Assembly: GCF_900128985.1 (NCBI RefSeq)
Contig: NZ_FQUC01000011.1
Location: 1-64,000 of the forward strand
Direction: 5' to 3'
From: Indolivaga macrotermitis
Lineage (GTDB): Bacteria; Bacteroidota; Bacteroidia; Bacteroidales; Dysgonomonadaceae
DNA: 64,000 nucleotides
Shown: in pieces, positions 1-64,000 of the stretch
Layout of the letters: each line of letters starts with the position of its first letter
Numbering within the stretch: the stretch's first letter is position 1
Program-made: the position numbers and the translations under genes
Notes under the pieces: generated by a model
The model's input: the letters and a program-made list of their open reading frames with translations, nothing else
Databases searched by the model: none
What the model was told of the DNA's origin: nothing

Positions 1-81
1 CACAATGCGGTGTTTGCTGCTAATGCCATTGCCTGGTGTATTGAAACGGCGGAGGCGAATAGAAAGGCTCAGAAACAGTAA
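1..81 (+). CDS. C-terminal end of an unidentified protein (partial)
   Basis: Frame 1 is open from the window edge to a TAA at 79-81 and encodes 26 residues, beginning HNAVFAANAIAW and ending KAQKQ. It is a helical, alanine-rich tail. I do not recognise the family from so little sequence. It lies about 310 bp upstream of carA on the same strand, and a promoter and a terminator separate the two, so it is probably a separate transcription unit. Confidence 0.5.
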   Translation, partial: HNAVFAANAIAWCIETAEANRKAQKQ

Positions 82-197
82 GGTTAAGAGGTAAAATTAT
101 ATATGGTAGGCAGGAATGCTGAGTGTCCCATTTCAATATAGATAGAACTTATATGCAAATTGTATCGAAATGTATGATTTTTTACATCCGAAATAAC

Positions 198-228
198 TTT
201 TTATTCTCAATATTAGTTTCTATCTTTG
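198..228 (+). promoter_or_regulatory. Putative Bacteroidota promoter upstream of carA
   Basis: TATCTTTG at 221-228 matches the TAnnTTTG -7 box of the Bacteroidota primary sigma factor. A T-run near 198-201 sits about 19 nt upstream, where TTTG is expected. Transcription would start near 234, ahead of the hairpin at 301-338 and about 160 nt before carA. Confidence 0.4.
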
Positions 229-300
229 TAACTCAGATATTCATAGGGTATTTGAAACTATATTTTGATGATTGACAAAGTAAAAATATATTCTAAAGCA

Positions 301-338
301 AAAAAGGAACAGATATTAGTATCGTGTTCCTTTTTTTT
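301..338 (+). terminator. Intrinsic terminator or attenuator ahead of carA
   Basis: An 11-bp stem (AAAAAGGAACA with TGTTCCTTTTT) continues into GATA/TATC with a TTAG loop and is followed by an unbroken T-run. It lies 55 bp before the carA start and downstream of the promoter-like site at 221-228. It could end the upstream transcript or attenuate carAB. Confidence 0.7.
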
Positions 339-392
339 ACCTACCCCTTGGACTAGTAATTTTTTATTTACCTTTTATAATTCATTTGTAAG

Positions 393-1463
393 ATGCAGAC
401 AGACAAACCTGTTCGATTAATTCTTGACGATGGGACGATCTTTGAAGGACGGTCGTTCGGTGCCGAAAACGCGTCGGCCGGAGAAGTAGTCTTCAGTACG
501 GCGATGGTCGGATATCCCGAAAGCTTGACCGACCCTTCGTATCTGGGGCAGATACTCGTAGTCACCTTTCCGCTTGTAGGAAATTACGGTGTACCTGAAA
601 ATACCTTTACCAATGGTATTTCTAACTTTTATGAGTCGGGACGAATTCAGGTTAACGGGTTGATTATCTCCGATTATTCACACGAATATTCTCACTGGAA
701 TGCCAAGAAAAGCTTAGGTGAATGGCTAAAAGAGAATAATGTACCCGGTATATATGGTATAGATACCCGGGAATTGACAAAGCTTCTTCGTGAGAAAGGC
801 TCGATGAAAGGTAAAATCGTTTTCGGACGCGAAGATGAAATCGATTTTTTGGATCCGAACCTCGAGAATCAAGTGGCAAAAGCTTCTTGTAAAGAAGTAA
901 TTACGTATGGAACAGGTAAAAAAAGGGTGGTATTGGTAGACTGTGGTGTTAAACACAATATAATAAGGTGTCTGCTTAAACGGGATATAACACTGATACG
1001 TGTGCCTTGGGATTATGACTTTAACCAACTGGAATGGGATGGTTTGTTCATATCCAATGGCCCCGGTAACCCCGATTTTTGTGAAGCAACGGTACAAAAT
1101 ATCCGTAAAGCAATGGAAGGAGATAAACCTATCTGTGGGATATGTATGGGTAACCAATTGTTATCAAAAGCCGGAGGTGCTACCATATATAAATTGAAAT
1201 ACGGGCATCGTAGCCATAACCAACCGGTAAAAATGGTGAACTCGACACGCTGTTTCATTACATCTCAGAATCATGGGTTTGCAGTATCCAACTCGTCTCT
1301 GGGAGCCGATTGGGAACCTTTATTCATCAACCTGAATGATGGTACGAACGAAGGAATCAAGCATAAGACTAAACCGTTCTTTTCTGCACAGTTTCACCCC
1401 GAAGCTGCCAGCGGACCTACTGATACAGATTTCTTATTCGATATGTTTTTTGATAAATTATAA
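393..1463 (+). CDS. carA: Carbamoyl-phosphate synthase small (glutaminase) subunit
   Basis: This subunit hydrolyses glutamine and passes ammonia to CarB for carbamoyl phosphate, the precursor of pyrimidines and arginine. Its 356 residues are normal for the family. The N-terminal half is the CarA swivel domain (LDDGTIFEG, GYPESLTDPSY, GIDTRELT). The C-terminal half is a class I glutamine amidotransferase with nucleophile Cys251 in GICMGNQ and catalytic His335 and Glu337 in FHPEA. The usual GHQ after the nucleophile is GNQ here, which I believe is a Bacteroidota variant. The start ATG opens directly into the conserved domain. carB follows 88 bp downstream on the same strand, so the two are probably co-transcribed. 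Confidence 0.97.
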   Translation: MQTDKPVRLILDDGTIFEGRSFGAENASAGEVVFSTAMVGYPESLTDPSYLGQILVVTFPLVGNYGVPENTFTNGISNFYESGRIQVNGLIISDYSHEYSHWNAKKSLGEWLKENNVPGIYGIDTRELTKLLREKGSMKGKIVFGREDEIDFLDPNLENQVAKASCKEVITYGTGKKRVVLVDCGVKHNIIRCLLKRDITLIRVPWDYDFNQLEWDGLFISNGPGNPDFCEATVQNIRKAMEGDKPICGICMGNQLLSKAGGATIYKLKYGHRSHNQPVKMVNSTRCFITSQNHGFAVSNSSLGADWEPLFINLNDGTNEGIKHKTKPFFSAQFHPEAASGPTDTDFLFDMFFDKL

Positions 1464-1551
1464 TATCTCTACATATTCGAGTAATTGTAAGTATTTAAAG
1501 ATATAAATAGGTCTGAGACCTAGGTTTAACTTATTTCATTAAAGATTTAAA

Positions 1552-4500
1552 ATGGACAATAATATAAAAAAGGTATTAGTACTGGGTTCCGGAGCTTTAA
1601 AAATCGGGGAAGCAGGCGAGTTTGACTATTCGGGCTCTCAGGCTCTGAAAGCTTTGAAAGAAGAAGGTATAGAGACAGTACTTATCAACCCCAATATTGC
1701 AACAGTGCAAACATCGGAAGGAAGTGCCGATAAAATATACTTCCTGCCTATTACTCCGTATTTTGTGGAGAAGGTGATTCAGAAAGAAAAACCCGAAGGA
1801 ATACTTCTGGCATTCGGAGGACAAACAGCACTGAACTGTGGAGTACAGCTGTTTGAACAGGGAATCCTGAAAAAATACAACCTACAGGTATTGGGAACGC
1901 CTGTTCAGGCTATCATGGATACCGAAGACCGCGAATTATTCGTGAAGAAACTCGATCAGATAGATGTGAAAACTATCAAAAGTGAAGCTGTAGGTACTAT
2001 CGAAGATGCTGTAAAAGCTGCGGCCGAACTGGGTTATCCTATAATTGTGCGTGCAGCGTATGCGCTCGGAGGTTTAGGATCGGGGTTCTGTGATAACGAG
2101 CAGGAACTTCGCGCTTTAGCCGAAAAAGCATTGGCTTACTCGTCACAACTTTTGATTGAAAAATCGCTGAAAGGGTGGAAAGAGGTTGAGTATGAAGTAG
2201 TACGCGACCGTTTCGACAATTGTATGACTGTTTGTAATATGGAAAACTTCGATCCGCTCGGTATTCATACCGGAGAGAGTATCGTAGTTGCGCCATCACA
2301 AACGCTGACTAATACAGAATATCATAAACTGCGCGAAATAGCAATCCGTATCGTTCGCCATATCGGTATAGTAGGGGAGTGTAACGTGCAATACGCCTTC
2401 GACCCCGAATCGGAAGATTATCGTGTGATAGAAGTAAATGCCCGTTTGAGCCGTTCTTCGGCACTGGCATCTAAGGCAACAGGATATCCGCTCGCTTTTG
2501 TTGCTGCTAAACTTGGTTTAGGATACGGCCTTTTCGACCTGAAAAATTCGGTGACCAAATCGACAAGCGCATTTTTTGAGCCTGCACTCGACTATATAGT
2601 AGTAAAAATACCTCGTTGGGACTTAGGTAAATTCCATGGAGTATCTAAAGAGATCGGATCGAGTATGAAATCGGTTGGTGAGATTATGGCTATCGGCCGT
2701 AGTTTCGAAGAAGCCATTCAGAAAGGACTTCGTATGCTTAACATCGGTATGCATGGATTTACAGCAAATAAGTTTCCGGATGTGGAAGATTTGGACAATG
2801 CTTTAAGGAATCCTACCGATAAGCGTATTTTCTGTATTTATCAGGCATTTGCCAAAGGATATGACATCGAGCAGATTCACGAACTGACAAAGATAGACCG
2901 CTGGTTCTTACAGAAACTGCACTATATATTCCAGAAATCGGAAGAACTGAAAAAGTTCGATGATATACAATCATTACCACTCGAAACACTTCGCACAGCT
3001 AAGCAACAGGGATTCTCTGACTTTCAGATTGCGAAAACGGTTTGTAAAGAGCCTACATTGGTTGACAGTGTGGCACGCGAAGTACGTACTATCCGTAAAC
3101 AAAACGGAATTGTTCCCGTTGTGAAACAGATAGATACACTGGCGGCCGAGTATCCGGCTCAGACCAATTACCTGTATCTTACTTACAACGGACATGCCAA
3201 TGATGTGAAATATTTAGGAGACCATCGTTCGGTGATAGTGCTCGGATCGGGGGCTTACCGTATCGGATCGTCCGTAGAATTTGACTGGTGTTCGGTTAAT
3301 GCCTTGCAAACCATTCGTAAAGAAGGATACCGCTCGGTGATGATCAATTACAACCCCGAAACTGTATCGACCGACTACGATATGTGCGACCGCCTGTACT
3401 TCGATGAGTTGACATACGAGCGTGTGATGGATATCATAGAACTGGAAAATCCTCACGGAGTTATCCTTTCGGTAGGAGGGCAGATACCTAATAACCTTGC
3501 TATCCGTCTGGATGATGCAAAGGTGAATATTCTGGGAACAACTGCTAAGAGTATAGATAATGCCGAAGACCGCCATAAGTTCTCGAGCCTGATGGATAAG
3601 ATCGGAGTAGACCAGCCACGTTGGCAGGAACTGACTTCGCTCGAAGATATCAAAGGGTTTGTAGACGAAGTAGGATATCCGGTTCTGATACGCCCATCAT
3701 ATGTACTGTCTGGTGCAGCGATGAATGTCTGCTCTAACGACAAAGAGCTGGAAAACTTCTTAGGATTAGCTGCCGAAGTTTCCAAGAAACATCCTGTAGT
3801 GGTGTCTCAGTTTCTCGAAAATGCGAAGGAAATAGAAGTAGATGCTGTCGCTCAGAACGGAGAGATAGTAATGTATGCTATATCGGAACATGTGGAGTTT
3901 GCCGGAGTACACTCGGGTGACGCTACAATACAATTTCCTGCACAACGTCTGTATGTGGAAACAGTAAGACGGGTGAAAAGGGTTGCCCGTGAAATAGCTA
4001 AGGCGCTGAATATATCGGGGCCATTCAATATACAATTCCTTGCCCGTGACAACGAAATCAAAGTGATAGAATGTAACCTGCGTGCTTCGCGCTCGTTCCC
4101 TTTCGTATCTAAGGTCTTGAAGATAAACTTTATTGAACTGGCTACGCAAGTAATGCTCGGACAGAAGGTCGAAAAGCCGAATAAAGATGCCTTCGATTTA
4201 GACTATGTCGGTATCAAGGCTTCGCAGTTCTCTTTCTCCCGTCTACAAAAGGCAGACCCTGTTCTTGGGGTAGATATGGCTTCAACAGGAGAGGTAGGAT
4301 GTATAGGAGACGATTTTTACGACGCTATGCTTAAATCGATGCTTTCGGTAGGATACCGTATACCGAAGAAAACAGTATTGTTCTCTACAGGACCGGCTAA
4401 ATCGAAAGTAGAACTTCTGCAAGCTGCACGCTTATTGCATCAGAAAGGGTATGAACTGTATGCTACAGGCGGATCTCAACGCTTCTTAGTTGAGAATGGT

Positions 4501-4770
4501 GTACCTGCTACTCAGGTGTTCTGGCCTACAGAAGACCTGAAGCCCGGAGCATTGGAAATGATTCAGGAGAAGAAGATCGACTTGGTCGTAAATATCCCGA
4601 AAGACTTTACCAGCAGTGAGTTGGATAACGGATATAAAATACGCCGTGCAGCTATCGACTACAATATACCGTTACTGACAAATTCGCGCTTGGCTTCGGC
4701 ATTTATTCAGGCATTCTGCACGCTTGATGTAGATGATTTGGATATCAAAGCATGGAATGAGTACGAGTAA
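1552..4770 (+). CDS. carB: Carbamoyl-phosphate synthase large subunit
   Basis: This is the synthetase subunit, which makes carbamoyl phosphate from bicarbonate, two ATP and the ammonia supplied by CarA. Its 1072 residues are full length. The two homologous ATP-grasp halves are visible: the first starts KKVLVLGSGALKIGEAGEFDYSG and the second (about residue 560) repeats VIVLGSGAYRIGSSVEFDW. Both carry the ATP-grasp motifs (for example VEYEVVRD and EIEVDAVA). A methylglyoxal-synthase-like allosteric domain starts near residue 939 (TGPAKSK, LYATGGS). The last codons are duplicated 745 bp downstream, on the far side of the next gene. The gene's likely original terminator is at 5541-5568. Confidence 0.98.
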   Translation: MDNNIKKVLVLGSGALKIGEAGEFDYSGSQALKALKEEGIETVLINPNIATVQTSEGSADKIYFLPITPYFVEKVIQKEKPEGILLAFGGQTALNCGVQLFEQGILKKYNLQVLGTPVQAIMDTEDRELFVKKLDQIDVKTIKSEAVGTIEDAVKAAAELGYPIIVRAAYALGGLGSGFCDNEQELRALAEKALAYSSQLLIEKSLKGWKEVEYEVVRDRFDNCMTVCNMENFDPLGIHTGESIVVAPSQTLTNTEYHKLREIAIRIVRHIGIVGECNVQYAFDPESEDYRVIEVNARLSRSSALASKATGYPLAFVAAKLGLGYGLFDLKNSVTKSTSAFFEPALDYIVVKIPRWDLGKFHGVSKEIGSSMKSVGEIMAIGRSFEEAIQKGLRMLNIGMHGFTANKFPDVEDLDNALRNPTDKRIFCIYQAFAKGYDIEQIHELTKIDRWFLQKLHYIFQKSEELKKFDDIQSLPLETLRTAKQQGFSDFQIAKTVCKEPTLVDSVAREVRTIRKQNGIVPVVKQIDTLAAEYPAQTNYLYLTYNGHANDVKYLGDHRSVIVLGSGAYRIGSSVEFDWCSVNALQTIRKEGYRSVMINYNPETVSTDYDMCDRLYFDELTYERVMDIIELENPHGVILSVGGQIPNNLAIRLDDAKVNILGTTAKSIDNAEDRHKFSSLMDKIGVDQPRWQELTSLEDIKGFVDEVGYPVLIRPSYVLSGAAMNVCSNDKELENFLGLAAEVSKKHPVVVSQFLENAKEIEVDAVAQNGEIVMYAISEHVEFAGVHSGDATIQFPAQRLYVETVRRVKRVAREIAKALNISGPFNIQFLARDNEIKVIECNLRASRSFPFVSKVLKINFIELATQVMLGQKVEKPNKDAFDLDYVGIKASQFSFSRLQKADPVLGVDMASTGEVGCIGDDFYDAMLKSMLSVGYRIPKKTVLFSTGPAKSKVELLQAARLLHQKGYELYATGGSQRFLVENGVPATQVFWPTEDLKPGALEMIQEKKIDLVVNIPKDFTSSELDNGYKIRRAAIDYNIPLLTNSRLASAFIQAFCTLDVDDLDIKAWNEYE

Positions 4771-4780
4771 GATATTAAAA
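4744..4780 (+). repeat. 37-bp direct repeat, copy 1 (carB 3' end)
   Basis: This covers the last nine codons of carB including the stop, plus 10 bp downstream. An identical 37-bp copy lies at 5489-5525. One mismatch after the block, similarity continues for 4 bp more. The copies bracket the zinc-ribbon gene. Confidence 0.95.
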
Positions 4781-4884
4781 GATCATACTGTTAATATAGA
4801 TATTGGGTTAAAATATTGTTTTAATCCAATATTTGTATTAGGAATATTAAATACAGCTTTTTTATTATTTAAATACTAATATCT

Positions 4885-5442
4885 ATGAAAGAGAATATGT
4901 GTCAAAAGTGTAATACAGAGAACCCAGTTAATGCAAAGTATTGTTCTGGATGTGGATATGAACTAGAAAAACCTGTAGAGGAAAATATTGTTACACCTAC
5001 TATTTCCAGGCAAAGTTCTATTAAGGAAAAGACTAAACCTTTTATGTCAATACTAGGAGTAGTAATTGGTTTATTAATAATGTTTGCCGGACAACATTTT
5101 TTATTCCGGACTCCTTCTATTGATAAAATTATGATGGAAACTGCAAGTGAACTAAATAAATCATGTCCTGTGATGATAGATTCAGAAACGAGATTGGATA
5201 ATACGTCCGCGCTTCCGAATAATACTTTTCAATATAATTATACTTTAATAAATTGGGAGAAGGATTCACTTGATGTGGCTGCGTTAGAAGATTACTTGGA
5301 GCCCAATCTTATTAATAATGCGAAAACTAATCCTCAAATGAAGTCTTTGAGGGATAATAATGTAATTTTGAATTATTCATATAGAGATAGGACTGGAATA
5401 CATTTATTTATAATATCAGTAAAACCTGACCAATATAAGTAG
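4885..5442 (+). CDS. Zinc-ribbon, single-pass membrane protein with a recurring C-terminal domain
   Basis: The function is unknown. Residues 6-23 form a zinc ribbon (Cys6, Cys9, Cys20, Cys23), followed by a polar linker and one transmembrane segment at about 53-74. The C-terminal domain of about 100 residues begins NKSCPVMID and ends VKPDQYK. It contains ALPNNTFQYNYT, MKSLRDNN and a terminal beta-strand. It clearly resembles domains in the proteins at 43817-44512 and 44544-45278, each of which carries two copies. The zinc ribbon should be cytoplasmic and the C-terminal domain exported. The gene sits between carB and carB's likely terminator and is flanked by a 37-bp direct repeat, so it looks like an insertion. 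The DNA is more AT-rich than carB. Confidence 0.85.
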   Translation: MKENMCQKCNTENPVNAKYCSGCGYELEKPVEENIVTPTISRQSSIKEKTKPFMSILGVVIGLLIMFAGQHFLFRTPSIDKIMMETASELNKSCPVMIDSETRLDNTSALPNNTFQYNYTLINWEKDSLDVAALEDYLEPNLINNAKTNPQMKSLRDNNVILNYSYRDRTGIHLFIISVKPDQYK

Positions 5443-5488
5443 ATGTGTTTTATGGACTTTTAAGGTTAAGGTATTATATTGAATATAG

Positions 5489-5525
5489 ATCAAAGCATGG
5501 AATGAGTACGAGTAAGATATTAAAA
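5489..5525 (+). repeat. 37-bp direct repeat, copy 2 (displaced carB tail)
   Basis: This is identical to 4744-4780 and includes the in-frame last codons and stop of carB, but no open reading frame leads into it. It is followed at once by a hairpin terminator that would fit the end of carB. Confidence 0.95.
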
Positions 5526-5540
5526 AATCAATAAATGAAG

Positions 5541-5568
5541 AAGGTTGTCGTGATGGCAACCTTTTTTA
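5541..5568 (+). terminator. Terminator, probably the original carB terminator
   Basis: The stem AAGGTTGTC / GGCAACCTT (9 bp, one G-T pair) has a 5-nt loop and a T-run. It lies 15 bp after the second carB-tail copy. Confidence 0.8.
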
Positions 5569-5637
5569 TTATGTTTGTATGCAACGTTTAACAAAATTAC
5601 ACATCATCTATAAAGACTAACTTAACAATTTTATACC

Positions 5638-6474
5638 ATGAAAAAGAATCTACTATTATTAGTACTATGCTTTTTTTCTTTCAGTTTTCTGATGTTATCC
5701 TGTTCTGATGACGATAATAGCAATGATAATTTTCCGGGTGGAACATCTGCTAAACTTTTACCGGTAAAGGTGAAAGGAGATAGAGGTATTAAAGAAGCCA
5801 GCTATGAATATGATGATAATAACCGTCTGATACAATACAAAATAACCTGGCCATCCTCGAAATCAAATGACTACTTGTTGTATAAGATTAACTACAATAC
5901 GAATGGAAATGTGAGTGAAATGCAATACACTATGTTTACGGGAGGAAAGATAGATGCAGAATACACTATTTCTTATAACTATAATGGCGATTTGATAACG
6001 GTCATAAATGATGGATTGTATATGGTCGGTGATCAGAAAATAAAGATAGATGGATCAGGACGGATATTGGAGTTGAAGCAATTGGAAGAAAGGACTAATA
6101 ACAGTGTGTATTACAGCGAAAATTTCGAATATGATACTAATGGGAATATAAAGAGCAAAAATACTTCTAATTCTCTCTATTCAACTTATACTTACGATGA
6201 TAAAAACGGAATATTTAAATATGTAAATACTCCACAATGGTTTTTGCAGAGTCAGTTAGGAGGCTTATTTACATTTAATAATAATCCGGTGGAAGAAAAT
6301 GCCGGATATAGATCAGATGAGGTTGCTTTGAGAGGAGTTGCGCCCGGTTTTAAGATAGAATATACCTATAATGAAAATGGATATCCGACGAAATATACTT
6401 CTCCTTATGTAAGCGATATTATAGGTGAATCTCTCGACTCTTATTTTAAAATTGAGTACAAATCGGCTAAATGA
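5638..6474 (+). CDS. YD-repeat-like lipoprotein of unknown function
   Basis: The signal peptide ends in a lipobox (LMLSC, Cys22) followed by acidic residues (SDDDNSNDN), as in surface-exposed Bacteroidota lipoproteins. The mature 250 residues carry degenerate YD-type repeats: YEYDDNNRLIQYK, INYNTNGNVSEM, YNYNGDLI, FEYDTNGNI, YTYDDKNG and YTYNENGYPTKY. These resemble the beta-strand repeats of RHS/YD proteins and of DUF4595-type lipoproteins. There is no toxin or core domain, so it is probably a small surface beta-structure. It is monocistronic, with its own terminator at 6499-6537. Confidence 0.8.
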   Translation: MKKNLLLLVLCFFSFSFLMLSCSDDDNSNDNFPGGTSAKLLPVKVKGDRGIKEASYEYDDNNRLIQYKITWPSSKSNDYLLYKINYNTNGNVSEMQYTMFTGGKIDAEYTISYNYNGDLITVINDGLYMVGDQKIKIDGSGRILELKQLEERTNNSVYYSENFEYDTNGNIKSKNTSNSLYSTYTYDDKNGIFKYVNTPQWFLQSQLGGLFTFNNNPVEENAGYRSDEVALRGVAPGFKIEYTYNENGYPTKYTSPYVSDIIGESLDSYFKIEYKSAK

Positions 6475-6498
6475 TACATTGAGGATTTTAAATTATAA

Positions 6499-6537
6499 AA
6501 CAAGAAGGATAGAGAAAGAAGTATCCTTCTTGTTTTT
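6499..6537 (+). terminator. Strong intrinsic terminator
   Basis: A 13-bp perfect stem (AACAAGAAGGATA / TATCCTTCTTGTT) with a 10-nt loop precedes a run of seven T. It ends the 5638-6474 gene. The next 216 bp, to 6753, hold nothing I can call. Confidence 0.9.
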
Positions 6538-6753
6538 TTATTATATGTTGGGTTATAAAAAAGCTGGTTGTGTTGAAGTGTATTTTAGTATTAAACGCTA
6601 TTGTAATGTTAATATTATTTGTTTATATTTGCTAAAAAGGTAAAGTAAACAACACTCCGTTAAGCATTTTCAAGATTGATGTCATATCTGGGCTTTAGAG
6701 GTTTTCCCGTGGTGTCTTCTTGATAAAGTACGTAACTTAAAAAATCGAAGCTT

Positions 6754-7425
6754 ATGGATATATTGCATACACTATTCAATCCATTGATCAATGGTATTAC
6801 GACAGTATTAATGATTGTAATTGTTATATACTGGCTGTTTGCACTCATTGGGGGATTGGGGATGGACGACCTTGATCTGGGGATAGATTTCTCTCACGAT
6901 GTGGATATAGATGTAGATGCCGGTGTTGATATTGACCACGACGTGAATGTGGATGCTGGAGGTGACGGTGGAGGAGCATTTCTGCAAGCGTTGCACTTTC
7001 TCAATCTGGGTCGTGTACCGTTTATGATTGTGTTGACTGTATTTATATTTATCCTCTGGATGAGTACGCTCCTTATTACTCATTTTTTCGATATTTCGTC
7101 GTGGGGATCGTTGTCAGCTTTGCTCCTGTTACCGATCGCTATATTCGGTCTGATTTTAACCGGATGGGCTACTAAACCTTTAGCGAAGTTCTTTCATCAT
7201 ATAGGCTATAATGGAGAAAAAGCGATCAACTTTTTCGGATGTTCCGGTAAAATGTTATCAACGATAGATGGAGAGAAAATCGGGGCAGCCGAATTCCTTA
7301 TCGGGAAGAATCCGATGAAACTGAATGTCAGAAGTATGCAGGGCGAAAAACTATCGTATGGTGATGATGTGATAATAACACGTATGCCTGAAGAAGGCAA
7401 TATATATTATGTAATTAAAAACTGA
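6754..7425 (+). CDS. OB-fold (NfeD/YqiJ-like) membrane protein, flotillin partner
   Basis: These 223 residues have three transmembrane segments (about 14-35, 88-108 and 119-138). The C-terminal soluble part (about 150-223: GCSGKMLS, DGEKIGAAEFLIG, GDDVIITRM) has the small beta-barrel look of NfeD/YqiJ OB domains. Such proteins are usually encoded next to a flotillin, as here, where the flotillin follows after 40 bp. Residues 38-71 form an acidic stretch with many D-x-D steps (DVDIDVDAGVDIDHD), which is unusual and may bind divalent cations. The assignment rests on context plus fold-like features. Confidence 0.75.
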   Translation: MDILHTLFNPLINGITTVLMIVIVIYWLFALIGGLGMDDLDLGIDFSHDVDIDVDAGVDIDHDVNVDAGGDGGGAFLQALHFLNLGRVPFMIVLTVFIFILWMSTLLITHFFDISSWGSLSALLLLPIAIFGLILTGWATKPLAKFFHHIGYNGEKAINFFGCSGKMLSTIDGEKIGAAEFLIGKNPMKLNVRSMQGEKLSYGDDVIITRMPEEGNIYYVIKN

Positions 7426-7465
7426 AAAATATAATAATAAATATCATAAACACTTTAGAAAAAAT

Positions 7466-9652
7466 ATGGAATTAGCACTAATTATTACAGGAGCAGGGTT
7501 GTTTCTGTTACTTCTATTTTTGGGCATTTTAGCCTCATTCTACAAAAAAATCCCACAGGGGAAAGCCATTGTCCGTACCGGAGTGGGAGGTACAGGTGTA
7601 GCATTTAATAAAGGAATGTATGTTGTTCCGATTTTCCATAAGATGGAAATTATGGATATTTCGATTAAGAAACTTGAGATAGAGCGCATGCAGCACGATG
7701 GCCTTATTTGTAAAGACAATATTCGCGCTGATATCAAAGTAGCGTTTTTCGTGCGGGTAAACAAATCGGTAAATGATGTAATTAATGTGGCTCAAACATT
7801 GGGTTGTGAGCGCGCGAGTGATATTTCGACTCTGAAAAATATATTTGAGGCGAAATTTTCCGAAGCATTGAAAACCGTAGGTAAAAAGTTCGATTTCATA
7901 GAATTATACGAAGCTCGCCGTGAGTTTCGTGACGAGATTATCAATATTATCGGTACAGACCTTAATGGTTATAATCTGGATGACTGTGCTATCGACTATC
8001 TGGAACAGACCGAGATTCAATTTATGAGTCCCGATAATATTCTTGATTCCGAAGGTATCCGTAAGATAACACAACTTACCGCAGCACAAAACATCAATGC
8101 TAACCAGATACGCAGGGATGAAGAGAAAGTGATCAAAAAGCAAAATGTAGAAGCGCGTGAAGCTATTCTGGAACTCGAACGTCAATTGGCGGAAAAGGAG
8201 GAAAAGCAACGCCGTGAAATAGATAACGTGAAGTCTCGCGAAGGCGCTGAAATACAAAAAGTAAGAGAAGAAGAACGCCTGAAAGCAGAAACTGTCCGCA
8301 TTAGTACAGACGAACAATTGGCCGTTCAGGAAGAAAACAAACTTCGTCAGATTATTATTGCTGAGAAGAACAAACAACGTACGGAAGCTATTGAAGCCGA
8401 ACGTGTTGAAAAAGACCGGGCTCTGGAGCAAACCGAACGTGAACGTATTGTTACTTTGGCACAAATAGATAAGGAACGCGTACTCGAAATCGAAAAGAAA
8501 AATATTCAGGATGTTATTCGCGAGCGTGTCGAAGTTGAAAAAGGCGTAGTGGAAGAAACCCAGAATATCAAGGATATAGAAGCATTCCGCGAAGTAGAAC
8601 GTAAGAAACACGTCGGTATTACTACTGCTGCGCAACTGGCGGAAGAAAAACTGATAGAAACTGTAAAAGCTGCGGAAGCAGAGAAGAAAGCTGCGGAAGA
8701 AAAGGCAAAACAATTGCTGATAGATGCTGATGCCAAGAAAGAAGCATCAACCAAGCAGGCCGAAGCCCGTAAGATATTGGCAGAGGCTCAGGCTAAAGAA
8801 GATGCAACCTACGGTCTTGCTGAAGCTGAAATAATGAAAGCCAAAGCTGCTGCTGCAGAACAACAAGGTACAGTAGAGGCTGCTAATATAGAAAAGAAAG
8901 CCAAAGCCGAGGCAGCAGGTATTGAGGCAAAAGCGGAAGCTAAGAAAAAAGAAGGGCTTGTTGATGCTGAAATTACCAGAGAGAAGGCTCTTGCTACTGC
9001 TACCGGAGAAGCCAGCATTATCGAGAAAAAATCTGTTGCCGAAGCTGCCGGAATTGAAGCTAAGGCTGATGCTAAGCGTAAAGAGGGCTTGATGGAAGCT
9101 GAAGTTGCCAAAGAAAAAGCTCTGGCCGAAGCATCGGGTATAGAAGAAAAAGCCGACGCAATGAAAAAGCTGGACGGAGTAGGTCGCGAACACGAAGAGT
9201 TCAAGCTACAGCTACAAAAGGAAAGAGATGTTGAATTGGCACAGATCAATATTCAGAAAGAAATTGCTGATGCTCAGGCGAAAGTGCTTGCCGAAGCATT
9301 GAAATCTGCGGATATAGATATTGTGGGTGGCGAAACTATGTTCTTCGATAATATAGTGAAACAAATATCTAATGCTAAAGGCTTTGACCGTTTGGTAAAC
9401 GAAAGCGATAATATCAGCCAGATTAAGAAAGCATTATTAGGCGATGGTAAAAACGGAGGCGAACTAATGGATCGTATCAGGTATTTTGTCCGCCAATATG
9501 GAATCTCTACTGAAGATATTAAGAATCTGAGTATTGCCGCGCTGATATTTAAAATGCAGAGCCAATGTACCAATAGCGAGGATAAAGGAGTATTGGACAA
9601 TCTTCTGAGCCTGGCTAAATCTATGGGTATATCCAATAATAAACTGTCATAA
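7466..9652 (+). CDS. Flotillin-family SPFH protein with an extended coiled coil
   Basis: An N-terminal membrane segment (about residues 2-26) is followed by an SPFH/Band 7 domain to about residue 210 (VVPIFHKMEIMDISIKKL, DIKVAFFVRV, DLNGYNLDDCAIDYLEQ). A very long Glu/Lys/Ala-rich coiled coil runs to about 590, and a helical tail rich in oligomerisation-type sequence ends the protein. Flotillins oligomerise into membrane scaffolds affecting fluidity and stress responses. At 728 residues it is much longer than E. coli YqiK (about 550). The extra length is coiled coil, including a duplicated unit of about 45 residues (AEAAGIEAKA...KEGL...EKALA) around 470-570. It is co-transcribed with the OB-fold partner. 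Confidence 0.9.
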   Translation: MELALIITGAGLFLLLLFLGILASFYKKIPQGKAIVRTGVGGTGVAFNKGMYVVPIFHKMEIMDISIKKLEIERMQHDGLICKDNIRADIKVAFFVRVNKSVNDVINVAQTLGCERASDISTLKNIFEAKFSEALKTVGKKFDFIELYEARREFRDEIINIIGTDLNGYNLDDCAIDYLEQTEIQFMSPDNILDSEGIRKITQLTAAQNINANQIRRDEEKVIKKQNVEAREAILELERQLAEKEEKQRREIDNVKSREGAEIQKVREEERLKAETVRISTDEQLAVQEENKLRQIIIAEKNKQRTEAIEAERVEKDRALEQTERERIVTLAQIDKERVLEIEKKNIQDVIRERVEVEKGVVEETQNIKDIEAFREVERKKHVGITTAAQLAEEKLIETVKAAEAEKKAAEEKAKQLLIDADAKKEASTKQAEARKILAEAQAKEDATYGLAEAEIMKAKAAAAEQQGTVEAANIEKKAKAEAAGIEAKAEAKKKEGLVDAEITREKALATATGEASIIEKKSVAEAAGIEAKADAKRKEGLMEAEVAKEKALAEASGIEEKADAMKKLDGVGREHEEFKLQLQKERDVELAQINIQKEIADAQAKVLAEALKSADIDIVGGETMFFDNIVKQISNAKGFDRLVNESDNISQIKKALLGDGKNGGELMDRIRYFVRQYGISTEDIKNLSIAALIFKMQSQCTNSEDKGVLDNLLSLAKSMGISNNKLS

Positions 9653-9667
9653 GGATCGAGGAATAAA

Positions 9668-9703
9668 AGAGAGCCCGTGATTTTAACGGGCTGCTCTTTC
9701 CTT
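9668..9703 (+). terminator. Terminator of the flotillin operon
   Basis: GAGCCCGT pairs with ACGGGCTGCTC around a 7-nt loop, with one bulge, and CTTTCCTT follows. It ends only about 20 bp before the next ATG, so read-through into 9724 is possible. Confidence 0.7.
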
Positions 9704-9723
9704 ATATAAAAGGTCTGGGAACG

Positions 9724-10353
9724 ATGAAAGGTTTTACATTGTTTATAGTCTTTTTCTTCTTATTATTCTGGGGAGCATGTGGTAATGTATCTCAGGAAGG
9801 GAAGATTGCACATGTAGAACCCCGCCCGATAGTTATACAACCTATAGGCGGTTTTCCGGATAAGCAGGCTCAGGTACTACTTAAAATGTTGAAGGAAGTA
9901 AATCCGAATGTATCGGTTGCTCAACCTATACCAATGTATAATAAAGCATATTTCGAACCTTTGCACAGATACCGGGCAGACTCTTTACTGCATTATCTGT
10001 ATCGTAAGAGTTACAGGCGAAAAGATGCTATAGTATTGGGCTTAACTTACAAAGATATAAGTACTACCACTCACGGATATTACGATTATGGAGTAATGGG
10101 ATTGGCACGTAGCCCCGGAAATGTCTGTATAATATCTACTCATCGCCTGTCGAAACGGAAAAAATATTATTATAACCAGATGTTTAAGGTTGCGATTCAT
10201 GAGCTGGCTCATACCGAAGGGTTAGGGCATTGCGACCTGAGCAATACCTGCTATATGAAGGACTGGAAATACAAAAGCCCGACACTCGAAGAAGATGAGT
10301 TTTGCATAACCTGTAAGACCTACTTACAGAAAAAAGGATGGAGACTCAAGTAA
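9724..10353 (+). CDS. Archaemetzincin-like (M54) zinc metalloprotease, predicted lipoprotein
   Basis: The zinc motif HELAHTEGLGHC starts at residue 159. A further Cys then Met (CYM) and a CITC pair follow, the signature order of archaemetzincins (HExxHxxGxxxC-C-x-M-CxxC) with a structural second zinc site. Spacing differs slightly from the textbook pattern: five residues instead of four between the first two cysteines, and about 15 before CxxC. The N-terminus is a signal peptide with a lipobox (WGAC, Cys19), so the enzyme should sit in the envelope. Most archaemetzincins I know are cytosolic. The mature domain contains the expected N-terminal sheet (PIVIQPIGGFP, DAIVLGLTYKDI). The substrate is unknown. 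Confidence 0.85.
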   Translation: MKGFTLFIVFFFLLFWGACGNVSQEGKIAHVEPRPIVIQPIGGFPDKQAQVLLKMLKEVNPNVSVAQPIPMYNKAYFEPLHRYRADSLLHYLYRKSYRRKDAIVLGLTYKDISTTTHGYYDYGVMGLARSPGNVCIISTHRLSKRKKYYYNQMFKVAIHELAHTEGLGHCDLSNTCYMKDWKYKSPTLEEDEFCITCKTYLQKKGWRLK

Positions 10354-10398
10354 TGTTGAATTTTTATTTAATAGGTTCTTATTTTTCGTGATTGGAGA

Positions 10399-10953
10399 AT
10401 GAATAAGTTCAAAAAATACGGAGCTAAAATATTTGTAACAAGTTTAGTTGTTTTGTTACTAACCATGTTTGGTGTAATTACTGATATTTCATTCAAGTTG
10501 AGTTGGTTGAATATGGCTTGCTCTTTCAACATATATATAGTGGTAGTACTTGTGCTGGTATATTTGGGGAGGACACTGAAAAATAAAATATTGAAAGTTA
10601 TATACATATTACTTGTATGTACTCCGTTCATGCTTATTTCAGTGCTGGTTTTTCTATTCAGTTTGTCGGGATATAGCGGCGGTGGAGGATATTATTATAA
10701 TAAAACCATTGATGAAGGAAGATATAAAGTGAGGAGCTATGTTGAATCCTTCGATAATACAGAAGAAACAGTGGCGACAAAAATATATAAGGAAATAGGC
10801 TACTTGCCTTTTCTCGAACGTCTTATTTATAAAACCACCAACATAAACGAATATATAAAGAATACAGAATATAATACCGGAAGGATATTTATATATCGGA
10901 ATAATGGAAATGGTTTGCAGTGGATGGAAACAGTTAATGTAGATAAATTATAA
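10399..10953 (+). CDS. Small membrane protein of unknown function
   Basis: These 184 residues have three predicted membrane segments in the first half (about 11-33, 43-57 and 65-92). A Gly/Tyr-rich turn (SGGGGYYYN) and a soluble C-terminal part of about 90 residues follow, the latter with a charged helix and YIKNTEYNTGRIFIY. I recognise no family. It is 45 bp after the metalloprotease on the same strand and about 100 bp before the AAA ATPase. A hairpin (AAGGC-TTTAG-GCCTT at about 11028-11042) lies just before the ATPase start. Confidence 0.7.
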   Translation: MNKFKKYGAKIFVTSLVVLLLTMFGVITDISFKLSWLNMACSFNIYIVVVLVLVYLGRTLKNKILKVIYILLVCTPFMLISVLVFLFSLSGYSGGGGYYYNKTIDEGRYKVRSYVESFDNTEETVATKIYKEIGYLPFLERLIYKTTNINEYIKNTEYNTGRIFIYRNNGNGLQWMETVNVDKL

Positions 10954-11051
10954 GCAATAATAAATATTTGATAATGTATTTTCGAATATGACTAAGTATT
11001 GTTGCTTTACTTACAAAATCAATAAAAAGGCTTTAGGCCTTAAAACGATAT

Positions 11052-14000
11052 ATGCAGGAAATAGAAAATAATAAAACTGCCGATTCTCTCGACTCGGGTA
11101 CTTATGAGATAATACGTAAGCGTCTGCAGGTACAGAAAGACGATTTGCTCGACCGCCTGGCTTCGCTCAACGATGCACGTAAAGAAGTATTTACGTCAAG
11201 TGAGTTTTCTCTGTTGGCTAATCAGCGGATCGATACCGACAATAATTGTGTTGCCCGGGGAATCATGGCTTTGGGTAATCTTTGTATTTTTGCCTATAAC
11301 GTTCATTTCGGCTTGCGTTCCGATATACAACTCAGCGATGTTTTCAGTATTTATCGTTTCGAGGATAGTCAGTTTATACCCCAGCCTCTTGACATAATTG
11401 ATGATGAGGCTTTTCTGAACGATTATAAAAACCTGTATAAGTATTACAGGGATTCTATATTCTCACGCTTCCGTAAGACCGAAAATTACCTGTATATGAT
11501 TTTTCAGACAGGTAAGACGGCAAATGATGCAAAAGCGTTTAAATGGCTGATCAAGGACAATAAGCTGATCTATCAGGACGACCGTAGTATACACGAAGTC
11601 GTAAAATCTCCGCAACACGAGTTTAAGTGGACGAAGACTTCGCTCGAAGACCGCCGGTTAGGAACGTTTCCGCATATGTCTATTCTCGATAAAGTATTTA
11701 TTGAGGCTTTAGGTGGTGATATTACGTTCAAGATAGAGGACAATACCCAGACAGGTAAAGGAATCTATTCCGAGAAGGTAGAAAATAAAGACCAGCAGTT
11801 AGACGATGCCGAATATTACTATGCCGATCTGGGCAACATCATACTGATCCGTATTAAACCTTATCAGGAAGATTTCCGGGCATTTGTATTCAATACACGC
11901 ACCAAAGAAGTCATAAATATACATGCCCTGAATGAATCCGGGGTGCTGCTGCCTGAAGGGCAAGGTATTATCTTCCCTAATGGCTACTATTTGCAGAGTG
12001 GCGATCATAAGGTATTTGAGAGTGAGCTTAGTAATCTTGAGTTTATCCGGAAGATAGCATCGCCCAATGGCGAAGATTACTTATATATTTTTTATCAGAA
12101 CGAGAGTAATACTTATGTTCTGATGTCATATAATATTATCCGGCAACAAGTTGAGACACCTATTATCTGTAATGGTTTTACTTTCTTCGGTGACGGGTCT
12201 CTTATCTATTTCCGGTCCGAGAAAGAAGCTACCCGGCACCATCAGGTGCAGATATGGCAAACACCTTATATGACCGAATGGACAGAGAGTGCCGGTAAGA
12301 AAGATAATTTCCTTTACAAGATAGGAAATAAAAGTATTGTACGGGCTATGGCCGAATGTCAGGAAGTTGTATTACTGATAAATAAGGAGGATTCTTACGA
12401 AGGCTTGTACGAAGATATTGTTAAGAAATCAAACGATATAGTTGATGCCTATTTCTGGGTCTCGGGCAAAGAAACCTATTCGTTGTCCGAACCTCTAGTA
12501 CAAATACGGGAAATAGCTAATACTGCTATTGATGAGTTTGATAAAGTACAGAATCAGAAAAAGCATGCAGAGGAAACTCTTCGGGATACATTCGAAAAGG
12601 TAGAAAAGCTACTGTTTGAAATAAAGAATGCCCGTTATTCCACACTCGACCAGTTGGTAAAACAATTAGCAGACACCCGCCGGCTTCATGGTGAAGTTAT
12701 AGAGCTGGGTAATGTTAAGTATATCGATGTTGATAAAGTTGCCGAATATAAAGGGATCTTAAACGATGCAAGCCAGAAGCTGTCTACACAGACAATCGCT
12801 TTTCTGTTGAAGGATGAGGCTTTGATACCTTATGAGCAGAAAGTAGAGAAGGAGAGGGCAGAGGTTGATAATGTAACCAAGGTTATAGATGCCCATAAAA
12901 TAGAAGAGAATTGCAAACTGATATCGTCTGAATTGGAACTGTTGATAGATATACTCAATAGTCTAAAGATTGAGGATACGACAGAGGCAACCCGTATTGT
13001 AGAAAAGATATCCCTGATATTTTCGTCCCTGAATGAAGTGAGAGCACAGCTGAAACGTAAAATCGATTCACTGAAAAGTCAGGAAGCGATAGCCGATTTT
13101 AAAGCTCAGCTGACCTTATTGGAGCAGAGTATAGTTAACTATCTGGAACTGGCTACTTCGCCCGAGCGGTGCGACGAATATTTTACGAAAGTAAGTGTAC
13201 AGGTAGAGGAGTTAGAAAGTAAATATGCCGATTTTGATGACTTTATCTTACGCATAGCCGAAAAACGAAACGATGTAATCAAGGCATTTGATGGAAAGAA
13301 AGCTCAGCTGATAGAGCAGATCAACCGCCGTACATCGTCATTGGAGCAAATAGGGTTGCGGGTACTAAAGAATGTGGAGAATAAGGCGCAGACATTCAAA
13401 TCGAAAGAAGAGATTCAGGCATTTTTCTCTACAGACCTGATGGTTGATAAAATACGGAAGCTTGTCGAAGAACTTAAGTCTTTGGGAGATGTATCGAAAG
13501 CAGAGAATCTTGAAAACAGCCTCAAAACCTCGCTCGAAGATGCTTTACGAGTATTGAAAGACCGTACCGAATTGTTTGTTGACGGCGATAATATCATAGC
13601 ACTTGGTTCTCATAAGTTTGCGGTAAATAAGCAATCGCTGGATCTGACGATTGTACGTCGCGACAATAAACTGTTTTACCACCTGACCGGAACTAATTTC
13701 TATTACGAAATGAAGGACGGTGAGATTAATCACTACCGCGATATCTGGGAACAGGAGATTGTTTCAGAGAATAATATTGTATATAGGGCTGAATATCTGG
13801 CTTATCTGGCTTTTGTAGAGAGCCAGATAAATCCGGCGTTTAATTTAGATGCTTTTGTAACCCGGCGTGTCGAACAGAATTATTCGGAATCGTACATGAA
13901 AGGTGTACACGATTTTGATGCAAAACGTATTTTCGAAACATTACAAAAATTATATCGGGATATGGGATTGCTGGCATTTACCCCAAGGGTAAGGGTTGCC

Positions 14001-15920
14001 GCGCAATTATTCTGGTATATGCAGAAGCCGGAAGATAAAGAACGGCTATTCAAGCTGATAAGCTCCGCTAATGTGGTATTAAAGGCATTTCCTAATTCGG
14101 GAAATTATGAATATGTTTTGGTTCAGGTAAAAGATATGTTCGGGCAATGGAATACATACTTCTCCGTACCGGATGGATTTGTCGAAAAGGTAGCTGCTTA
14201 CCTTTTCCGTGAGTTTGCCGATTCGCAGATATTTACCTGTAGCGAGCAAGCCGGTTATTTGAGAGGAGAGTTCAATAAATATTTGAGTACAAATGGGTTG
14301 TTGGAGAATTTTGAAGGTGACGCCGGTAATGAAACTTTTGATGCTGTTGACCGGTTTTATCTGGTTCAGAGCTGGTTGAACTCATTTGTGGATCTTTCAG
14401 CCGAACTTACCCCTTATAAAAAATATGTAGAAGAAACCGCTTGCCTGCTTTTACTGAAAGCACAGGAATATAATACTCATACAGCTCCTGATAAAAATAC
14501 AATTGATGACCTGAGAGGTAGCCATACTGTTATCGGAGATGGAATTTACACTTTAGATTATCATACTTTTATCGATCGGTTAAGCTATTTTGTAGAGAAG
14601 AGCGTGCCTGCTTTCGATGCTTTTACTAAGCAGAAGGAGCAGCTTATTACGGCCTTCCGAAAATCGTTGAAGTTAGATGAGCTGAGACCCAAAGTATTAA
14701 CATCGTTCGTCCGTAATAAGCTTATAAATGAGGTATACCTTCCCCTGATCGGGGCCAATCTGGCTAAACAGCTAGGTGTAGCCGGAGAGAATAAACGGAC
14801 AGCCCGTATGGGAATGTTATTGCTGATTTCTCCTCCCGGATACGGTAAAACTACATTGATGGAGTATCTGGCTAAAACTATGGGACTGAATTTTGTGAAG
14901 ATAAATGGCCCTACTATCGGGCACTCGATAACATCTATTGATCCGACCGAAGCGAAGACTTCCGGTGCTCGGGAGGAATTGAAAAAGATAAATCTTTCGT
15001 TCGAAATGGCGGATAATGTAATGCTTTATCTGGACGATATTCAGCATTGTAGCTCCGAATTTTTACAGAAGTTCATTTCTCTTGCCGACGGGCAGCGAAA
15101 AATGGATGGTATATATGAAGGGGAGAGCAAGACTTACGATCTCCGGGGAAAACGTTTCTGTGTGATTATGGCAGGTAATCCCTATACCGAGAGCGGAGAT
15201 AAGTTCCAGATTCCTGATATGTTGGCAAACCGTGCCGATGTATATAACCTGGGCGATGTGATAGGAGGGACTGAGCATCTGTTCAGATTAAGTTTATTGG
15301 AAAATGCAATTGTGGAGAATCCTTATTTACAAAAGGTTGCAGGAAAGAGTTTCAATGATTTTTATGCCCTTGTTAGTTATGTCGAGAGTCGTACGGATGT
15401 TTTACCCGATCTGGAAAGTAACCATACTCAACAGGATGTTGACGATTTTATCGCAGTCGTCCGCAATTGTATAATTATCCGCAATGTTGTGCTCGAAGTG
15501 AATAAAAACTATATATCGAGTGCTGCTATGCAGGATGCTTATCGGATAGAACCGCCATTTAAGTTACAAGGTTCGTACCGTGATATGAATAAGATGGTAG
15601 GACAGGTGGTGCCGTTGATGAATACTAAGGAGATAAATGCTTTGGTGTTGTCCCATTACGAGAGTGAGTCGCAGACCCTGACCGCCGATGCTGAGGCCAA
15701 TCTTCTGAAATTGAAAGAAATTGCAGGATTACAGTCGGGTAGTGATCGCGACCGTTGGGAACAGATTAAAGAAATATTTAATAAGAATAATAAGCTTGCC
15801 GGATTTGATAAATCGGATCAGGCAGGATTGGTATTGGCTCAACTTGTAGAATTTAATGAAAATCTGGAAGGGATAAAGTTTGCTCTTCGGAATAATAAAA
15901 ATAATGATCTTGAAAAATAA
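11052..15920 (+). CDS. Giant DUF3686-type ATPase with C-terminal AAA domain
   Basis: These 1622 residues match the architecture of proteins annotated as DNA-repair ATPases (DUF3686). First comes a region of about 450 residues with beta-propeller-like repeats (VFNTRTKEVINIHAL, FTFFGDGSLIYF). A long coiled coil follows at about 480-850, then a mixed domain (about 850-1230) and an AAA domain with Walker A PGYGKTT (about 1262-1268) and Walker B LYLDDIQH (Asp1328, Asp1329). AGNPYTESG resembles sensor 1. The AAA part is MoxR/dynein-like in style. Despite the family name, a role in DNA repair is not shown by the sequence. It lies in the same gene row as the flotillin and OB-fold protein. The 3' end overlaps the next start by 17 bp. 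Confidence 0.85.
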   Translation: MQEIENNKTADSLDSGTYEIIRKRLQVQKDDLLDRLASLNDARKEVFTSSEFSLLANQRIDTDNNCVARGIMALGNLCIFAYNVHFGLRSDIQLSDVFSIYRFEDSQFIPQPLDIIDDEAFLNDYKNLYKYYRDSIFSRFRKTENYLYMIFQTGKTANDAKAFKWLIKDNKLIYQDDRSIHEVVKSPQHEFKWTKTSLEDRRLGTFPHMSILDKVFIEALGGDITFKIEDNTQTGKGIYSEKVENKDQQLDDAEYYYADLGNIILIRIKPYQEDFRAFVFNTRTKEVINIHALNESGVLLPEGQGIIFPNGYYLQSGDHKVFESELSNLEFIRKIASPNGEDYLYIFYQNESNTYVLMSYNIIRQQVETPIICNGFTFFGDGSLIYFRSEKEATRHHQVQIWQTPYMTEWTESAGKKDNFLYKIGNKSIVRAMAECQEVVLLINKEDSYEGLYEDIVKKSNDIVDAYFWVSGKETYSLSEPLVQIREIANTAIDEFDKVQNQKKHAEETLRDTFEKVEKLLFEIKNARYSTLDQLVKQLADTRRLHGEVIELGNVKYIDVDKVAEYKGILNDASQKLSTQTIAFLLKDEALIPYEQKVEKERAEVDNVTKVIDAHKIEENCKLISSELELLIDILNSLKIEDTTEATRIVEKISLIFSSLNEVRAQLKRKIDSLKSQEAIADFKAQLTLLEQSIVNYLELATSPERCDEYFTKVSVQVEELESKYADFDDFILRIAEKRNDVIKAFDGKKAQLIEQINRRTSSLEQIGLRVLKNVENKAQTFKSKEEIQAFFSTDLMVDKIRKLVEELKSLGDVSKAENLENSLKTSLEDALRVLKDRTELFVDGDNIIALGSHKFAVNKQSLDLTIVRRDNKLFYHLTGTNFYYEMKDGEINHYRDIWEQEIVSENNIVYRAEYLAYLAFVESQINPAFNLDAFVTRRVEQNYSESYMKGVHDFDAKRIFETLQKLYRDMGLLAFTPRVRVAAQLFWYMQKPEDKERLFKLISSANVVLKAFPNSGNYEYVLVQVKDMFGQWNTYFSVPDGFVEKVAAYLFREFADSQIFTCSEQAGYLRGEFNKYLSTNGLLENFEGDAGNETFDAVDRFYLVQSWLNSFVDLSAELTPYKKYVEETACLLLLKAQEYNTHTAPDKNTIDDLRGSHTVIGDGIYTLDYHTFIDRLSYFVEKSVPAFDAFTKQKEQLITAFRKSLKLDELRPKVLTSFVRNKLINEVYLPLIGANLAKQLGVAGENKRTARMGMLLLISPPGYGKTTLMEYLAKTMGLNFVKINGPTIGHSITSIDPTEAKTSGAREELKKINLSFEMADNVMLYLDDIQHCSSEFLQKFISLADGQRKMDGIYEGESKTYDLRGKRFCVIMAGNPYTESGDKFQIPDMLANRADVYNLGDVIGGTEHLFRLSLLENAIVENPYLQKVAGKSFNDFYALVSYVESRTDVLPDLESNHTQQDVDDFIAVVRNCIIIRNVVLEVNKNYISSAAMQDAYRIEPPFKLQGSYRDMNKMVGQVVPLMNTKEINALVLSHYESESQTLTADAEANLLKLKEIAGLQSGSDRDRWEQIKEIFNKNNKLAGFDKSDQAGLVLAQLVEFNENLEGIKFALRNNKNNDLEK

Positions 15921-16425
15921 GTATTTGTTTATAAGTTTTTTATCAGTTGTTCTTTTGTTGACAGCCTGTACCGGAAATAATCCGCTTAGTAAAGTAAATG
16001 TTGATAAACCCCGTATCTCCTATGGTGGGGTATCATTTAATTTTCCGGAACAGTGGAAGCTCGAAACTGAGAATATTGATAATGGAGATATCTCTTATAT
16101 TGATATTGCAGATGATGAGGATCTGTATATGAAAATATGGATAATGAATTTTGTGGATATCCCGGAGAAGAAGCTGGAAAATTATCTTTTAGATTGGGGG
16201 CCCGAATATAAAGTAGAGTCAGAGGCAGTAGCTTCTGCCCGTTTTGGCGAGTATGATGCCAAGATGCGGAAGTATAGTGTAAGTCTTAATGATCTTGCCG
16301 TTTATGGAAATGCTTATTCGTTCTGCTACGGTGGAAAGACTTTTTTAATAACGAAACATTCGGAGAGCAGAGTGAAACTGCAGCATTCATTTTCTTTGAT
16401 AGAAAGTACATTTCATATAGAATAG
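15904..16425 (+). CDS. Lipoprotein of unknown function
   Basis: The ATG at 15904 starts a canonical lipoprotein signal peptide (MILKNKYLFISFLS...LLLTAC). An in-frame upstream ATG at 15880 would add eight residues and deepen the overlap with the ATPase gene, so 15904 is preferred. The mature region of about 150 residues opens with YGGVSFNFPEQWKLE and looks like a PsbP/MOG1-type small alpha/beta domain, common in proteins starting with 'phi-PxxW'. Translational coupling with the ATPase is likely from the overlap. The function is unknown. Confidence 0.75.
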   Translation: MILKNKYLFISFLSVVLLLTACTGNNPLSKVNVDKPRISYGGVSFNFPEQWKLETENIDNGDISYIDIADDEDLYMKIWIMNFVDIPEKKLENYLLDWGPEYKVESEAVASARFGEYDAKMRKYSVSLNDLAVYGNAYSFCYGGKTFLITKHSESRVKLQHSFSLIESTFHIE

Positions 16426-16450
16426 ATATTATTTACGGAGATAATACTGA

Positions 16451-16487
16451 AAAAGGATATGCCACGAAACAGGCATATCCTTTATTT
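16451..16487. terminator. Bidirectional terminator between convergent genes
   Basis: AAAGGATATGCC / GGCATATCCTTT form a 12-bp perfect stem with an 8-nt loop, with A-rich and T-rich flanks serving both strands. Confidence 0.9.
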
Positions 16488-16504
16488 ATTATATTCAAAA
16501 CGTT

Positions 16505-17119
16505 TTACTTACGTATCCAAACATTGGTTATTTCCCCGAATACAATTTTGTGATAGTCATTGGTTTCAGCATGAGCTTCTACCACGAATTTCTTTCCGGC
16601 TTCGGTATAGAAATCGTCAGGCGAAACGGTTGTAACTTCGGTCAGTTTACATTCAATAACTAATTTGGCTTCGCGGTATGTCATATTTCCGGATGGAGTT
16701 TGTATTGAGACCAGATTGTTTTCTTTCATTTTATCGCTGTTGCGTCCCGATTTTTTGCCGAACTGGATAAAATCTTTTTTGTACTGGTCGTCGAAATAAG
16801 TCATAGTATAAGTTTCTTTTTTGCGCATAATCTCGAGGGTATAGCGGTTTGATCGGAGAAAACACCATGTAGTCGGTTTTTCGAGCAAAATACCCCAGCC
16901 ACCCCAGCTGGCTACCATAGAATTATATAGAGAAGGGTCTCCCGCTGTGATAACTGTAAAATCGGTACCTACAAGCTTGAAAACATTTTCGGGAATCTCT
17001 TTCACATCTATTTGTTTGAAAATATCGGTGAACGAATCGCTCTGAGTAGCTTGGCTATAAATTTTACCACCTGATATTAAAAGGAGGATTGCTGTTAAAA
17101 ATATACTTAACTTTTTCAT
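16505..17119 (-). CDS. Exported flavin-reductase-like (FMN-binding split barrel) protein
   Basis: A clear signal peptide (MKKLSIFLTAILLLISGGKIYSQA) is followed by a split-barrel flavin reductase-like domain: FKLVGTDFTVITAG, NSMVASWGGWGILLEKP, CFLRSNRYTLEIMRKKETYTMTYFD and a terminal FGEITNVWIRK. Cytosolic relatives in Bacteroidota share NSMTASWGGxG and RPxRYT motifs and are annotated as flavin reductase family proteins. Export to the periplasm is the odd point. Either the cofactor is loaded outside or the fold has been reused. The AraC regulator lies immediately upstream on the same strand (103 bp) and may control it. Confidence 0.8.
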   Translation of the reverse strand: MKKLSIFLTAILLLISGGKIYSQATQSDSFTDIFKQIDVKEIPENVFKLVGTDFTVITAGDPSLYNSMVASWGGWGILLEKPTTWCFLRSNRYTLEIMRKKETYTMTYFDDQYKKDFIQFGKKSGRNSDKMKENNLVSIQTPSGNMTYREAKLVIECKLTEVTTVSPDDFYTEAGKKFVVEAHAETNDYHKIVFGEITNVWIRK

Positions 17120-17222
17120 TTATGTATTTATATTAAATGGTTTGAATTTCGGAGAGACAAAAATACAATTATGGTTTTGAACGGAAGTAGTAAATAACCG
17201 GCAGAAAGTGGTAAATCTCGGT

Positions 17223-18071
17223 CTATTCCGCAGGTTTCTTTGAATTGCGAAAACCCACGGGAGTGAATCCTGTATTTTTCCGAAAGTATTTATTGAAGTT
17301 GGTCGGTTCATCGAATCCAAGCTCAAAGCCGATTTCTTTTGCTGATAAGTTGCTGTATGATAGTAGTCTTTTGGCTTCAAGTGTGATACGGTAGTCTATG
17401 TACGCTTTGGGTGTTTTACCTGTTAGTGTTTTAACTTCTTTAGATAATGCTTTTTCGCTGATACCCAGTAGCTGTACATAATACTGAATATTACGATTCT
17501 CCTTGAAGCGGCGTTCAACCTCATTATAGAATTTACGCCCAAGACTGTTTTGTGTAGGAGGATATGTGGATACAAGCTGTCTTTCGGCTTCAAGAATAAT
17601 AATACGCAGGAAGCTTTGGGCTATGTTAATCTGAAAACTATCGGTCTGCTGTTTTAGTTCATTTTCTAATTGGGCGAATAGATTGCTTATCAAACTCTTG
17701 TTAAGTATAACGGTTTTGTTTAGATTAACAGGGTTCAGAATCTCGGATGTGTAAAGTAGATTCGAATCTTGTTCGGTCATATTAAAGAAAGAGTCGGTGA
17801 ACAGAATCATCTTTCCGGCATATTCACAATCGGTATCGAACTGGCAGACTTGTCCGGCTGCAATTATCAGTAGTTCGCCACTTGTAATGACGATTTCCCG
17901 AAAATCTACATGTAGACGGATATTCCCTTCTGTAAGCCATATGACTTGAAAAAAAGCAGCCTTATGAGGTTGTCCCAGAAGTTTCGGAACTTTCTTCGTA
18001 AACTGCATATCCTTAACTTCTATATCTATCGGTAAGGTTTTGAACCCGACAGTCCTGATATTTTCGTTCAT
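17223..18071 (-). CDS. AraC-family transcriptional regulator
   Basis: From ATG at 18071 the protein has 282 residues. The longer frame to 18110 begins with TTG, so it is not preferred. An N-terminal cupin-like sensor (NIRLHVDFREIVITSGELLIIAAGQVCQF) is followed by a C-terminal double helix-turn-helix of about 100 residues. The latter includes VQLLGISEKALSKEVKTLTGKTPKAYI and the signature AKEIGFELGFDEPTNFNKYFRKNTGFTPVGFR. The effector is unknown. Its likely target is the downstream flavin-reductase-like gene, in the same orientation. The HD hydrolase gene lies 45 bp upstream. Confidence 0.9.
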   Translation of the reverse strand: MNENIRTVGFKTLPIDIEVKDMQFTKKVPKLLGQPHKAAFFQVIWLTEGNIRLHVDFREIVITSGELLIIAAGQVCQFDTDCEYAGKMILFTDSFFNMTEQDSNLLYTSEILNPVNLNKTVILNKSLISNLFAQLENELKQQTDSFQINIAQSFLRIIILEAERQLVSTYPPTQNSLGRKFYNEVERRFKENRNIQYYVQLLGISEKALSKEVKTLTGKTPKAYIDYRITLEAKRLLSYSNLSAKEIGFELGFDEPTNFNKYFRKNTGFTPVGFRNSKKPAE

Positions 18072-18116
18072 CGTGGAGATTCTTAATTGATAACCTGATT
18101 GGTGAGCCAATATGAT

Positions 18117-18746
18117 TTAAATGATTCCTGAAGACAAGAGATCTAGTTCTTCTTCCAGATTTATACGGGCTTGCTGTTCGTATTTTTCAATGAAATACTT
18201 GGTCTTGAATATTGAATTCATATTCAGGAAATGTGCGAGTGCCTTTTTTCTGCCATATATATAATCTGTATTTGTGTAGTTAAAGTATTCGCTGCGGATA
18301 TTCTGTTTGTAGGCAGTATATGCTTTGGTATCAGACCCTAATATCGATAAATCGCTATCTGTGAAAAGATTAGTGTCATTGTCTTCATTCAAGCTATGCC
18401 CTTTGGTTGCCAGAATATGCATGATACATCTTTGTATACGATTTTTGGGATAGCCGATTTCATTCAATCGTTCTTCTGCAAGGGAAGCACTTTCAACTTC
18501 ATTGTCAGAGCGTTGGGTATTGTAAATGATGTCGTGGTAATAAAGGGCAAATAATATGCTATGCCAATCTTCAATCTGATTTTTTACTTCAAGCAGTTCA
18601 TTATACATTTGTTTCAGATGAGTCAGGTCGTGATAATATCTGCCGGCATCATGCAGGTTGATTACTATTTCGTTCCAAAATCGGGCAGCGGTATTTTTAT
18701 CTGCCGAATAATTCCTTACGAGTTCTGTAAATACTTGTTTCAGCAT
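18117..18746 (-). CDS. HD-superfamily metal-dependent phosphohydrolase
   Basis: These 209 residues match the COG4339-type predicted HD hydrolases: WNEIVINLHDAGRYYHDLTHLKQMY, FALYYHDIIYNT (the HD pair), ESASLAEERL, and a later H-x-L-A-T-K-G-H and LFTDSDLSILG acidic motif. Members of this group are small stand-alone HD proteins with unknown substrate. The start ATG at 18746 opens directly into the domain. The flanking genes give no hint of a pathway. Confidence 0.85.
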   Translation of the reverse strand: MLKQVFTELVRNYSADKNTAARFWNEIVINLHDAGRYYHDLTHLKQMYNELLEVKNQIEDWHSILFALYYHDIIYNTQRSDNEVESASLAEERLNEIGYPKNRIQRCIMHILATKGHSLNEDNDTNLFTDSDLSILGSDTKAYTAYKQNIRSEYFNYTNTDYIYGRKKALAHFLNMNSIFKTKYFIEKYEQQARINLEEELDLLSSGII

Positions 18747-18819
18747 AAGATATAAAATAAGTGTAATTCGATACTAATTTATGAATAATTATCGAATTAC
18801 ACTCTCTTCCGGTTTTCAA

Positions 18820-19941
18820 TTACCGTATATCTTCCGCATTTTGCTTTTTGTGAACAATCTCTTTTATTGGTTTTACTTCCTTCCCATCCCAGCGATAGTA
18901 ACGAATTATATGATGAGTTTTTTCCATAATAGGCGAACCGTTTTTATCTTCCAGAATATTGCCGTTTCCGTCGGATTTGCCTTCTTCGGTGGCTTCTATT
19001 TCTACAATTAATTCGTTAATGGGGATACCCGAACTTTCAGGATATTCGATTGTATTAGTCGTTTGGTCATACTCATTGTACATGTTTCTGACATCGGCAT
19101 TAGCTACTAATAAAGTTTTTCCATTATCAAACCGCACCGGAAGATATATTTGTTTGTAATCGCTGAACCCGTATTCGCCACTCGCGTAAGAGTGGGGTAG
19201 TTCGACCAGTTTGGTATCGGTTTTTACTACAAAGACATTGCCTTCCGATTCGGGACAACTTTCTCCATGATGCCAGTATATGCGTGCAATTTTAGGATTA
19301 CCTTTAAGTGATGCCCTCGAATCTTCTATAAAGTACTGGTTGTAATACTCTATGTCAAATAGCTTAATGTCAAGCGATAGGGTGTCGGATATTTTAACGT
19401 TGTAGGATGCGTATTCGCAGGGAGTGAATACGAGTTTAAATCGGTGATTGGAATCTCCGGTTGCACTTTTTCCCAGAATAAACTGATTGTAAGTATTGCC
19501 GATATCTATATTTTCGTCTTTGATGTATCCGAATGTATCCTGATAGAACCGGCGGTCATTGCTTCCTTTGTAACGGATATAATACCATTTGACTTTACTT
19601 TGGGGTTCGACACCTTCCCTTTCTATTGTTATTTGTGTAAATGGGTCCAGAATAGATATTATACCGTCTTTATCCGGTGCGGCATATACTTGGGTCGGTT
19701 TATCGAATGTAAACCGGTATTTGCTAAGCCCGAAGGCATAAGCATCAGTATTCCATGCGGTTTCTCCCGGTATAAATATTTCTATATACGGAAAGTTGGT
19801 TACCGTATCGCATTTATCGGTAGTGTGGGACGCTGCCGCTGTTACTGTTTCGGTATTTTGCTCAGAGTGTTTACTTTGCGTACAACTGAAGGTTATATTT
19901 ATGAGTAGTATAAAAAAGAGTGTTGTTTTTAATCTGTTCAT
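18820..19941 (-). CDS. SH3-like domain lipoprotein of unknown function
   Basis: A 373-residue lipoprotein with lipobox ITFSC (Cys20) and an Asn/Thr/Glu-rich linker. Residues about 80-150 read like a bacterial SH3 domain (TQVYAAPDKDGIISILDPFTQITIE, WYYIRYKG, YQDTFGYIKDENI). The rest is beta-rich (FKLVFTPCEYASYNVKISD, IARIYWHHGESCPES). I do not recognise the whole. It starts 29 bp after the stop of the 19971-20618 gene on the same strand, so the two may share a transcript. Confidence 0.75.
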   Translation of the reverse strand: MNRLKTTLFFILLINITFSCTQSKHSEQNTETVTAAASHTTDKCDTVTNFPYIEIFIPGETAWNTDAYAFGLSKYRFTFDKPTQVYAAPDKDGIISILDPFTQITIEREGVEPQSKVKWYYIRYKGSNDRRFYQDTFGYIKDENIDIGNTYNQFILGKSATGDSNHRFKLVFTPCEYASYNVKISDTLSLDIKLFDIEYYNQYFIEDSRASLKGNPKIARIYWHHGESCPESEGNVFVVKTDTKLVELPHSYASGEYGFSDYKQIYLPVRFDNGKTLLVANADVRNMYNEYDQTTNTIEYPESSGIPINELIVEIEATEEGKSDGNGNILEDKNGSPIMEKTHHIIRYYRWDGKEVKPIKEIVHKKQNAEDIR

Positions 19942-19970
19942 CAGAAGGTATTCTTATGAATTAACCTGTT

Positions 19971-20618
19971 CTATTCGTTAGGATTATTAGTCCAGTGTGT
20001 AAGTGATTCACAAAAACGACGGGTAAAAAAATCCTCTTTGTCGGACAGGTATTCGACAATATCCGCAAATGTAATAATTTCATTATTCCCTTTGACATTC
20101 TGCGGCTGGATGCAAACTACTTTTACCGTATAATGGTTTGAAGTATTTTTCAGCAGGGTATTGTCTACCCATCCCATTTCATTCAGTTTGGAAAGCAGAT
20201 TATCGTACTTTTTCTTGATCATGCTCGCTTGGCGGATAGCTATTACTCCATCTACCAAGTTGGGAATATTATGTTTTTTTGCTTCGCCTATATAATTGTG
20301 TTGCAAGGGTAGCACTGTATTAACATCTGTTATTAATTCTATCAGATATACTTCTTTTTGACTTTCGTTTACAGCTAGATAGTCAATCTTCAGAGGATCA
20401 GTAGAATGGGTGAGGTCGGCGTCGAAAACAGTACCGGCACTGACAGGGAATTCGGGGATGATGTGATCGGGTTTTATCCCAAACTTCTTTTCAATAATAC
20501 AGGGTAAATAAATTCCGAATAGGATGTCGGTTCTGCGTTGTAATAAAAATGCAGGAAAATTGCGCCATTCGTCTAGTCGGTCAAATACTTCATTGATAAG
20601 ATAATGCTCATTTGTCAT
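19971..20618 (-). CDS. Unknown protein, possible PD-(D/E)XK-like fold
   Basis: These 215 soluble residues contain FPAFLLQRRTDILFGIYLPCIIEKKFG, then LKIDYLAVNESQKEVYLIELITD, which has the spacing of a PD-(D/E)XK core (Asp in one strand, Glu in the next). The lysine of ExK is missing (ELI) in the motif as I align it, so activity is doubtful and the fold is only a guess. No restriction or modification partner is nearby. The next gene downstream (18820-19941) is an unrelated lipoprotein. Confidence 0.65.
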   Translation of the reverse strand: MTNEHYLINEVFDRLDEWRNFPAFLLQRRTDILFGIYLPCIIEKKFGIKPDHIIPEFPVSAGTVFDADLTHSTDPLKIDYLAVNESQKEVYLIELITDVNTVLPLQHNYIGEAKKHNIPNLVDGVIAIRQASMIKKKYDNLLSKLNEMGWVDNTLLKNTSNHYTVKVVCIQPQNVKGNNEIITFADIVEYLSDKEDFFTRRFCESLTHWTNNPNE

Positions 20619-20789
20619 AACGATGCAAATTTTAAAAATTTAGAGCTTATTTATTTAATGGGAGGATTTTGTCTTTTTGTTGTTTTATATAGGATTTATT
20701 GCTGTTATAAAGAAAGAATATCTTTCTCAAATAATCAAATGCTTTTATATAAATTTCTTTATGATAGTTTAATCTCGAATGCAAAAGTA

Positions 20790-20821
20790 TATAAAAAAAC
20801 CTAAGTATGAAACTTAGGTTT
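20790..20821 (-). terminator. Terminator of the nfn operon
   Basis: AAACCTAAG / CTTAGGTTT (9 bp) with a 7-nt loop. On the minus strand it runs into TTTTTTTATA. The 278 bp between 20619 and 20896 hold this terminator and nothing else I can support. Confidence 0.85.
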
Positions 20822-20896
20822 TTGATAAATGTGTATTTAACACTTATATCTGTGTCTGAGGCCTTGAAATAGGTGTCTAGACAATTTTCACAAATG

Positions 20897-22375
20897 TTAA
20901 TTAACTTTTGATAGTGATGAGTCCATCGCAGCAGCTGCCTGACGGCCATCACCCATAGCTAAAATGACGGTGGCTCCTCCACGTACGATGTCACCTCCGG
21001 CGTATACTCCGGGTAAGTCTGTCTCCATTGTATCCTGATTAATAACGATGGTTCCCCATTTGGTAACATCTAATCCTGAGAAGGTTGATGGTATCAATGG
21101 GTTAGGAGATACTCCCACGCTGACGATAACTTCGTCTACATCAATCCACTCCGTAGCTCCTTCGATAGGTACGGGCTTGCGACGCCCCGAAGCATCAGGT
21201 TCGCCCAATTCCATTTTCTGCAGCAGCATTCGTTGTAAACGGCCATTTGCGTCACCTTCGTACCGGATTGGATTATGCAGGGTAAGGAATTCGATACCTT
21301 CTTCTTTAGCATGTTTTACTTCCTCAGCACGGGCAGGCATCTCTTCGTCCGAGCGGCGATATACAACCATTGCCCGTTCGGCACCCAGACGGCGTGCGGT
21401 ACGGACTGCGTCCATAGCTGTATTACCGGCACCGATGATAGCAACACTTTTTCCTTTTTGCACAGGGGTGTCGCTTTCGGGATTTGAGGCATCCATCAGG
21501 TTGACCCGGGTAAGGAATTCGTTTGCCGACATTACACCTATGAGATTCTCACCGGGGATGTTCATGAAGTTGGGCAGGCCTGCTCCACTGGCTACAAAGA
21601 TTCCTTTAAAGCCTTCGTTCAAAAGATCTTCATGAGAAATCGTTTTTCCAACAATACAGTTCTTTATGAACTTAACTCCTATTTTATTCAGTACATCTAG
21701 TTCAAAATCTACAATATCATTAGGAAGACGGAATTCTGGAATACCATATTTCAATACTCCTCCGATTTCGTGTAATGCTTCGAAGACAGTGATGTCGTAT
21801 CCTCTTTTCGCCATATCTCCGGCAAATGATAGTCCGGCAGGTCCGGAACCTACAACTGCTACTTTGATACCGTTCGATTTTGGAGTTTCCGGTTCAGGGA
21901 TGATTCCGTTCAGACGCTCGTAATCGGCAGCAAATCTTTCCAGATATCCTATGGCTACGGGTTCCTTACCCATTTTCTGGATGTATATACATTGGGCTTC
22001 GCATTGTTTCTCCTGAGGACAAACGCGTCCGCAAACGGCAGGTAAGGCACTGGTTTCTTTCAGTGTGCGTGATGCTTCAAGGAAATCACCCCGTTCGATA
22101 TTCTTGATAAATGTAGGAATGTTTATCTCTACAGGGCAGCCTGTTACGCAGGTTGGATTACCACAATCGAGGCAGCGTGAAGCTTCTGCAACAGCTTGCT
22201 CTTTGGTAAGTCCCTGATTAACTTCAGCTTTCAGTTCGTGACTGCGAAATTCGGGATCGAGTTCATTCATATGCACACGTGCACGTTCGCCCCGTTCTTT
22301 AGCTTTTATGCTTCTGCGCAGTTCGTCCCTCCAAGGCTCGCTCCGCCTTTGTTTCATATATTCTTCTCGTGTCAT
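20897..22375 (-). CDS. nfnB: NfnB/GltD-type NADP(H)-binding flavoprotein subunit
   Basis: These 492 residues fit the glutamate-synthase small-subunit family. An N-terminal helical domain carries two four-cysteine [4Fe-4S] motifs (CLDCGNPTCVTGCP and CGRVCPQEKQCEAQC). A first dinucleotide fold (VAVVGSGPAGLSFAGDMA) and a second (SVAIIGAGNTAMDAVRTARRLGA) follow, then a terminal FAD motif (GVYAGGDIVRGGATVILAMGDGR). The upstream neighbour is the sulfide/dihydroorotate-dehydrogenase-like subunit. No large glutamate synthase gene is next to it. The pair therefore fits NfnAB, the electron-bifurcating NADH-dependent ferredoxin:NADP+ oxidoreductase, better than glutamate synthase. A true GltD role cannot be excluded. 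Confidence 0.88.
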   Translation of the reverse strand: MTREEYMKQRRSEPWRDELRRSIKAKERGERARVHMNELDPEFRSHELKAEVNQGLTKEQAVAEASRCLDCGNPTCVTGCPVEINIPTFIKNIERGDFLEASRTLKETSALPAVCGRVCPQEKQCEAQCIYIQKMGKEPVAIGYLERFAADYERLNGIIPEPETPKSNGIKVAVVGSGPAGLSFAGDMAKRGYDITVFEALHEIGGVLKYGIPEFRLPNDIVDFELDVLNKIGVKFIKNCIVGKTISHEDLLNEGFKGIFVASGAGLPNFMNIPGENLIGVMSANEFLTRVNLMDASNPESDTPVQKGKSVAIIGAGNTAMDAVRTARRLGAERAMVVYRRSDEEMPARAEEVKHAKEEGIEFLTLHNPIRYEGDANGRLQRMLLQKMELGEPDASGRRKPVPIEGATEWIDVDEVIVSVGVSPNPLIPSTFSGLDVTKWGTIVINQDTMETDLPGVYAGGDIVRGGATVILAMGDGRQAAAAMDSSLSKVN

Positions 22376-22463
22376 TTTTTTCTGATCGTTTTCTTGAAAA
22401 AAGAAGTTTCCGTATTTACGGTTATATATAATGTATAATTAAGCAATATTCAGGTCTGAGGCC

Positions 22464-23246
22464 TTAGCTATAGGCTTTAAGTCTCATCAGCATTTCGTCG
22501 AAATCAACTTTGTGGGCATCGAATTCGGGACCATCAACACATACGAATTTGGTTTTTCCATCGACTGTAACTCTACATGCTCCACACATTCCGGTACCGT
22601 CAACCATAATTGTATTGAGTGACGACATTGTTGGTATATCATACTTTTTAGTGAGAAGCGATACGAATTTCATCATAATTGCTGGTCCGATAGTTACACA
22701 CAGATCTACTTTTTCGCGCTTGATTACCGATTCTACACCATCGGTTACCAACCCTTTTTGTCCTGACGATCCGTCGTCGGTCATAACAATGACTTCATCC
22801 GAATACTGCGCAACTTGCTCTTCAAGTATGACAAGGTCTTTATTACGGGCTGCCAAAACAGAAATCACTCTGTTTCCGGCTTTTTTCATAGCTTCGATAA
22901 TCGGCAACATAGGAGCTATACCTACACCGCCTCCTGCACATACTACTGTGCCGTAGTTTTCGATATGGGTTGCTTTACCTAAAGGGCCTACCAGATCGGT
23001 AATGTAATCGCCTTCGTTCAGGTTACAAAGTTTTTCGGATGATACGCCTACACTTTGTACAACTATAGTGATGGTGCCTTTTTCGGGATCGCTCTGAGCG
23101 ATAGTAAGTGGGATACGTTCTCCTTTCTCACCGACTTTTACTATAACAAAATGTCCTGCACGGCGGCTTCGGGCTATCAAAGGGGCTTCGACTACGAACT
23201 CAACCACTTTGGGCGAAAAGTATTGTTTTCGGATAATTCTATTCAT
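22464..23246 (-). CDS. nfnA: NfnA-type FAD/NAD-binding, [2Fe-2S] subunit
   Basis: From ATG at 23246 (MNRIIRKQYFSPKVVEF) the protein has 260 residues. The frame extends to a TTG at 23282, but relatives begin at the ATG. It has an FAD-binding barrel (GHFVIVKVGEKGERIPLTIA), an NAD-binding fold (VVCAGGGVGIAPMLPIIEAMKKAGN, DLCVTIGPAIMMKFV) and a C-terminal [2Fe-2S] cysteine cluster (GTGMCGACRVTVDGKTKFVCVDGPEFDAH), as in the DHODH electron-transfer subunit and NfnA. It is 88 bp upstream of nfnB on the same strand. The two should form a complex that balances NADH, NADPH and ferredoxin. Confidence 0.88.
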   Translation of the reverse strand: MNRIIRKQYFSPKVVEFVVEAPLIARSRRAGHFVIVKVGEKGERIPLTIAQSDPEKGTITIVVQSVGVSSEKLCNLNEGDYITDLVGPLGKATHIENYGTVVCAGGGVGIAPMLPIIEAMKKAGNRVISVLAARNKDLVILEEQVAQYSDEVIVMTDDGSSGQKGLVTDGVESVIKREKVDLCVTIGPAIMMKFVSLLTKKYDIPTMSSLNTIMVDGTGMCGACRVTVDGKTKFVCVDGPEFDAHKVDFDEMLMRLKAYS

Positions 23247-23399
23247 GTCATTTTTAGTTTGATTACAAATATAAGAAAACAATAGATTTTATCTAACTTA
23301 TATAGACGAAAGTTTAACTATTGATATGTATTCGAATATCTAAATATTAAAAAGTTAACCGGAGTTAGCATTTGCTCCTCAATGTGTAAATTATATTTT

Positions 23400-24350
23400 T
23401 CATATTGCAACAAGAGCATACATCGCGAAAAGCGCCATGATGACTGATATCAGAATTATAGCTATTGCGCTGATAATGGATGATTTGAGAAAGGATATAC
23501 TTTTTTTCTCTTCAAAGAAGTATAGATGTGCTTTGAAAAAGTACCATATGATATATGCTAAATATAGGAGAGTAAGAAAGCTGTCGATCTTGTCCCAAAA
23601 TGGAATAAGCCCGATTTTATTCATTATGAAGCTCAGAAGATTGAGGAATGTCATTATCAGCAAGATAAAGGAAAAATAGTATAGAGTGAAGATACCGCTG
23701 TCCGAATAGTATTTTCGTTGGCGAAAATGGAATATCCATACCCAAAAGGCGAAGATCGGCATATATATGAATAGTACCTTGGTAAGGTTGTGGGTTATGA
23801 ATTCCCATATCTTTTCACTTTTATTTTTGTTAAGTATATTGGATAGGGCCTTTATTGCATATTTAGTAGAATAATATTGATCTGTTGGTATATTATAAAT
23901 TTCAGAAATTGAATCTAATTGTGCGATTGTGCTTATTTCGATTTCGATTGCTTTGCCGGTATCTTTGTTGGTGCCGTTTACCGTGAATTCTGTCGTATGA
24001 TCACTCGTAGCATTAATATCTACCTGAATACTGTTGGTTCCGAGTATTCCATAGAGAAAGAATGTAATGAAACTGACAAATATGTATAGCTTGATAGGGT
24101 CAACATAGCTTTTGCGCTTTCCCGAAATGTATTCTTTGGGAAGTTTTCCGGGCGATAAGATAAGGTGTTTAATTGTTATCCAAAATGTACTGTCGTAATG
24201 GAATAAGTCGGCTGCAAAATGATGTATTAGTTGAAGAAATGTATAATTAATATCGGTGTTTTCCTGTCCGCAATGCGGGCAAAATCGCTCTGCTACATAT
24301 TTTCCGCAATTCTGACAGGTTTTTTCAGCCCTTATTTTCGCATGACTCAT
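23400..24350 (-). CDS. DUF3667 membrane protein with N-terminal zinc ribbon
   Basis: A Bacteroidota-typical family. The zinc ribbon (residues about 11-30, TCQNCGKY...FCPHCGQ) is followed by the conserved soluble motif (FLQLIHHFAADLFHYDSTFWITIKHLILSPGKLPKEYISGKRKSYVDPIKLYIFVS) and about five transmembrane segments, one near residue 95 and the rest in the C-terminal half. A loop of about 90 residues between the first and second segments lies outside or inside the membrane. The function is unknown. It is monocistronic. The 247 bp upstream to 24597 show no clear signal. Confidence 0.88.
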   Translation of the reverse strand: MSHAKIRAEKTCQNCGKYVAERFCPHCGQENTDINYTFLQLIHHFAADLFHYDSTFWITIKHLILSPGKLPKEYISGKRKSYVDPIKLYIFVSFITFFLYGILGTNSIQVDINATSDHTTEFTVNGTNKDTGKAIEIEISTIAQLDSISEIYNIPTDQYYSTKYAIKALSNILNKNKSEKIWEFITHNLTKVLFIYMPIFAFWVWIFHFRQRKYYSDSGIFTLYYFSFILLIMTFLNLLSFIMNKIGLIPFWDKIDSFLTLLYLAYIIWYFFKAHLYFFEEKKSISFLKSSIISAIAIILISVIMALFAMYALVAI

Positions 24351-24597
24351 GTATATATACCCTTTAGAACATTCTTGATAATAATGAATGTTGCAAATAT
24401 ATATTAAAATTATTTAATTCGCTTCCTTTCTTTTCTCCTAAACTGGTTTGTACTAGCATTATTTCCGACTTTGGGGCTGATTTGTTTTCATTCTGTTGAT
24501 TGTTGAACCTCAGTGTCTTATTCTTGCTGTTTTTTATTAAATTTGTCGAAATTTTGGCAATCACTGTAACCAAAATGTAAAAACACATAATAATATA

Positions 24598-26058
24598 ATG
24601 CTAGAAAAAATTTTCAGGAAAAAAGATATTCATCAGATGCTCACTGAAGCGGAGGGTTCGAATGATGGATTGAGGCGAAATCTTACCGCAGCGAATCTAG
24701 TCACATTGGGTATTGGCGCAATAGTGGGGACAGGTATTTTTGTAATTACCGGAACGGCAGCAGCTAACTATGCGGGTCCGGGGTTAACTATATCTTTTCT
24801 TATATCGGTGGTCGGATGTATAATGGCTGGACTCTGTTATGCCGAATTTGCCGCAATGATTCCTGTTGCCGGTAGTGTATATTCGTATAGCTATTCTACA
24901 ATGGGCGAGGGATTAGCCTGGTTTATCGGCTGGGTGCTTGTACTCGAATATTTGTTTGCCTGTTCTAGTGTTGCTGTTGGGTGGTCGGGTTATATAGTGA
25001 GCCTCTGCGAAGGCTGGGGGATACACCTGCCTCAACATTTGTCGTATGCCACATTTGATCATACCGAAGCCGGTTGGGTGATGACCGGTAGCCTCTTTAA
25101 TTTTCCGGCTGTGTTTATTATTGTGCTTGTTTCCACTTTATTATTAGGGGGGATCAAGCAATCTGCTTTTATCAATAATATTATTGTGGTGATAAAAGTC
25201 GGGGTGATCTTGCTTTTTATCGGATTTGGGCTATCGTATATTGATACTAGTAACTGGGATCCTTATATTCCGGCAAATACAGGTAGTTTTGGAGAATTCG
25301 GATGGAGTGGGGTGCTTCGTGGAGCCGGAGTTGTATTTTATGCCTATCTCGGTTTTGATGCTTTATCGACCGCTGCTCAGGAAGCAAAAAATCCGCAAAG
25401 GGATATGCCGAAAGGTATTTTGATTTCATTATTGATATGTGCTGTCTTATACATATCGGTAACAGCTATTTTGACGGGGATTGTAAATTACAAAGATCTG
25501 GATGTGGCGGCTCCAATTGCACTGGCTATAGACCGCACGGGTTCAGGTTTGGCGTGGTTGAGTCCGTTTATTAAACTAGGTGCTATTGCCGGTCTTAGTT
25601 CCGTTATTTTAGTGATGATGCTGGCGCAGTCTCGGATCTACTATTCTATATCTAAAGATGGCTTATTGCCTAAATTTCTATCTAAAATACATAAAAAGAG
25701 TGGTATACCTCATCGTGCTACTTTTCTAGCCTGTGTTATTACTTCGGTGTTTGCCGGATTGTTTCCTTTGCATGTATTGACCGAACTGGTTTCAATTGGT
25801 ACATTAATGGCGTTTTCTATTGTATGTATTTCTATATTGGTCTTGAGGAAGACCCAACCCGACTTAAAGCGACCGTTTAAAACTCCTTTTGTTCCTTTTG
25901 TACCGCTTTTGGGAGCGGGGGTTTGTATTATGCAGATGCTGGCTTTGCCTTGGGGTACTTGGGTAAGGCTTATAATCTGGACTTTAGCCGGGCTTATCTT
26001 ATATTTAGCCTATGGTCAAAAGCATAGTGTATTGAACAAATCGTCTTTGAAAAAATGA
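24598..26058 (+). CDS. APC-family amino acid permease (cationic amino acid transporter type)
   Basis: A 486-residue, 12-plus-segment transporter. The helix-1 motif GIGAIVGTGIFVITG and the CAT/YfnA-type elements (GPGLTISFLISVVGCIMAGLCYAEFAAMIPVAGSVYSYSYSTMGEG, FFAYLGFDALSTAAQEAKNPQRDMPKGI-like) are present. The N-terminus IFRKKDIHQML and the long C-terminal helices are usual for the group. It imports amino acids with protons. Substrate specificity cannot be read from sequence. It stands alone, with no metabolic partner adjacent. Confidence 0.92.
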   Translation: MLEKIFRKKDIHQMLTEAEGSNDGLRRNLTAANLVTLGIGAIVGTGIFVITGTAAANYAGPGLTISFLISVVGCIMAGLCYAEFAAMIPVAGSVYSYSYSTMGEGLAWFIGWVLVLEYLFACSSVAVGWSGYIVSLCEGWGIHLPQHLSYATFDHTEAGWVMTGSLFNFPAVFIIVLVSTLLLGGIKQSAFINNIIVVIKVGVILLFIGFGLSYIDTSNWDPYIPANTGSFGEFGWSGVLRGAGVVFYAYLGFDALSTAAQEAKNPQRDMPKGILISLLICAVLYISVTAILTGIVNYKDLDVAAPIALAIDRTGSGLAWLSPFIKLGAIAGLSSVILVMMLAQSRIYYSISKDGLLPKFLSKIHKKSGIPHRATFLACVITSVFAGLFPLHVLTELVSIGTLMAFSIVCISILVLRKTQPDLKRPFKTPFVPFVPLLGAGVCIMQMLALPWGTWVRLIIWTLAGLILYLAYGQKHSVLNKSSLKK

Positions 26059-26176
26059 TGTCCTGATCCTGTTAACATATTTGTAAAGTTAAATATTAAC
26101 TAATTTTCAATTTTTATTGTTTATTATTAATAAATGTCTATTTTTGTACCTAGAATGAACAAACTCAACTCTTTAT

Positions 26177-27277
26177 ATGAAAAAGCAATTTAAATTGTTA
26201 ATGTTATCAGGCGTAATGGCTAGTGCAGTATTGGCTTCTTGTAAAAGTAGTGATAGTGTGGTAGTATACGATGATCAGGCCAAAGGAACGGTCTACCGTG
26301 CTAATAGGGATACTAAGCGTCAGGACATGGAAACGGGTAGTACCAGAGTATATGCAAAGAAGAGTGCTAATCGCGATGTTATTACCACATACACTGCACC
26401 CGATGATGCTAGTACTGTAGTTCAGACAAAACGTGTTGTGCGTAGCAGCAACGTTCCTGTTGAAAGTAGTAGTTATTATGCACCCGATGCACCGAATGTG
26501 GCGATAGCTATTTCTCCTGCACCACAATATACTCCCGAATATGTTGATATGACAGGACAGCCTCAGTATAATACTTATCAGGCTCCGCAACCCGTTAGAC
26601 AAAACAGACAGACTTATCAGTCTCAGGACTATTATTATGATGATTATTCTCAACCCCAATATAATAGCGGACGTAACAAAGCTTTAGATAATAACTTGTC
26701 GAACAGACCAAATGCATATACTCTTTCTGACGATATGTATACCCCTGAGTATAGGGCTATGATGAATAGACGTCAGTCCAGAGTTAATAATCCGCAACAA
26801 GTGCAAAGATCTAATCCATATGATGGTTTGATGACTGTTCAGGATGGAAATGTTGTGCCATATGTACAATCTCAGCCTCAACAACAATATTATCAGGCCC
26901 AACCCCAACAGCAGTATTATCAGGCTCAGCCTCAGCAACAATATTACCAAGCTCAACCCCAACAGCAATATGCTGCACCTCAACAGCATTGTAATGCTTA
27001 TGTCGCTTCACAGCAGCCTCAACAATATGTTGTGCCTGTTCAACCACAGCAACAATATGAGTCTACTGTAGTTGAAGTGTATAGTGCTCCTGTACAGAAT
27101 ACTTATGCATCTAATGCGGCGGTATCTAACTATCCTGCTACTTTGTATTTCAAAAATGGAGCAAAATTGACAGGGGTTTTAGTTGAAATAGATAATGAAG
27201 TATGTCAGTTCAGAATGTCTGAAGGACGTACTGTTAACTTTGCGACTAAAGATATCCTTAAAATAGAGAGACGATAA
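26177..27277 (+). CDS. Gln/Tyr-rich repeat lipoprotein
   Basis: The signal peptide ends with LASC (Cys22). The mature protein has a disordered N-terminal half rich in Asp, Arg, Asn and Gln. A tandem repeat of nine residues (QPQQQYYQA) then occurs about four times from residue 233, and a compact C-terminal domain of about 45 residues (LYFKNGAKLTGVLVEID...FATKDILKIERR) resembles a small Sm-like barrel. It may be a surface or periplasmic spacer protein with a folded anchor domain. I know no function. The 27-bp repeat is probably variable between strains. Confidence 0.8.
   Translation: MKKQFKLLMLSGVMASAVLASCKSSDSVVVYDDQAKGTVYRANRDTKRQDMETGSTRVYAKKSANRDVITTYTAPDDASTVVQTKRVVRSSNVPVESSSYYAPDAPNVAIAISPAPQYTPEYVDMTGQPQYNTYQAPQPVRQNRQTYQSQDYYYDDYSQPQYNSGRNKALDNNLSNRPNAYTLSDDMYTPEYRAMMNRRQSRVNNPQQVQRSNPYDGLMTVQDGNVVPYVQSQPQQQYYQAQPQQQYYQAQPQQQYYQAQPQQQYAAPQQHCNAYVASQQPQQYVVPVQPQQQYESTVVEVYSAPVQNTYASNAAVSNYPATLYFKNGAKLTGVLVEIDNEVCQFRMSEGRTVNFATKDILKIERR
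26873..26974 (+). repeat. 27-bp tandem coding repeat
   Basis: About 3.8 units of a degenerate 27-bp repeat encode QPQQQYYQA. Units start at 26873, 26900, 26927 and 26954 and differ by synonymous CAA/CAG and CCT/CCC changes. Confidence 0.85.
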
Positions 27278-27304
27278 AATTCGACTAAATAAGTATCTTT
27301 TAAG

Positions 27305-27345
27305 AAAAATCCCGAAAGCATTGTGCTTCCGGGATTTTTTATTTT
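27305..27345. terminator. Bidirectional terminator
   Basis: AAATCCCG / CGGGATTT plus AAGC / GCTT around one mismatch and a 5-nt loop, with T-runs on both strands. It separates convergent genes 26177-27277 and hemN. Confidence 0.88.
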
Positions 27346-27365
27346 GTTTAAATAAATGATATGTG

Positions 27366-28733
27366 TTAGCCGACAGTCGAAAACCTTTTATCAGTATTCA
27401 GCATCAGTTTATCAAGAGAGGCCGCCACATTACGAACGAATGGTGTAGCTCCCGGAAGTATGCGGATATGGTTGTTGTCGTATTCGATTATTCCGTCCTG
27501 CGCGAATGCCTTTAAAGCACTATCGCTGTAGTTTAATGCAGCTTTGATATCTTCTACATTGCTATTTAGATGTGTGGCTAGATCTGTCCAGTGAATTTCG
27601 TAGTTACACATAAGAGAAGTAATTACTTCTCGTGTGATTTGCTCTTCCCGGTTCAGGGCATAACCTTTCAATACAGGAAGTTGCCCCGCATTTACTTGTT
27701 TGATATATCTATTCAGGTCTTTGGTGTTCTGGCTGTAAGCGGTAGAAAGCTGGCTGATACCTGTAACCCCGAAGGCGTACACTTGTCCTGTGGTACGACG
27801 GGTACAATATCCCTGAAAGTTACGGTGCAGATTCTTGTTTTGTTGTGCAATATACAGTTCGTCTTCCGGGCGGACAAAGTGGTCGAGCCCTACAGTGCAA
27901 TATCCGGCATCGGTTAGTAGCCTGCGGGCTGTTTCGTACAATTCATTTTTTTGTACGGCGTTTGGCAGGCCTGTTTTCTCCAGAAGGGCCATCTTTGGGT
28001 TTACCCATGGAACATGTGCATATGAGAATGTTACGAGCCGGTCGGGCTTCATTCCGATGGCTTTATTTATTGTATTGGCAAATGTTTCGGGGGTTTGCAG
28101 AGGTAGTCCATATATGAAATCCATATTCAGAGCGATGCCTTTCGATTTTAATAATCCGGCTATTTCCTCTACAGGCATTTTCGACGGTTTTCGGTTTACC
28201 GCTTTGAGTACTTTTTCGTCGAAATCCTGAATACCTATACTGAGACGATTGAATCCCGCATCTATCAGGTCCATCCAGTACGATTCGTCTAAATATCCGG
28301 GATGGCATTCGATCGCTATTTCGGGATTATCTATGGTCTGAAATCTCGATAGCAGCATCCGGTTTATTTCTTTCAAAACAGATACCGGCTGTGATGTGGG
28401 GCTGCCTCCGCCGTAATGTATTTGGGCTATTTTTCTGCCCGGATCGAGTAGGGGAAGCACCATTTCTATCTCGCGCTTTACTGCATCGATATAGTCGGAT
28501 ACGACTCTTTTGTTTTCGAGCAATAAGGCATTGCAGCCACAGTAATGGCACATCTTGAAACAAAATGGTATATGTATATAGAACGAAATATCCTGCGGTT
28601 GCTCTTTATTTGATTCGACTATTGCATTATGGTAGCTGACCCTATCGAAAGATTCGGTAAAGAAATTAGCTGGAGGGTAGCTTGTGTAGCGGGGTACGGC
28701 TACGTTGTATTTATTGAGTAACTCTTGTTTCAT
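27366..28733 (-). CDS. hemN: Oxygen-independent coproporphyrinogen III oxidase
   Basis: A radical-SAM enzyme that decarboxylates two propionates of coproporphyrinogen III to give protoporphyrinogen IX without oxygen. Its 455 residues match HemN. The cluster motif HIPFCFKMCHYCGCN (Cys58, Cys62, Cys65, plus Cys67) is the true HemN form, with the extra CGC of E. coli HemN, rather than the HemW form. Further motifs are QIHYGGGSPTSQP, IECHPGYLD, RLSIGIQDF and MDFIYGLPLQT, plus a C-terminal HemN domain. The start overlaps the MFS gene by 23 bp, so the two are co-transcribed and probably translationally coupled. They share a dyad-controlled promoter at 30007-30053. Confidence 0.93.
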   Translation of the reverse strand: MKQELLNKYNVAVPRYTSYPPANFFTESFDRVSYHNAIVESNKEQPQDISFYIHIPFCFKMCHYCGCNALLLENKRVVSDYIDAVKREIEMVLPLLDPGRKIAQIHYGGGSPTSQPVSVLKEINRMLLSRFQTIDNPEIAIECHPGYLDESYWMDLIDAGFNRLSIGIQDFDEKVLKAVNRKPSKMPVEEIAGLLKSKGIALNMDFIYGLPLQTPETFANTINKAIGMKPDRLVTFSYAHVPWVNPKMALLEKTGLPNAVQKNELYETARRLLTDAGYCTVGLDHFVRPEDELYIAQQNKNLHRNFQGYCTRRTTGQVYAFGVTGISQLSTAYSQNTKDLNRYIKQVNAGQLPVLKGYALNREEQITREVITSLMCNYEIHWTDLATHLNSNVEDIKAALNYSDSALKAFAQDGIIEYDNNHIRILPGATPFVRNVAASLDKLMLNTDKRFSTVG

Positions 28734-29955
28734 TGTCAGATATGTTTTTCTTGAAAATCAAAAGAATATATATCAGGGAGAAAGCAGCTATAGCGCTTTC
28801 GAATAAAAAGAGGTTAGCATAACCAAGTTCACCTGCTACTTTTCCGGCAGCAGCAGCCATAAGCATTCCGCTGAGATGAGTAATAACTGTCTGTATCGTA
28901 AAATCGGTACCTTCGTAACCTTTCCGCACGCTGTCCATTGCTGTCGTATACACCACAATGGTAGACATACCGTAGCTAGCCCATAGAAGGGTAATGCCCA
29001 GGTGAAGCGTAGCAGTGTTGACCTGAAGGTAGGTTATTAGCATGTAAAAATAGATTGTGGTTATAAGGGTGAAGCCGGCAAAGATGATACGTGGCCAGAA
29101 ACGCCCGAACCGACGAACTATGAATCCGCCCGACAGTGAGCCGACACAGCCTATAGATGTACCTATAATACCGGACATAACTCCTATCTCCTTCATATTA
29201 TAACCATAGTCGACGAGCATAGGTTTCAGCATGGCAAGTGTGCCGATAAGTCCTGCATAATAGAAAAACAGAAAAATAATTTGTTTCCAGATACCTCTTT
29301 GTTTGAAGAACCCTAAAAGATCGTCGGGATGCGGTGCTTTCATTTCCTTCTTCTTTTCGGGCTGGTCTGCTTGTTCCGACTTAAAGAAAAAGAGAGGAAT
29401 GAGAGCTAATACAACAAATAATGCCAGATAGGGGAGTAGTTGGTTCCATCCTATTTTGTGGTACAGTAATAAAAGTATACCTCCACCAATCATTGCTCCG
29501 GCAAAACTTCCTACCGATTGCATGCTGTTTACGAGGCTTTTGTCTTTTTTATCGAAAGAAAGAACTGCCAGCGCATCTGTCGCAATGTCCTGAGTGGCCG
29601 ATGCCACAAATGAAAATATTATGAGAGCGACTATAGTATATATACTGGTTTCGAGATCGAGGAAAGAGATTGCTAATATGATAACGGCGTAAATAAGTTC
29701 GGACGAAAAGATCCACCTCTTGTAGTGGCTCAACTTATTACAACTGCGGTCGACAGCAGGAGACCAGAGAAACTTCAGTACCCATGGGAGTTTCATAAAC
29801 TGAAGAAGCCCGATTGTTTCCAATGAAAAATGTTGCTGGCGCATCAGTACCGGCAAAATAGTTGAGAAAAAACTCATCGGTATTGTTTGAGCAATATAAA
29901 GACACAGGAATGTAAAGAGCCGACCTCCGTTTTCTATACCTCGGTTTAGATTCAT
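28711..29955 (-). CDS. MFS permease coupled to hemN (AmpG/RhtX-like)
   Basis: A 414-residue, 12-segment transporter that opens RLFTFLCLYIAQTIPMSFFSTILPVLMRQQHFSLETIGLLQFMKLPWVLKFLWSP. This is the signature style of the AmpG/acetyl-CoA transporter/RhtX-FptX branch of the major facilitator superfamily, which moves muropeptides or siderophores inward. A central charged loop lies near residue 200 (EKKKEMKAPHPDD). Overlap with hemN and a promoter dyad shared with a TonB receptor suggest import of an iron or tetrapyrrole compound. That substrate is inference. Confidence 0.85.
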   Translation of the reverse strand: MNLNRGIENGGRLFTFLCLYIAQTIPMSFFSTILPVLMRQQHFSLETIGLLQFMKLPWVLKFLWSPAVDRSCNKLSHYKRWIFSSELIYAVIILAISFLDLETSIYTIVALIIFSFVASATQDIATDALAVLSFDKKDKSLVNSMQSVGSFAGAMIGGGILLLLYHKIGWNQLLPYLALFVVLALIPLFFFKSEQADQPEKKKEMKAPHPDDLLGFFKQRGIWKQIIFLFFYYAGLIGTLAMLKPMLVDYGYNMKEIGVMSGIIGTSIGCVGSLSGGFIVRRFGRFWPRIIFAGFTLITTIYFYMLITYLQVNTATLHLGITLLWASYGMSTIVVYTTAMDSVRKGYEGTDFTIQTVITHLSGMLMAAAAGKVAGELGYANLFLFESAIAAFSLIYILLIFKKNISDNETRVTQ

Positions 29956-30006
29956 TCAGTTATAGTTTGATTTATTAAAATCAGTTTCTAAGTTTTTTAG
30001 TTACTA

Positions 30007-30053
30007 CAAATTTACGAAATACTATCGGGTGACCAAATCACTATTTGTAGTGA
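30007..30053 (-). promoter_or_regulatory. Promoter of MFS-hemN with activator-like dyad
   Basis: On the minus strand, TAAATTTG (30007-30014) is a perfect -7 box, preceded after exactly 19 nt by TTTG. Touching that -33 box is the perfect dyad TCACTA-N4-TAGTGA (30038-30053), with ACC/GGT extending it outward. The dyad begins 83 bp from the start codon. The same dyad sits 83 bp upstream of the TonB receptor at 33697-35793. The rest of the 29956-30318 gap shows nothing else. Confidence 0.75.
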
Positions 30054-30318
30054 GTCGGTTTGTGCCTGTTTTTTTATATTATTAGAGATTGTATGTTGAT
30101 AACTTTATAGCCTAGCATAGTGGTTGTTATGGAAATATTCTTAATTTTGGTAAACTTTATTCTCAAATACTGTGTTTAGGGTAATAAAATTAATTACTCT
30201 GTGGTGGAATTTACATAAATACAGCAGGGGTGCTGGTAGTTGATAATCCATACAGAGCGCGCAACAGGAATTCTGTTTGACGTACTGGACGTGTTTTTAT
30301 TTAAAAGAAAGAAATGGA

Positions 30319-31026
30319 ATGCCTGATTATACTATAATAGAACATTATGTAGACAAAGCGATAGCTTTGGCTCGCAAGCATCACGAATATCTGATGTATA
30401 TCGACCGGTATTATATTCAGATGTATGGAGATGAAGTACAACCCGAAATGTATATCGGATCTAACCCCGAAGAGTATAAGCTAAAGCCTAAGCTGATGAA
30501 GTTGGTGCAACCTGATACCAGCGGATTAATAGTTACCAAAATAACAGATGAGTATAAAGAGTGGAAGCCTGTTCCCGCTAATGTTGTGCAGAAAGATATC
30601 AAAGAACTGGAATCATATTATTCAATAAAACTGCCCGACAGTTACAAATGGTATCTGGGATATATGCATTTTTATCAGATTTTCTGGAATATCGATATCA
30701 AGTTGTATCCGTCTCCAATAAATGTTTGGCAGTCTGTATTGAAGAAAAAGAATGACGAGAAACGACAATTTATCTTAGATAAGGGGCTGTTCAGCATTGG
30801 TGAATACAGTGACCATGCTGATATTTGCTTCGACCTTTTAGATGAAGACTGTGAGAATGGAGACTACCGTATTGTTTACGTAGATCACGAATCTGCTGAT
30901 GAGCCGGAGCTATTGGCTTCTAATTTTCAAAGTCTTTTGTCAGATATTCTAACCAAACCCGAACCTGAACTGAAAGAACTTAATGCTTCGGAACAACGTT
31001 TATTCGGTGATATTCTTAAGGCTTGA
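30319..31026 (+). CDS. SUKH (SMI1/KNR4) family protein
   Basis: ATG at 30319 gives 235 residues. The frame can be extended only to a TTG at 30277. The SUKH fold signature is visible: VVQKDIKELESYYSIKLPDSYKWYLGYMHF, then KGLFSIGEYSDHADICFDLLDE and DYRIVYVDHE, and a final LASNFQSLLSDIL. SUKH proteins are often immunity proteins against polymorphic toxins or cell-signalling adaptors. No toxin gene is adjacent, so the role is open. An N-terminal extension of about 80 residues precedes the domain. Confidence 0.8.
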   Translation: MPDYTIIEHYVDKAIALARKHHEYLMYIDRYYIQMYGDEVQPEMYIGSNPEEYKLKPKLMKLVQPDTSGLIVTKITDEYKEWKPVPANVVQKDIKELESYYSIKLPDSYKWYLGYMHFYQIFWNIDIKLYPSPINVWQSVLKKKNDEKRQFILDKGLFSIGEYSDHADICFDLLDEDCENGDYRIVYVDHESADEPELLASNFQSLLSDILTKPEPELKELNASEQRLFGDILKA

Positions 31027-31077
31027 GCTTATCTTGTTGATGTAGGTAGGGGCTTCATTCCTTTAAGGGAAGTTTGC

Positions 31078-31842
31078 TTACAATAACCCCATAAGCTTAG
31101 CGACCCGGCATGCCTCCAAAGAGTTTTTGACTCTCAGCTTTTCTAATATATTCTGGCGGTGCCTGTTTATAGTGTAGATACTGATTGATAGCGTCTCGGC
31201 AATATCTTTGCTCATTTTCCCTTTTTCTATTAATGATAATATTTCTTTCTCCCTTTTAGATAAAATATTATTACACTTTTTTACATCCGGTTGTAGAGTC
31301 TCACCCGTAGAAGAATTGATGATTAATCCTTCAGATACATCAAACTCTTGCTTTACTGGTAAGAAGTCGTAAAGACAAAGCGATAACCATAAATTACCTA
31401 CGATACAGCCACTGACATAAAACATCCGGTGTTGTATTGCCATATATTCACCATCATTATTTTTCATCCGCATTTTGCTCCTGACATAATAATCCGGACG
31501 CTCTTCTAAAGGCATGGATTTTAATAGGTGAAAAAATTGAAGTTCCAGAGAATGCTTCATTAATAAATCGTCAGGATGGATTCTGTCAAAAATATCTTCT
31601 TCCCAGATTGAATTTATATTTTTCGCACTGCCTTTTTCGGCGATACCCAGCTTCTCCGCGACGCTACCATTATATATATAGCTTTTATTAGCTTTCAAAT
31701 CGCTAAGAACCGCCATCGAATTTTCGATCAGCGAATAACCGTATGCAATCTGCTGATACTTTGAGAGGATATTGAATTCATCTTCTCCTTTGGAAAAAGG
31801 CTGCCTTAAGAGTTGCTCACTTAATGTAGAGACTATGTTCAT
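31078..31842 (-). CDS. LuxR-type HTH regulator with PAS-like sensor
   Basis: A 254-residue protein. The first 190 residues resemble a PAS-like sensor: ENSMAVLSDLKANKSYIYNGSVAEKLGI, FDRIHPDDLLMKHSLELQFFHLL and MKNNDGEYMAIQHRMFYVSG. The C-terminal 65 residues are a LuxR/GerE helix-turn-helix (LSKREKEILSLIEKGKMSKDIAETLSISIYTINRHRQNILEKL). This arrangement is common in Bacteroidota and lacks a receiver domain. It lies between the MFS-hemN unit and the TonB receptor and is a candidate, not a proven, controller of their shared dyad. Confidence 0.88.
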   Translation of the reverse strand: MNIVSTLSEQLLRQPFSKGEDEFNILSKYQQIAYGYSLIENSMAVLSDLKANKSYIYNGSVAEKLGIAEKGSAKNINSIWEEDIFDRIHPDDLLMKHSLELQFFHLLKSMPLEERPDYYVRSKMRMKNNDGEYMAIQHRMFYVSGCIVGNLWLSLCLYDFLPVKQEFDVSEGLIINSSTGETLQPDVKKCNNILSKREKEILSLIEKGKMSKDIAETLSISIYTINRHRQNILEKLRVKNSLEACRVAKLMGLL

Positions 31843-31896
31843 TTTATCATCTAAAAATGGTTATTAATCAGTATTGACTATTATTATACAGGTATT

Positions 31897-31904
31897 TATC
31901 TTTG
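31897..31904 (+). promoter_or_regulatory. Putative -7 box for the DUF1349 operon
   Basis: TATCTTTG matches TAnnTTTG and lies about 63 bp before the start. ATTG occurs 20 nt upstream as a weak -33 box. Confidence 0.4.
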
Positions 31905-31966
31905 TAAATGTAGTTTTTTATATGGTTATTTAGCTAAATATTTTACAAAAAATAATTCTTTTTAAT

Positions 31967-32626
31967 ATGTTACACATGAATAAGTTTTTGATTTTTAGTA
32001 TTCTGATCTTTATTTCAGGCAATACAATGGCACAGAGTTTAGAAAAGATGCAATGGTTTAACGAACCTGAGCAATGGGAAATAAAGGATAATACCCTCTC
32101 TATGTATGTTACTCCTCAAAGCGACTACTGGCGCATTTCTCATTATGGATTTACTGTAGATGATGCTCCTTTCTATTATACTACTTACGGAGGGGAATTT
32201 GAAGTAAAAGTAAAAATATCGGGCGACTATAAAGTACGTTTCGACCAGTCGGGTTTGATGTTGCGTATAGACCCCCAGAACTATATTAAAACGGGAATAG
32301 AGTTTGTCGACGGAAAGTATAACCTGAGCACAGTTGTTACTCATAAAACGAGCGACTGGAGTGTTATTACTTTAGATAAGCCTGTACCGTTTGTCTGGAT
32401 AAAAGCTGTAAGGCGATTGGATGCTGTAGAAGTGTTTTATTCTTTTGATGACAACGAATATGTAATGATGCGGAATGTGTGGTTACAAGATAATTGCCCT
32501 GTGATGGTTGGGTTGATGGGAGCTTGTCCGGATGGAAATGGATTTACCGCCAGATTTGAGAATTTTTCGGTGAAGCATTTACCCGATCAGCGCAGGTTGA
32601 ACTGGTTGAAAAACAATGCGGAATAA
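31967..32626 (+). CDS. Exported DUF1349 (concanavalin-like) protein
   Basis: A signal peptide (MNKFLIFSILIFISGNTMAQ) is followed by a beta-sandwich of about 190 residues typical of DUF1349: FNEPEQWEIKDNTLSMYV, DYWRISHYGFTVDDAPFYYT, FEVKVKISGDYKVRFDQSGLMLRID and YVMMRNVWLQ. Such proteins resemble laminin-G/lectin folds and some bind carbohydrate. Two starts 9 bp apart are possible (31967 or 31976). The second gives the cleaner signal peptide. It is followed at 33 bp by the VOC gene. Confidence 0.85.
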   Translation: MLHMNKFLIFSILIFISGNTMAQSLEKMQWFNEPEQWEIKDNTLSMYVTPQSDYWRISHYGFTVDDAPFYYTTYGGEFEVKVKISGDYKVRFDQSGLMLRIDPQNYIKTGIEFVDGKYNLSTVVTHKTSDWSVITLDKPVPFVWIKAVRRLDAVEVFYSFDDNEYVMMRNVWLQDNCPVMVGLMGACPDGNGFTARFENFSVKHLPDQRRLNWLKNNAE

Positions 32627-32658
32627 TATCTTGAAATAATTGATTAAAAGTAACGAAA

Positions 32659-33045
32659 ATGAAGATAGAACATATTGCAATCTATGTAGAAGATATTGAG
32701 TTGGTTCGTAAATTCTATATGGAATATTTAGGGATGGTTTGTGGTGAGAAGTATGTAAACCCGAAGAGAAACTTTACTTCTTATTTTCTGTCTTTCGGAG
32801 AAAATAGAACCCGTATAGAGCTGATGCATATTCCGGATATGGCAGCTCCTGTAAGCCGGGGTAACTTGAAAGGACTGGCACATTTTGCTATTTCCGTCGG
32901 AGAAAAGGGTAGGGTTGATGAACTTACCGAAAGGTTGCGCAAAGATGGATATACAATTGCAAGCGAACCCAGAACAACGGGTGATGGATATTATGAAAGT
33001 GCAGTACTCGACCCTGAAGGAAATTATGTGGAAATCACGGAATAA
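32659..33045 (+). CDS. VOC (glyoxalase/bleomycin resistance) family protein
   Basis: A 128-residue single-domain vicinal-oxygen-chelate protein with paired beta-alpha-beta-beta-beta units. IEHIAIYVEDIELVRKFYMEYLGM supplies the first metal His, IELMHIPD the Glu, GLAHFAISVG a second His, and AVLDPEGNYVEITE the last Glu. It resembles lactoylglutathione lyase-like proteins of unknown substrate. The stop is followed after one base by the start of a HAD phosphatase, so the two are tightly coupled. Confidence 0.88.
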   Translation: MKIEHIAIYVEDIELVRKFYMEYLGMVCGEKYVNPKRNFTSYFLSFGENRTRIELMHIPDMAAPVSRGNLKGLAHFAISVGEKGRVDELTERLRKDGYTIASEPRTTGDGYYESAVLDPEGNYVEITE

Positions 33046-33046
33046 G

Positions 33047-33658
33047 ATGGATGAAATAAAGAATATAATATTTGATTTTGGAGGTGTGCTGATTGATTGG
33101 AACCCCTTATATCTTTATCAGGATGTGTTTAAAGATGAGTCCGAATTAAATTTCTTTTTGAATGAGGTTTGTAATCATAAATGGAATGAGCAGCAGGATG
33201 CAGGGCGTCCTTTTATAGATGGTATTGTCGAATTGGTTTTGAAATATCCTGATTATAGTAAAGAAATAGAGCTTTTCTATACCCATTGGATAGATATGGT
33301 TGGTGGCGAGATAATTGAAAATACCTTATTGATAGATGACCTGAGAGCGGAATATCTTTTGTTCGGATTAACGAACTGGTCTGTTGAGACCTTTCCGCTG
33401 GTGTATCATAAATATCCTTTTTTCGAAAAATTAGATGATATTATAATCTCGGGAGAAGAAAAACTTATAAAGCCCGATCCCGAGATATATAAACGATTAC
33501 TTCTAAGATGCGGAATTGAAGCCAAAAACTCACTTTTTATAGACGACAACGAAGCGAATACTAAAGCCGCCTTTAATCTGGGATTTCACACTATCCATTT
33601 ACAGCAAGGAATGAACTTAAAGGATGAAATGAGAAAAAAGGGAGTCTGCATTTCGTAA
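33047..33658 (+). CDS. HAD-superfamily hydrolase (YihX-like)
   Basis: The ATG at 33047 gives 203 residues starting MDEIKNIIFDFGGVLIDW. A longer in-frame reading that runs back into the VOC gene is rejected. All HAD motifs are present: nucleophile Asp in FDFGG, GLTNWS, the lysine in EEKLIKPDPEIY, and the acidic pair in SLFIDDNEANT. The FDxGG form is that of the YihX branch (sugar-phosphate phosphatases). The substrate is unknown. It is coupled to the VOC gene. Confidence 0.9.
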   Translation: MDEIKNIIFDFGGVLIDWNPLYLYQDVFKDESELNFFLNEVCNHKWNEQQDAGRPFIDGIVELVLKYPDYSKEIELFYTHWIDMVGGEIIENTLLIDDLRAEYLLFGLTNWSVETFPLVYHKYPFFEKLDDIIISGEEKLIKPDPEIYKRLLLRCGIEAKNSLFIDDNEANTKAAFNLGFHTIHLQQGMNLKDEMRKKGVCIS

Positions 33659-33696
33659 TACAATACTTCACTGAACGTTCGTATTATGGCTATATA

Positions 33697-35793
33697 TCAG
33701 AATTTAACATTGATATTCGTCCCGAATGTAAATGGTCTGCCTGCCTGTGCGAAAGTTTTACCCATAGATGTAAAATAATAGGTAATATAGTCTTTGCATC
33801 CGATATTTTTGGCCCACAAGTCAATGGATATATTTTTAGCTACGAATGATATTTTTCCGTTGAATACTCCGTAATAAGGTTGTGATGCAAGATTGTCTTC
33901 GTTCCAATACAGTTTGCCTAAACCTACGTATTGTCCGTTCAGAACGATCTTATCCAGAAAAGTATTACGTAATCTGATGGAGTAGTTAGCTGTTGTGGAG
34001 AAAGTATTTGACGGAACCATGGGGAGATAATTATCTGCATAACTAAGCTCTTCATTTACAGTATATCGTTTGAATTTGGCATGGGTATATCCATAACTGA
34101 GTTGTATGCTCAGGTTTTCCAGCGGATTTATATGTACTGTAGCCTCAACTCCCTTGCTAACCGATTTGCCGGCGTTCCGTAGCAGAAATCCTTTGCCGCT
34201 GGGTTGTGATTGCGAGATCTGTTGATTTTTCCAATCGATGTAAAAAAGGCTTATTTCGGTGTAGATTAAATTATCCAGGCAGCTGGCTTTAGTGCCTATT
34301 TCGTAATTCCAGCTTTGTTCGGGTTTGAAAGCCCGGTCTTTTTCATCCTCAACGGTAGTGTTGAACCCTCCTGATTTATAACCTTTCGAAACAGAGAAAT
34401 ATACAATCTCGTCGTTCGTGAAACGGTATTGCAGGGAGGCTTTGGGGGTGAATTGCGAAAAGTGGTCTTTTTTTCTGATATTCATTGTTTCCGTAATACT
34501 ATTGTCGGGCTTTAAGCTATTCACAACAGTATGCATTCTGGTTTGCTCCCAGTCGTAACGTGCGCCAAGTATCAGAGACAATCCTTCTGTAAACAGGTCG
34601 TTGATGGTCGATTGGTGGTATAGTGCCACACCTCTGGTAGGAGTACTTATATCCTGAAGTGTGTGTGTCTGTGTACTCCGGTAATCGATATCGTTATCGG
34701 TGCTAAAGTCCTGCACGAAACCGAAAGCTCCCCATTGCCATTGGTATTTGCTGCTTCCTGTCGATTTCAGGTTAAATTCCTGTGAAACCATACGCTGTCT
34801 TTGACCGAAGTCAACAAAATAGAGATCGTCGGGGCTGAAATCCTGGTCGATTCCCTGCCGTCCGTCAAAATACTGGAACGACGATTGCGAGCTCAACTGA
34901 ATACGGTTGGTAGTATAAGCGACATTTAGTCCCGAGGTCGAAACATTGCGGCGATAAAACGAAGGTTCGTTATAATTGACCTTTTGCACAGTATTATCCT
35001 CCGGATTGTATATCCCGTATGGGTAACCACCCTGATCGGAGTATTCGTATGCCGATGTCAGATGAATATATAATTGAGGGTTTACATGCCAGCTGAGGCG
35101 GATGCGTCCGGCTGCCGCGTCCACGGGATCCGACCTTTTACCTGTAAATTGATTCCGGAAGTAACCTCCTGAGTGCGAAATGTTCCCGGAAGCAGAATAT
35201 CCGAAAATATTGTTGATGTTTCCGTAATGTGAAGCCTCCGCTTTATAGTTGTCGTAACTAGCAGCAGAAAGAGACAGGTTCGTCTCTTTATATTTGAATG
35301 GAGATTTGGTATATACATTGATAATTCCACCCATGGTGTTTCTTCCGTATAAGGTTCCCTGAGGTCCCCTGAGAACTTCTATCCTGTCGATGTCGTTGAG
35401 ATTGAAATCGAAGGTAGACCTGTCGAAATAAGGTATTCCGTCAATGTACAATCCGACGGATGGCGCATTGATACGTGAACCTATCCCCCTGATATATGCC
35501 GGAGAGGTCATTTTAGAACCGTAATCGGGTATAAACAGGTTGGGTACATATGCACTTACTTCTTTTATATTACTGATGTTCCGGTCTCTTATAGTTTGGT
35601 CGGTGATGAGGGTTGCCGAAACCGGTTGAACCGAAATATTATCGTTCTTTTTAAACGCTTGTATTACGATTTCATCTGCCGTATAAGACATCTTTATCGA
35701 ATCCTGAGGAATATGGATGTTGTCTTCGGCCTTGATAATGTGTGTATTCAACAGTAAGGTGTAAAGAAAAATCAAAGTATAGCTTCTTTTCAT
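33697..35793 (-). CDS. TonB-dependent outer-membrane receptor
   Basis: A 698-residue receptor without the carboxypeptidase-regulatory domain of SusC-type proteins, so of the siderophore/porphyrin class. The signal peptide ends near KAED. A TonB-box-like region and plug follow (VQPVSATLITDQTIRDRNISNIKEV, IRGIGSRINAPSVGLYIDGIPYFDRSTFDF, IEVLRGPQGTLYGRNTMGGIINVYTKSP), then the 22-strand barrel ending FGTNINVKF. It resembles ferric-siderophore receptors. The promoter carries the same dyad as the MFS-hemN operon, at the same 83-bp distance, which suggests a shared regulon. The ligand is unproven. Confidence 0.92.
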   Translation of the reverse strand: MKRSYTLIFLYTLLLNTHIIKAEDNIHIPQDSIKMSYTADEIVIQAFKKNDNISVQPVSATLITDQTIRDRNISNIKEVSAYVPNLFIPDYGSKMTSPAYIRGIGSRINAPSVGLYIDGIPYFDRSTFDFNLNDIDRIEVLRGPQGTLYGRNTMGGIINVYTKSPFKYKETNLSLSAASYDNYKAEASHYGNINNIFGYSASGNISHSGGYFRNQFTGKRSDPVDAAAGRIRLSWHVNPQLYIHLTSAYEYSDQGGYPYGIYNPEDNTVQKVNYNEPSFYRRNVSTSGLNVAYTTNRIQLSSQSSFQYFDGRQGIDQDFSPDDLYFVDFGQRQRMVSQEFNLKSTGSSKYQWQWGAFGFVQDFSTDNDIDYRSTQTHTLQDISTPTRGVALYHQSTINDLFTEGLSLILGARYDWEQTRMHTVVNSLKPDNSITETMNIRKKDHFSQFTPKASLQYRFTNDEIVYFSVSKGYKSGGFNTTVEDEKDRAFKPEQSWNYEIGTKASCLDNLIYTEISLFYIDWKNQQISQSQPSGKGFLLRNAGKSVSKGVEATVHINPLENLSIQLSYGYTHAKFKRYTVNEELSYADNYLPMVPSNTFSTTANYSIRLRNTFLDKIVLNGQYVGLGKLYWNEDNLASQPYYGVFNGKISFVAKNISIDLWAKNIGCKDYITYYFTSMGKTFAQAGRPFTFGTNINVKF

Positions 35794-35845
35794 TTCAATC
35801 CATTTTTTTTTCTTAAAAAAAGAAAAAATTAGTTTTTAGTTTTTG

Positions 35846-35891
35846 CAAAGTTACAAAACTCTAGAACATCGGCAATCACTAGATGTGGTGA
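35846..35891 (-). promoter_or_regulatory. Promoter of the TonB receptor with activator-like dyad
   Basis: The minus-strand -7 box TAACTTTG (35846-35853) is preceded by 19 nt and ATTG. The dyad TCACTA-N4-TGGTGA (35876-35891) overlaps this upstream position and begins 83 bp before the start codon. One half-site base differs from the perfect dyad at 30038-30053. Confidence 0.7.
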
Positions 35892-36047
35892 GAGACGCAG
35901 GCGATTTTGAAGTTTCAATCCATTCATTCTAATATTCTATATATCTATCATTTTTTTGAAGGGCTGCACAACATTTTAAAAAAAATTACGTCTTATATAT
36001 GACACAAAGATCTATTCTGTAGTAAATAACTAAAATCAATTACGTTT

Positions 36048-36494
36048 ATGAAGGGAAGATATCTGTATTCGTTTATGTTCGGCGCGCTTTTATTAGGGTC
36101 TTTTTCTTGGCAAGCCGATTTAAAAAAAGCTTTTTCTTCGATGATGACTACCGACAATATTCAATTGTCAGAAAGAGAAGCAAGTTTGGATGCAGGGCGT
36201 GATTCAGCGGTATTTGTAACAAAAGGTACTTGTTGGTGGATTAACAAGATCTTGGTTGATGGACAACCTGTTGAATTTAAAGTAGCGGATTCGCAAAATG
36301 ACAGATTTAAATTAGAAGGAGAATGGTTCACCATCGAACGTGATGGACGCCAGAAGCTTGTGGTGAAAGCAGATGACAACAGATTTGCTTCTCCCAGAAA
36401 CATTAAGATTGTTTTGGAAGTAGGTAAATCTTTTGACAGTATCGATATTGAACAACAAGGCATGGATCGCCGTTTAGCTCAGCTTCAGGAATAA
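36048..36494 (+). CDS. Exported BACON-like small protein
   Basis: A membrane-like N-terminus (about residues 1-22, ending FSWQA) is followed by about 125 residues of beta structure: SEREASLDAGRDSAVFVTKGTCWWINKILVDGQ, DRFKLEGEWFTIERDGRQKLVVKADDN and a final KIVLEVGKSFDSIDIEQQG. The closing strand pattern resembles BACON/immunoglobulin-like domains of Bacteroidota envelope proteins. Only 5 bp separate its stop from the convergent gene's stop. Confidence 0.75.
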   Translation: MKGRYLYSFMFGALLLGSFSWQADLKKAFSSMMTTDNIQLSEREASLDAGRDSAVFVTKGTCWWINKILVDGQPVEFKVADSQNDRFKLEGEWFTIERDGRQKLVVKADDNRFASPRNIKIVLEVGKSFDSIDIEQQGMDRRLAQLQE

Positions 36495-36499
36495 TTTCA

Positions 36500-37795
36500 T
36501 TAATTATTATCTTGTGTCGTAACCTGATTCTGATGCATAGACTTTACTAAAATTTTATCGATACGTGCACCATCCATATCCACGATCTCGAAAATAAAAT
36601 TATTCCATTTAAGTTTTTCTCCGGTGATAGGGATGTGTTGCAACAAGTCTAGAATTAAGCCACTAACCGTATTGTATTCGTTTTCGAAATAAAGATTTCC
36701 CAGATCGAAGTACAGTAAGAAATTATAGAAGGGGCATTGTCCGTCGACAAGGCAGCTACCGTCTTCGCGAACTACTATCTCAGGGTCCTCGTAGTCGCCG
36801 GGTATTGTCCCTACTAATGCTTCCAGTATATCTTTCAGAGTAATTATACCTACTATACCCCCAAACTCGTCACAGACAAGGGCATAGTGTATAATATTAT
36901 TTTTCATTTGATCCAGAGCAGTATACACGTCCATATGCTCGGGAAAGTATTGGCATGGACGGACGAAATTATCCAGTTTGAAATCGGGTTTGTCGATCTT
37001 TCCGAAAAGGTCTTTCAGAAATACAACTCCTATAATATTATCAAGATTATGATCGGCTACCGGGTATACATTGTATAAATTGTCCTGTACAGCCTTATTA
37101 ATTTCCTGCGAGGTCATAGTTTGCTTAAGCCATACTATTTCGCTGCGGTGTGTCATGATCGATTCAAGATTACGGTCACCTAAAGAAAATACACGCTCTA
37201 CAATATCCTGTTCCACTTTCTTTACTTCGCCGCCTTCGGTTCCTTCTTTCACCATCGATTTTATTTCTTCTTCGGTCACTCTGTTGTCCGCATCCTTGAT
37301 GTTGAGTATGCTGAATATAAGGGCTGTACTTTTAGATAGTATCCATACGAACGGAGAGGCTATATGAGACAATATGTTCATGGGGCGGGCAACCAACTTT
37401 GCGACTTTGTCGGATAAGCTCATGCCTATTCGCTTCGGTACAAGTTCGCCGAAAATAATACTCAGGTAAGTGACTATTATAACGATAGTTATTTGTGCCA
37501 GATAATATGTTGCGGAAGGAGACAGCCCGAATATATTAAAGAGAGGTGCGAAGTCTTTTGCCAGTACATCGCCCGAATAGATACCGGTGACGATGCCGAT
37601 AAGCGTAATTCCGATCTGAATGGTCGATAAGAATTTATTAGGTTCAGTGGCCAGTTTAAGGGCCGCCATAGCTCTGGCATCTCCTTTTTTAGCATCGCTC
37701 AGTAGCTTCGATTTCCGGGTTGATATTACAGCTATCTCTGACATCGAGAATACCCCGTTCAGTAAAATAAGAAATAATATAATGAGTATGTCCAT
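36500..37795 (-). CDS. CNNM/HlyC-CorC family protein (DUF21, CBS pair)
   Basis: A 431-residue protein with an N-terminal DUF21 transmembrane domain (first segment at residue 2; SMSEIAVISTRKSKLLSDAKKGDARAMAALKL, STIQIGITLIGIVTGIYSG, FGELVPKRIG). A CBS pair follows (about 200-330; MTHRSEIVWLKQTM, YALVCDEFGGIVGIITLKDILEALVG), then the C-terminal CorC_HlyC domain (YNTVSGLILDLLQHIP). Members act in magnesium or cobalt export. The older 'hemolysin' label is probably wrong. It is convergent with the BACON-like gene. Confidence 0.92.
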   Translation of the reverse strand: MDILIILFLILLNGVFSMSEIAVISTRKSKLLSDAKKGDARAMAALKLATEPNKFLSTIQIGITLIGIVTGIYSGDVLAKDFAPLFNIFGLSPSATYYLAQITIVIIVTYLSIIFGELVPKRIGMSLSDKVAKLVARPMNILSHIASPFVWILSKSTALIFSILNIKDADNRVTEEEIKSMVKEGTEGGEVKKVEQDIVERVFSLGDRNLESIMTHRSEIVWLKQTMTSQEINKAVQDNLYNVYPVADHNLDNIIGVVFLKDLFGKIDKPDFKLDNFVRPCQYFPEHMDVYTALDQMKNNIIHYALVCDEFGGIVGIITLKDILEALVGTIPGDYEDPEIVVREDGSCLVDGQCPFYNFLLYFDLGNLYFENEYNTVSGLILDLLQHIPITGEKLKWNNFIFEIVDMDGARIDKILVKSMHQNQVTTQDNN

Positions 37796-37990
37796 TATTA
37801 TAGATATTGTATTATTGCTATTAAATGTAAATGTGTATAGAATTTATTTTTCCGAAACATTTGTTTCAGCATAGCAATACCAGATAGTAAGATGAAAGAA
37901 AAATTCTCATATAGAATAGTAGGCTTGTATTTGCGAATATATGTATTATTTTTCTGTTTCCTGTGTGTTTTATCTGATTTTGTATATAAA

Positions 37991-38025
37991 AAAAATACCC
38001 CGGAGTACGTTTCCGGGGTATTTTT
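37991..38025. terminator. Terminator of the PorT-like barrel gene
   Basis: AAAAATACCCCGGA / TCCGGGGTATTTTT is a perfect 14-bp stem with a 7-nt loop and T-runs on both sides. It ends the minus-strand gene at 38046. Confidence 0.92.
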
Positions 38026-38045
38026 ATGCTTTTTGTGCGAATATT

Positions 38046-38732
38046 TCAGAATACTCTGTAACCGACATTTACAAATAAGTTCCGGTTATAAACATCGTAC
38101 TGGCGGTCTACATTAACCATTCCGAAATCGTATCCTGCATTGAATGAGAAACGCTTCCGTTCGACCCCAAGCAGCAGCGAAAATCCTGCATCGAACCGCT
38201 TCCATGCCTCATCACCGAATACATCGACTTTATTTTTTTCTTTTTCACCGTTCAGAGACGTCTCAATGGTGGCTTTACCTCCTATTCCGTACGCGAAATA
38301 AGGGCCTCCTGAGAAATAGACCGAAAGATTGTCGGCAACCTCAAATTTGTAACCTACATAGAGGGGTACTTGTAAGTATATGGAGTTGATAGATACCTTC
38401 TCATTTTGCCAGACTGAGACATCGGCATATGAACTGTTATAGCCATAGTCGAAATAATTATACTGCGGATTCTGCTCGTACTTAGCTCCCTTGGTTTCGA
38501 AGATAAGGCCGGACTGAAAAAAAAGATTATTGGGTAGTGTATAATCGACGTATGCTCCTGCCTGATAGCCAAGCTTCATATCGCTATCCAACTTATCGTT
38601 GGCACTGACATATACGTTAGATAATCCTGCTCCTGCTTTGATTCTGATAGCCCACGGAGAATCCTGAGCATTTAAACAAAGAGCAGAAAGGAAAAGTGTT
38701 GCACACAAAAACAATTTGTTTTTAGCTTTCAT
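38046..38732 (-). CDS. PorT-like outer-membrane beta-barrel protein
   Basis: A signal peptide (MKAKNKLFLCATLFLSALCLNAQD) precedes an eight-stranded barrel of about 200 residues: WAIRIKAGAGLSNVYVS, GYQAGAYVDYTLPNNLFFQSGLIFETKGAKY, YLQVPLYVGYKFEVADNLSVYFSGGPYFAYGIGG and FSLLLGVERKRFSFNAGYDFGMVNV, with the C-terminal FVNVGYRVF signature of barrels that end in Phe. This is the PorT/OmpW-like group common in Bacteroidota. The function is unknown. Confidence 0.88.
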   Translation of the reverse strand: MKAKNKLFLCATLFLSALCLNAQDSPWAIRIKAGAGLSNVYVSANDKLDSDMKLGYQAGAYVDYTLPNNLFFQSGLIFETKGAKYEQNPQYNYFDYGYNSSYADVSVWQNEKVSINSIYLQVPLYVGYKFEVADNLSVYFSGGPYFAYGIGGKATIETSLNGEKEKNKVDVFGDEAWKRFDAGFSLLLGVERKRFSFNAGYDFGMVNVDRQYDVYNRNLFVNVGYRVF

Positions 38733-39110
38733 AATCTGTTTATGAATTGGATAATACTCTTATTATATAAGACGTTACGGATCCAAAAAAGTTGCGTTCG
38801 TTTTATTCTACCGACAAAAGTAAGTAATAATTAAGAAATCAGAGTTAATAAAACTTTTAGTTTTAGGTGAAATCACACATTAAATTATAAAATGTATAGT
38901 TTTTATTCACATAACTGTAAATTTTATTTACAATTGATAAAGTTAGTTTCTGATTTAACTTGTTGATGTTTAGTGTTTAACTGTTTTTGGCACAAGGTTG
39001 GTATATTTATTTGCAAGAAAAAAACATAAAAAATGTGTAACTATTTATTGTGACTGTGAGTCATATTATAAAACAGCAAAAAGAAACAAAAACGAAAATA
39101 TAACAGTGTT
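38733..39110. other. 378-bp AT-rich intergenic region
   Basis: This lies between the divergent barrel genes at 38046 and 39111. It is very AT-rich and must hold both promoters. I see no strong TAnnTTTG match, hairpin or repeat. Confidence 0.5.
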
Positions 39111-41429
39111 ATGAAAATTAAGGTAGGTGTATTAGCAGTATTAGTGTTGTTTACGGCAGGTGTTACTGCTCAAAATGTCAAAATATCGGGACGTGTGGTT
39201 GACAAAGTCGCAGCACAACCTATAGAATATGCAAATGTATCTTTAATGAAGCAAGACTCAACAGTGATTACCGGTATATATTCGGATGCAGATGGTCTGT
39301 TTACCTTTAATAATCCGTCGGGCGATTATCTGGTATCAGTTACATATATGGGATACCAAACATGTTATACTCCTGTAAAAAATAATTCGGGAAATCAGGA
39401 TTTGGGAAATATATCTATCGAACCATCATCAGTAATGTTACAGGATGTAACCGTAACTGCCCAGTCGGTGATAAATAAGGCAGACCGTAAATTGATAACA
39501 CCGTCGGCTGAACAAGTGAAAGCATCGACTAATGGTTTCGATCTGTTGAGAAAACTACAATTGGCAAGGATAGAAGTTAACCCTTTAACCAACGCTGTAA
39601 CCTCTGTCGGAGATGGAGAGGTGCAATTGAGAGTCAATGGAGTGAAGGTAACTAATGCCGAGATACAGGCTTTACGTCCTGACGAAATTATCCGTATCGA
39701 ATTTCATGACGATCCCGGAGTTCGCTATGGTAATGCGGCTGCAGTGATTGATTATATAACAAAACGAAGAGTATCCGGAGCTAATGTGAATGGAGACCTA
39801 ATGAATAACGTTAGTAGCGGCTTAGGATTTGCTGAAGATTATCTGGCTGTAAAATACAATAATAAGAAATCGGAATTTTCGGCTAATGCATATTATAATT
39901 ATCGGGATATAGACTGGGTACAAGCCAATAACGAAACTTTTGTATTTCCGGATAAATCGATAAACAGGGCAGAAATAGGAGAGCCCACTCGTTTTAGAAG
40001 AAAAGAACTAAATACAGCATTGAATTACAGTTTGATGGATAAGGATAATTACTATTTTAATGCTACGTTTCGCTATATCTATGGCGATACACCGAATGCA
40101 TATAGTGACCGTAACAGTAAGATCGAAACATCATACAATAGTGTGCCTCTGTCGATAAGCGATCATTCGACTGAAAATTCAAAGTCTCCCGCTTTAGACC
40201 TTTATTTTCAGAAAGATTTGAAAAACGGACAGTTACTTATCTTTAATGTTGTAGGAACCTATATTGATTCAAAGAATACCCGGCTTTATCAGGAGCATCG
40301 TGCCGGAGCTACCGTAACGGATATATATTCGGACATCTCGGGGAGTAAATACTCGTTGATTGCTGAAGGTATTTATGAGAGAAAGATGGGGAATGGTAAA
40401 CTTACCGGAGGAATGAAGCATTCGCAGGTATATACTGAAAATGAATATAAAGGTAACACTATAGCGAATATTTCGATGAAACAAGCTGATACAAAAGCCT
40501 ATGCCGAATATCAGATCAAGGTAGGGAAGTTCAGTTATATGGCAAATATTGCAGCTACCAGATTTTTTTACAGTCAGGCAGGTGAGAGCCAGAAGAGTAT
40601 AACGTTTCAACCATCGGCAAGGGTTAATTATAACCCGAATGATAACCTGTATTTCCGTTATCGTTTGAATGTATGGAATAATATTCCTTCGCTGTCTAAT
40701 CTGAATAATGTAGAGCAGGCTATCGACTCTTTGCAGATACGGAGAGGTAATCCTAACCTGAAATCGTTCTTGACTTATCAGCAATCAATTGCAGCAGGAT
40801 ATAATAAAGGAATAATAGGTATCGATCTGTATACTCAATACCAATATCAGAATAAACCGGTAATGGAATCTATATTTTACGAAGACGGAGCATTTATCCG
40901 TACTTACGAAAACCAAAAGTCGCATCAGCATTTAATGGCTCAGTTGACCATCAGAATTAAGCCATTCAAAGATAATCTGTCTGTTAGCTTCACACCGGGT
41001 ATCAATCATTACATAAGCAAAGGAAACGATTACAGCCATAAATATACTAACCGCTATTTCAGGGTGAATGTAGACGGTTCATATAAAAATGTTATGGGTA
41101 CATTCATGTACAATACACCGTGGGATTATTTTTATGGAGAAGGTTCGAACGGAGGAGAGCGTCTGCATATGCTGGGCTTAGGTTATAAGAGACAAAAATG
41201 GTCTGTAATGTTAGCGGCCTTCAATCCATTTGGAGGAGTCTATGAGCAAAAAAGCGAGAATCGTGCAAAATTAAATCCCGTAAACACTAGAGTTTCTACA
41301 GAGAATCTGACTCGGATGTATGTAGCGAAATTCACATTTAACTTAGATTTCGGCCGTAAGTTTAGCGGAGGCGATAAGCGCATCAACAACAGCGATACCG
41401 ATTCGGGAATCATGTCGGGAGCAAAGTAA
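39111..41429 (+). CDS. Outer-membrane barrel with carboxypeptidase-regulatory N-terminal domain
   Basis: A 772-residue protein. The signal peptide ends VTAQ. It is followed by a CarboxypepD_reg-like domain (residues about 24-105; VKISGRVVDKVAAQPIEYANVSLMKQD, YSDADGLFTFNNPSGDYLVSVTYMGYQT). A plug-like segment comes next (PSAEQVKASTNGFDLLRKLQLARIEVNPLTNAVTSVGDGEVQLRVNGVKV), then a large barrel of the OMP_b-brl_3 type ending VAKFTFNLDFGRKF. It is probably a TonB-linked or peptide/metabolite-related receptor. No SusD partner is adjacent. It ends before the terminator-like hairpin at 41468. Confidence 0.88.
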   Translation: MKIKVGVLAVLVLFTAGVTAQNVKISGRVVDKVAAQPIEYANVSLMKQDSTVITGIYSDADGLFTFNNPSGDYLVSVTYMGYQTCYTPVKNNSGNQDLGNISIEPSSVMLQDVTVTAQSVINKADRKLITPSAEQVKASTNGFDLLRKLQLARIEVNPLTNAVTSVGDGEVQLRVNGVKVTNAEIQALRPDEIIRIEFHDDPGVRYGNAAAVIDYITKRRVSGANVNGDLMNNVSSGLGFAEDYLAVKYNNKKSEFSANAYYNYRDIDWVQANNETFVFPDKSINRAEIGEPTRFRRKELNTALNYSLMDKDNYYFNATFRYIYGDTPNAYSDRNSKIETSYNSVPLSISDHSTENSKSPALDLYFQKDLKNGQLLIFNVVGTYIDSKNTRLYQEHRAGATVTDIYSDISGSKYSLIAEGIYERKMGNGKLTGGMKHSQVYTENEYKGNTIANISMKQADTKAYAEYQIKVGKFSYMANIAATRFFYSQAGESQKSITFQPSARVNYNPNDNLYFRYRLNVWNNIPSLSNLNNVEQAIDSLQIRRGNPNLKSFLTYQQSIAAGYNKGIIGIDLYTQYQYQNKPVMESIFYEDGAFIRTYENQKSHQHLMAQLTIRIKPFKDNLSVSFTPGINHYISKGNDYSHKYTNRYFRVNVDGSYKNVMGTFMYNTPWDYFYGEGSNGGERLHMLGLGYKRQKWSVMLAAFNPFGGVYEQKSENRAKLNPVNTRVSTENLTRMYVAKFTFNLDFGRKFSGGDKRINNSDTDSGIMSGAK

Positions 41430-41467
41430 AGACACCTTTTTTTCATGGATATTTATATATTCAAAAG

Positions 41468-41508
41468 ATGGCAGTAAGTATGATAGAAGCTTACTGCCAT
41501 TCTTCATT
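41468..41508 (+). terminator. Hairpin terminator between the barrel gene and terL
   Basis: ATGGCAGTAAG / CTTACTGCCAT is an 11-bp perfect stem with an 11-nt loop, followed by TTCTTCATTTT. It ends about 24 bp before the terminase start. Confidence 0.75.
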
Positions 41509-41531
41509 TTATCTATACAGAAACTACTGAA

Positions 41532-42692
41532 ATGAAAGTTACTTCTGTATTTAACCGTAACCTGGAGGCTTATAACCAGGAAAAACGGATTATCGTAAAC
41601 AAAGGATCGACCCGTTCGTCTAAAACATGGAGTATACTCCAGCTGCTTTACCTGATAGCGGAGTCGTCATCTGTACCCCGTCTTATATCCATCGTCTCGG
41701 AATCGATGCCGCATCTGAAGAAAGGGTGTATACGTGATTTTGAAAATATGCTACGGACTGAGAATAAATGGGATAGGAGGGCGTGGAATGCTACGGACAA
41801 GATGTATACAGTAAACCATTCGCGCATCGAGTTCTTCTCGGCAGACCAACCGGCTAAAGTGCACGGCCCTGCCCGCGACATTTTATATATGAACGAATGT
41901 ATTAATGTTCCTTTCGAGACTTATCGTCAATTGGCTATCCGTACTCGCGAAACGATATTTCTGGATTATAATCCGTCGCATGAATTTTGGGTAGACGAGA
42001 AGGTCTTGACACGTGCCGAATCGGTCTTGATACACTCTACATATCTGGATAATGATTTTCTTACCGATGTACAGGTGCAGGAAATAGAATCAAATAAAAA
42101 AGACGCCGAATGGTGGCAGGTCTACGGATTGGGGCAAACCGGTTCTAAAATAGGATTGATTATGCAAAACTGGGAAATCGTACCCTCACTGCCTTCTACC
42201 TACAAGCAACGCTGGGTAGGTATAGACTTTGGGTTTACCAATGACCCGACAGCTATAGTGGAGGTAAGGCTTGCGGAGGGAGCTTTGTGGATGCGTGAGC
42301 TGCTCTATGCCAGAGGGTATGATAATATAATGATAGGCAATTACATGGATGAACTGAATATTCCGCATAGCATATCTATTGTAGCCGACAGTGCAGAACC
42401 GAAATCAATCAGCGAGATACGCCATCAAGGATGGGCTATAGAGCCAGCCAATAAGGGACGGGATAGTATTCTGGCAGGATTGTCGATACTGAACCGTTAT
42501 CATAAATACCTGACCGGAGATAGCACTAACCTGATAAAAGAATTTCGGAATTATCGCTGGATGACTGATGTTTCGGGCAATCCTACCAATACACCTATCG
42601 ACCGTTATAATCATGCTATAGATGCTTTACGGTATGTTGCATTGAATAAAATGTCCCGAAAAGGAAATTTCGACTACTATATAAAACGGTAA
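41532..42692 (+). CDS. Orphan PBSX-type phage terminase large subunit
   Basis: These 386 residues are the full length of a PBSX-family TerL, the motor that packages phage DNA. Walker A is GSTRSSKT (residues 25-32), and the Walker B-like strand is DILYMNEC. The C-terminal RuvC-like nuclease has all three acidic positions: Asp232 in VGIDFGF, Asp286 in VADSAEP and Asp364 in HAIDALRY. Nothing suggests decay. No portal, small terminase, capsid or tail operon lies next to it. The neighbours are an outer-membrane barrel and an NlpC/P60 peptidase. An intact terminase alone among housekeeping genes is odd: a remnant, or a gene kept for a function. Confidence 0.9.
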   Translation: MKVTSVFNRNLEAYNQEKRIIVNKGSTRSSKTWSILQLLYLIAESSSVPRLISIVSESMPHLKKGCIRDFENMLRTENKWDRRAWNATDKMYTVNHSRIEFFSADQPAKVHGPARDILYMNECINVPFETYRQLAIRTRETIFLDYNPSHEFWVDEKVLTRAESVLIHSTYLDNDFLTDVQVQEIESNKKDAEWWQVYGLGQTGSKIGLIMQNWEIVPSLPSTYKQRWVGIDFGFTNDPTAIVEVRLAEGALWMRELLYARGYDNIMIGNYMDELNIPHSISIVADSAEPKSISEIRHQGWAIEPANKGRDSILAGLSILNRYHKYLTGDSTNLIKEFRNYRWMTDVSGNPTNTPIDRYNHAIDALRYVALNKMSRKGNFDYYIKR

Positions 42693-42945
42693 AATTATCT
42701 GAAATGGATAACCGGCAGATGAAAAAATACGATGCATTTATCTGATTTGTAATGTTTAGATCATATTTGTGTTTTTTAAGAAAAAAAAAGAGTATATATA
42801 AATTGTTTATTATCAATCGATTTAGTCAATAAGATTGGGCGCTTTAAGAGAAAATAACTTTTTGCTTTTTGTTTGGTAAATTTACTATACATATATTTGC
42901 CTATTCCATTTTTACATATTCATTCAGATTCAGAAAATTTACCGG

Positions 42946-43545
42946 ATGCAGATAAAAAAGATATCTATTAAAATAGCTCTTGCCACATTGTGTTGTGTAA
43001 TAGCATTTTCGACAGTAGAAGCCAAGAATAGAAAAAAGTCCGCAGCGACTACCGAAAGTTCAGCAAAAACAAATGTCTTAGAGTCTAAAATAGGTATCGA
43101 AATACCCAAAGACAGTACTAACCGCAAATTGGTGTCATTATACAATGAGGCCGTTGACTGGTTAAAAACACCTTATCGCAGAGGCGGTATGAGCAGCAAG
43201 GGAATGGACTGCTCGGGACTAACCGGTACGATTTATAAGAATGTGTTTGGCATTACTCTTCAACGAAGCAGTAACGCGATATCAAAAATGGATGTAAAAG
43301 ATATCACAAAAAGTGAACTGCGCCCCGGAGACCTTGTATTCTTTTCTACTTCGCGTGGAGGAAAGCGTGTGAATCATGTAGGAGTATTTCTCGGAAACAG
43401 GCATTTTATCCATGCATCCTGCTCCAATGGAGTAATTATCAGTAGTCTCGATGAGGCATATTACCAACGTACATGGGTTAAAGGAGGAAGAGTAGATGGT
43501 GCGACAGAAAAAATATTATTGGCGGAAAGCGTTCCAACTACGTAA
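42946..43545 (+). CDS. Exported NlpC/P60 (C40) cell-wall peptidase
   Basis: A signal peptide (MQIKKISIKIALATLCCVIAFSTVEA) and a basic linker are followed by an NlpC/P60 domain of about 125 residues. Cys89 lies in GMDCSGLTGTIY. The catalytic His is in VNHVGVFLGNRHFIHAS, and the polar third residue follows there. Such enzymes cut D-Glu-to-diaminopimelate bonds in peptidoglycan stems. The neighbouring terminase is phage-like, but this gene has a normal exported, cellular type of N-terminus, so it is probably a housekeeping hydrolase. A terminator at 43580 follows. Confidence 0.9.
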   Translation: MQIKKISIKIALATLCCVIAFSTVEAKNRKKSAATTESSAKTNVLESKIGIEIPKDSTNRKLVSLYNEAVDWLKTPYRRGGMSSKGMDCSGLTGTIYKNVFGITLQRSSNAISKMDVKDITKSELRPGDLVFFSTSRGGKRVNHVGVFLGNRHFIHASCSNGVIISSLDEAYYQRTWVKGGRVDGATEKILLAESVPTT

Positions 43546-43579
43546 TGGAATGTAACCATATTCCGATAAAACATAAAAG

Positions 43580-43608
43580 AACGGTTCGTTAATCGAATCG
43601 TTTTTTTT
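43580..43608 (+). terminator. Terminator of the NlpC/P60 gene
   Basis: AACGGTTCG / CGAATCGTT (9 bp, one G-T pair), a 5-nt loop and eight T. The remaining 208 bp to 43816 show no further feature I can support. Confidence 0.85.
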
Positions 43609-43816
43609 CATTTATTCCTAACTTTCGCTTATATTCGCATCTTACAAAGATATCAGGTCTTTAGATGAGATATCGGAGTTTGGAAAATCAAAGGAAAGAT
43701 TATTGATACGGGAGTTTTAACATAAGCTCCAAGCCTGTTATAATAAATAACCATAAGGGATTAGAGATTGCAGCTGTAAACGGTTGTTTATATGCTGTCT
43801 TAATGCGAAAATAATA

Positions 43817-44512
43817 ATGCAAAAAGAATTAGAAAAAAGAGCGCAGGACGTTAATGAGAAATGTCCGATTATCATAGATCAGACAATCAGGCTCGATAGC
43901 TGCGAGGTTCTACCTGATAATACATTTCAATATAATTATACTTTTCTGTTTATTGATGCAACCAAGATAGACCGGGAAGAATTTAAAGAAGAAATGAAAG
44001 ATGTGCTTCTATTCAATTTGCAGAACAATGAAGAGTTGAAGAGACTGACCGAAAAGGATGTCAATTTCGTATATTGTTGTAAAGATGAAAATGGTAAGCC
44101 TTTAGGTCGATTGACCATAACTCCCGAAGATTATAAGAATCCGATAAATGACCCTAAACTGCGCGAAAGGCATTTAGGAAATGGTAATGTTGAAAAGGTG
44201 CTGAAAGAGATGGTAAAAAAGACAAAACAGCAATTGCCTCTCTTTACCGAAGGCAGCGGCATAAGCCTTATCGATTGCAAAACTTACCAAAAGACTCTCG
44301 AATATACTACCAAGCTACTGAATGAAGATGTGGCGCGTTTTGACAGTATCTATTTTAAATCGACTAATACCCCGATTGTAGTTGATACACTGAAACATAA
44401 TCCTGAAATGAAATATCTGGCAGATCATGGTGTAACCATTAGTTACGAATATCTGGATAAGAATAATAAGTATCTCTGCACTATCACTATTTTGCCGGAA
44501 GAATATGCCTGA
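43817..44512 (+). CDS. Two-domain paralogue of the zinc-ribbon protein's C-terminal domain
   Basis: The ATG at 43817 gives 231 residues (MQKELEKRAQ). An upstream reading starts only at a TTG (43784). Two copies of a domain of about 100 residues are visible. Copy 1 begins NEKCPIIIDQTIRLD, has VLPDNTFQYNYT, and ends GRLTITPEDYK. Copy 2 ends CTITILPEEYA and is more divergent. Copy 1 matches the C-terminal domain of the 4885-5442 protein closely. It lacks a signal peptide or membrane segment, unlike both relatives, so it may be cytoplasmic or have lost its N-terminus. The function is unknown. Confidence 0.8.
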   Translation: MQKELEKRAQDVNEKCPIIIDQTIRLDSCEVLPDNTFQYNYTFLFIDATKIDREEFKEEMKDVLLFNLQNNEELKRLTEKDVNFVYCCKDENGKPLGRLTITPEDYKNPINDPKLRERHLGNGNVEKVLKEMVKKTKQQLPLFTEGSGISLIDCKTYQKTLEYTTKLLNEDVARFDSIYFKSTNTPIVVDTLKHNPEMKYLADHGVTISYEYLDKNNKYLCTITILPEEYA

Positions 44513-44543
44513 TAGTTTTAATTTAATCTAACCCGTAAGAACT

Positions 44544-45278
44544 ATGAAACAGACACTTTTCGCATTACTTACAATTGCTTTATTCTTTACCGGATGTAAA
44601 GATAATAAGCAAATCAGTCCTGTATTGAAGACCGTTGTAGAGGAGACTAACAAGCAATGCCCTTTGCAAATAGATCCGGTAACGACGTTGGTCAGCAATG
44701 AAGCCTTACCCGGCAATGTGTTGAGACAAAATTTTAAGGTGGATTTTAAAACAGAATTAACTGATACGGTAGTAGCTAAGAGAGCTACAAAGCGGCGGGC
44801 ATTATACAATGTAGTTACTGCTCCGCAGATTAAATCTTTGAGAGATATTAATGCAAGTATATTATATGTATATACCGATACTAATGGCAAATATCTGTAT
44901 CAGGTATTGATAACTCCGGATGACTATAATGCTTTTCAGAAAGATAACAGGTCGGACAAGGAAGTGTTAGCTGAATTATTGCCTGATATGGTATGGAACA
45001 ATAAGTTGTTAATACCTATGAGGTTAGACGAAGTAACTACTCTGGTCGATTATACTGCGGCTGAGCCTGATACATTGGTCGCTATCTATGATCTGGATTC
45101 TAAAGTTAAATTTGAAGACTTTGATATTTCGTTAATGAAAAAGATATTGGTGCAGAATACGAAAAATGATATTTCGGCCCAAGAGGTGAAAGACAGAAAC
45201 GGTATCTTTAAACATGTTTACCGCGATGTAAACGGAAAGGCTATTGAGATCGTTATTACACCTGCAATGTATAAATAA
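44544..45278 (+). CDS. Lipoprotein with two tandem copies of the recurring domain
   Basis: The lipobox is LFFTGC (Cys18), followed by two copies of the domain. Copy 1 begins NKQCPLQIDPVTTL, has ALPGNVLRQNF and IKSLRDINASILYVYTDTNGKYLYQVLITPDDYN. Copy 2 begins after LPDMVWNNKLLIPMRLDEVTTL and ends VITPAMYK. It is 31 bp after the sister gene at 43817, in the same direction, so the pair arose by duplication and is co-transcribed. The shared ending (I-T-P-x-x-Y) is a useful family marker. The function is unknown. Confidence 0.82.
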   Translation: MKQTLFALLTIALFFTGCKDNKQISPVLKTVVEETNKQCPLQIDPVTTLVSNEALPGNVLRQNFKVDFKTELTDTVVAKRATKRRALYNVVTAPQIKSLRDINASILYVYTDTNGKYLYQVLITPDDYNAFQKDNRSDKEVLAELLPDMVWNNKLLIPMRLDEVTTLVDYTAAEPDTLVAIYDLDSKVKFEDFDISLMKKILVQNTKNDISAQEVKDRNGIFKHVYRDVNGKAIEIVITPAMYK

Positions 45279-45288
45279 AAACTGAATA

Positions 45289-45323
45289 AAAAGGGGCTGC
45301 TTCGATCAGAAGCAGCCCCTTTT
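45289..45323. terminator. Bidirectional terminator
   Basis: AAAAGGGGCTGCTTC / GAAGCAGCCCCTTTT is a perfect 15-bp stem with a 5-nt loop between convergent genes. Confidence 0.93.
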
Positions 45324-45352
45324 GTTTTTACCGGAAAAATAGATTTACCGTT

Positions 45353-46108
45353 TCAATTGCATTCTGAATTGTTCCTGTTCGTCTTCGGCTTGAGCCTTGT
45401 CGAGCCGGTAAAGAAGAAATCCGAAAACTTCGACAACCGTTTTTTTAAGAACCTCATCAAAAAGAAGAATTTTATCTTCTGCCAGATCGGCAATGACCTT
45501 GTACCAGCCCCATTTTCGGCAAAATCCTGTATAAGACGGAGATATTGGGCGCCCTGTAACTTTACTTCTGAATAGAGGCTCGAAACGGCTTGATATCTCT
45601 CTTTTTGCTGCAAAAAAAAAGCCAGAAGCGGAAGCGCTTTATCCATATTGAGGTTACGGAACATGTTCCGGCGGCTGTCGGTAACCTTACTGTTATAACC
45701 TTCTCCGGCAGGACGGCAAAGGATTGATAATATATCGGATAACCGGGATTCGGAATCAGATTCGAAAACCGATTCTATATCAACCCATTCCGAGAGGGTA
45801 AGGTCTTCGGTTTGTGCAATAACGAATGTTTTGTTTTCAATTTCAATAGAGTGCGCAGGTTCTCCTTTGTATTCTTCAAATGCGAAACGGATAATATCAT
45901 ATATCGTATCGAATAACTGAGTCGGATTGTCAAGCAATATTTCTGAGTCTATGCCGCAAACATCCGCAACTAATTGTACCTGTTCTATCCGGTTTCGGGG
46001 TTCTGTCATAAACCAACGTTCATAATTGCCCAGTTTGATATCGGACCATGATTGTGGAATCTGAATCTGCTGATTGTCAAAAGTAAGTGTTACCATAAAA
46101 GAAAGCAT
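45353..46108 (-). CDS. Phage-like protein, possible tail assembly-type protein
   Basis: The start is uncertain. The reading extends to 46273, but ATGs at 46108 (MLSFMVTLTFDNQ) and 46096 (MVTLTFDNQQ) begin at the conserved part. The sequence VTLTFDNQQIQIPQSWSDIKLGNYERWF (an 'IP-x-SW-x-D' opening) and the long acidic helices that follow recall a protein common in Bacteroidota prophages upstream of tail genes. I cannot name it firmly. The C-terminus is very basic and Phe-rich (FFFLMRFLKKRLSKF). No phage neighbours are adjacent. It lies 2.7 kb from the orphan terminase, on the opposite strand. Confidence 0.6.
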   Translation of the reverse strand: MLSFMVTLTFDNQQIQIPQSWSDIKLGNYERWFMTEPRNRIEQVQLVADVCGIDSEILLDNPTQLFDTIYDIIRFAFEEYKGEPAHSIEIENKTFVIAQTEDLTLSEWVDIESVFESDSESRLSDILSILCRPAGEGYNSKVTDSRRNMFRNLNMDKALPLLAFFLQQKERYQAVSSLYSEVKLQGAQYLRLIQDFAENGAGTRSLPIWQKIKFFFLMRFLKKRLSKFSDFFFTGSTRLKPKTNRNNSECN

Positions 46109-46409
46109 TTTAATTTTAAGTATATACTGATTTTCTATGGTATAGATAAAATTATTTGAAGTATCAGTAGAGCTATAGCCAACTGTCAACATGAACATGA
46201 ATAGCCTCCGTCTGTTATAATTTATATGAATATTCTCTAAAAAAGAATCTGATAGAGAAAGATTCACTGACAAAATGCTATAAATAGAATTAATAGTAAT
46301 AAATTTGCGGCGGATTTTTTGAAATTCAGTGTTTTAGCAGTTATTGAGTATATGATAGCTTATAACTGTATATATCGGAGAACATAAAATATATTTTGTT
46401 GCTTTTGTT

Positions 46410-48086
46410 ATGGATTGGTTGTTAGATGCCATTTTCAAACCGTCAATGATTCAGACGGTTGTTCTTATTTGCGTGATCTCAGCTATTGGGTTGCAATTAG
46501 GGAAAATCAAGATATTTAATATCTCGTTAGGTATTACTTTTGTTTTTTTTACAGGAATTGTAATCGGGCATTTCAGGCTGGATCTTAACCGGGATATGCT
46601 TTATTTCGCCCAGAATTTCGGGCTTATAGTTTTTGTTTACGCTTTGGGTATCCAGGTTGGCCCGGGTTTCTTCTCATCACTCAAAAAAGGTGGTTTCAGG
46701 CTCAATATGCTGTCGTTGGCAGTAGTTGCCATTGGTTTAGCCACTGCTATAATTCTGGCTGTTACAACGCATATATCTATGCCCGACATGATGGGTATAC
46801 TATCGGGTGCTGTAACTAATACACCGGCTCTGGGTGCGGCTCAGCAAACTTTGCGCCAGATAGATCCTACTAATGTGAAAGGTATTGCAGATATGGCTTT
46901 GGCCTGTGCTGTAACATATCCGTTAGGTGTGGTAGGTGTGATACTCGCTGTTGCGTTTATGCGGGCATGTTTCGTTCCTAAAAGTTCTGATTCTGCGAAA
47001 AGGGAAAAGAAAGACCATAGTACCTATGTCGGCGAATTTATGGTTACTAATCCGGCTATAGTATCGCGTACTATCAAGGAAATAATGAAGCTGTCGCCCA
47101 AAAAGTTTGTTATCTCAAGGATATGGCGTGATGGAAAAGTTACCATCCCCACATCGGAGTCGACTCTCGAACTCAATGATCATATATTGATTATTTCTGT
47201 AAAATCGGATGTAGAGAATATCAAAGTGTTGTTTGGTGAGCAGGAAGAGGTTGACTGGAATAAAGAGGATATAGACTGGAACCATATTGATAACAGCCAT
47301 TTGGTATCGAGACGTATTATCGTAACCCGTAGCAAGGTAAACGGGATGAAACTGGGAGCTCTGAAGCTGCGTAATCTGTACGGAATTAATATTACCCGTG
47401 TAGACCGTGCAGGTATAGACTTATTGGCTTCTCCTGATCTGGCATTGCAAATAGGGGATAAGATAACTATTGTCGGCGAAAAAGTTTCGGTAGATACTGT
47501 TGCCAAGATATTGGGTAATGAGCTGGCTCGGTTAAAGAACCCGAACCTTATTGCCATATTCATAGGTATTGCATTAGGTTTGCTTTTGGGGGCGATTCCG
47601 ATTCCGATTCCGGGTATCAGCGTTCCTGTGCAGTTAGGTATTGCCGGGGGGCCTATTATTGTAGGTATCCTGATGGGAGCATTCGGGCCTCGTTTTCGTA
47701 TTACTACTTATACGACCCAGAGTGCAAATCTGATGTTGCGCCAATTGGGTATTGTAGTTTATCTGGCTTGTCTGGGTCTGGATTCGGGTGAACATTTTTT
47801 CGAAACTGTTTTTCAAAGCGAAGGATTGTTGTGGATAGCAATCGGCTTTGCTCTGACTGTAATACCGGTTCTGATCGTAGGTACTATAGGTATGAAAGTT
47901 ATGGGATTGGGATATCCTAAAACCGTAGGTATGCTTTGTGGAAGTATGGCTAATCCGATGGCACTTAATTATGCAAATACAACAGTGGAGGGAGATGAGC
48001 CTGCGGTTGCATACGCTACTGTTTATCCGATGACTATGTTTGTGAGAATTATTACAGCACAGCTGATTCTGTTGTTTTTTGCTTAG
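46410..48086 (+). CDS. Aspartate:alanine exchanger (AspT/YidE) family transporter
   Basis: A 558-residue transporter with two five-segment membrane domains (about 10-190 and 385-555) around a cytoplasmic core of two RCK/TrkA-C domains (about 205-370: TIPTSESTLELNDHILIISVKSD, ALQIGDKITIVGEK). Conserved repeats in the membrane halves are QVGPGFFSSLKKGGFRLN, GAVTNTPALGAAQQTL and CGSMANPMALNYANTT. This is the AspT/YidE/YbjL family, whose substrates include aspartate, alanine and probably other anions. No substrate is shown here. It is monocistronic with a terminator at 48112. Confidence 0.9.
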   Translation: MDWLLDAIFKPSMIQTVVLICVISAIGLQLGKIKIFNISLGITFVFFTGIVIGHFRLDLNRDMLYFAQNFGLIVFVYALGIQVGPGFFSSLKKGGFRLNMLSLAVVAIGLATAIILAVTTHISMPDMMGILSGAVTNTPALGAAQQTLRQIDPTNVKGIADMALACAVTYPLGVVGVILAVAFMRACFVPKSSDSAKREKKDHSTYVGEFMVTNPAIVSRTIKEIMKLSPKKFVISRIWRDGKVTIPTSESTLELNDHILIISVKSDVENIKVLFGEQEEVDWNKEDIDWNHIDNSHLVSRRIIVTRSKVNGMKLGALKLRNLYGINITRVDRAGIDLLASPDLALQIGDKITIVGEKVSVDTVAKILGNELARLKNPNLIAIFIGIALGLLLGAIPIPIPGISVPVQLGIAGGPIIVGILMGAFGPRFRITTYTTQSANLMLRQLGIVVYLACLGLDSGEHFFETVFQSEGLLWIAIGFALTVIPVLIVGTIGMKVMGLGYPKTVGMLCGSMANPMALNYANTTVEGDEPAVAYATVYPMTMFVRIITAQLILLFFA

Positions 48087-48111
48087 TTGATATATTATAT
48101 AGGTAAAATAT

Positions 48112-48143
48112 AAAAGGGCTTTCCGATCTCGGGAAGCCCTTTT
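48112..48143. terminator. Bidirectional terminator
   Basis: AAAAGGGCTTTCC / GGGAAGCCCTTTT is a 13-bp stem with one G-T pair and a 6-nt loop, between convergent genes. Confidence 0.92.
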
Positions 48144-48162
48144 GTGTTTTTTATCTGTTTAG

Positions 48163-48582
48163 TTATTTTCTTCTGTAAGGTACTACAAAGTTGGTTACAC
48201 TTATTTTTGAGATCAGGCGTTTGTCTGTATCCGATATAACTTCAACATCCCAAACATGAGTCGAGCGTCCGATATGTACCGGAGTGCCTATTGCCCTGAC
48301 TGTTTCTCCTATTTTAGCCGAAGATATATGATTGGCACTGATCTGAATACCGAAGCATCCTTCGTCTTCTTTACACAAAAGATTTGAACCTACTCCGGCA
48401 GCGGTTTCTGCCAAAGAAATTGTGGCGCCACCATGTAGAACATCCATCGTCTGGCAATTGTGCCGTCCGACAGGCATTATTACTTCTATTGTGGGTTCGT
48501 CATTTTCAACAAAACTCATTTTCAAAGTTTCCATCATAGTGTCTTTGACACGCTCCCGAATATTATTTTTGTTTAATCGCAT
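48163..48582 (-). CDS. PaaI-family hot-dog thioesterase
   Basis: A 139-residue single hot-dog domain. The PaaI/YdiI signature is present: VLHGGATISLAETAAGVGSNLL (the HGG loop and the catalytic acid on the following helix), then GIQISANHISSAKIGETVRAIGTPVHIGRSTHVWDVEV. It probably hydrolyses aromatic or isoprenoid acyl-CoA thioesters such as a DHNA-CoA-like substrate, which suits a menaquinone-using organism. The substrate is inference. A short motif upstream (48635) is shared with the gene at 49887. Confidence 0.9.
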   Translation of the reverse strand: MRLNKNNIRERVKDTMMETLKMSFVENDEPTIEVIMPVGRHNCQTMDVLHGGATISLAETAAGVGSNLLCKEDEGCFGIQISANHISSAKIGETVRAIGTPVHIGRSTHVWDVEVISDTDKRLISKISVTNFVVPYRRK

Positions 48583-48838
48583 ATATTAAGTAGCTGAAAT
48601 ATTTAATGATATATTTTTGAGTTAGTAACATTATGTAACCAAAACAACGGTCAGGTGATAAATAATAGGATAAATACCTATACCGTGTAAACCAATTAAA
48701 CGGTTTTCTATCGGTTTTGTTCCACGAAAATAAGAGATATTTTCCGAAAGGGTAGTGTTGTCCATTATTTTTTAATGAAATATGCGAATTAGTACATGAA
48801 AAAGGTTCCCTACTTTTCTACTATTTTACTAACGCGCC

Positions 48839-49036
48839 TAAAGGCTTGTTTTTCATTTTGCCTTGATGCAAAACGAAACAAAAGATCAAGACTACGCCTG
48901 CAAGCCCGACCCGTTATGTGTTCGAAAGCGAAGACAAATAAAATACGTTTAATACAACTTCTATTTGTCTTTTAACGCTTTCTTCGCACAACGGGTGCCC
49001 CGTGCTTTACGACGATGTCAGAGCCTGACGGGCGTA
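48839..49036. other. Structured GC-richer intergenic element (possible ncRNA or MITE-like)
   Basis: Several helices can be drawn. GGCTTG (48843) pairs with CAAGCC (48901). CTTGAT (48862) pairs with ATCAAG (48885). A long stem of about 26 pairs joins 48910-48940 to 48962-48995 (CCCGTT/AACGGG, GTG/CAC, GAAAGCG/CGCTTTC, AAGACAAATA/TATTTGTCTT) around a 21-nt loop. A further hairpin, CCCCGT/ACGGG, runs to about 49036. No protein-coding frame is open through it. It is richer in G and C than the flanks. It lies in a 645-bp gap between a thioesterase gene and the Crp/Fnr gene. Confidence 0.6.
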
Positions 49037-49175
49037 CAGCCAAATCAGTCGTAAACTTAGAGAAGGGTAAGCAATCTGTGGTTGCGCGCAGCAAAAAAGA
49101 GGTAATTATTTAAAAGAACTTTTTCAACTAGAGATTGATAGGAGATATGTACATCGAATTTTACTTATTCACCCG

Positions 49176-49206
49176 ATTTTTATCCGGAGAAAGATAGCTA
49201 TATTTG
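49176..49206 (+). promoter_or_regulatory. Promoter of the Crp/Fnr gene
   Basis: TATATTTG (49199-49206) is a perfect TAnnTTTG box, with ATTT 19 nt upstream. The start codon is 22 bp after the box, so the leader is very short. Confidence 0.6.
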
Positions 49207-49227
49207 TAATACTTCTCATTAAATCCA

Positions 49228-49905
49228 ATGGATATGAATTTCGAAAAAATAAAAGAAAGTCCCGTATTTATAGGTGTCCAGCCAGATGAATTAGCCAGCT
49301 TATTTGAGGTCATACCTCATCATGTTCAGCTTTTTGAGAAAGGAGAAGTATTGGCCCGTCAGGATGAACCTTGTAATCGGCTTATTATTTTGACAGAAGG
49401 GTTTGTCAAGGCCGAGATGTCCGATCCTTCGGGTAAAGTTGTTAAGGTAGAAGATATATATGCACCTAATCCATTGGCAATATTATTTCTGTTTGGACCT
49501 AATAACCGTTTTCCGGTAGAAGTTACCGCTCACGATAAGGTAGAGGCTTTGATTATACCTCAGAAGTCGGTGTTGAAAATGTTGCAGATGAATGAGCGTC
49601 TACTGCTTAACTTTCTAAACATATCGGCTATGTATGCCTCCATGCTTTCAAAAAAGCTACATCTGATGTCTTTCCGCACTATACGCCAGAAATTGTCGAT
49701 GTACTTACTCGATTTGTCGAAACCTGATAAAACGGAAGTTGAGTTGGATCGTACCCAGAATGCTTTGGCGGAGTACTTTGGGGTATCGCGCCCTTCATTA
49801 GCGCGGGAGCTGGCACATATGCAGGAAGAAGGTTTAGTCGAAGTTAACCGAAAGAATATTAAGATATTGCAACGGAATAAGTTACTTCAGTTAGTTACAT
49901 TCTGA
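49228..49905 (+). CDS. Crp/Fnr-family transcriptional regulator (HcpR-like candidate)
   Basis: A 225-residue regulator. The cyclic-nucleotide-binding-like barrel fills residues about 15-130 (FEKGEVLARQDEPCNRLIILTEGFVKAEMSD, EDIYAPNPLAILFLFGPNNRFPVEVTA). A long dimerisation helix and a winged helix-turn-helix (QNALAEYFGVSRPSLARELAHMQEEGLVEV) follow. There is no Fnr-type four-cysteine iron-sulfur motif. It lies 2.3 kb from hcp, whose promoter carries a dyad near -41.5, so an HcpR role (nitrosative stress) is plausible but inferred. Its 3' end overlaps the convergent lipoprotein gene by 19 bp. Confidence 0.9.
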   Translation: MDMNFEKIKESPVFIGVQPDELASLFEVIPHHVQLFEKGEVLARQDEPCNRLIILTEGFVKAEMSDPSGKVVKVEDIYAPNPLAILFLFGPNNRFPVEVTAHDKVEALIIPQKSVLKMLQMNERLLLNFLNISAMYASMLSKKLHLMSFRTIRQKLSMYLLDLSKPDKTEVELDRTQNALAEYFGVSRPSLARELAHMQEEGLVEVNRKNIKILQRNKLLQLVTF

Positions 49906-50279
49906 TCGGAAAGTATAGTTTTCGACCGGATATATTTTGTTGTTTGATCTCCTTTGCTATTTGTAATCCATAAAGTATCGGTCACGAGTTTGTATGTCTG
50001 TATATATTTTTCCAGGTATATCTTGGTCTCATCCAGATAATATTTACTCTTGTTCTGTTCGTCTTGTTCTTTTCCTTCAGCATATGAAAAATATGAATAA
50101 CGGTCGCTGGTAAACACACGGGTCATAACCAAACTATCGGTTTCCCCGTAGTAGTTGTTCCATATTCCGGCTATGATATTGGTATCATTGTATTCGCTCT
50201 CCACCTCATCTACATCGCCGCAGGCCGAAAAGGAGAGGAGCAAAAGCAGTAATGATACGAATCGATATTTTTTTTGCAT
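49887..50279 (-). CDS. Small lipoprotein of unknown function
   Basis: A 130-residue protein with a signal peptide ending in the lipobox FSAC (Cys20), then GDVDEVES. The mature part of about 110 residues is beta-rich (GIWNNYYGETDSLVMTRVFTSDRYSYFSYAEG, YYLDETKIYLEKYIQTYKLVTDTLWITNS), like the small lipocalin-like sheets of Bacteroidota. It is convergent with, and overlaps, the Crp/Fnr gene. A short dyad (TAACC-N13-GGTTA) lies 43 bp upstream. Confidence 0.8.
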   Translation of the reverse strand: MQKKYRFVSLLLLLLSFSACGDVDEVESEYNDTNIIAGIWNNYYGETDSLVMTRVFTSDRYSYFSYAEGKEQDEQNKSKYYLDETKIYLEKYIQTYKLVTDTLWITNSKGDQTTKYIRSKTILSDQNVTN

Positions 50280-50669
50280 ATTCAGATGGTTTTTAAGGCT
50301 TAATATCTTTTTGTTGGTCTGGTAACCAAAACAACAATCCGGTTATATTTTATATACCTTAAATACTTTATGGTTACTTATATAATAATAAACGAAAATT
50401 GTGTATTTTAGTATAATCAAAACGCGAGCTTTTTTATCATTTTTGTAAGTGAAAGAAAAATAGTTTGTTATGTTTGTAAAAGGTATTGTTAATGCTTGTT
50501 ATTGCTTTCATATTAGAAAATATTTAATGATTTATTATTAATTAATGCGAATTAGTAATTAAGATATTTATCTATAAAATAAAAAATCAGGAATGGAATA
50601 CCGGTTACATATTCATAAAATATCAGGTGCCGGTAGAGATTCGAATGAAAAATAAAAAGTAAAAAACAG

Positions 50670-50741
50670 TGTCACTTTTGTCACCTTTGTCACCTTTTTT
50701 GAGGTTAAATATTTAATTTAAAATAGTTTATAAAAGTGACA
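50670..50741. repeat. Three 9-bp repeats and a 10-bp inverted repeat in a long intergenic region
   Basis: GTCACTTTT, GTCACCTTT and GTCACCTTT follow head to tail at 50671-50697. TGTCACTTTT (50670-50679) is the exact reverse complement of AAAAGTGACA (50732-50741). The 621-bp gap (50280-50900) also has TGTTA-CT-TAACA at 50777-50788. No coding frame is evident. Confidence 0.6.
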
Positions 50742-50900
50742 TATCCTTTACACAGGTAACACAGATGTATACTTACTGTTACTTAACAAATAAGCCTGTA
50801 TTCTTAAAACAATCGGAACTTATTTTTTGTTACAATGTCGAAGCATATTCTATTAATCTAATTCACTGAAATATACACTTCTAATCTAAATATACTCATT

Positions 50901-52163
50901 ATGAAAGCCAAAAGTAGTTCGCTTATTCCTATTTTGTTACTTGTTTCTATTTTTATGCTGCCTTTCCATATGTTTGGGCAATCGGATCCGCAGGTCATAA
51001 CTGTAAACGGAATTGTAAAAGATCAGAAATCGAAGAAAAAGCTTGAGTATGTAAATGTATCTGTACAAGGTACGGATATTGGCACTGTGACTAACAGCGA
51101 CGGGGAGTTTTCGCTGAAAATACCTGTGGAAAATAAATCCCAGAATCTGGTTTTTTCGCATATTGGCTACAAAAACCATTTATATCCGCTGAATAATTCA
51201 GGTATTTCAAATGAAACATTCTTATTGTCGTCCGATAGTCAACTTCTGGATGAAATAGTTATACGATCCGGCGATCCGGCAGTAATTGTAGGGGAAGCAG
51301 TGAAAAAGATAGATCAGAATTACAGTAATACTGCAACTATATTGTCGGGTTTTTACCGGGAGACAGTACAAAAGGGAAAGCGGTATATCGATATATCGGA
51401 AGCTGTAATGAATATCTATAAAACGTCTTATGCCCAGGAGGTGGACAGAGATGGGGTACAGATTTATAAAGGGCGGCGGTTATTAAGCCCTAAACCGAGT
51501 GATACCCTTAGTGTAAAGTTACAGGGTGGCCCTAATCTGGCAGTATACGGAGATATAGTTAAAAACCCATATCCATTACTGGAAAAGGAAGCTCTTGGTT
51601 TCTACCGATATAAGATGGAAGATCCTGTAATGATCAATGATCGTCCTCATTATACAATAGGGTTTGTGCCTCAGGTAACTATTCCCGAGATGCCTTTGTT
51701 TTCGGGTGAAATTTATATCGATCAGCAAACTTTGACTATATCACGTGTTGAATATAGTATGGATATGAATAACAAGGAAAAAGTAAGTCGTGTTATATTG
51801 AAGAAGAAGCCCTCTAAACTGCGCTTTAAACCTAATGAGGTATCCTTTATAGTGACTTATAATTCGCAGGACGGACGTAGCCGTATCAATTATATCCGTA
51901 ATCAGATAAAGTTTAACTGTGATTGGAAACGGCGTTTGTTTGCGACATCTTATACTGTAATATCCGAAATGGTGGTGACAGATAGTAAACCTGCCGGCTC
52001 AGAAAAAATACCTAGTAAAGAATTCTTCAAACAGGATCAGACGTTGTCCGATAAGATCAGTAATTTCTCGGATAATAACTTCTGGCAAGCCTATAATATT
52101 ATTGAACCGACAGAATCGTTGGAGTCGGCTGTTGTTAAGCTGAAAAAGCAATATAAAGATTGA
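50901..52163 (+). CDS. CarboxypepD_reg-like exported protein
   Basis: A 420-residue protein whose signal peptide ends near MFGQ. A carboxypeptidase-regulatory-like domain follows (about residues 33-115: VNGIVKDQKSKKKLEYVNVSVQGTDIGTVTNSDGEFSLKIP, FSHIGYKNHLYPL), then a DUF5686-like region (VGEAVKKIDQNYSNTATILSGFYRETVQKGKRYIDISEAVMNIYKTSY, GEIYIDQQTLTISRVEYSMDM). This architecture is common in Bacteroidota and is associated with surface proteins of unknown role. It is monocistronic, with a terminator at 52179. Confidence 0.88.
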   Translation: MKAKSSSLIPILLLVSIFMLPFHMFGQSDPQVITVNGIVKDQKSKKKLEYVNVSVQGTDIGTVTNSDGEFSLKIPVENKSQNLVFSHIGYKNHLYPLNNSGISNETFLLSSDSQLLDEIVIRSGDPAVIVGEAVKKIDQNYSNTATILSGFYRETVQKGKRYIDISEAVMNIYKTSYAQEVDRDGVQIYKGRRLLSPKPSDTLSVKLQGGPNLAVYGDIVKNPYPLLEKEALGFYRYKMEDPVMINDRPHYTIGFVPQVTIPEMPLFSGEIYIDQQTLTISRVEYSMDMNNKEKVSRVILKKKPSKLRFKPNEVSFIVTYNSQDGRSRINYIRNQIKFNCDWKRRLFATSYTVISEMVVTDSKPAGSEKIPSKEFFKQDQTLSDKISNFSDNNFWQAYNIIEPTESLESAVVKLKKQYKD

Positions 52164-52178
52164 ACTATATAAAATTTG

Positions 52179-52211
52179 AATGCCCCGAAAATATCCGGGG
52201 CATTCTATTTT
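52179..52211. terminator. Terminator between convergent genes
   Basis: AATGCCCCG / CGGGGCATT (9 bp) with an 8-nt loop and T-rich flanks, facing both the CarboxypepD_reg gene and hcp. Confidence 0.9.
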
Positions 52212-52233
52212 AGTGGTAGCTGATCCTCCCAAA

Positions 52234-53874
52234 TCAACTGGCCAAAAACATTTTCATATCGTCGTCTACATTAGTAATACTGCCGATACCGAAATTCTCA
52301 ACTAGTACTTTAGCAACATTTGGTGAAAGGAATCCCGGAAGGGTAGGGCCCAGATGAATATTCTTTACGCCTAAATGCAATAGAGCAAGTAATACGATCA
52401 CGGCTTTTTGCTCATACCATGCGATATTATAAACGATAGGCAGTTTATTGATGTCGTCCAGTCCGAATACTTCTTTTAGCTTCAGAGCAATAACGGCTAG
52501 CGAATAACAGTCATTACATTGTCCGGCATCCAACATACGTGGTATTCCGTTTATATCACCCAGAGGTAATTTATTGTAACGGTATTTTGCACATCCTGCG
52601 GTAAGGATAACTGTGTCCTGCGGCAAAGCTTGTGCGAAATCGGTATAATACTGGCGGCTCTTCATACGTCCATCACATCCTCCCATCACAAAGAATTTCT
52701 TGATAGCTCCGGATTGTACGGCGTCTACAACTTTGTCGGCAAGTGCCAATACCTGAGCATGAGCAAAACCACCGAGTATAGTGCCTTCTTCTATTTGTTT
52801 AGGCGCCTGACATGTTTTTGCCAAAGCAATGATTTCAGAGAAATCTTTGGATTGTCCGTCTTTGCGGTCGGCAATATGTCTTGCACCTGTAAGGCCGGCT
52901 GCACCTGTAGTAAATATTTTGCCGATGTATGATGCTGATTTCGAAGGAGGAACTATGCAGTTGGTAGTGAATAGTATGGGGCCGTTGAAAGTTTCGAAAT
53001 CGTCTTTTTGCTGCCACCATGCACCGCCGTAGTTACCTACCAGATGCTTATATTTCTTTAGTTGTGGATAGTAGTGTGCAGGTAGCATTTCGCTATGGGT
53101 ATAAACGTCTACACCTGTACCTTCTGTTTGTATCAATAGGTCTTCGATATCCCGCAGGTCATGCCCGCTGATAAGTATTCCCGGGTTTTTACCTACACCG
53201 ATATTTACTTGTGTCATTTCGGGATTACCGTATCTGCCCGTGTTTGCAGCATCGAGCAATGCCATACCTTGTACTCCGTATTTACCTGTTTCGAGGGTTA
53301 ATGCAATAAGTTCGTCTGCCGAAATATCTTCGCGTGTAATTTCGGCTAAAGCGTGTTGCATAAAGCGGTATAGTTCGTCATCTTTTTTATCCAGATTGTA
53401 GGCATGTTCACCGTAAGCAGCCATCCCTTTCAAGCCATAATGTATCAGTTCTTTCAACGAACGGATATCCTCGTTTTGTTCGTGAAGTACACCCACTGTT
53501 TTAGCTTTGGTCATGAATTCGTCTTCGTTTCCTTGCCAAGTGCAGGCATCCGGCAGATTGGAGGTATTGGTGTTTAATTGTGATTTTAGCTCGTCGCGAA
53601 GAGCCAGACCTTCTTTAACTTTGTCTTTAAGCGCATCGAAATCGAAATTAGCATTGGTGATGCTCATAAACATGGCATCTATAACATACTTATCGGCTAC
53701 AGGCGATGCTTTTCCTTCTTTGCGTAAAGCATCATTGATCACTGCTACTCCTTTATTTACGAAGAGCAATAAGTCTTGTATGTCCGATACTTCAGGTGTT
53801 TTTCCGCAGACACCCATCAATTCACATCCTATTCCTTTAGATGTCTCCTGGCATTGATAACAAAACATACTCAT
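52234..53874 (-). CDS. hcp: Hybrid cluster protein (hydroxylamine/NO reductase)
   Basis: A 546-residue protein with all hybrid-cluster features. The N-terminal cluster cysteines are Cys5, Cys8, Cys17 and Cys23. Hybrid-cluster ligands are present in order: His in ISGHDLRD, Glu in QTEGTG, Cys in TTNCIVPP, the persulfide Cys in MGGCDGR, Cys in AGCAKYRYN, Cys in AGQCNDCYS and Glu in WYEQKAV. Hcp reduces nitric oxide or hydroxylamine and is a nitrosative-stress protein in anaerobes. No hcr partner is adjacent. The promoter at 53921-53965 carries a Crp/Fnr-style dyad. Confidence 0.96.
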
Positions 53875-53920
53875 AATTATACAATTTATAAGTTTATATA
53901 TTAGTTGGTTGATCCGGATA

Positions 53921-53965
53921 CAAATCTATGGAATTGGTATTCGCTAAAATGTATCATTTGTTACA
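53921..53965 (-). promoter_or_regulatory. hcp promoter with dyad near -41.5
   Basis: On the minus strand, TAGATTTG (53921-53928) is a perfect -7 box. The -33 position is poor (CATT), as in activator-dependent promoters. A dyad TGTAAC-N4-GATACA (53950-53965) is centred about 41 to 42 bp from the expected start, the class II activator position of Crp/Fnr proteins. The Crp/Fnr gene at 49228 is the nearest candidate. Confidence 0.6.
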
Positions 53966-54075
53966 AACTGTTTTTTTGCTTGTAGATACAACAAATAAGA
54001 CTTCTCGTGAGAGAGGAGCCTTTATATGAAGGTTTAGTCTTCTATTTTATGGAGAGAATACAGTGTTGGATAATA

Positions 54076-55422
54076 CTATATAAAGAATATGGTTATTTTA
54101 GTGCCTACATCAATAACCGATTCAATCTGATACCGGATATTATTTTTATCTAGTATACGCAGAGCCAATGATAGTCCTATGCCGCTACCTTGTATTTCGT
54201 CTGTATTATCGGCCCTGAAAAATGGTTTCCCTATATGGGGCAGTTGTTCTGCCGATATACCGATGCCTCTGTCTTCAATAGAAAGACATAAATCATCGTT
54301 GTTTTTATACAGGTAAACTTTGACATTCTCTTTTGGCGAATATTTAACCGCATTCTCTATCAAATTGTAGAGTGAGATCAATAACTGTGTATGATCTATA
54401 TTTACAAGCATCAATGCCTCATCTTCGGGACTGATTTCGATATTGACCAGAACTTTCGCTGAAGGATGAATATCTTTGATTTTGTGGATGATTTCCCAAA
54501 TTAATTCATCGATACGAGTTTGGGCGGCTTCTCTTTCGTCTTTTTTCAGATCGGATATGATAATGAGTGTATCCAGTATTTCTTCCATTTGGAATATCTG
54601 TTGCATTAGTTTCTCCGATAACTGTTTGTATTCATCAGAGGAACGGTCTTTGATAGAGAACAAATCAATATTTCCGAGCATGGATGCAAGCGGAGTCTTA
54701 AACTCATGGAAAACATAGCGTACAAAATTCTTCTGGACGACTACCGTTTCCGATATTTTTGTTAATAAACTGTTGAAGGTATCTATTAAGTCCTGTAGTT
54801 CATCTTTAGTTTGAGGGGATTTTATTTGAACATCCAGATTGTTCGTCGATATATTATTGACTTCTGCTATAGCTTCACTAAACGGACGGTATGCAATATT
54901 GGCAACCCATCTGCTCAGGAGGACAATAGCCAGAACCCCGGTTAAGAACAAAGGAACCAATATCCACAATAGCAGGTTAAGTTGTGTGTCTAAAACAGAC
55001 CTGTTTTCTTTTGCAATTACGACAAAGTCCCCTTGATTGTCTTTATAAAAAATACCATAACAGATATATTCACCCGTTTTGAAAGACAGGGAATTGTTTT
55101 GTCTTATTTTATCCAGCATGGAAATAGGAATGGAAACTGATTCAGTGCCATAAGCAACCTTGTTATCCATGCCATATACCTGATAGGAAGAATCTGAAAC
55201 TACTTCTTCAAACTGTGCCCTTATCTTATCGAATTCTTTGGCACTTAATTCGTCTTCTTCCAGATAAAACAATGCCGAAATATAGGCCGTTTTTTTCAGG
55301 TTATTGTATATCGTATTTTCTGTGTTTTTATAGTAAAGCCCGTATATCAGAAAAGAGAGAATGGCGAATACAATGCTGAAAATCAACGAGCAAAATAGGC
55401 TGAGTCGGGTCTTTACTTTCAT
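54076..55422 (-). CDS. Two-component sensor histidine kinase
   Basis: A 448-residue membrane kinase. There are two transmembrane segments (about 9-30 and 150-172) with a periplasmic sensor of about 120 residues between them. A HAMP region follows, then HisKA with phospho-acceptor His239 in HEFKTP, and a C-terminal ATPase with N (LYNLIENAVKYSP), G1 (IEDRGIGIS) and G2 (GSGIGLSLALRIL) boxes. It lies 9 bp downstream of the response-regulator gene and is last in the efflux operon. Its likely signal is the metal or toxicant that the pump exports. Confidence 0.92.
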   Translation of the reverse strand: MKVKTRLSLFCSLIFSIVFAILSFLIYGLYYKNTENTIYNNLKKTAYISALFYLEEDELSAKEFDKIRAQFEEVVSDSSYQVYGMDNKVAYGTESVSIPISMLDKIRQNNSLSFKTGEYICYGIFYKDNQGDFVVIAKENRSVLDTQLNLLLWILVPLFLTGVLAIVLLSRWVANIAYRPFSEAIAEVNNISTNNLDVQIKSPQTKDELQDLIDTFNSLLTKISETVVVQKNFVRYVFHEFKTPLASMLGNIDLFSIKDRSSDEYKQLSEKLMQQIFQMEEILDTLIIISDLKKDEREAAQTRIDELIWEIIHKIKDIHPSAKVLVNIEISPEDEALMLVNIDHTQLLISLYNLIENAVKYSPKENVKVYLYKNNDDLCLSIEDRGIGISAEQLPHIGKPFFRADNTDEIQGSGIGLSLALRILDKNNIRYQIESVIDVGTKITIFFI

Positions 55423-55431
55423 GTTAACTCT

Positions 55432-56115
55432 TTATTCGTTTGATTGTATCATGTAACCACGCCCTTTTATTGTTTTTATAAGTTTGGGTAAATCATCCCT
55501 GTCTATCTTATTTCTCAGATAGGAGATATAAACATCCACAATATTCGTATTCGTATCGTAATTCAAACCCCATACGGTATCGAGTAATTGTGTGCGTGAA
55601 AGAACCTTATCTTTATTTTCCAACAGTAGTTTGAGTAGCTTGAACTCTTGCAGGGTCAGATTAATATCTTCACCTGCACGTTCTATCTTGTGCCTGTCCA
55701 CATCCATTTTCAGGTTGCCACATTCGAGCACGTCCGAAGACGAGTTATAACTCAACTTCGTTCTGCGGGTCAATGCATTTATATGTGCCACTAATTCCCT
55801 GAAGAGAAATGGTTTTGTGATATAGTCGTCTGCACCGTAATCCAGAGCCTTTATTTTATCTTCGGGGTCGCTGAGTGCGCTTATGACAATAATAGGAGTA
55901 TTAATCTTTTTATAGCGTGTATATTGCAGAAGCTCGATACCGTCTATCCCGGGAAGCATAATATCGAGCAGAATCATATCCCATTCCCTTTGGCTGATAA
56001 GAGTACGGGCTTCAATTCCATTATTTGCCAGAACAACAGAAAAGCCGCTTTCCTCCAAGCCTTTCATCACAAAATCGCTGATCCGGCTATTATCTTCTAC
56101 TAAAAGTAATTCCAT
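55432..56115 (-). CDS. OmpR-family response regulator
   Basis: A 227-residue regulator with a receiver domain (acidic pocket Glu7/Asp8, phospho-acceptor Asp51 in MILLDIMLPG, Lys in TKPF) and a C-terminal winged helix (LTLQEFKLLKLLLENKDKVLSRTQLLDTVWGLNYDTNTNIVDVYISYLRNKI). It lies 42 bp after the RND pump gene and 9 bp before its kinase, in a CusRS-like position but at the 3' end of the operon. It probably activates the tolC-mfp-rnd promoter. Confidence 0.93.
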   Translation of the reverse strand: MELLLVEDNSRISDFVMKGLEESGFSVVLANNGIEARTLISQREWDMILLDIMLPGIDGIELLQYTRYKKINTPIIVISALSDPEDKIKALDYGADDYITKPFLFRELVAHINALTRRTKLSYNSSSDVLECGNLKMDVDRHKIERAGEDINLTLQEFKLLKLLLENKDKVLSRTQLLDTVWGLNYDTNTNIVDVYISYLRNKIDRDDLPKLIKTIKGRGYMIQSNE

Positions 56116-56157
56116 AACTAGAATATTGGAATTATAAAGATAATGATTTCTACGTAT

Positions 56158-59100
56158 TTATTCTTTTAATCTCTTATCTCTCCTGTATGCAAAATAAAAT
56201 ACCTGAGGCAGCACCGTAAATGATAGGATCATACAAATCAGTATTCCACCGACAATCATGATTGCAAGAGGTTTTTGTATTTCGGAACCCATACCATGTG
56301 ATAGGGCAGCGGGAAGTAATCCCATAGAACCCATGAGGGCGATCATAAGTACCGGACGGATACGGTTACTTACGGCATCGTCAATCGCCAAACGCAGATT
56401 TTTGGTTCGTTGCATGCGTTCTTTCATCAAAACAATAAGTAATATACTGTTTATCGCAGTAATCCCGAATAAGATAATGAATCCGATCCCTGCCGATATG
56501 CCGAACACTGTGCCTGTGATCCATAGCGAGATAAAGCCTCCGATAAAAGCATAAGGTATGGCACTGGCTGCAATAAGGGTATCTTTAACCGTGCCGAAAT
56601 TCAGGTAAAGTAAAAAGAGTATAAGTAAAAGTACAGCCGGAATAATTACCATCAGACGGCTAGTTGCCCGTTGCTGGCTTTCGAATTCGCCTGCCCATAC
56701 CATTTTATTTTCAGTATTGAGATTTACTTTCTCGTTTACTATCTTTTGTGCTTCGGCTATTGTAGACCCCAAGTCTCTGTCGCGAATGCTGAATCCGACT
56801 CCTACATACCTGCTACTGCCTTCCCTGTAAATAAAAGTAGGTCCGGTAATAAACTTAATCTCTGCAATTTCTTTCAGAGGGACATTTTTTCCATCCATAG
56901 TTGGGATAAGAATGTTCCCGATTTTATCTTCATTGTCGCGATATTCTTTCTGGAAACGGATTTGTACATCAAAAGTACGTTCTTCTTCATAAAATTTGGT
57001 CGCAGCTTTTCCTCCAATTGCCATTTCTACAACAGCCTGAGCATCTGCCATCGAAACCGCATAACGAGCCATCTGTGATTCTTCCAGTTTGATCTGAAGT
57101 TCGGGTAATCCGATACTGCGGAATACATTAACGTCTTCAACACCTTGTACGTCCTTTATGGCTGCGGCCGTCTGGTCGGCGAGATCTTCTAGCTGATGCA
57201 GGTCATTTCCGAAGATTTTTATAACCAGTGCACTTTTCACTCCTGCCACGTATTCTTCCACATTATCCTGTATTGGCTGGCTGAAAGCCAGAATAACACC
57301 GGGATAGATATTTATAGAATCGTTTATCTCTGCGATCAGTTCGTCTTTATTTATTTTGCGTTTCCATTCCTTCTCAGGTTTCAGTTGGGCATGAAACTCA
57401 ATATTGAAAAATCCGGTAGGGTCGGTTCCATCGTTGGGACGTCCTGTCTGCGAAAGTATAAATTGAATCTCATCGAATTGACGGAGTTTTTGTTTCATTT
57501 CTTTCGTTACTTTTACCGATTCGTCCAGATTGACGCTGTTAGGTAAGGTTGCTCTGATATAAATCGCTCCCTCATTCATGCTCGGTATAAACTCTGTACC
57601 CCAGAATCCAAAACGGACAATGCATATTAATAATAAAAAGCAAAAAGCGATAATTGTTCCTTTCCTGTATTGCGAACTAAATACATATATTTTGTTTAGG
57701 TTGTTTATAAAGAAGCGACTAATAAAGTTCGTTTTTTCTTTCAGAGGTTTGGTCAATAATGATTTACACATTACAGGTACGTAAGTAAGGGAAAGGATAA
57801 GCGAACCTAACAGTGCATACCCGAGAGTAAAAGCAAGTGGCGAAAACATTTTACCTTCCACTTTCTGGAAAGAGAATATTGGGATCAATGCAACCAAAAG
57901 AATTACCTGTGCGAAAAATATATGGGAAGCCACGCTGCCTGCACTCTTTTTTATAATACCGCTTTTCGAAGTCTTGCTAAAACGAATGCCTAATTGCTCG
58001 GAGCGTTTTTCCATTGCAACAAACACGGTCTCCACTATTACTAATGTTCCCTCCAGTAATAAGCCGAAATCTAGTGCACCCATTGAGATCAGATTGGCTG
58101 GCAATCCCTGAATCCGTAGCATGATAATGGCAAAAAGAAACGATAGCGGAATCACAGTGGCTACAATTAATGTTGTGCGCCAATTGAAAAGGAAAATGAA
58201 AACAACTATGGAAACGAGTACTATACCTTCCAAAAGGTTTTTCATCACTGTATGCACTGTGGAATCCACTAATGTTGTACGGTCGAGAAATGGTTCTATT
58301 TTGATATCCCCGGGCAGGATTCTGTCGTTAAGTTCGTCTATTTTTACTTTAAGATTGTTGATAACCTCTCCCGGATTTTGTCCTCTCAGCATAATGACGA
58401 TACCCTGTACTACATCATCTTCGTCATCCAGTCCCACTTGTCCCAATCTGGGTTTGGACGATACACTTACGTTTGCCACTTGTTTCACACGGATGGGGGT
58501 ACCCCCTTTTACTTCTATCAGGATATTCTCGATATCTTCCACGCTTTCGAGTAGGCCGATACCTCTTACTACATAAGCCTGACTTCCTTTCTGGATAATA
58601 TCTCCCCCTACATTAATATTACTTTTAGATACGGCATCATATACTTCTAGCGGAGATAAATCATAATTGCTAAGTTCGGCAGGATTTACTTTGATTTCAA
58701 ACATTTTCTCTTCGCCGCCGAAACTGGCAATGCTGGCAACCCCCGGAACCGAGAGTAATTCGCGTTCGACCACCCATTCGTTTATTGCTGCTACTTCCCT
58801 TATAGGCAAATCGCTCTTTAATACATAACGGTATATTTCTCCCGTAGCTCCCGAAGGTGGTTCGATGGAAGATTCTGCTCCCTCAGGCAGTTCCAGCCCT
58901 TGCATCCGGTTCGATGAATATTGTTGGGCGAAAAAGTCATCTACACCGTCTTCAAAAATAACCGTAACGACCGATAAGCCGAATAATGAAGTGGAACGTA
59001 CGTCCGTTTTTCGGGGAATAGTATTCATTTCCTTCATTATAGGCAGCGTTACGAATTTTTCTACCTCTTCGGCGCTTCTTCCCGACCATTGTGTAATGAT

Positions 59101-59253
59101 GCGTACACGTGTATTGGTCACATCAGGATATGCTTCTATCGGAGTATGTATGTAGCAGACAATCCCGGCGATAAATAACAGTACCGTCATGAAAAGTACC
59201 AGAATATGATTACGTAAGGAGAATGCTATTATATTTTCTACAAACTTGTGCAT
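56158..59253 (-). CDS. CusA/CzcA-family heavy-metal RND efflux pump
   Basis: A 1031-residue inner-membrane RND pump with the usual two halves: an N-terminal transmembrane helix, a porter domain, a helical bundle, and a repeat. Opening motifs PIEAYPDVTNTRVRIITQWSGRSAEEVEKFVTLPIE-like and TRNxGLP-like loops are present. In the proton-relay helix, CzcA proteins usually have D-F-G-x-x-x-D-G-A...E. Here it is Asp395, Glu401 and Glu408 (LDFGLLLEGTLVIVE), so one aspartate is a glutamate. The metal (copper, cobalt, zinc, nickel) cannot be read with confidence. It overlaps nothing and is 4 bp after the MFP gene. Confidence 0.94.
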   Translation of the reverse strand: MHKFVENIIAFSLRNHILVLFMTVLLFIAGIVCYIHTPIEAYPDVTNTRVRIITQWSGRSAEEVEKFVTLPIMKEMNTIPRKTDVRSTSLFGLSVVTVIFEDGVDDFFAQQYSSNRMQGLELPEGAESSIEPPSGATGEIYRYVLKSDLPIREVAAINEWVVERELLSVPGVASIASFGGEEKMFEIKVNPAELSNYDLSPLEVYDAVSKSNINVGGDIIQKGSQAYVVRGIGLLESVEDIENILIEVKGGTPIRVKQVANVSVSSKPRLGQVGLDDEDDVVQGIVIMLRGQNPGEVINNLKVKIDELNDRILPGDIKIEPFLDRTTLVDSTVHTVMKNLLEGIVLVSIVVFIFLFNWRTTLIVATVIPLSFLFAIIMLRIQGLPANLISMGALDFGLLLEGTLVIVETVFVAMEKRSEQLGIRFSKTSKSGIIKKSAGSVASHIFFAQVILLVALIPIFSFQKVEGKMFSPLAFTLGYALLGSLILSLTYVPVMCKSLLTKPLKEKTNFISRFFINNLNKIYVFSSQYRKGTIIAFCFLLLICIVRFGFWGTEFIPSMNEGAIYIRATLPNSVNLDESVKVTKEMKQKLRQFDEIQFILSQTGRPNDGTDPTGFFNIEFHAQLKPEKEWKRKINKDELIAEINDSINIYPGVILAFSQPIQDNVEEYVAGVKSALVIKIFGNDLHQLEDLADQTAAAIKDVQGVEDVNVFRSIGLPELQIKLEESQMARYAVSMADAQAVVEMAIGGKAATKFYEEERTFDVQIRFQKEYRDNEDKIGNILIPTMDGKNVPLKEIAEIKFITGPTFIYREGSSRYVGVGFSIRDRDLGSTIAEAQKIVNEKVNLNTENKMVWAGEFESQQRATSRLMVIIPAVLLLILFLLYLNFGTVKDTLIAASAIPYAFIGGFISLWITGTVFGISAGIGFIILFGITAINSILLIVLMKERMQRTKNLRLAIDDAVSNRIRPVLMIALMGSMGLLPAALSHGMGSEIQKPLAIMIVGGILICMILSFTVLPQVFYFAYRRDKRLKE

Positions 59254-59257
59254 AATG

Positions 59258-60349
59258 TTAGTTCTCTTTTAATCCGGCGTAAATAAGTAATTGATTGCTG
59301 ATGACTACATCTTCTCCCGATGATAGACCGGAGGCAATATAAGTTGTCTTGTTATTGTGTCCGTGGAGAGTGACCCTTCTCATCTGGAACTTCTCATCCG
59401 ATTCTTTTACTATGACGAAATACTTATCATCATCAAAGATCAAAGCATCTGATGGAATGGCGATGAATTGGTCGAAAGCTTTGTTTTTCAGTTTTATTAC
59501 AACCGACATTTCGGGTTTGAGCCTTAAGTCGGTATTGTCCATTACAATGCGAGCTTTCAGAACTCTTTCTTCGGGATCGAATATCTGAGATAATGATGAT
59601 ATCTTACCATGAAAGATTTCTCCGGGATAGGATAAAGTCGTTATGTCTACCTCCATTCCTTCTTTTACAAACTGTAAGTTGCTGGCATATACATTGGCTG
59701 TTATCCATACGATAGAAAGATCGGCAACCGTGAACAAGGGTTCTCCGTCAGTAGAAACCGTACTTCCCGAAGAAACGTTTTTACTGACGATAAAGCCTGT
59801 CATCGGGGATTTAACCGCAAATTTCCCATTCCCTTTATTTGTGCCATGCACACCTATGTCGGACTGTGTTTTGCTGTATGCAGCCTGCGCCTGTGTAACT
59901 TTAGCTTGTGCTTCCAGTAATTCTTTCTCCGAAAGCATATTGTCTTCGTACATGGATTGGGCTGTCTGAAGTTCACGCCGGGCTATTTTCACCTCCGATT
60001 CTGCGGATATGGCATCCGACTGAAGGGAGCTAAGATCCGAACTTCTGACATCAAGTAAAGTTTGTCCTTTCTGAACTTTATCTCCCAATGAAAAATAAGC
60101 ACGGTCGGCAATCCCGTTTACTAGCGATACATAGTTAATAACCTTATCGGGGTCATAATCTACTTTTCCGGTAAGTGTCAGTTCTTCTTTCTGGTTATCC
60201 ATTCCGGCTTTTATGGTCTTTATATTGTTGAGGAAAGATTGATTTAGTTTATCGGTCTTACCTTCATCCTTATTTGCCTCTCCTTTTTCTGAGCAAGATG
60301 CCAGAAGAATAGCACAAATGGCAACTATCGTTTTGATTGTATTTTTCAT
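59258..60349 (-). CDS. RND efflux periplasmic adaptor (membrane fusion protein)
   Basis: A 363-residue adaptor with a lipobox (LLASC, Cys19) and an acidic start (SEKGEANKDEGKTD). The barrel-sandwich lipoyl domain is split by a helical hairpin (VQKGQTLLDVRSSDLSSLQSDAISAESEVKIARRELQTAQSMYEDNMLSEKELLEAQAKVTQAQAAY). The second lipoyl half (SPMTGFIVSKNVSSGSTVSTDGEPLFTVADLS) and a beta-barrel with the membrane-proximal domain follow. It links the RND pump to the TolC-like channel. No metal-binding His/Met-rich tail is visible. Confidence 0.93.
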   Translation of the reverse strand: MKNTIKTIVAICAILLASCSEKGEANKDEGKTDKLNQSFLNNIKTIKAGMDNQKEELTLTGKVDYDPDKVINYVSLVNGIADRAYFSLGDKVQKGQTLLDVRSSDLSSLQSDAISAESEVKIARRELQTAQSMYEDNMLSEKELLEAQAKVTQAQAAYSKTQSDIGVHGTNKGNGKFAVKSPMTGFIVSKNVSSGSTVSTDGEPLFTVADLSIVWITANVYASNLQFVKEGMEVDITTLSYPGEIFHGKISSLSQIFDPEERVLKARIVMDNTDLRLKPEMSVVIKLKNKAFDQFIAIPSDALIFDDDKYFVIVKESDEKFQMRRVTLHGHNNKTTYIASGLSSGEDVVISNQLLIYAGLKEN

Positions 60350-60350
60350 C

Positions 60351-61634
60351 TTAATTTATATCTGTTCCTGTAATGTATTGTAATTCTTCGAATTGTATGT
60401 CTACCTTCTTTTGGGCATTTAACATCGTCTGCTTATTGGTTCTGTAAGCATCCATAAAATCGATATACTCCAGCATACTTATATTCCTGTTCAACAGATT
60501 TTTTGTATATGCTTCGAGCATGCTGTCCAGTTCCGGTAGTAAGCTGTCCTTATTTATTCTTTTGTAAAAATCGTATGCATAAGAATAGTTGTTATAAGCA
60601 GCGGCAATCTCGTGGCGAATTGTATTTTGATGTTGTTCTACCAGGTATTGGCTTTGTTCTATATTTAATCGGGCGGCTTTTATATTGCCCTGATTGCGGT
60701 TGAAAAACGGGAGATCTATACTAATCCCGACTCCGATGAAATCTTTCCATACACCTCCATACCTGTCGTAAGCGGCACTTATTGTTAAATCGGGTACCCT
60801 TAATGATTTTTCGTAATCTAATGATTTTTGATGGAGTTTTGTCTGAAGCCTCATTCCCTTCATGTCTGGTCTTTGTTCCTCTGCTTTTTCTAATAAATCG
60901 GAAAGGAGTATCGTTTCGGGTGTTTTGACTGCTTCAAGACTATCTATAATCTGGATATTAACAAGCGGAGGTATATTCAGTAGAATTTTTAATGTTTTTG
61001 ATTGATCATTTAATTCTGATTGTGTCTCGTTTATTTCGTTCTCTAATTCGAGTAGTGACGATTGTAGCCGTAGTAATTCATTTTTCGCAATATTACCTTG
61101 CTGAACCTGTCTTTTGTATGCTTCGACCAATTGCCCTAAAGATTTTTGCTGGTTATTTAATATCCGGAGATAAGATTGGGAGTATTCGATTTCGAAAACA
61201 GTTTTTCTCAATTCTGTTTTTAGTCCTCTTAGTACTTCCTCAAATTCTTGTATAGCAATTTCTTTAGAAACTTTTTCCCGTTGTATGAGTTTTCCTCTTT
61301 TATTGGCAGTTTGGATCAGTTGTCCTAATTCTACACTGAATTCCGTATTCTTTGCGAACGAAGAGGTTGTCATATCCCTGATTTCATCACGCTGCGATTT
61401 TGTGCTCCATAGATTCACATTACTTATAGACAGACTGGGATTATCCCACAGCCTTGCTTGCGAAATTGCAGCATCCGCAATACTAATGTTGTACTTTGTG
61501 GCAATCAGGTCAAGATTATTGGCAAGGAATAATGATTCTATCTGTTTTAGATTCAAATCGAGGGTTTGATTTTCTTGAGCATATCCGGAGAGTAAGGTCA
61601 AAGAAAACAATACATAAAATAAACACTTCTTCAT
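60351..61634 (-). CDS. TolC-family outer-membrane efflux protein (CzcC-like)
   Basis: A 427-residue protein whose signal peptide ends near GYAQE. The four long coiled-coil helices and barrel strands of TolC/CzcC proteins follow (LNLKQIESLFLANNLDLIATKYNISIADAAISQARLWDNPSLSISNVNLWST, ELGQLIQTANKRGKLIQREKVSKEIAIQEFEEVLRGLK, VGISIDLPFFNRNQGNIKAARLNIEQSQ). It is the first gene of the minus-strand operon tolC, mfp, rnd, RR, HK, with gaps of 1, 4, 42 and 9 bp. No classical SBP is needed. It exports the metal to outside. Confidence 0.92.
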   Translation of the reverse strand: MKKCLFYVLFSLTLLSGYAQENQTLDLNLKQIESLFLANNLDLIATKYNISIADAAISQARLWDNPSLSISNVNLWSTKSQRDEIRDMTTSSFAKNTEFSVELGQLIQTANKRGKLIQREKVSKEIAIQEFEEVLRGLKTELRKTVFEIEYSQSYLRILNNQQKSLGQLVEAYKRQVQQGNIAKNELLRLQSSLLELENEINETQSELNDQSKTLKILLNIPPLVNIQIIDSLEAVKTPETILLSDLLEKAEEQRPDMKGMRLQTKLHQKSLDYEKSLRVPDLTISAAYDRYGGVWKDFIGVGISIDLPFFNRNQGNIKAARLNIEQSQYLVEQHQNTIRHEIAAAYNNYSYAYDFYKRINKDSLLPELDSMLEAYTKNLLNRNISMLEYIDFMDAYRTNKQTMLNAQKKVDIQFEELQYITGTDIN

Positions 61635-61804
61635 TAATGCAGTTAATTTTTTGTCACTGCAAATTTATTTTTCAAAGATTAGAAGCTTCTTTAATACGTG
61701 TTAGATTGTTGTTAGAACTAGATTAGAATTAGATTAGAAAGGATATGTATTTAGTCTTGATATGGTTTCTCATGTGCTATATTCTGATTACGAATCTATA
61801 CACA

Positions 61805-61840
61805 CAAAAAAGACGGAATAAGTTTATTATCCCGTCTTTT
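61805..61840 (-). terminator. Terminator of the Asn-rich lipoprotein gene
   Basis: On the minus strand AAAAGACGG pairs with CCGTCTTTT, with inner AATAA/TTATT pairs and a T-run. It lies 15 bp downstream of the stop. Confidence 0.85.
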
Positions 61841-61855
61841 ACTTCTTTTATATTC

Positions 61856-62734
61856 TTATCTCCTTGTATTTGATCTTGAAGAACTGGAATCCGAATTCGA
61901 AGTGGAGCTAGAACTGGAACTAGAGCTGGAATTATTATTGCTGCTATTAGTCGAGTTCGATGTCCGGGTTGTAGTCGTAGTAGTTGTTGTACTGCTATTA
62001 TTAGTCGTACTGGAGGTTCTGTCCGAACCATATCTGCTATTCGACGTACGTCCTCCCGAATTATTATTAGTGTTGCTATTGTTATTATTATTACTACTCG
62101 GGCGACTGTTATTATTGTTGCTGTTATTGTTATCGGTCGGCCTGTTATTATTGCTTGGGCGGCTGTTACTATTGTTATTATTGTTGTTGCTGGGTCTGTT
62201 ATTGCTGTTATTGCTTGGGCGGCTGTTACTATTGTTATTATTGTTGTTGCTGGGTCTGTTATTGCTGTTATTGCTTGGACGACTATTATTATTGTTATTA
62301 TTACTTGGACGGTTATTATTGCCCGGACGGTTGTTATTATTGCCCGGACGGTTGTTATTGTTGCTCGGACGATTATTGCTCGGCCTGTTATTGTTTGGTG
62401 TGATAATAATAGGGCGTCCGGCAGGTGGTAATATCATCGGAGGAGCAGGTGCAACATACGGCTGGTCGTCGTACAAATACTCATATCCTGTTAGATAATC
62501 ATTCCAGAATTCAACTGCATATACTTCACCATAATTGTTCCGGTACGAAAGCACTTCCTGAGTTCCATTTTGTGTGAAATTAACAGCCAGTACATTGATC
62601 GGTCTTCCGAGATAGTATTCTACCTCCATCTTACTCATACCCGACCTTAGCTGTCCCATATTATCAGAAGACTGATAGGTACCGCAGGCGGTTAGTATGA
62701 TTGTTATTGTTAATATAAAGATTATTTTTTTCAT
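61856..62734 (-). CDS. BamE-like lipoprotein with a long Asn/Ser-rich repeat tail
   Basis: The lipobox is LTAC (Cys17). Residues about 28-90 are a small BamE/SmpA-like domain (LRSGMSKMEVEYYLGRPINVLAVNF, YRNNYGEVYAVEFWND). A Pro-rich bridge follows, then about 190 residues of Asn, Ser, Arg, Pro and later Thr/Ser repeats (RPSNNNN units). This is low-complexity and probably disordered, reaching into the periplasm or surface. The gene at 62897 encodes a second BamE-like lipoprotein without the tail. The opposite strand of the repeats is also open as a Leu-rich reading, which is a shadow. Confidence 0.82.
   Translation of the reverse strand: MKKIIFILTITIILTACGTYQSSDNMGQLRSGMSKMEVEYYLGRPINVLAVNFTQNGTQEVLSYRNNYGEVYAVEFWNDYLTGYEYLYDDQPYVAPAPPMILPPAGRPIIITPNNNRPSNNRPSNNNNRPGNNNNRPGNNNRPSNNNNNNSRPSNNSNNRPSNNNNNNSNSRPSNNSNNRPSNNNNNNSNSRPSNNNRPTDNNNSNNNNSRPSSNNNNNSNTNNNSGGRTSNSRYGSDRTSSTTNNSSTTTTTTTTRTSNSTNSSNNNSSSSSSSSSTSNSDSSSSRSNTRR
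62148..62280. repeat. 60-bp tandem repeat within the Asn-rich tail
   Basis: 62161-62220 and 62221-62280 are identical at 59 of 60 positions (difference at 62279). Each encodes 20 residues of the Asn-rich tail. A partial unit precedes at 62148-62160. Shorter degenerate units flank the pair. Confidence 0.95.
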
Positions 62735-62896
62735 AATTTTATATGGTTAGTGGCTTTATTTTAATAATTAGAACATGAAAGCATATAAAAGGTTTAATGG
62801 ACAACTTTTTATTTTATCCATTATTAATAAATATAAGTATGCTTTGGTAATAAAGTGAAATCAAAAGAATGAGTAGTTAGGGTGAAACCGGTTAGT

Positions 62897-63202
62897 TTAT
62901 TTCTTTCTGGGAATATTATGATGATGGGTTTCCCTTTTGTTATCAGACAATTTATATTCTACGAGTTTATGATTTTCGAATATAAGTTTGTAGAGACCAT
63001 TCTGTGGATCAGTATATTCGACGGTTTCAATCAACTGCCGTCCTTCAATTTGGGCATGTAATACCCTGTCGGGTTTTCCAAAAACTTTTTCGACTTCGCT
63101 ACGCGTCATTCCTAGAGATAACTTGCTGCTATCCAAAGATTTTTTGCTTGCACATGCAGATATAAATATTGTGATAATAGCGATGTATATATATTTACTC
63201 AT
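62897..63202 (-). CDS. Small BamE/SmpA-like lipoprotein
   Basis: A 101-residue lipoprotein with lipobox ISAC (Cys17). SLGMTRSEVEKVFGKPDRVLHAQ is the hallmark opening of the BamE/SmpA-type fold, followed by two strands (VEYTDPQNGLYKLIFENHKLVEYKL) and a His-rich tail (THHHN). It shares G-M-[ST]-x-x-E-V-E-x-x-x-G-x-P with the 61856-62734 protein, so the two are probably paralogues. A gap of 162 bp separates them, with no feature seen. Confidence 0.85.
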   Translation of the reverse strand: MSKYIYIAIITIFISACASKKSLDSSKLSLGMTRSEVEKVFGKPDRVLHAQIEGRQLIETVEYTDPQNGLYKLIFENHKLVEYKLSDNKRETHHHNIPRKK

Positions 63203-63356
63203 GTTCTTTTCTGCTTCGGTAATTAACTGTAAATATAGAGTTTTTTTGTTAGCGGGCAGATGGTATTGCCGGAAGAAGTGATTATATAAAGTTATTAATG
63301 ATATAATCGGAAAGGTCTCAGTCTATTTTTTATCTATATAGAAAAAAGAGTTGGTT

Positions 63357-63641
63357 ATGATACAATTATTTGCTGTAATTCTGATAATTAATATAGTTGG
63401 TATATTTCTCGGCTGGCTGCTTACCGAGAATGATTGTTGGTCGCTGGCAAAGCTATCCCGCTTATTCGACCGGAAACCATTTAACTGCCGCCCTTGTCTG
63501 ACCTTTCATTTACTCTGGATAATGTATGGTTGCTTTTCGTTGATCATGCAATCATGGTCATTATGGTTGGTGGGGCTTGTACTGGCATTTATTGTTTTTG
63601 GTGGATTATATACAGAAAGCAAGTCGAAAATAGATGAATAA
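63357..63641 (+). CDS. Small membrane protein, phage-like
   Basis: ATG at 63357 gives 94 residues. A TTG at 63351 would add two. A hydrophobic segment of about 18 residues opens the protein, then a cysteine-containing loop (NDCWSLAKLSRLFDRKPFNCRPCLTF) and two more hydrophobic segments. The 'FNCRPCLTFHL' pattern reminds me of small membrane ORFs in Bacteroidota prophages, but I cannot be sure. It is co-directional with, and 28 bp before, the next small gene. Confidence 0.6.
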   Translation: MIQLFAVILIINIVGIFLGWLLTENDCWSLAKLSRLFDRKPFNCRPCLTFHLLWIMYGCFSLIMQSWSLWLVGLVLAFIVFGGLYTESKSKIDE

Positions 63642-63669
63642 AAATTACTAATAAAAATAAAGAAAGAAA

Positions 63670-63909
63670 ATGGAACAAAAAGAGAAGGTGAAAACCCTTA
63701 TAGATGATGTGGATTTGACTCACAAGTATAGCATGAGCCGCATTTACGGATTGTATAACGATGTTTTCGGAACGACCGAAACTCCGCAATCGTGTGCCAG
63801 CTGCCTTATCCGTAAAGTAAATCAATTGCGGGCATGGTTATCTGAACAAAAGGAAGATAGTGACTGTAAGCAGGTGGTAAAGAAGCGAAGTAAAGCATCA
63901 AAAAGCTAA
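63670..63909 (+). CDS. Small cysteine-containing protein, phage-like
   Basis: A 79-residue soluble protein. THKYSMSRIYGLYNDVFGTTETPQSCASCLIRKVNQLRAWL contains a C-x-x-C pair and ends in basic residues (VVKKRSKASKS). It resembles small proteins seen beside terminase or tail genes in Bacteroidota phages. That resemblance is from memory and not certain. It is coupled to the membrane protein at 63357 and ends before the terminator at 63924. Confidence 0.6.
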   Translation: MEQKEKVKTLIDDVDLTHKYSMSRIYGLYNDVFGTTETPQSCASCLIRKVNQLRAWLSEQKEDSDCKQVVKKRSKASKS

Positions 63910-63923
63910 GTCAGGCAAAAAAC

Positions 63924-63960
63924 AAAGCGACGGGAAAAATGATATCCTGTCGCTTTTTAT
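63924..63960. terminator. Terminator
   Basis: AAAGCGAC / GTCGCTTT (8 bp, extended by further partial pairs) with a loop of about 14 nt and T-runs. It follows the 63670 gene and would also serve a minus-strand gene from the right. Confidence 0.85.
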
Positions 63961-63980
63961 ATTATTATTCAGTAATCTGT

Positions 63981-64000
63981 TTATTCTTCAATGCTGAAGA
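63981..64000 (-). CDS. Possible C-terminus of a minus-strand gene (partial)
   Basis: The last 20 bp, read on the minus strand, end with the codons F-S-I-E-E and a TAA, just before a shared terminator. It is too short to be sure. Confidence 0.25.

Follow-up and report, generated by a model that had tools for sequence, protein, structure and literature searches.

The window, the whole 64,000-nucleotide stretch of DNA analysed here, carries two closely similar palindromes, one before an MFS transporter gene and hemN, the other before the gene of a TonB-dependent receptor. Are these dyads operators of one regulator or a coincidence, and, if operators, which protein acts on them and to what end? 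The question was addressed computationally, through conservation and geometry of the operator, the neighbouring genes, the split of their cluster and synteny with a candidate regulator. The features concerned are:

27366..28733, minus strand: hemN, oxygen-independent coproporphyrinogen III oxidase (TIGR00538 451 bits, cut-off 325); overlaps the MFS gene
28711..29955, minus strand: MFS transporter, RhtX/FptX / AmpG-like (Pfam MFS_1 over cut-off; NCBIfam TIGR02718 E 8e-54 and TIGR00901 E 3e-47, both below cut-offs)
30007..30014, minus strand: -7 box TAAATTTG of MFS-hemN, 23 bp past the dyad
30034..30037, minus strand: -33 box TTTG of MFS-hemN, immediately after the dyad
30038..30053, minus strand: operator dyad before MFS-hemN (top strand TCACTATTTGTAGTGA, minus strand TCACTACAAATAGTGA), 0 mismatches to TCACTA-N4-TAGTGA
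30277..33658: intervening SMI1/KNR4, LuxR-type, DUF1349, VOC and HAD genes, left out of the regulon
33697..35793, minus strand: TonB-dependent receptor of siderophore-receptor type, TonB2 (Plug and beta-barrel Pfam domains; TIGR01783 E 6e-54, below cut-off)
35846..35853, minus strand: -7 box TAACTTTG of the TonB receptor, 22 bp past the dyad
35873..35875, minus strand: -33 element TTG of the TonB receptor, immediately after the dyad
35876..35891, minus strand: operator dyad before the TonB receptor (top strand TCACTAGATGTGGTGA, minus strand TCACCACATCTAGTGA), 1 mismatch

A preliminary description of this DNA had placed the dyads at 30038-30053 and 35876-35891, each 83 bp from a start codon, and both were found again there: the ATGs lie at 29955 (MFS) and 35793 (TonB receptor), on the minus strand, with the near edge of the dyad 83 bp away in each. 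Bacteroidetes-type promoters combine a -33 TTG or TTTG with a -7 TAnnTTTG, a pattern that both window promoters and the promoters gathered from relatives fit. The operator indeed abuts the -33 element in both window promoters, as had been described, and the -7 boxes are present. The accompanying claim of a 19-nt spacer in both stands less firmly, as the TonB promoter has one only when ATTG, which takes in the final base of the dyad, counts as its -33, and the -7 boxes start 23 and 22 bp after their dyads, so that the dyad-to-(-7) spacing differs by 1 bp.

Two palindromes at equal distance from their genes could be a product of chance, and in the window alone the count at up to two mismatches is unremarkable (five dyads against 3.21 expected; 23 of 100 shuffles reach five). 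With at most one mismatch, the window holds two dyads, whereas 60 shuffles average 0.2 and one of them reaches two. At the same threshold the whole genome has 14 dyads, compared with 6 for a control pattern, and four of the 14 combine an intergenic position with a -7 box 22-23 bp away. Across 61 genomes sampled from the window's family, there are 74 exact dyads and 10 matches to the control pattern. Sixty of the 74 precede TonB-receptor, MFS-hemN, cydDC-like or PepSY genes; by place the 74 divide into TonB2 (30), TonB1 (22), MFS (2), TonB/PepSY (3), cydDC-like (2), TonB-HmuY (1), a lipoprotein-like gene (1), the inside of called ORFs (12) and one unclassified site (G029:C2:1179981), three sites that have no locus (G000:C15:30038, G000:C20:45199 and G019:C1:658447) being classified from other evidence. 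In the same family genomes, 34 of 36 orthologous TonB2 places have a dyad with at most one mismatch upstream, down to 37% protein identity. The TonB2 of G007 has no exact dyad, the only form sought there, and a place at a contig end (G009:C183) has no dyad. Before the MFS gene, the dyad recurs in G019 (0 mismatches), G026 and G033 (1) and G005 (2), and is absent from G038. Outside the family there is no genome-wide excess (19 exact dyads against 29 control matches in 195 genomes, by our own count from the search table). Both dyads are thus confirmed as real, with conservation in relatives as the decisive evidence; the dyad is conserved in the family and commoner there than the control pattern. 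Together with the fixed -7 spacing described below, its conservation before orthologous genes leaves coincidence only the faintest probability; the preliminary description had called chance unlikely.

The same comparison changes how the two promoters are to be read. They had been described as 6 kb apart with unrelated genes between them; other genes do intervene here, but the promoters are not independent. They are parts of what is elsewhere one gene cluster, TonB receptor and MFS, mostly with hemN, which is split in the window, each part having its own operator. The TonB receptor and MFS genes adjoin in relatives, with a TonB2-MFS gap of at most 145 bases in the family's other genera (by match coordinates), and only an SMI1-type gene and a 63-aa ORF lie between them in G019. 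hemN is present in 61 of 69 named loci, a count made with a short hemN peptide; beyond the window, L171 and L180, hemN was named from translations. In some Parabacteroides-type loci the cluster also includes hemG and a second TonB receptor, and three (L171, L174, L180) have the order RIC gene, LuxR gene, dyad, TonB1, TonB2, MFS, hemN, hemG. TonB1 names beyond L180, L278 and the tblastn matches come from reading translations.

Further dyads in the window's genome (G000) lie before hemG and before a TonB-HmuY pair. hemG has its own dyad (at most one mismatch) in G000, G005, G026 and G033, and the G000:C2 dyad, with an exact -7 box at 23 bp, precedes genes of the TonB and HmuY families. The expectation of a small regulon of iron or heme type is supported, the dyad standing before TonB receptors, MFS-hemN, hemG and the TonB-HmuY pair. 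Among the 61 family genomes, hemE scores over cut-off in one and hemH in 52.

We then compared 83 promoters, gathered by hand from related sequences and chosen for a dyad before a gene of interest (85 rows less L047 and L048, MFS dyads that had been read in reverse; L277 was counted in both orientations). Because every row was chosen for having a dyad, the choice itself accounts for the conservation of the dyad columns, whereas it places no constraint on the -33 bases, the dyad centre or the -7 spacing. In the operator, two 7-bp half-sites flank a 2-bp centre to give a palindrome whose best form is TCACTAC-AT-GTAGTGA. The -33 TTG begins at the very next base, its successive positions being T, T and G in 80, 80 and 73 of the 83. 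In 71 of the 83, a TAnnTTTG-like -7 box (at most one mismatch) follows the dyad at exactly 23 bp, the runner-up offset accounting for 6, while the cydDC-like and TonB/PepSY dyads (5 rows) have no -7 box at 23 bp. This spacing puts the dyad centre near -42.5, where LuxR-type class II activators usually bind.

Which class of protein would recognise such a site? Crp/Fnr sites have the orientation TGTGA-N6-TCACA; here the half-sites are opposite, with TCAC outward, and do not fit such a site. The earlier proposal of one regulator other than Crp is supported. Operators of the BlaI/CopY type (TACANNTGTA) differ in spacing, judged by eye only. The 7-2-7 sites of NarL/FixJ-LuxR proteins, which have a GerE-type HTH, are likewise 16-bp palindromes of two heptamers with a 2-bp centre, and a location near -42.5 is shared with the lux box. 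The heptamer itself differs, TCACTAC here and TACYYMT for NarL.

The most likely regulator, judged from sequence and gene neighbourhood, is a RIC/hemerythrin-like plus NarL/LuxR-type protein, encoded by two adjacent genes in Parabacteroides-type genomes, whereas the window's family has both parts fused in one protein of about 290 aa. The window genome's own copy (L246:859-1731, G000:C8) has 290 aa. In 12 of 16 Parabacteroides-type loci the operator is preceded by a RIC gene; in the other four (L158, L175, L178, L185) no RIC or LuxR gene was found near it. Two to three families outside the window's own also have RIC-LuxR adjoining the dyad: in G164 it lies 30 bp past the LuxR gene, in G223 it is flanked by flavodoxin and RIC-LuxR, and in G089 it directly precedes RIC-LuxR. 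Across the order, a profile built on the fused protein finds matches in 190 of 198 genomes, often as adjacent separate genes, as in G164:C59, where profile positions 3-152 and 200-292 match neighbouring genes. The C terminus of the own-genome protein is a GerE/LuxR HTH (PF00196, E 4.5e-16), whose predicted model fits the NarL-DNA structure 1je8 (TMt 0.80, 1.5 A; Foldseek E 0.07). Unlike NarL/FixJ-type proteins, the candidate has no phospho-receiver domain in Pfam.

The other part of the candidate resembles RIC/YtfE/ScdA proteins to varying degrees. The partners in G223 and G089 pass the Pfam Hemerythrin cut-off; the L180 partner matches TIGR03652 at E 3e-12, far below cut-off, and has no Pfam hit for this domain, nor does the fused protein match Pfam hemerythrin. 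The model of the fused protein has long helices, with weak Foldseek matches to YtfE (E 0.12-0.23). Among 29 sequences, the putative metal-site residues E98, H100 and H157 occur in all, H184 in 26 and H91 in 22, and the H-x3-E pair expected of a full di-iron site is not evident. The candidate departs from RIC/YtfE/ScdA in a metal site that looks incomplete by sequence and in its union with a DNA-binding domain, either as a fusion or through an adjacent gene.

A different protein, for example a second LuxR paralogue of about 205 aa, could instead bind the dyad, and the RIC-LuxR neighbourhood in Parabacteroides-type genomes would then be a coincidence or a further target. Many genomes of the family have the short LuxR; a PWM scan of the fused regulator's own gene in three genomes (G000, G005, G006; L254-L256) found neither a dyad nor a sign of autoregulation; and two fragmented assemblies have a dyad yet no match of fused size, G008 with a TonB1 dyad and no LuxR match at 1e-5, G031 with a TonB2 dyad and just a shorter LuxR frame. 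We nevertheless consider this improbable: the best fused-size matches share about 52-70% HTH identity with the Parabacteroides LuxR, compared with about 43-54% for most short ones, RIC-LuxR adjoins the dyad in the three genomes outside the family, and G017 and G032, which have no LuxR match, likewise gave neither an exact dyad nor a TonB2 or MFS match at the search thresholds. The window's own LuxR gene (31078-31842) was rejected as regulator, its BLASTP match to the Parabacteroides LuxR covering 50 HTH residues only and the gene being absent between TonB2 and MFS in G019.

The RIC-LuxR candidate can be likened, by description rather than by sequence, to known systems. Passages of a 2023 transcriptome paper describe PG1236-PG1237 (CdhR) of P. 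gingivalis and BT0519-BT0520 of B. thetaiotaomicron as a hemerythrin-domain gene followed by a LuxR-type regulator, fused in P. intermedia; PG1236-38 and BT0519-20 are induced by iron depletion, and the heme operon hmuYR is reportedly under CdhR control (PMC10434189). The same kind of pair or fusion is found here, with the operator also before TonB-HmuY in the window's genome. The targets differ, being hemN, hemG, the RhtX-like MFS and two TonB receptors. Moreover, the intergenic stretches of 30 hmuY loci in other genomes (from 55 genomes with HmuY) have no dyad at up to two mismatches, except one before a TetR gene. The portions of the CdhR literature covered here give no operator consensus.

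These sources also bear on the direction of control, for which the preliminary description had allowed both an activator and a repressor. A repressor might sit on the same operator, block the -33 box and be released when iron or heme is short. The dyad abuts the -33 in most of the 83 promoters, where repressors act too; the PG1237 product is called a repressor of hmu in one passage (PMC2671838), and mfa1 and luxS are reported in another as repressed by CdhR (PMC4082711). Set against this, the reference list of the former cites for PG1237 a paper titled 'a novel transcriptional activator' (PMC2671838), a review, in the part covered, names CdhR an activator (PMC3832793), and the 23-bp phasing to the -7 box suits a class II activator and would be needless for a repressor. 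Repression thus seems unlikely; the dyad position and most of the literature on CdhR and hmuYR, as far as these excerpts go, favour an activator, without proof.

We consider it likely that the dyad defines a conserved regulon for the acquisition of porphyrin or heme precursors and iron in Dysgonomonas-type and Parabacteroides-type bacteria, governed by RIC-LuxR through class II activation. The dyads are probably turned on by this regulator, which is related to proteins connected with iron and heme in bacteria of the gut and mouth, and the regulon genes probably serve the uptake and completion of porphyrins, which form the ring of heme. We infer binding, activation, signal and imported substrate as follows. 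Under a shortage of iron or heme, the dyad would be occupied by a LuxR dimer that recruits RNA polymerase, raising TonB receptors, RhtX-like MFS, HemN and HemG; receptors and MFS would then import a porphyrin precursor, plausibly coproporphyrin, to be finished to heme in cells without recognisable HemE. More tentatively, the hemerythrin-like-LuxR fusion may be a one-component sensor of iron (or O2/NO) acting on a rigidly phased class II operator, with a late heme precursor such as coproporphyrin imported from other microbes through the TonB receptors and RhtX-like MFS and finished by HemN, HemG and HemH in heme-auxotrophic Bacteroidales. The cluster would propose why bacteria without recognisable HemE retain hemN and hemG, namely salvage of an outside precursor, a possible cross-feeding link. 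Mechanisms of iron-dependent regulation in Bacteroidetes are scarcely known and that of CdhR is unclear, according to a passage of the transcriptome paper (PMC10434189); with a defined operator, its fixed placement in the promoter, a set of targets and a candidate for the regulator, the regulator's DNA target, and iron-dependent regulation, become testable.

A degenerate form of the dyad is a lead only. Scanning 50 loci for it together with a -7 box gave 8 rows, against 1 in all 10 mononucleotide-shuffled sets combined, to be read with L353-L355 having been fetched for the motif, L257 having an exact dyad and three rows having no good -7 box. As an order-wide operator variant, TCCCTA-N4-TAGGGATT was rejected as not general (3 of 198 genomes, control 2 of 198). 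Yet one of these three (L354, genome G160) precedes feoAB, named by Pfam, with an exact -7 box 23 bp off, and a near variant in the same genome (L299) precedes a lipoprotein-like gene, hmuY and a TonB receptor, with its -7 box at 22.

The palindrome TCACTA-N4-TAGTGA (the dyad) stands in the window at 30038-30053 and, with one mismatch, at 35876-35891, and both copies lie 83 bp from start codons on the minus strand, in agreement with the preliminary description. They precede the following genes:

28711-29955, minus strand, RhtX/FptX/AmpG-like MFS transporter (MFS)
27366-28733, minus strand, HemN (TIGR00538 over cut-off)
33697-35793, minus strand, TonB2, a siderophore-type TonB receptor

Both promoters read, on the minus strand, from the dyad through a TTG-type −33 box to TAnnTTTG, the −7 box, which starts 23 bp from the dyad at MFS-hemN and 22 bp at the TonB receptor. 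Allowing one mismatch, the window holds two dyads where 60 shuffles average 0.2, which is above chance; allowing two mismatches it holds five against 3.21 expected, the chance level for the window alone. The case for an operator rests on relatives.

The dyad is indeed kept there. TonB2 was found in 35 of 61 sampled genomes of the family, the window's own (G000) included (E ≤ 1e-100), and of 36 TonB2 places 34 are preceded by a dyad with at most one mismatch: 30 by an exact copy, those of G000, G031, G002 and G025 by a one-mismatch copy. None was found at the contig-end copy on C183 of G009, and an exact pattern search gave no exact dyad for TonB2 of G007. Across the 61 genomes the exact dyad occurs 74 times versus 10 for a reversed control pattern, with at least one in 47 genomes. 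Sorted by neighbor, 73 of the 74 comprise 30 TonB2, 22 TonB1 (another TonB receptor, about 700-820 aa long), two MFS, three TonB/PepSY, two cydDC-like, one TonB-HmuY and one lipoprotein-like gene; 12 exact dyads lie inside called ORFs, roughly as many as the control predicts. The named Bacteroides, Alistipes and Draconibacterium loci (among 80) have no dyad with two or fewer mismatches upstream of the receptor.

The spacing is highly regular across 83 promoters from family loci, Parabacteroides-type loci and others. A −7 box with at most one mismatch lies exactly 23 bp past the dyad in 71, the runner-up offset accounting for six, and exact TAnnTTTG boxes fall at 23 bp in 31 promoters, at 22 in three and at 24 in one. 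The bases directly past the dyad are T (80/83), T (80/83) and G (73/83). The usual Bacteroidetes numbering puts the dyad center near −42.5, where a LuxR-type class II activator sits. Among the six cydDC-like, TonB/PepSY and TonB-HmuY sites, only TonB-HmuY of G000 has the 23-bp spacing. The cydDC-like ABC genes of G026 and G033 have an exact dyad about 100 bp upstream without a −7 box at 23 bp (fetched loci L113:4001 and L114:4001), and the exact dyads at L107:4001, L107:6543 and L137:4001, which precede a TonB receptor of siderophore type and PepSY membrane proteins, lack the canonical −7 spacing and perhaps belong to another promoter type.

The two window promoters had been described as 6 kb apart with unrelated genes between them; comparison with relatives joins them. 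MFS was found in 36 of 61 family genomes, G000 included (E ≤ 1e-60), and TonB2 and MFS are adjacent by coordinates, with gaps of at most 145 bases, mostly tens of bases, outside the window's genus; the window's two promoters are thus parts of one cluster elsewhere. Gaps inside the genus measure 123 bp (G038), 330 (G033), 342 (G026) and 803 (G005), and are widest in G019 (about 1.8 kb, with only an SMI1-type gene and a small ORF) and G000 (about 3.7 kb). An extra dyad precedes MFS in five of the six genus genomes (two mismatches in G005), with none in G038. We infer that this second operator arose before the intervening genes were inserted. Of the 69 named loci whose downstream sequence extends for 3.2 kb or more, 61 have hemN no more than 4.5 kb further on.

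G000 contains 14 sites with at most one mismatch, of which four are both intergenic and followed at 22-23 bp by a −7 box: MFS-hemN, TonB2, hemG (C26) and TonB-HmuY (C2), the last with an HmuY-family protein downstream of the receptor (PF14064, E 1.4e-15). The hemG dyad is common to G000, G005, G026 and G033; it is missing in G019, where what reads as an XRE-like HTH gene lies upstream instead (L327:877-1281). A transporter-like ORF has an exact dyad close to its 3′ end (L003:1501-1516; G000:C20:45199), followed at 23 bp by an exact TATTTTTG; this dyad lies about 235 bp upstream of a 385-aa gene and may be due to chance. A one-mismatch dyad about 100 bp upstream of a gene that reads as a TonB receptor (L009:1501-1516; G000:C22:235614) has no good −7 box (two mismatches) and was left out of the regulon.

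A candidate regulator, RIC-LuxR, combines a RIC/hemerythrin-like part with a LuxR-type DNA-binding part, fused or as two genes. L171, L174 and L180 share one arrangement: RIC/hemerythrin-like gene, LuxR-type gene, dyad, TonB1, TonB2, MFS, hemN, hemG. In L180, hemG scores above the TIGR00562 cut-off, and the match of the RIC partner to TIGR03652 is weak. Screening of 16 Parabacteroides-type loci with short peptide strings placed a RIC gene upstream in 12. In L171, L174, L177, L180 and L192 no more than 100 bp separate the end of the LuxR gene from the dyad; in L173, L179, L181, L186 and L202 the gene stands about 0.7-1.4 kb upstream of the dyad; the strings gave no LuxR in L187 and L188 (the latter with a 193-aa ORF at that place) and neither gene in L158, L175, L178 and L185. 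The L180 LuxR query matches 58 of 61 family genomes, 56 with a frame of about 290-340 aa, and the aligned sequences of this length (29 of 30 fetched loci) read as a RIC-like part fused to a LuxR part. Across the order, 190 of 198 genomes have a match to a profile of the fusion, and in many of them the two parts are separate neighboring genes. G017 and G032 lack a LuxR match, exact dyad, TonB2 and MFS alike. Against RIC-LuxR as the regulator, G008 has a TonB1 dyad but no LuxR match, and G031 has a TonB2 dyad but only a shorter LuxR frame.

Beyond the family the exact dyad is not enriched overall: 195 genomes hold 19 copies, versus 29 of the control pattern. Three of the 19 adjoin RIC-LuxR: 30 bp past the LuxR gene and upstream of a TonB1-like gene (G164), between flavodoxin and RIC-LuxR, where the flavodoxin side but not the RIC side has a −7 box at 23 (G223), and directly upstream of RIC-LuxR with a −7 box at 23 (G089). 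Four more precede TonB Plug domain genes (G071, G119, G137, G240). In other families the operator sequence may drift while the geometry stays. G160 carries the variant dyad TCCCTATTTTTAGGGA upstream of feoAB (L354:1503-1518; exact TAnnTTTG 23 bp downstream) and TACCTATTTTTAGGGA upstream of a lipoprotein-like gene, hmuY and a TonB receptor (L299:2658-2673; exact TAnnTTTG at 22 bp). At L264:2973-2988 and L267:2780-2795, AAATCCCAACTTTTAGGGATTT and AAATCACTACTTTTAGGGATTT, each followed 23 bp on by an exact −7 box, precede a gene that reads as outer-membrane-barrel-like, directly 3′ of the RIC-LuxR pair; the L267 gene fragment has no Pfam match.

The AlphaFold2 model of the own-genome fusion (14 sequences; mean pLDDT 74.4, residues 1-31 under 50) has long helices and a C-terminal HTH that superposes on DNA-bound NarL (1je8; Foldseek TMt 0.80, E 0.07). 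The remainder gives weak YtfE matches (E 0.12-0.23), and no Foldseek match to the model reaches E 0.001. Across the 29 aligned sequences E98, H100 and H157 are invariant, with H184 in 26 and H91 in 22; no complete di-iron pattern is apparent.

The closest known systems are PG1236-PG1237 and BT0519-BT0520. Available excerpts describe the hemerythrin and response-regulator operon PG1236-38/BT0519-20 as induced by iron depletion, the two parts as fused in P. intermedia, and hmuYR as regulated by CdhR, the PG1237 product, through a mechanism called unclear (PMC10434189). Excerpts elsewhere name PG1237 as activator of hmuY and hmuR (PMC3832793), CdhR as the hmuYR regulator (PMC9666725), the PG1237 product as a repressor (PMC2671838), and mfa1 and luxS as repressed by CdhR (PMC4082711). 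The literature search, covering such excerpts, found no CdhR operator; the original papers (Wu 2009, Chawla 2010) could describe one.

Among the 61 family genomes hemE is over cut-off in one, with weak below-cut-off matches in 11 more, hemH in 52 and the TIGR00562 oxidase in 20. In L150, L158 and L162 an FAD-oxidase-like gene (Pfam Amino_oxidase in L162) diverges from TonB2, with the dyad between. Cells without HemE that have HemN, a HemG and HemH could use external coproporphyrin(ogen) or protoporphyrin, and the clustering of TonB receptors and an RhtX-like MFS with HemN and HemG fits import of such a heme precursor; the imported substrate is probably a porphyrin precursor. P. gingivalis retains HemD, HemN, HemG and HemH, according to an excerpt of PMC13227078.

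The window also holds a lipoprotein-like ORF at 26177-27277, which reads as rich in glutamine and tyrosine with QPQQQYYQA repeats, and a phage terminase large subunit at 41532-42692 (Pfam Terminase_3, Terminase_3C).
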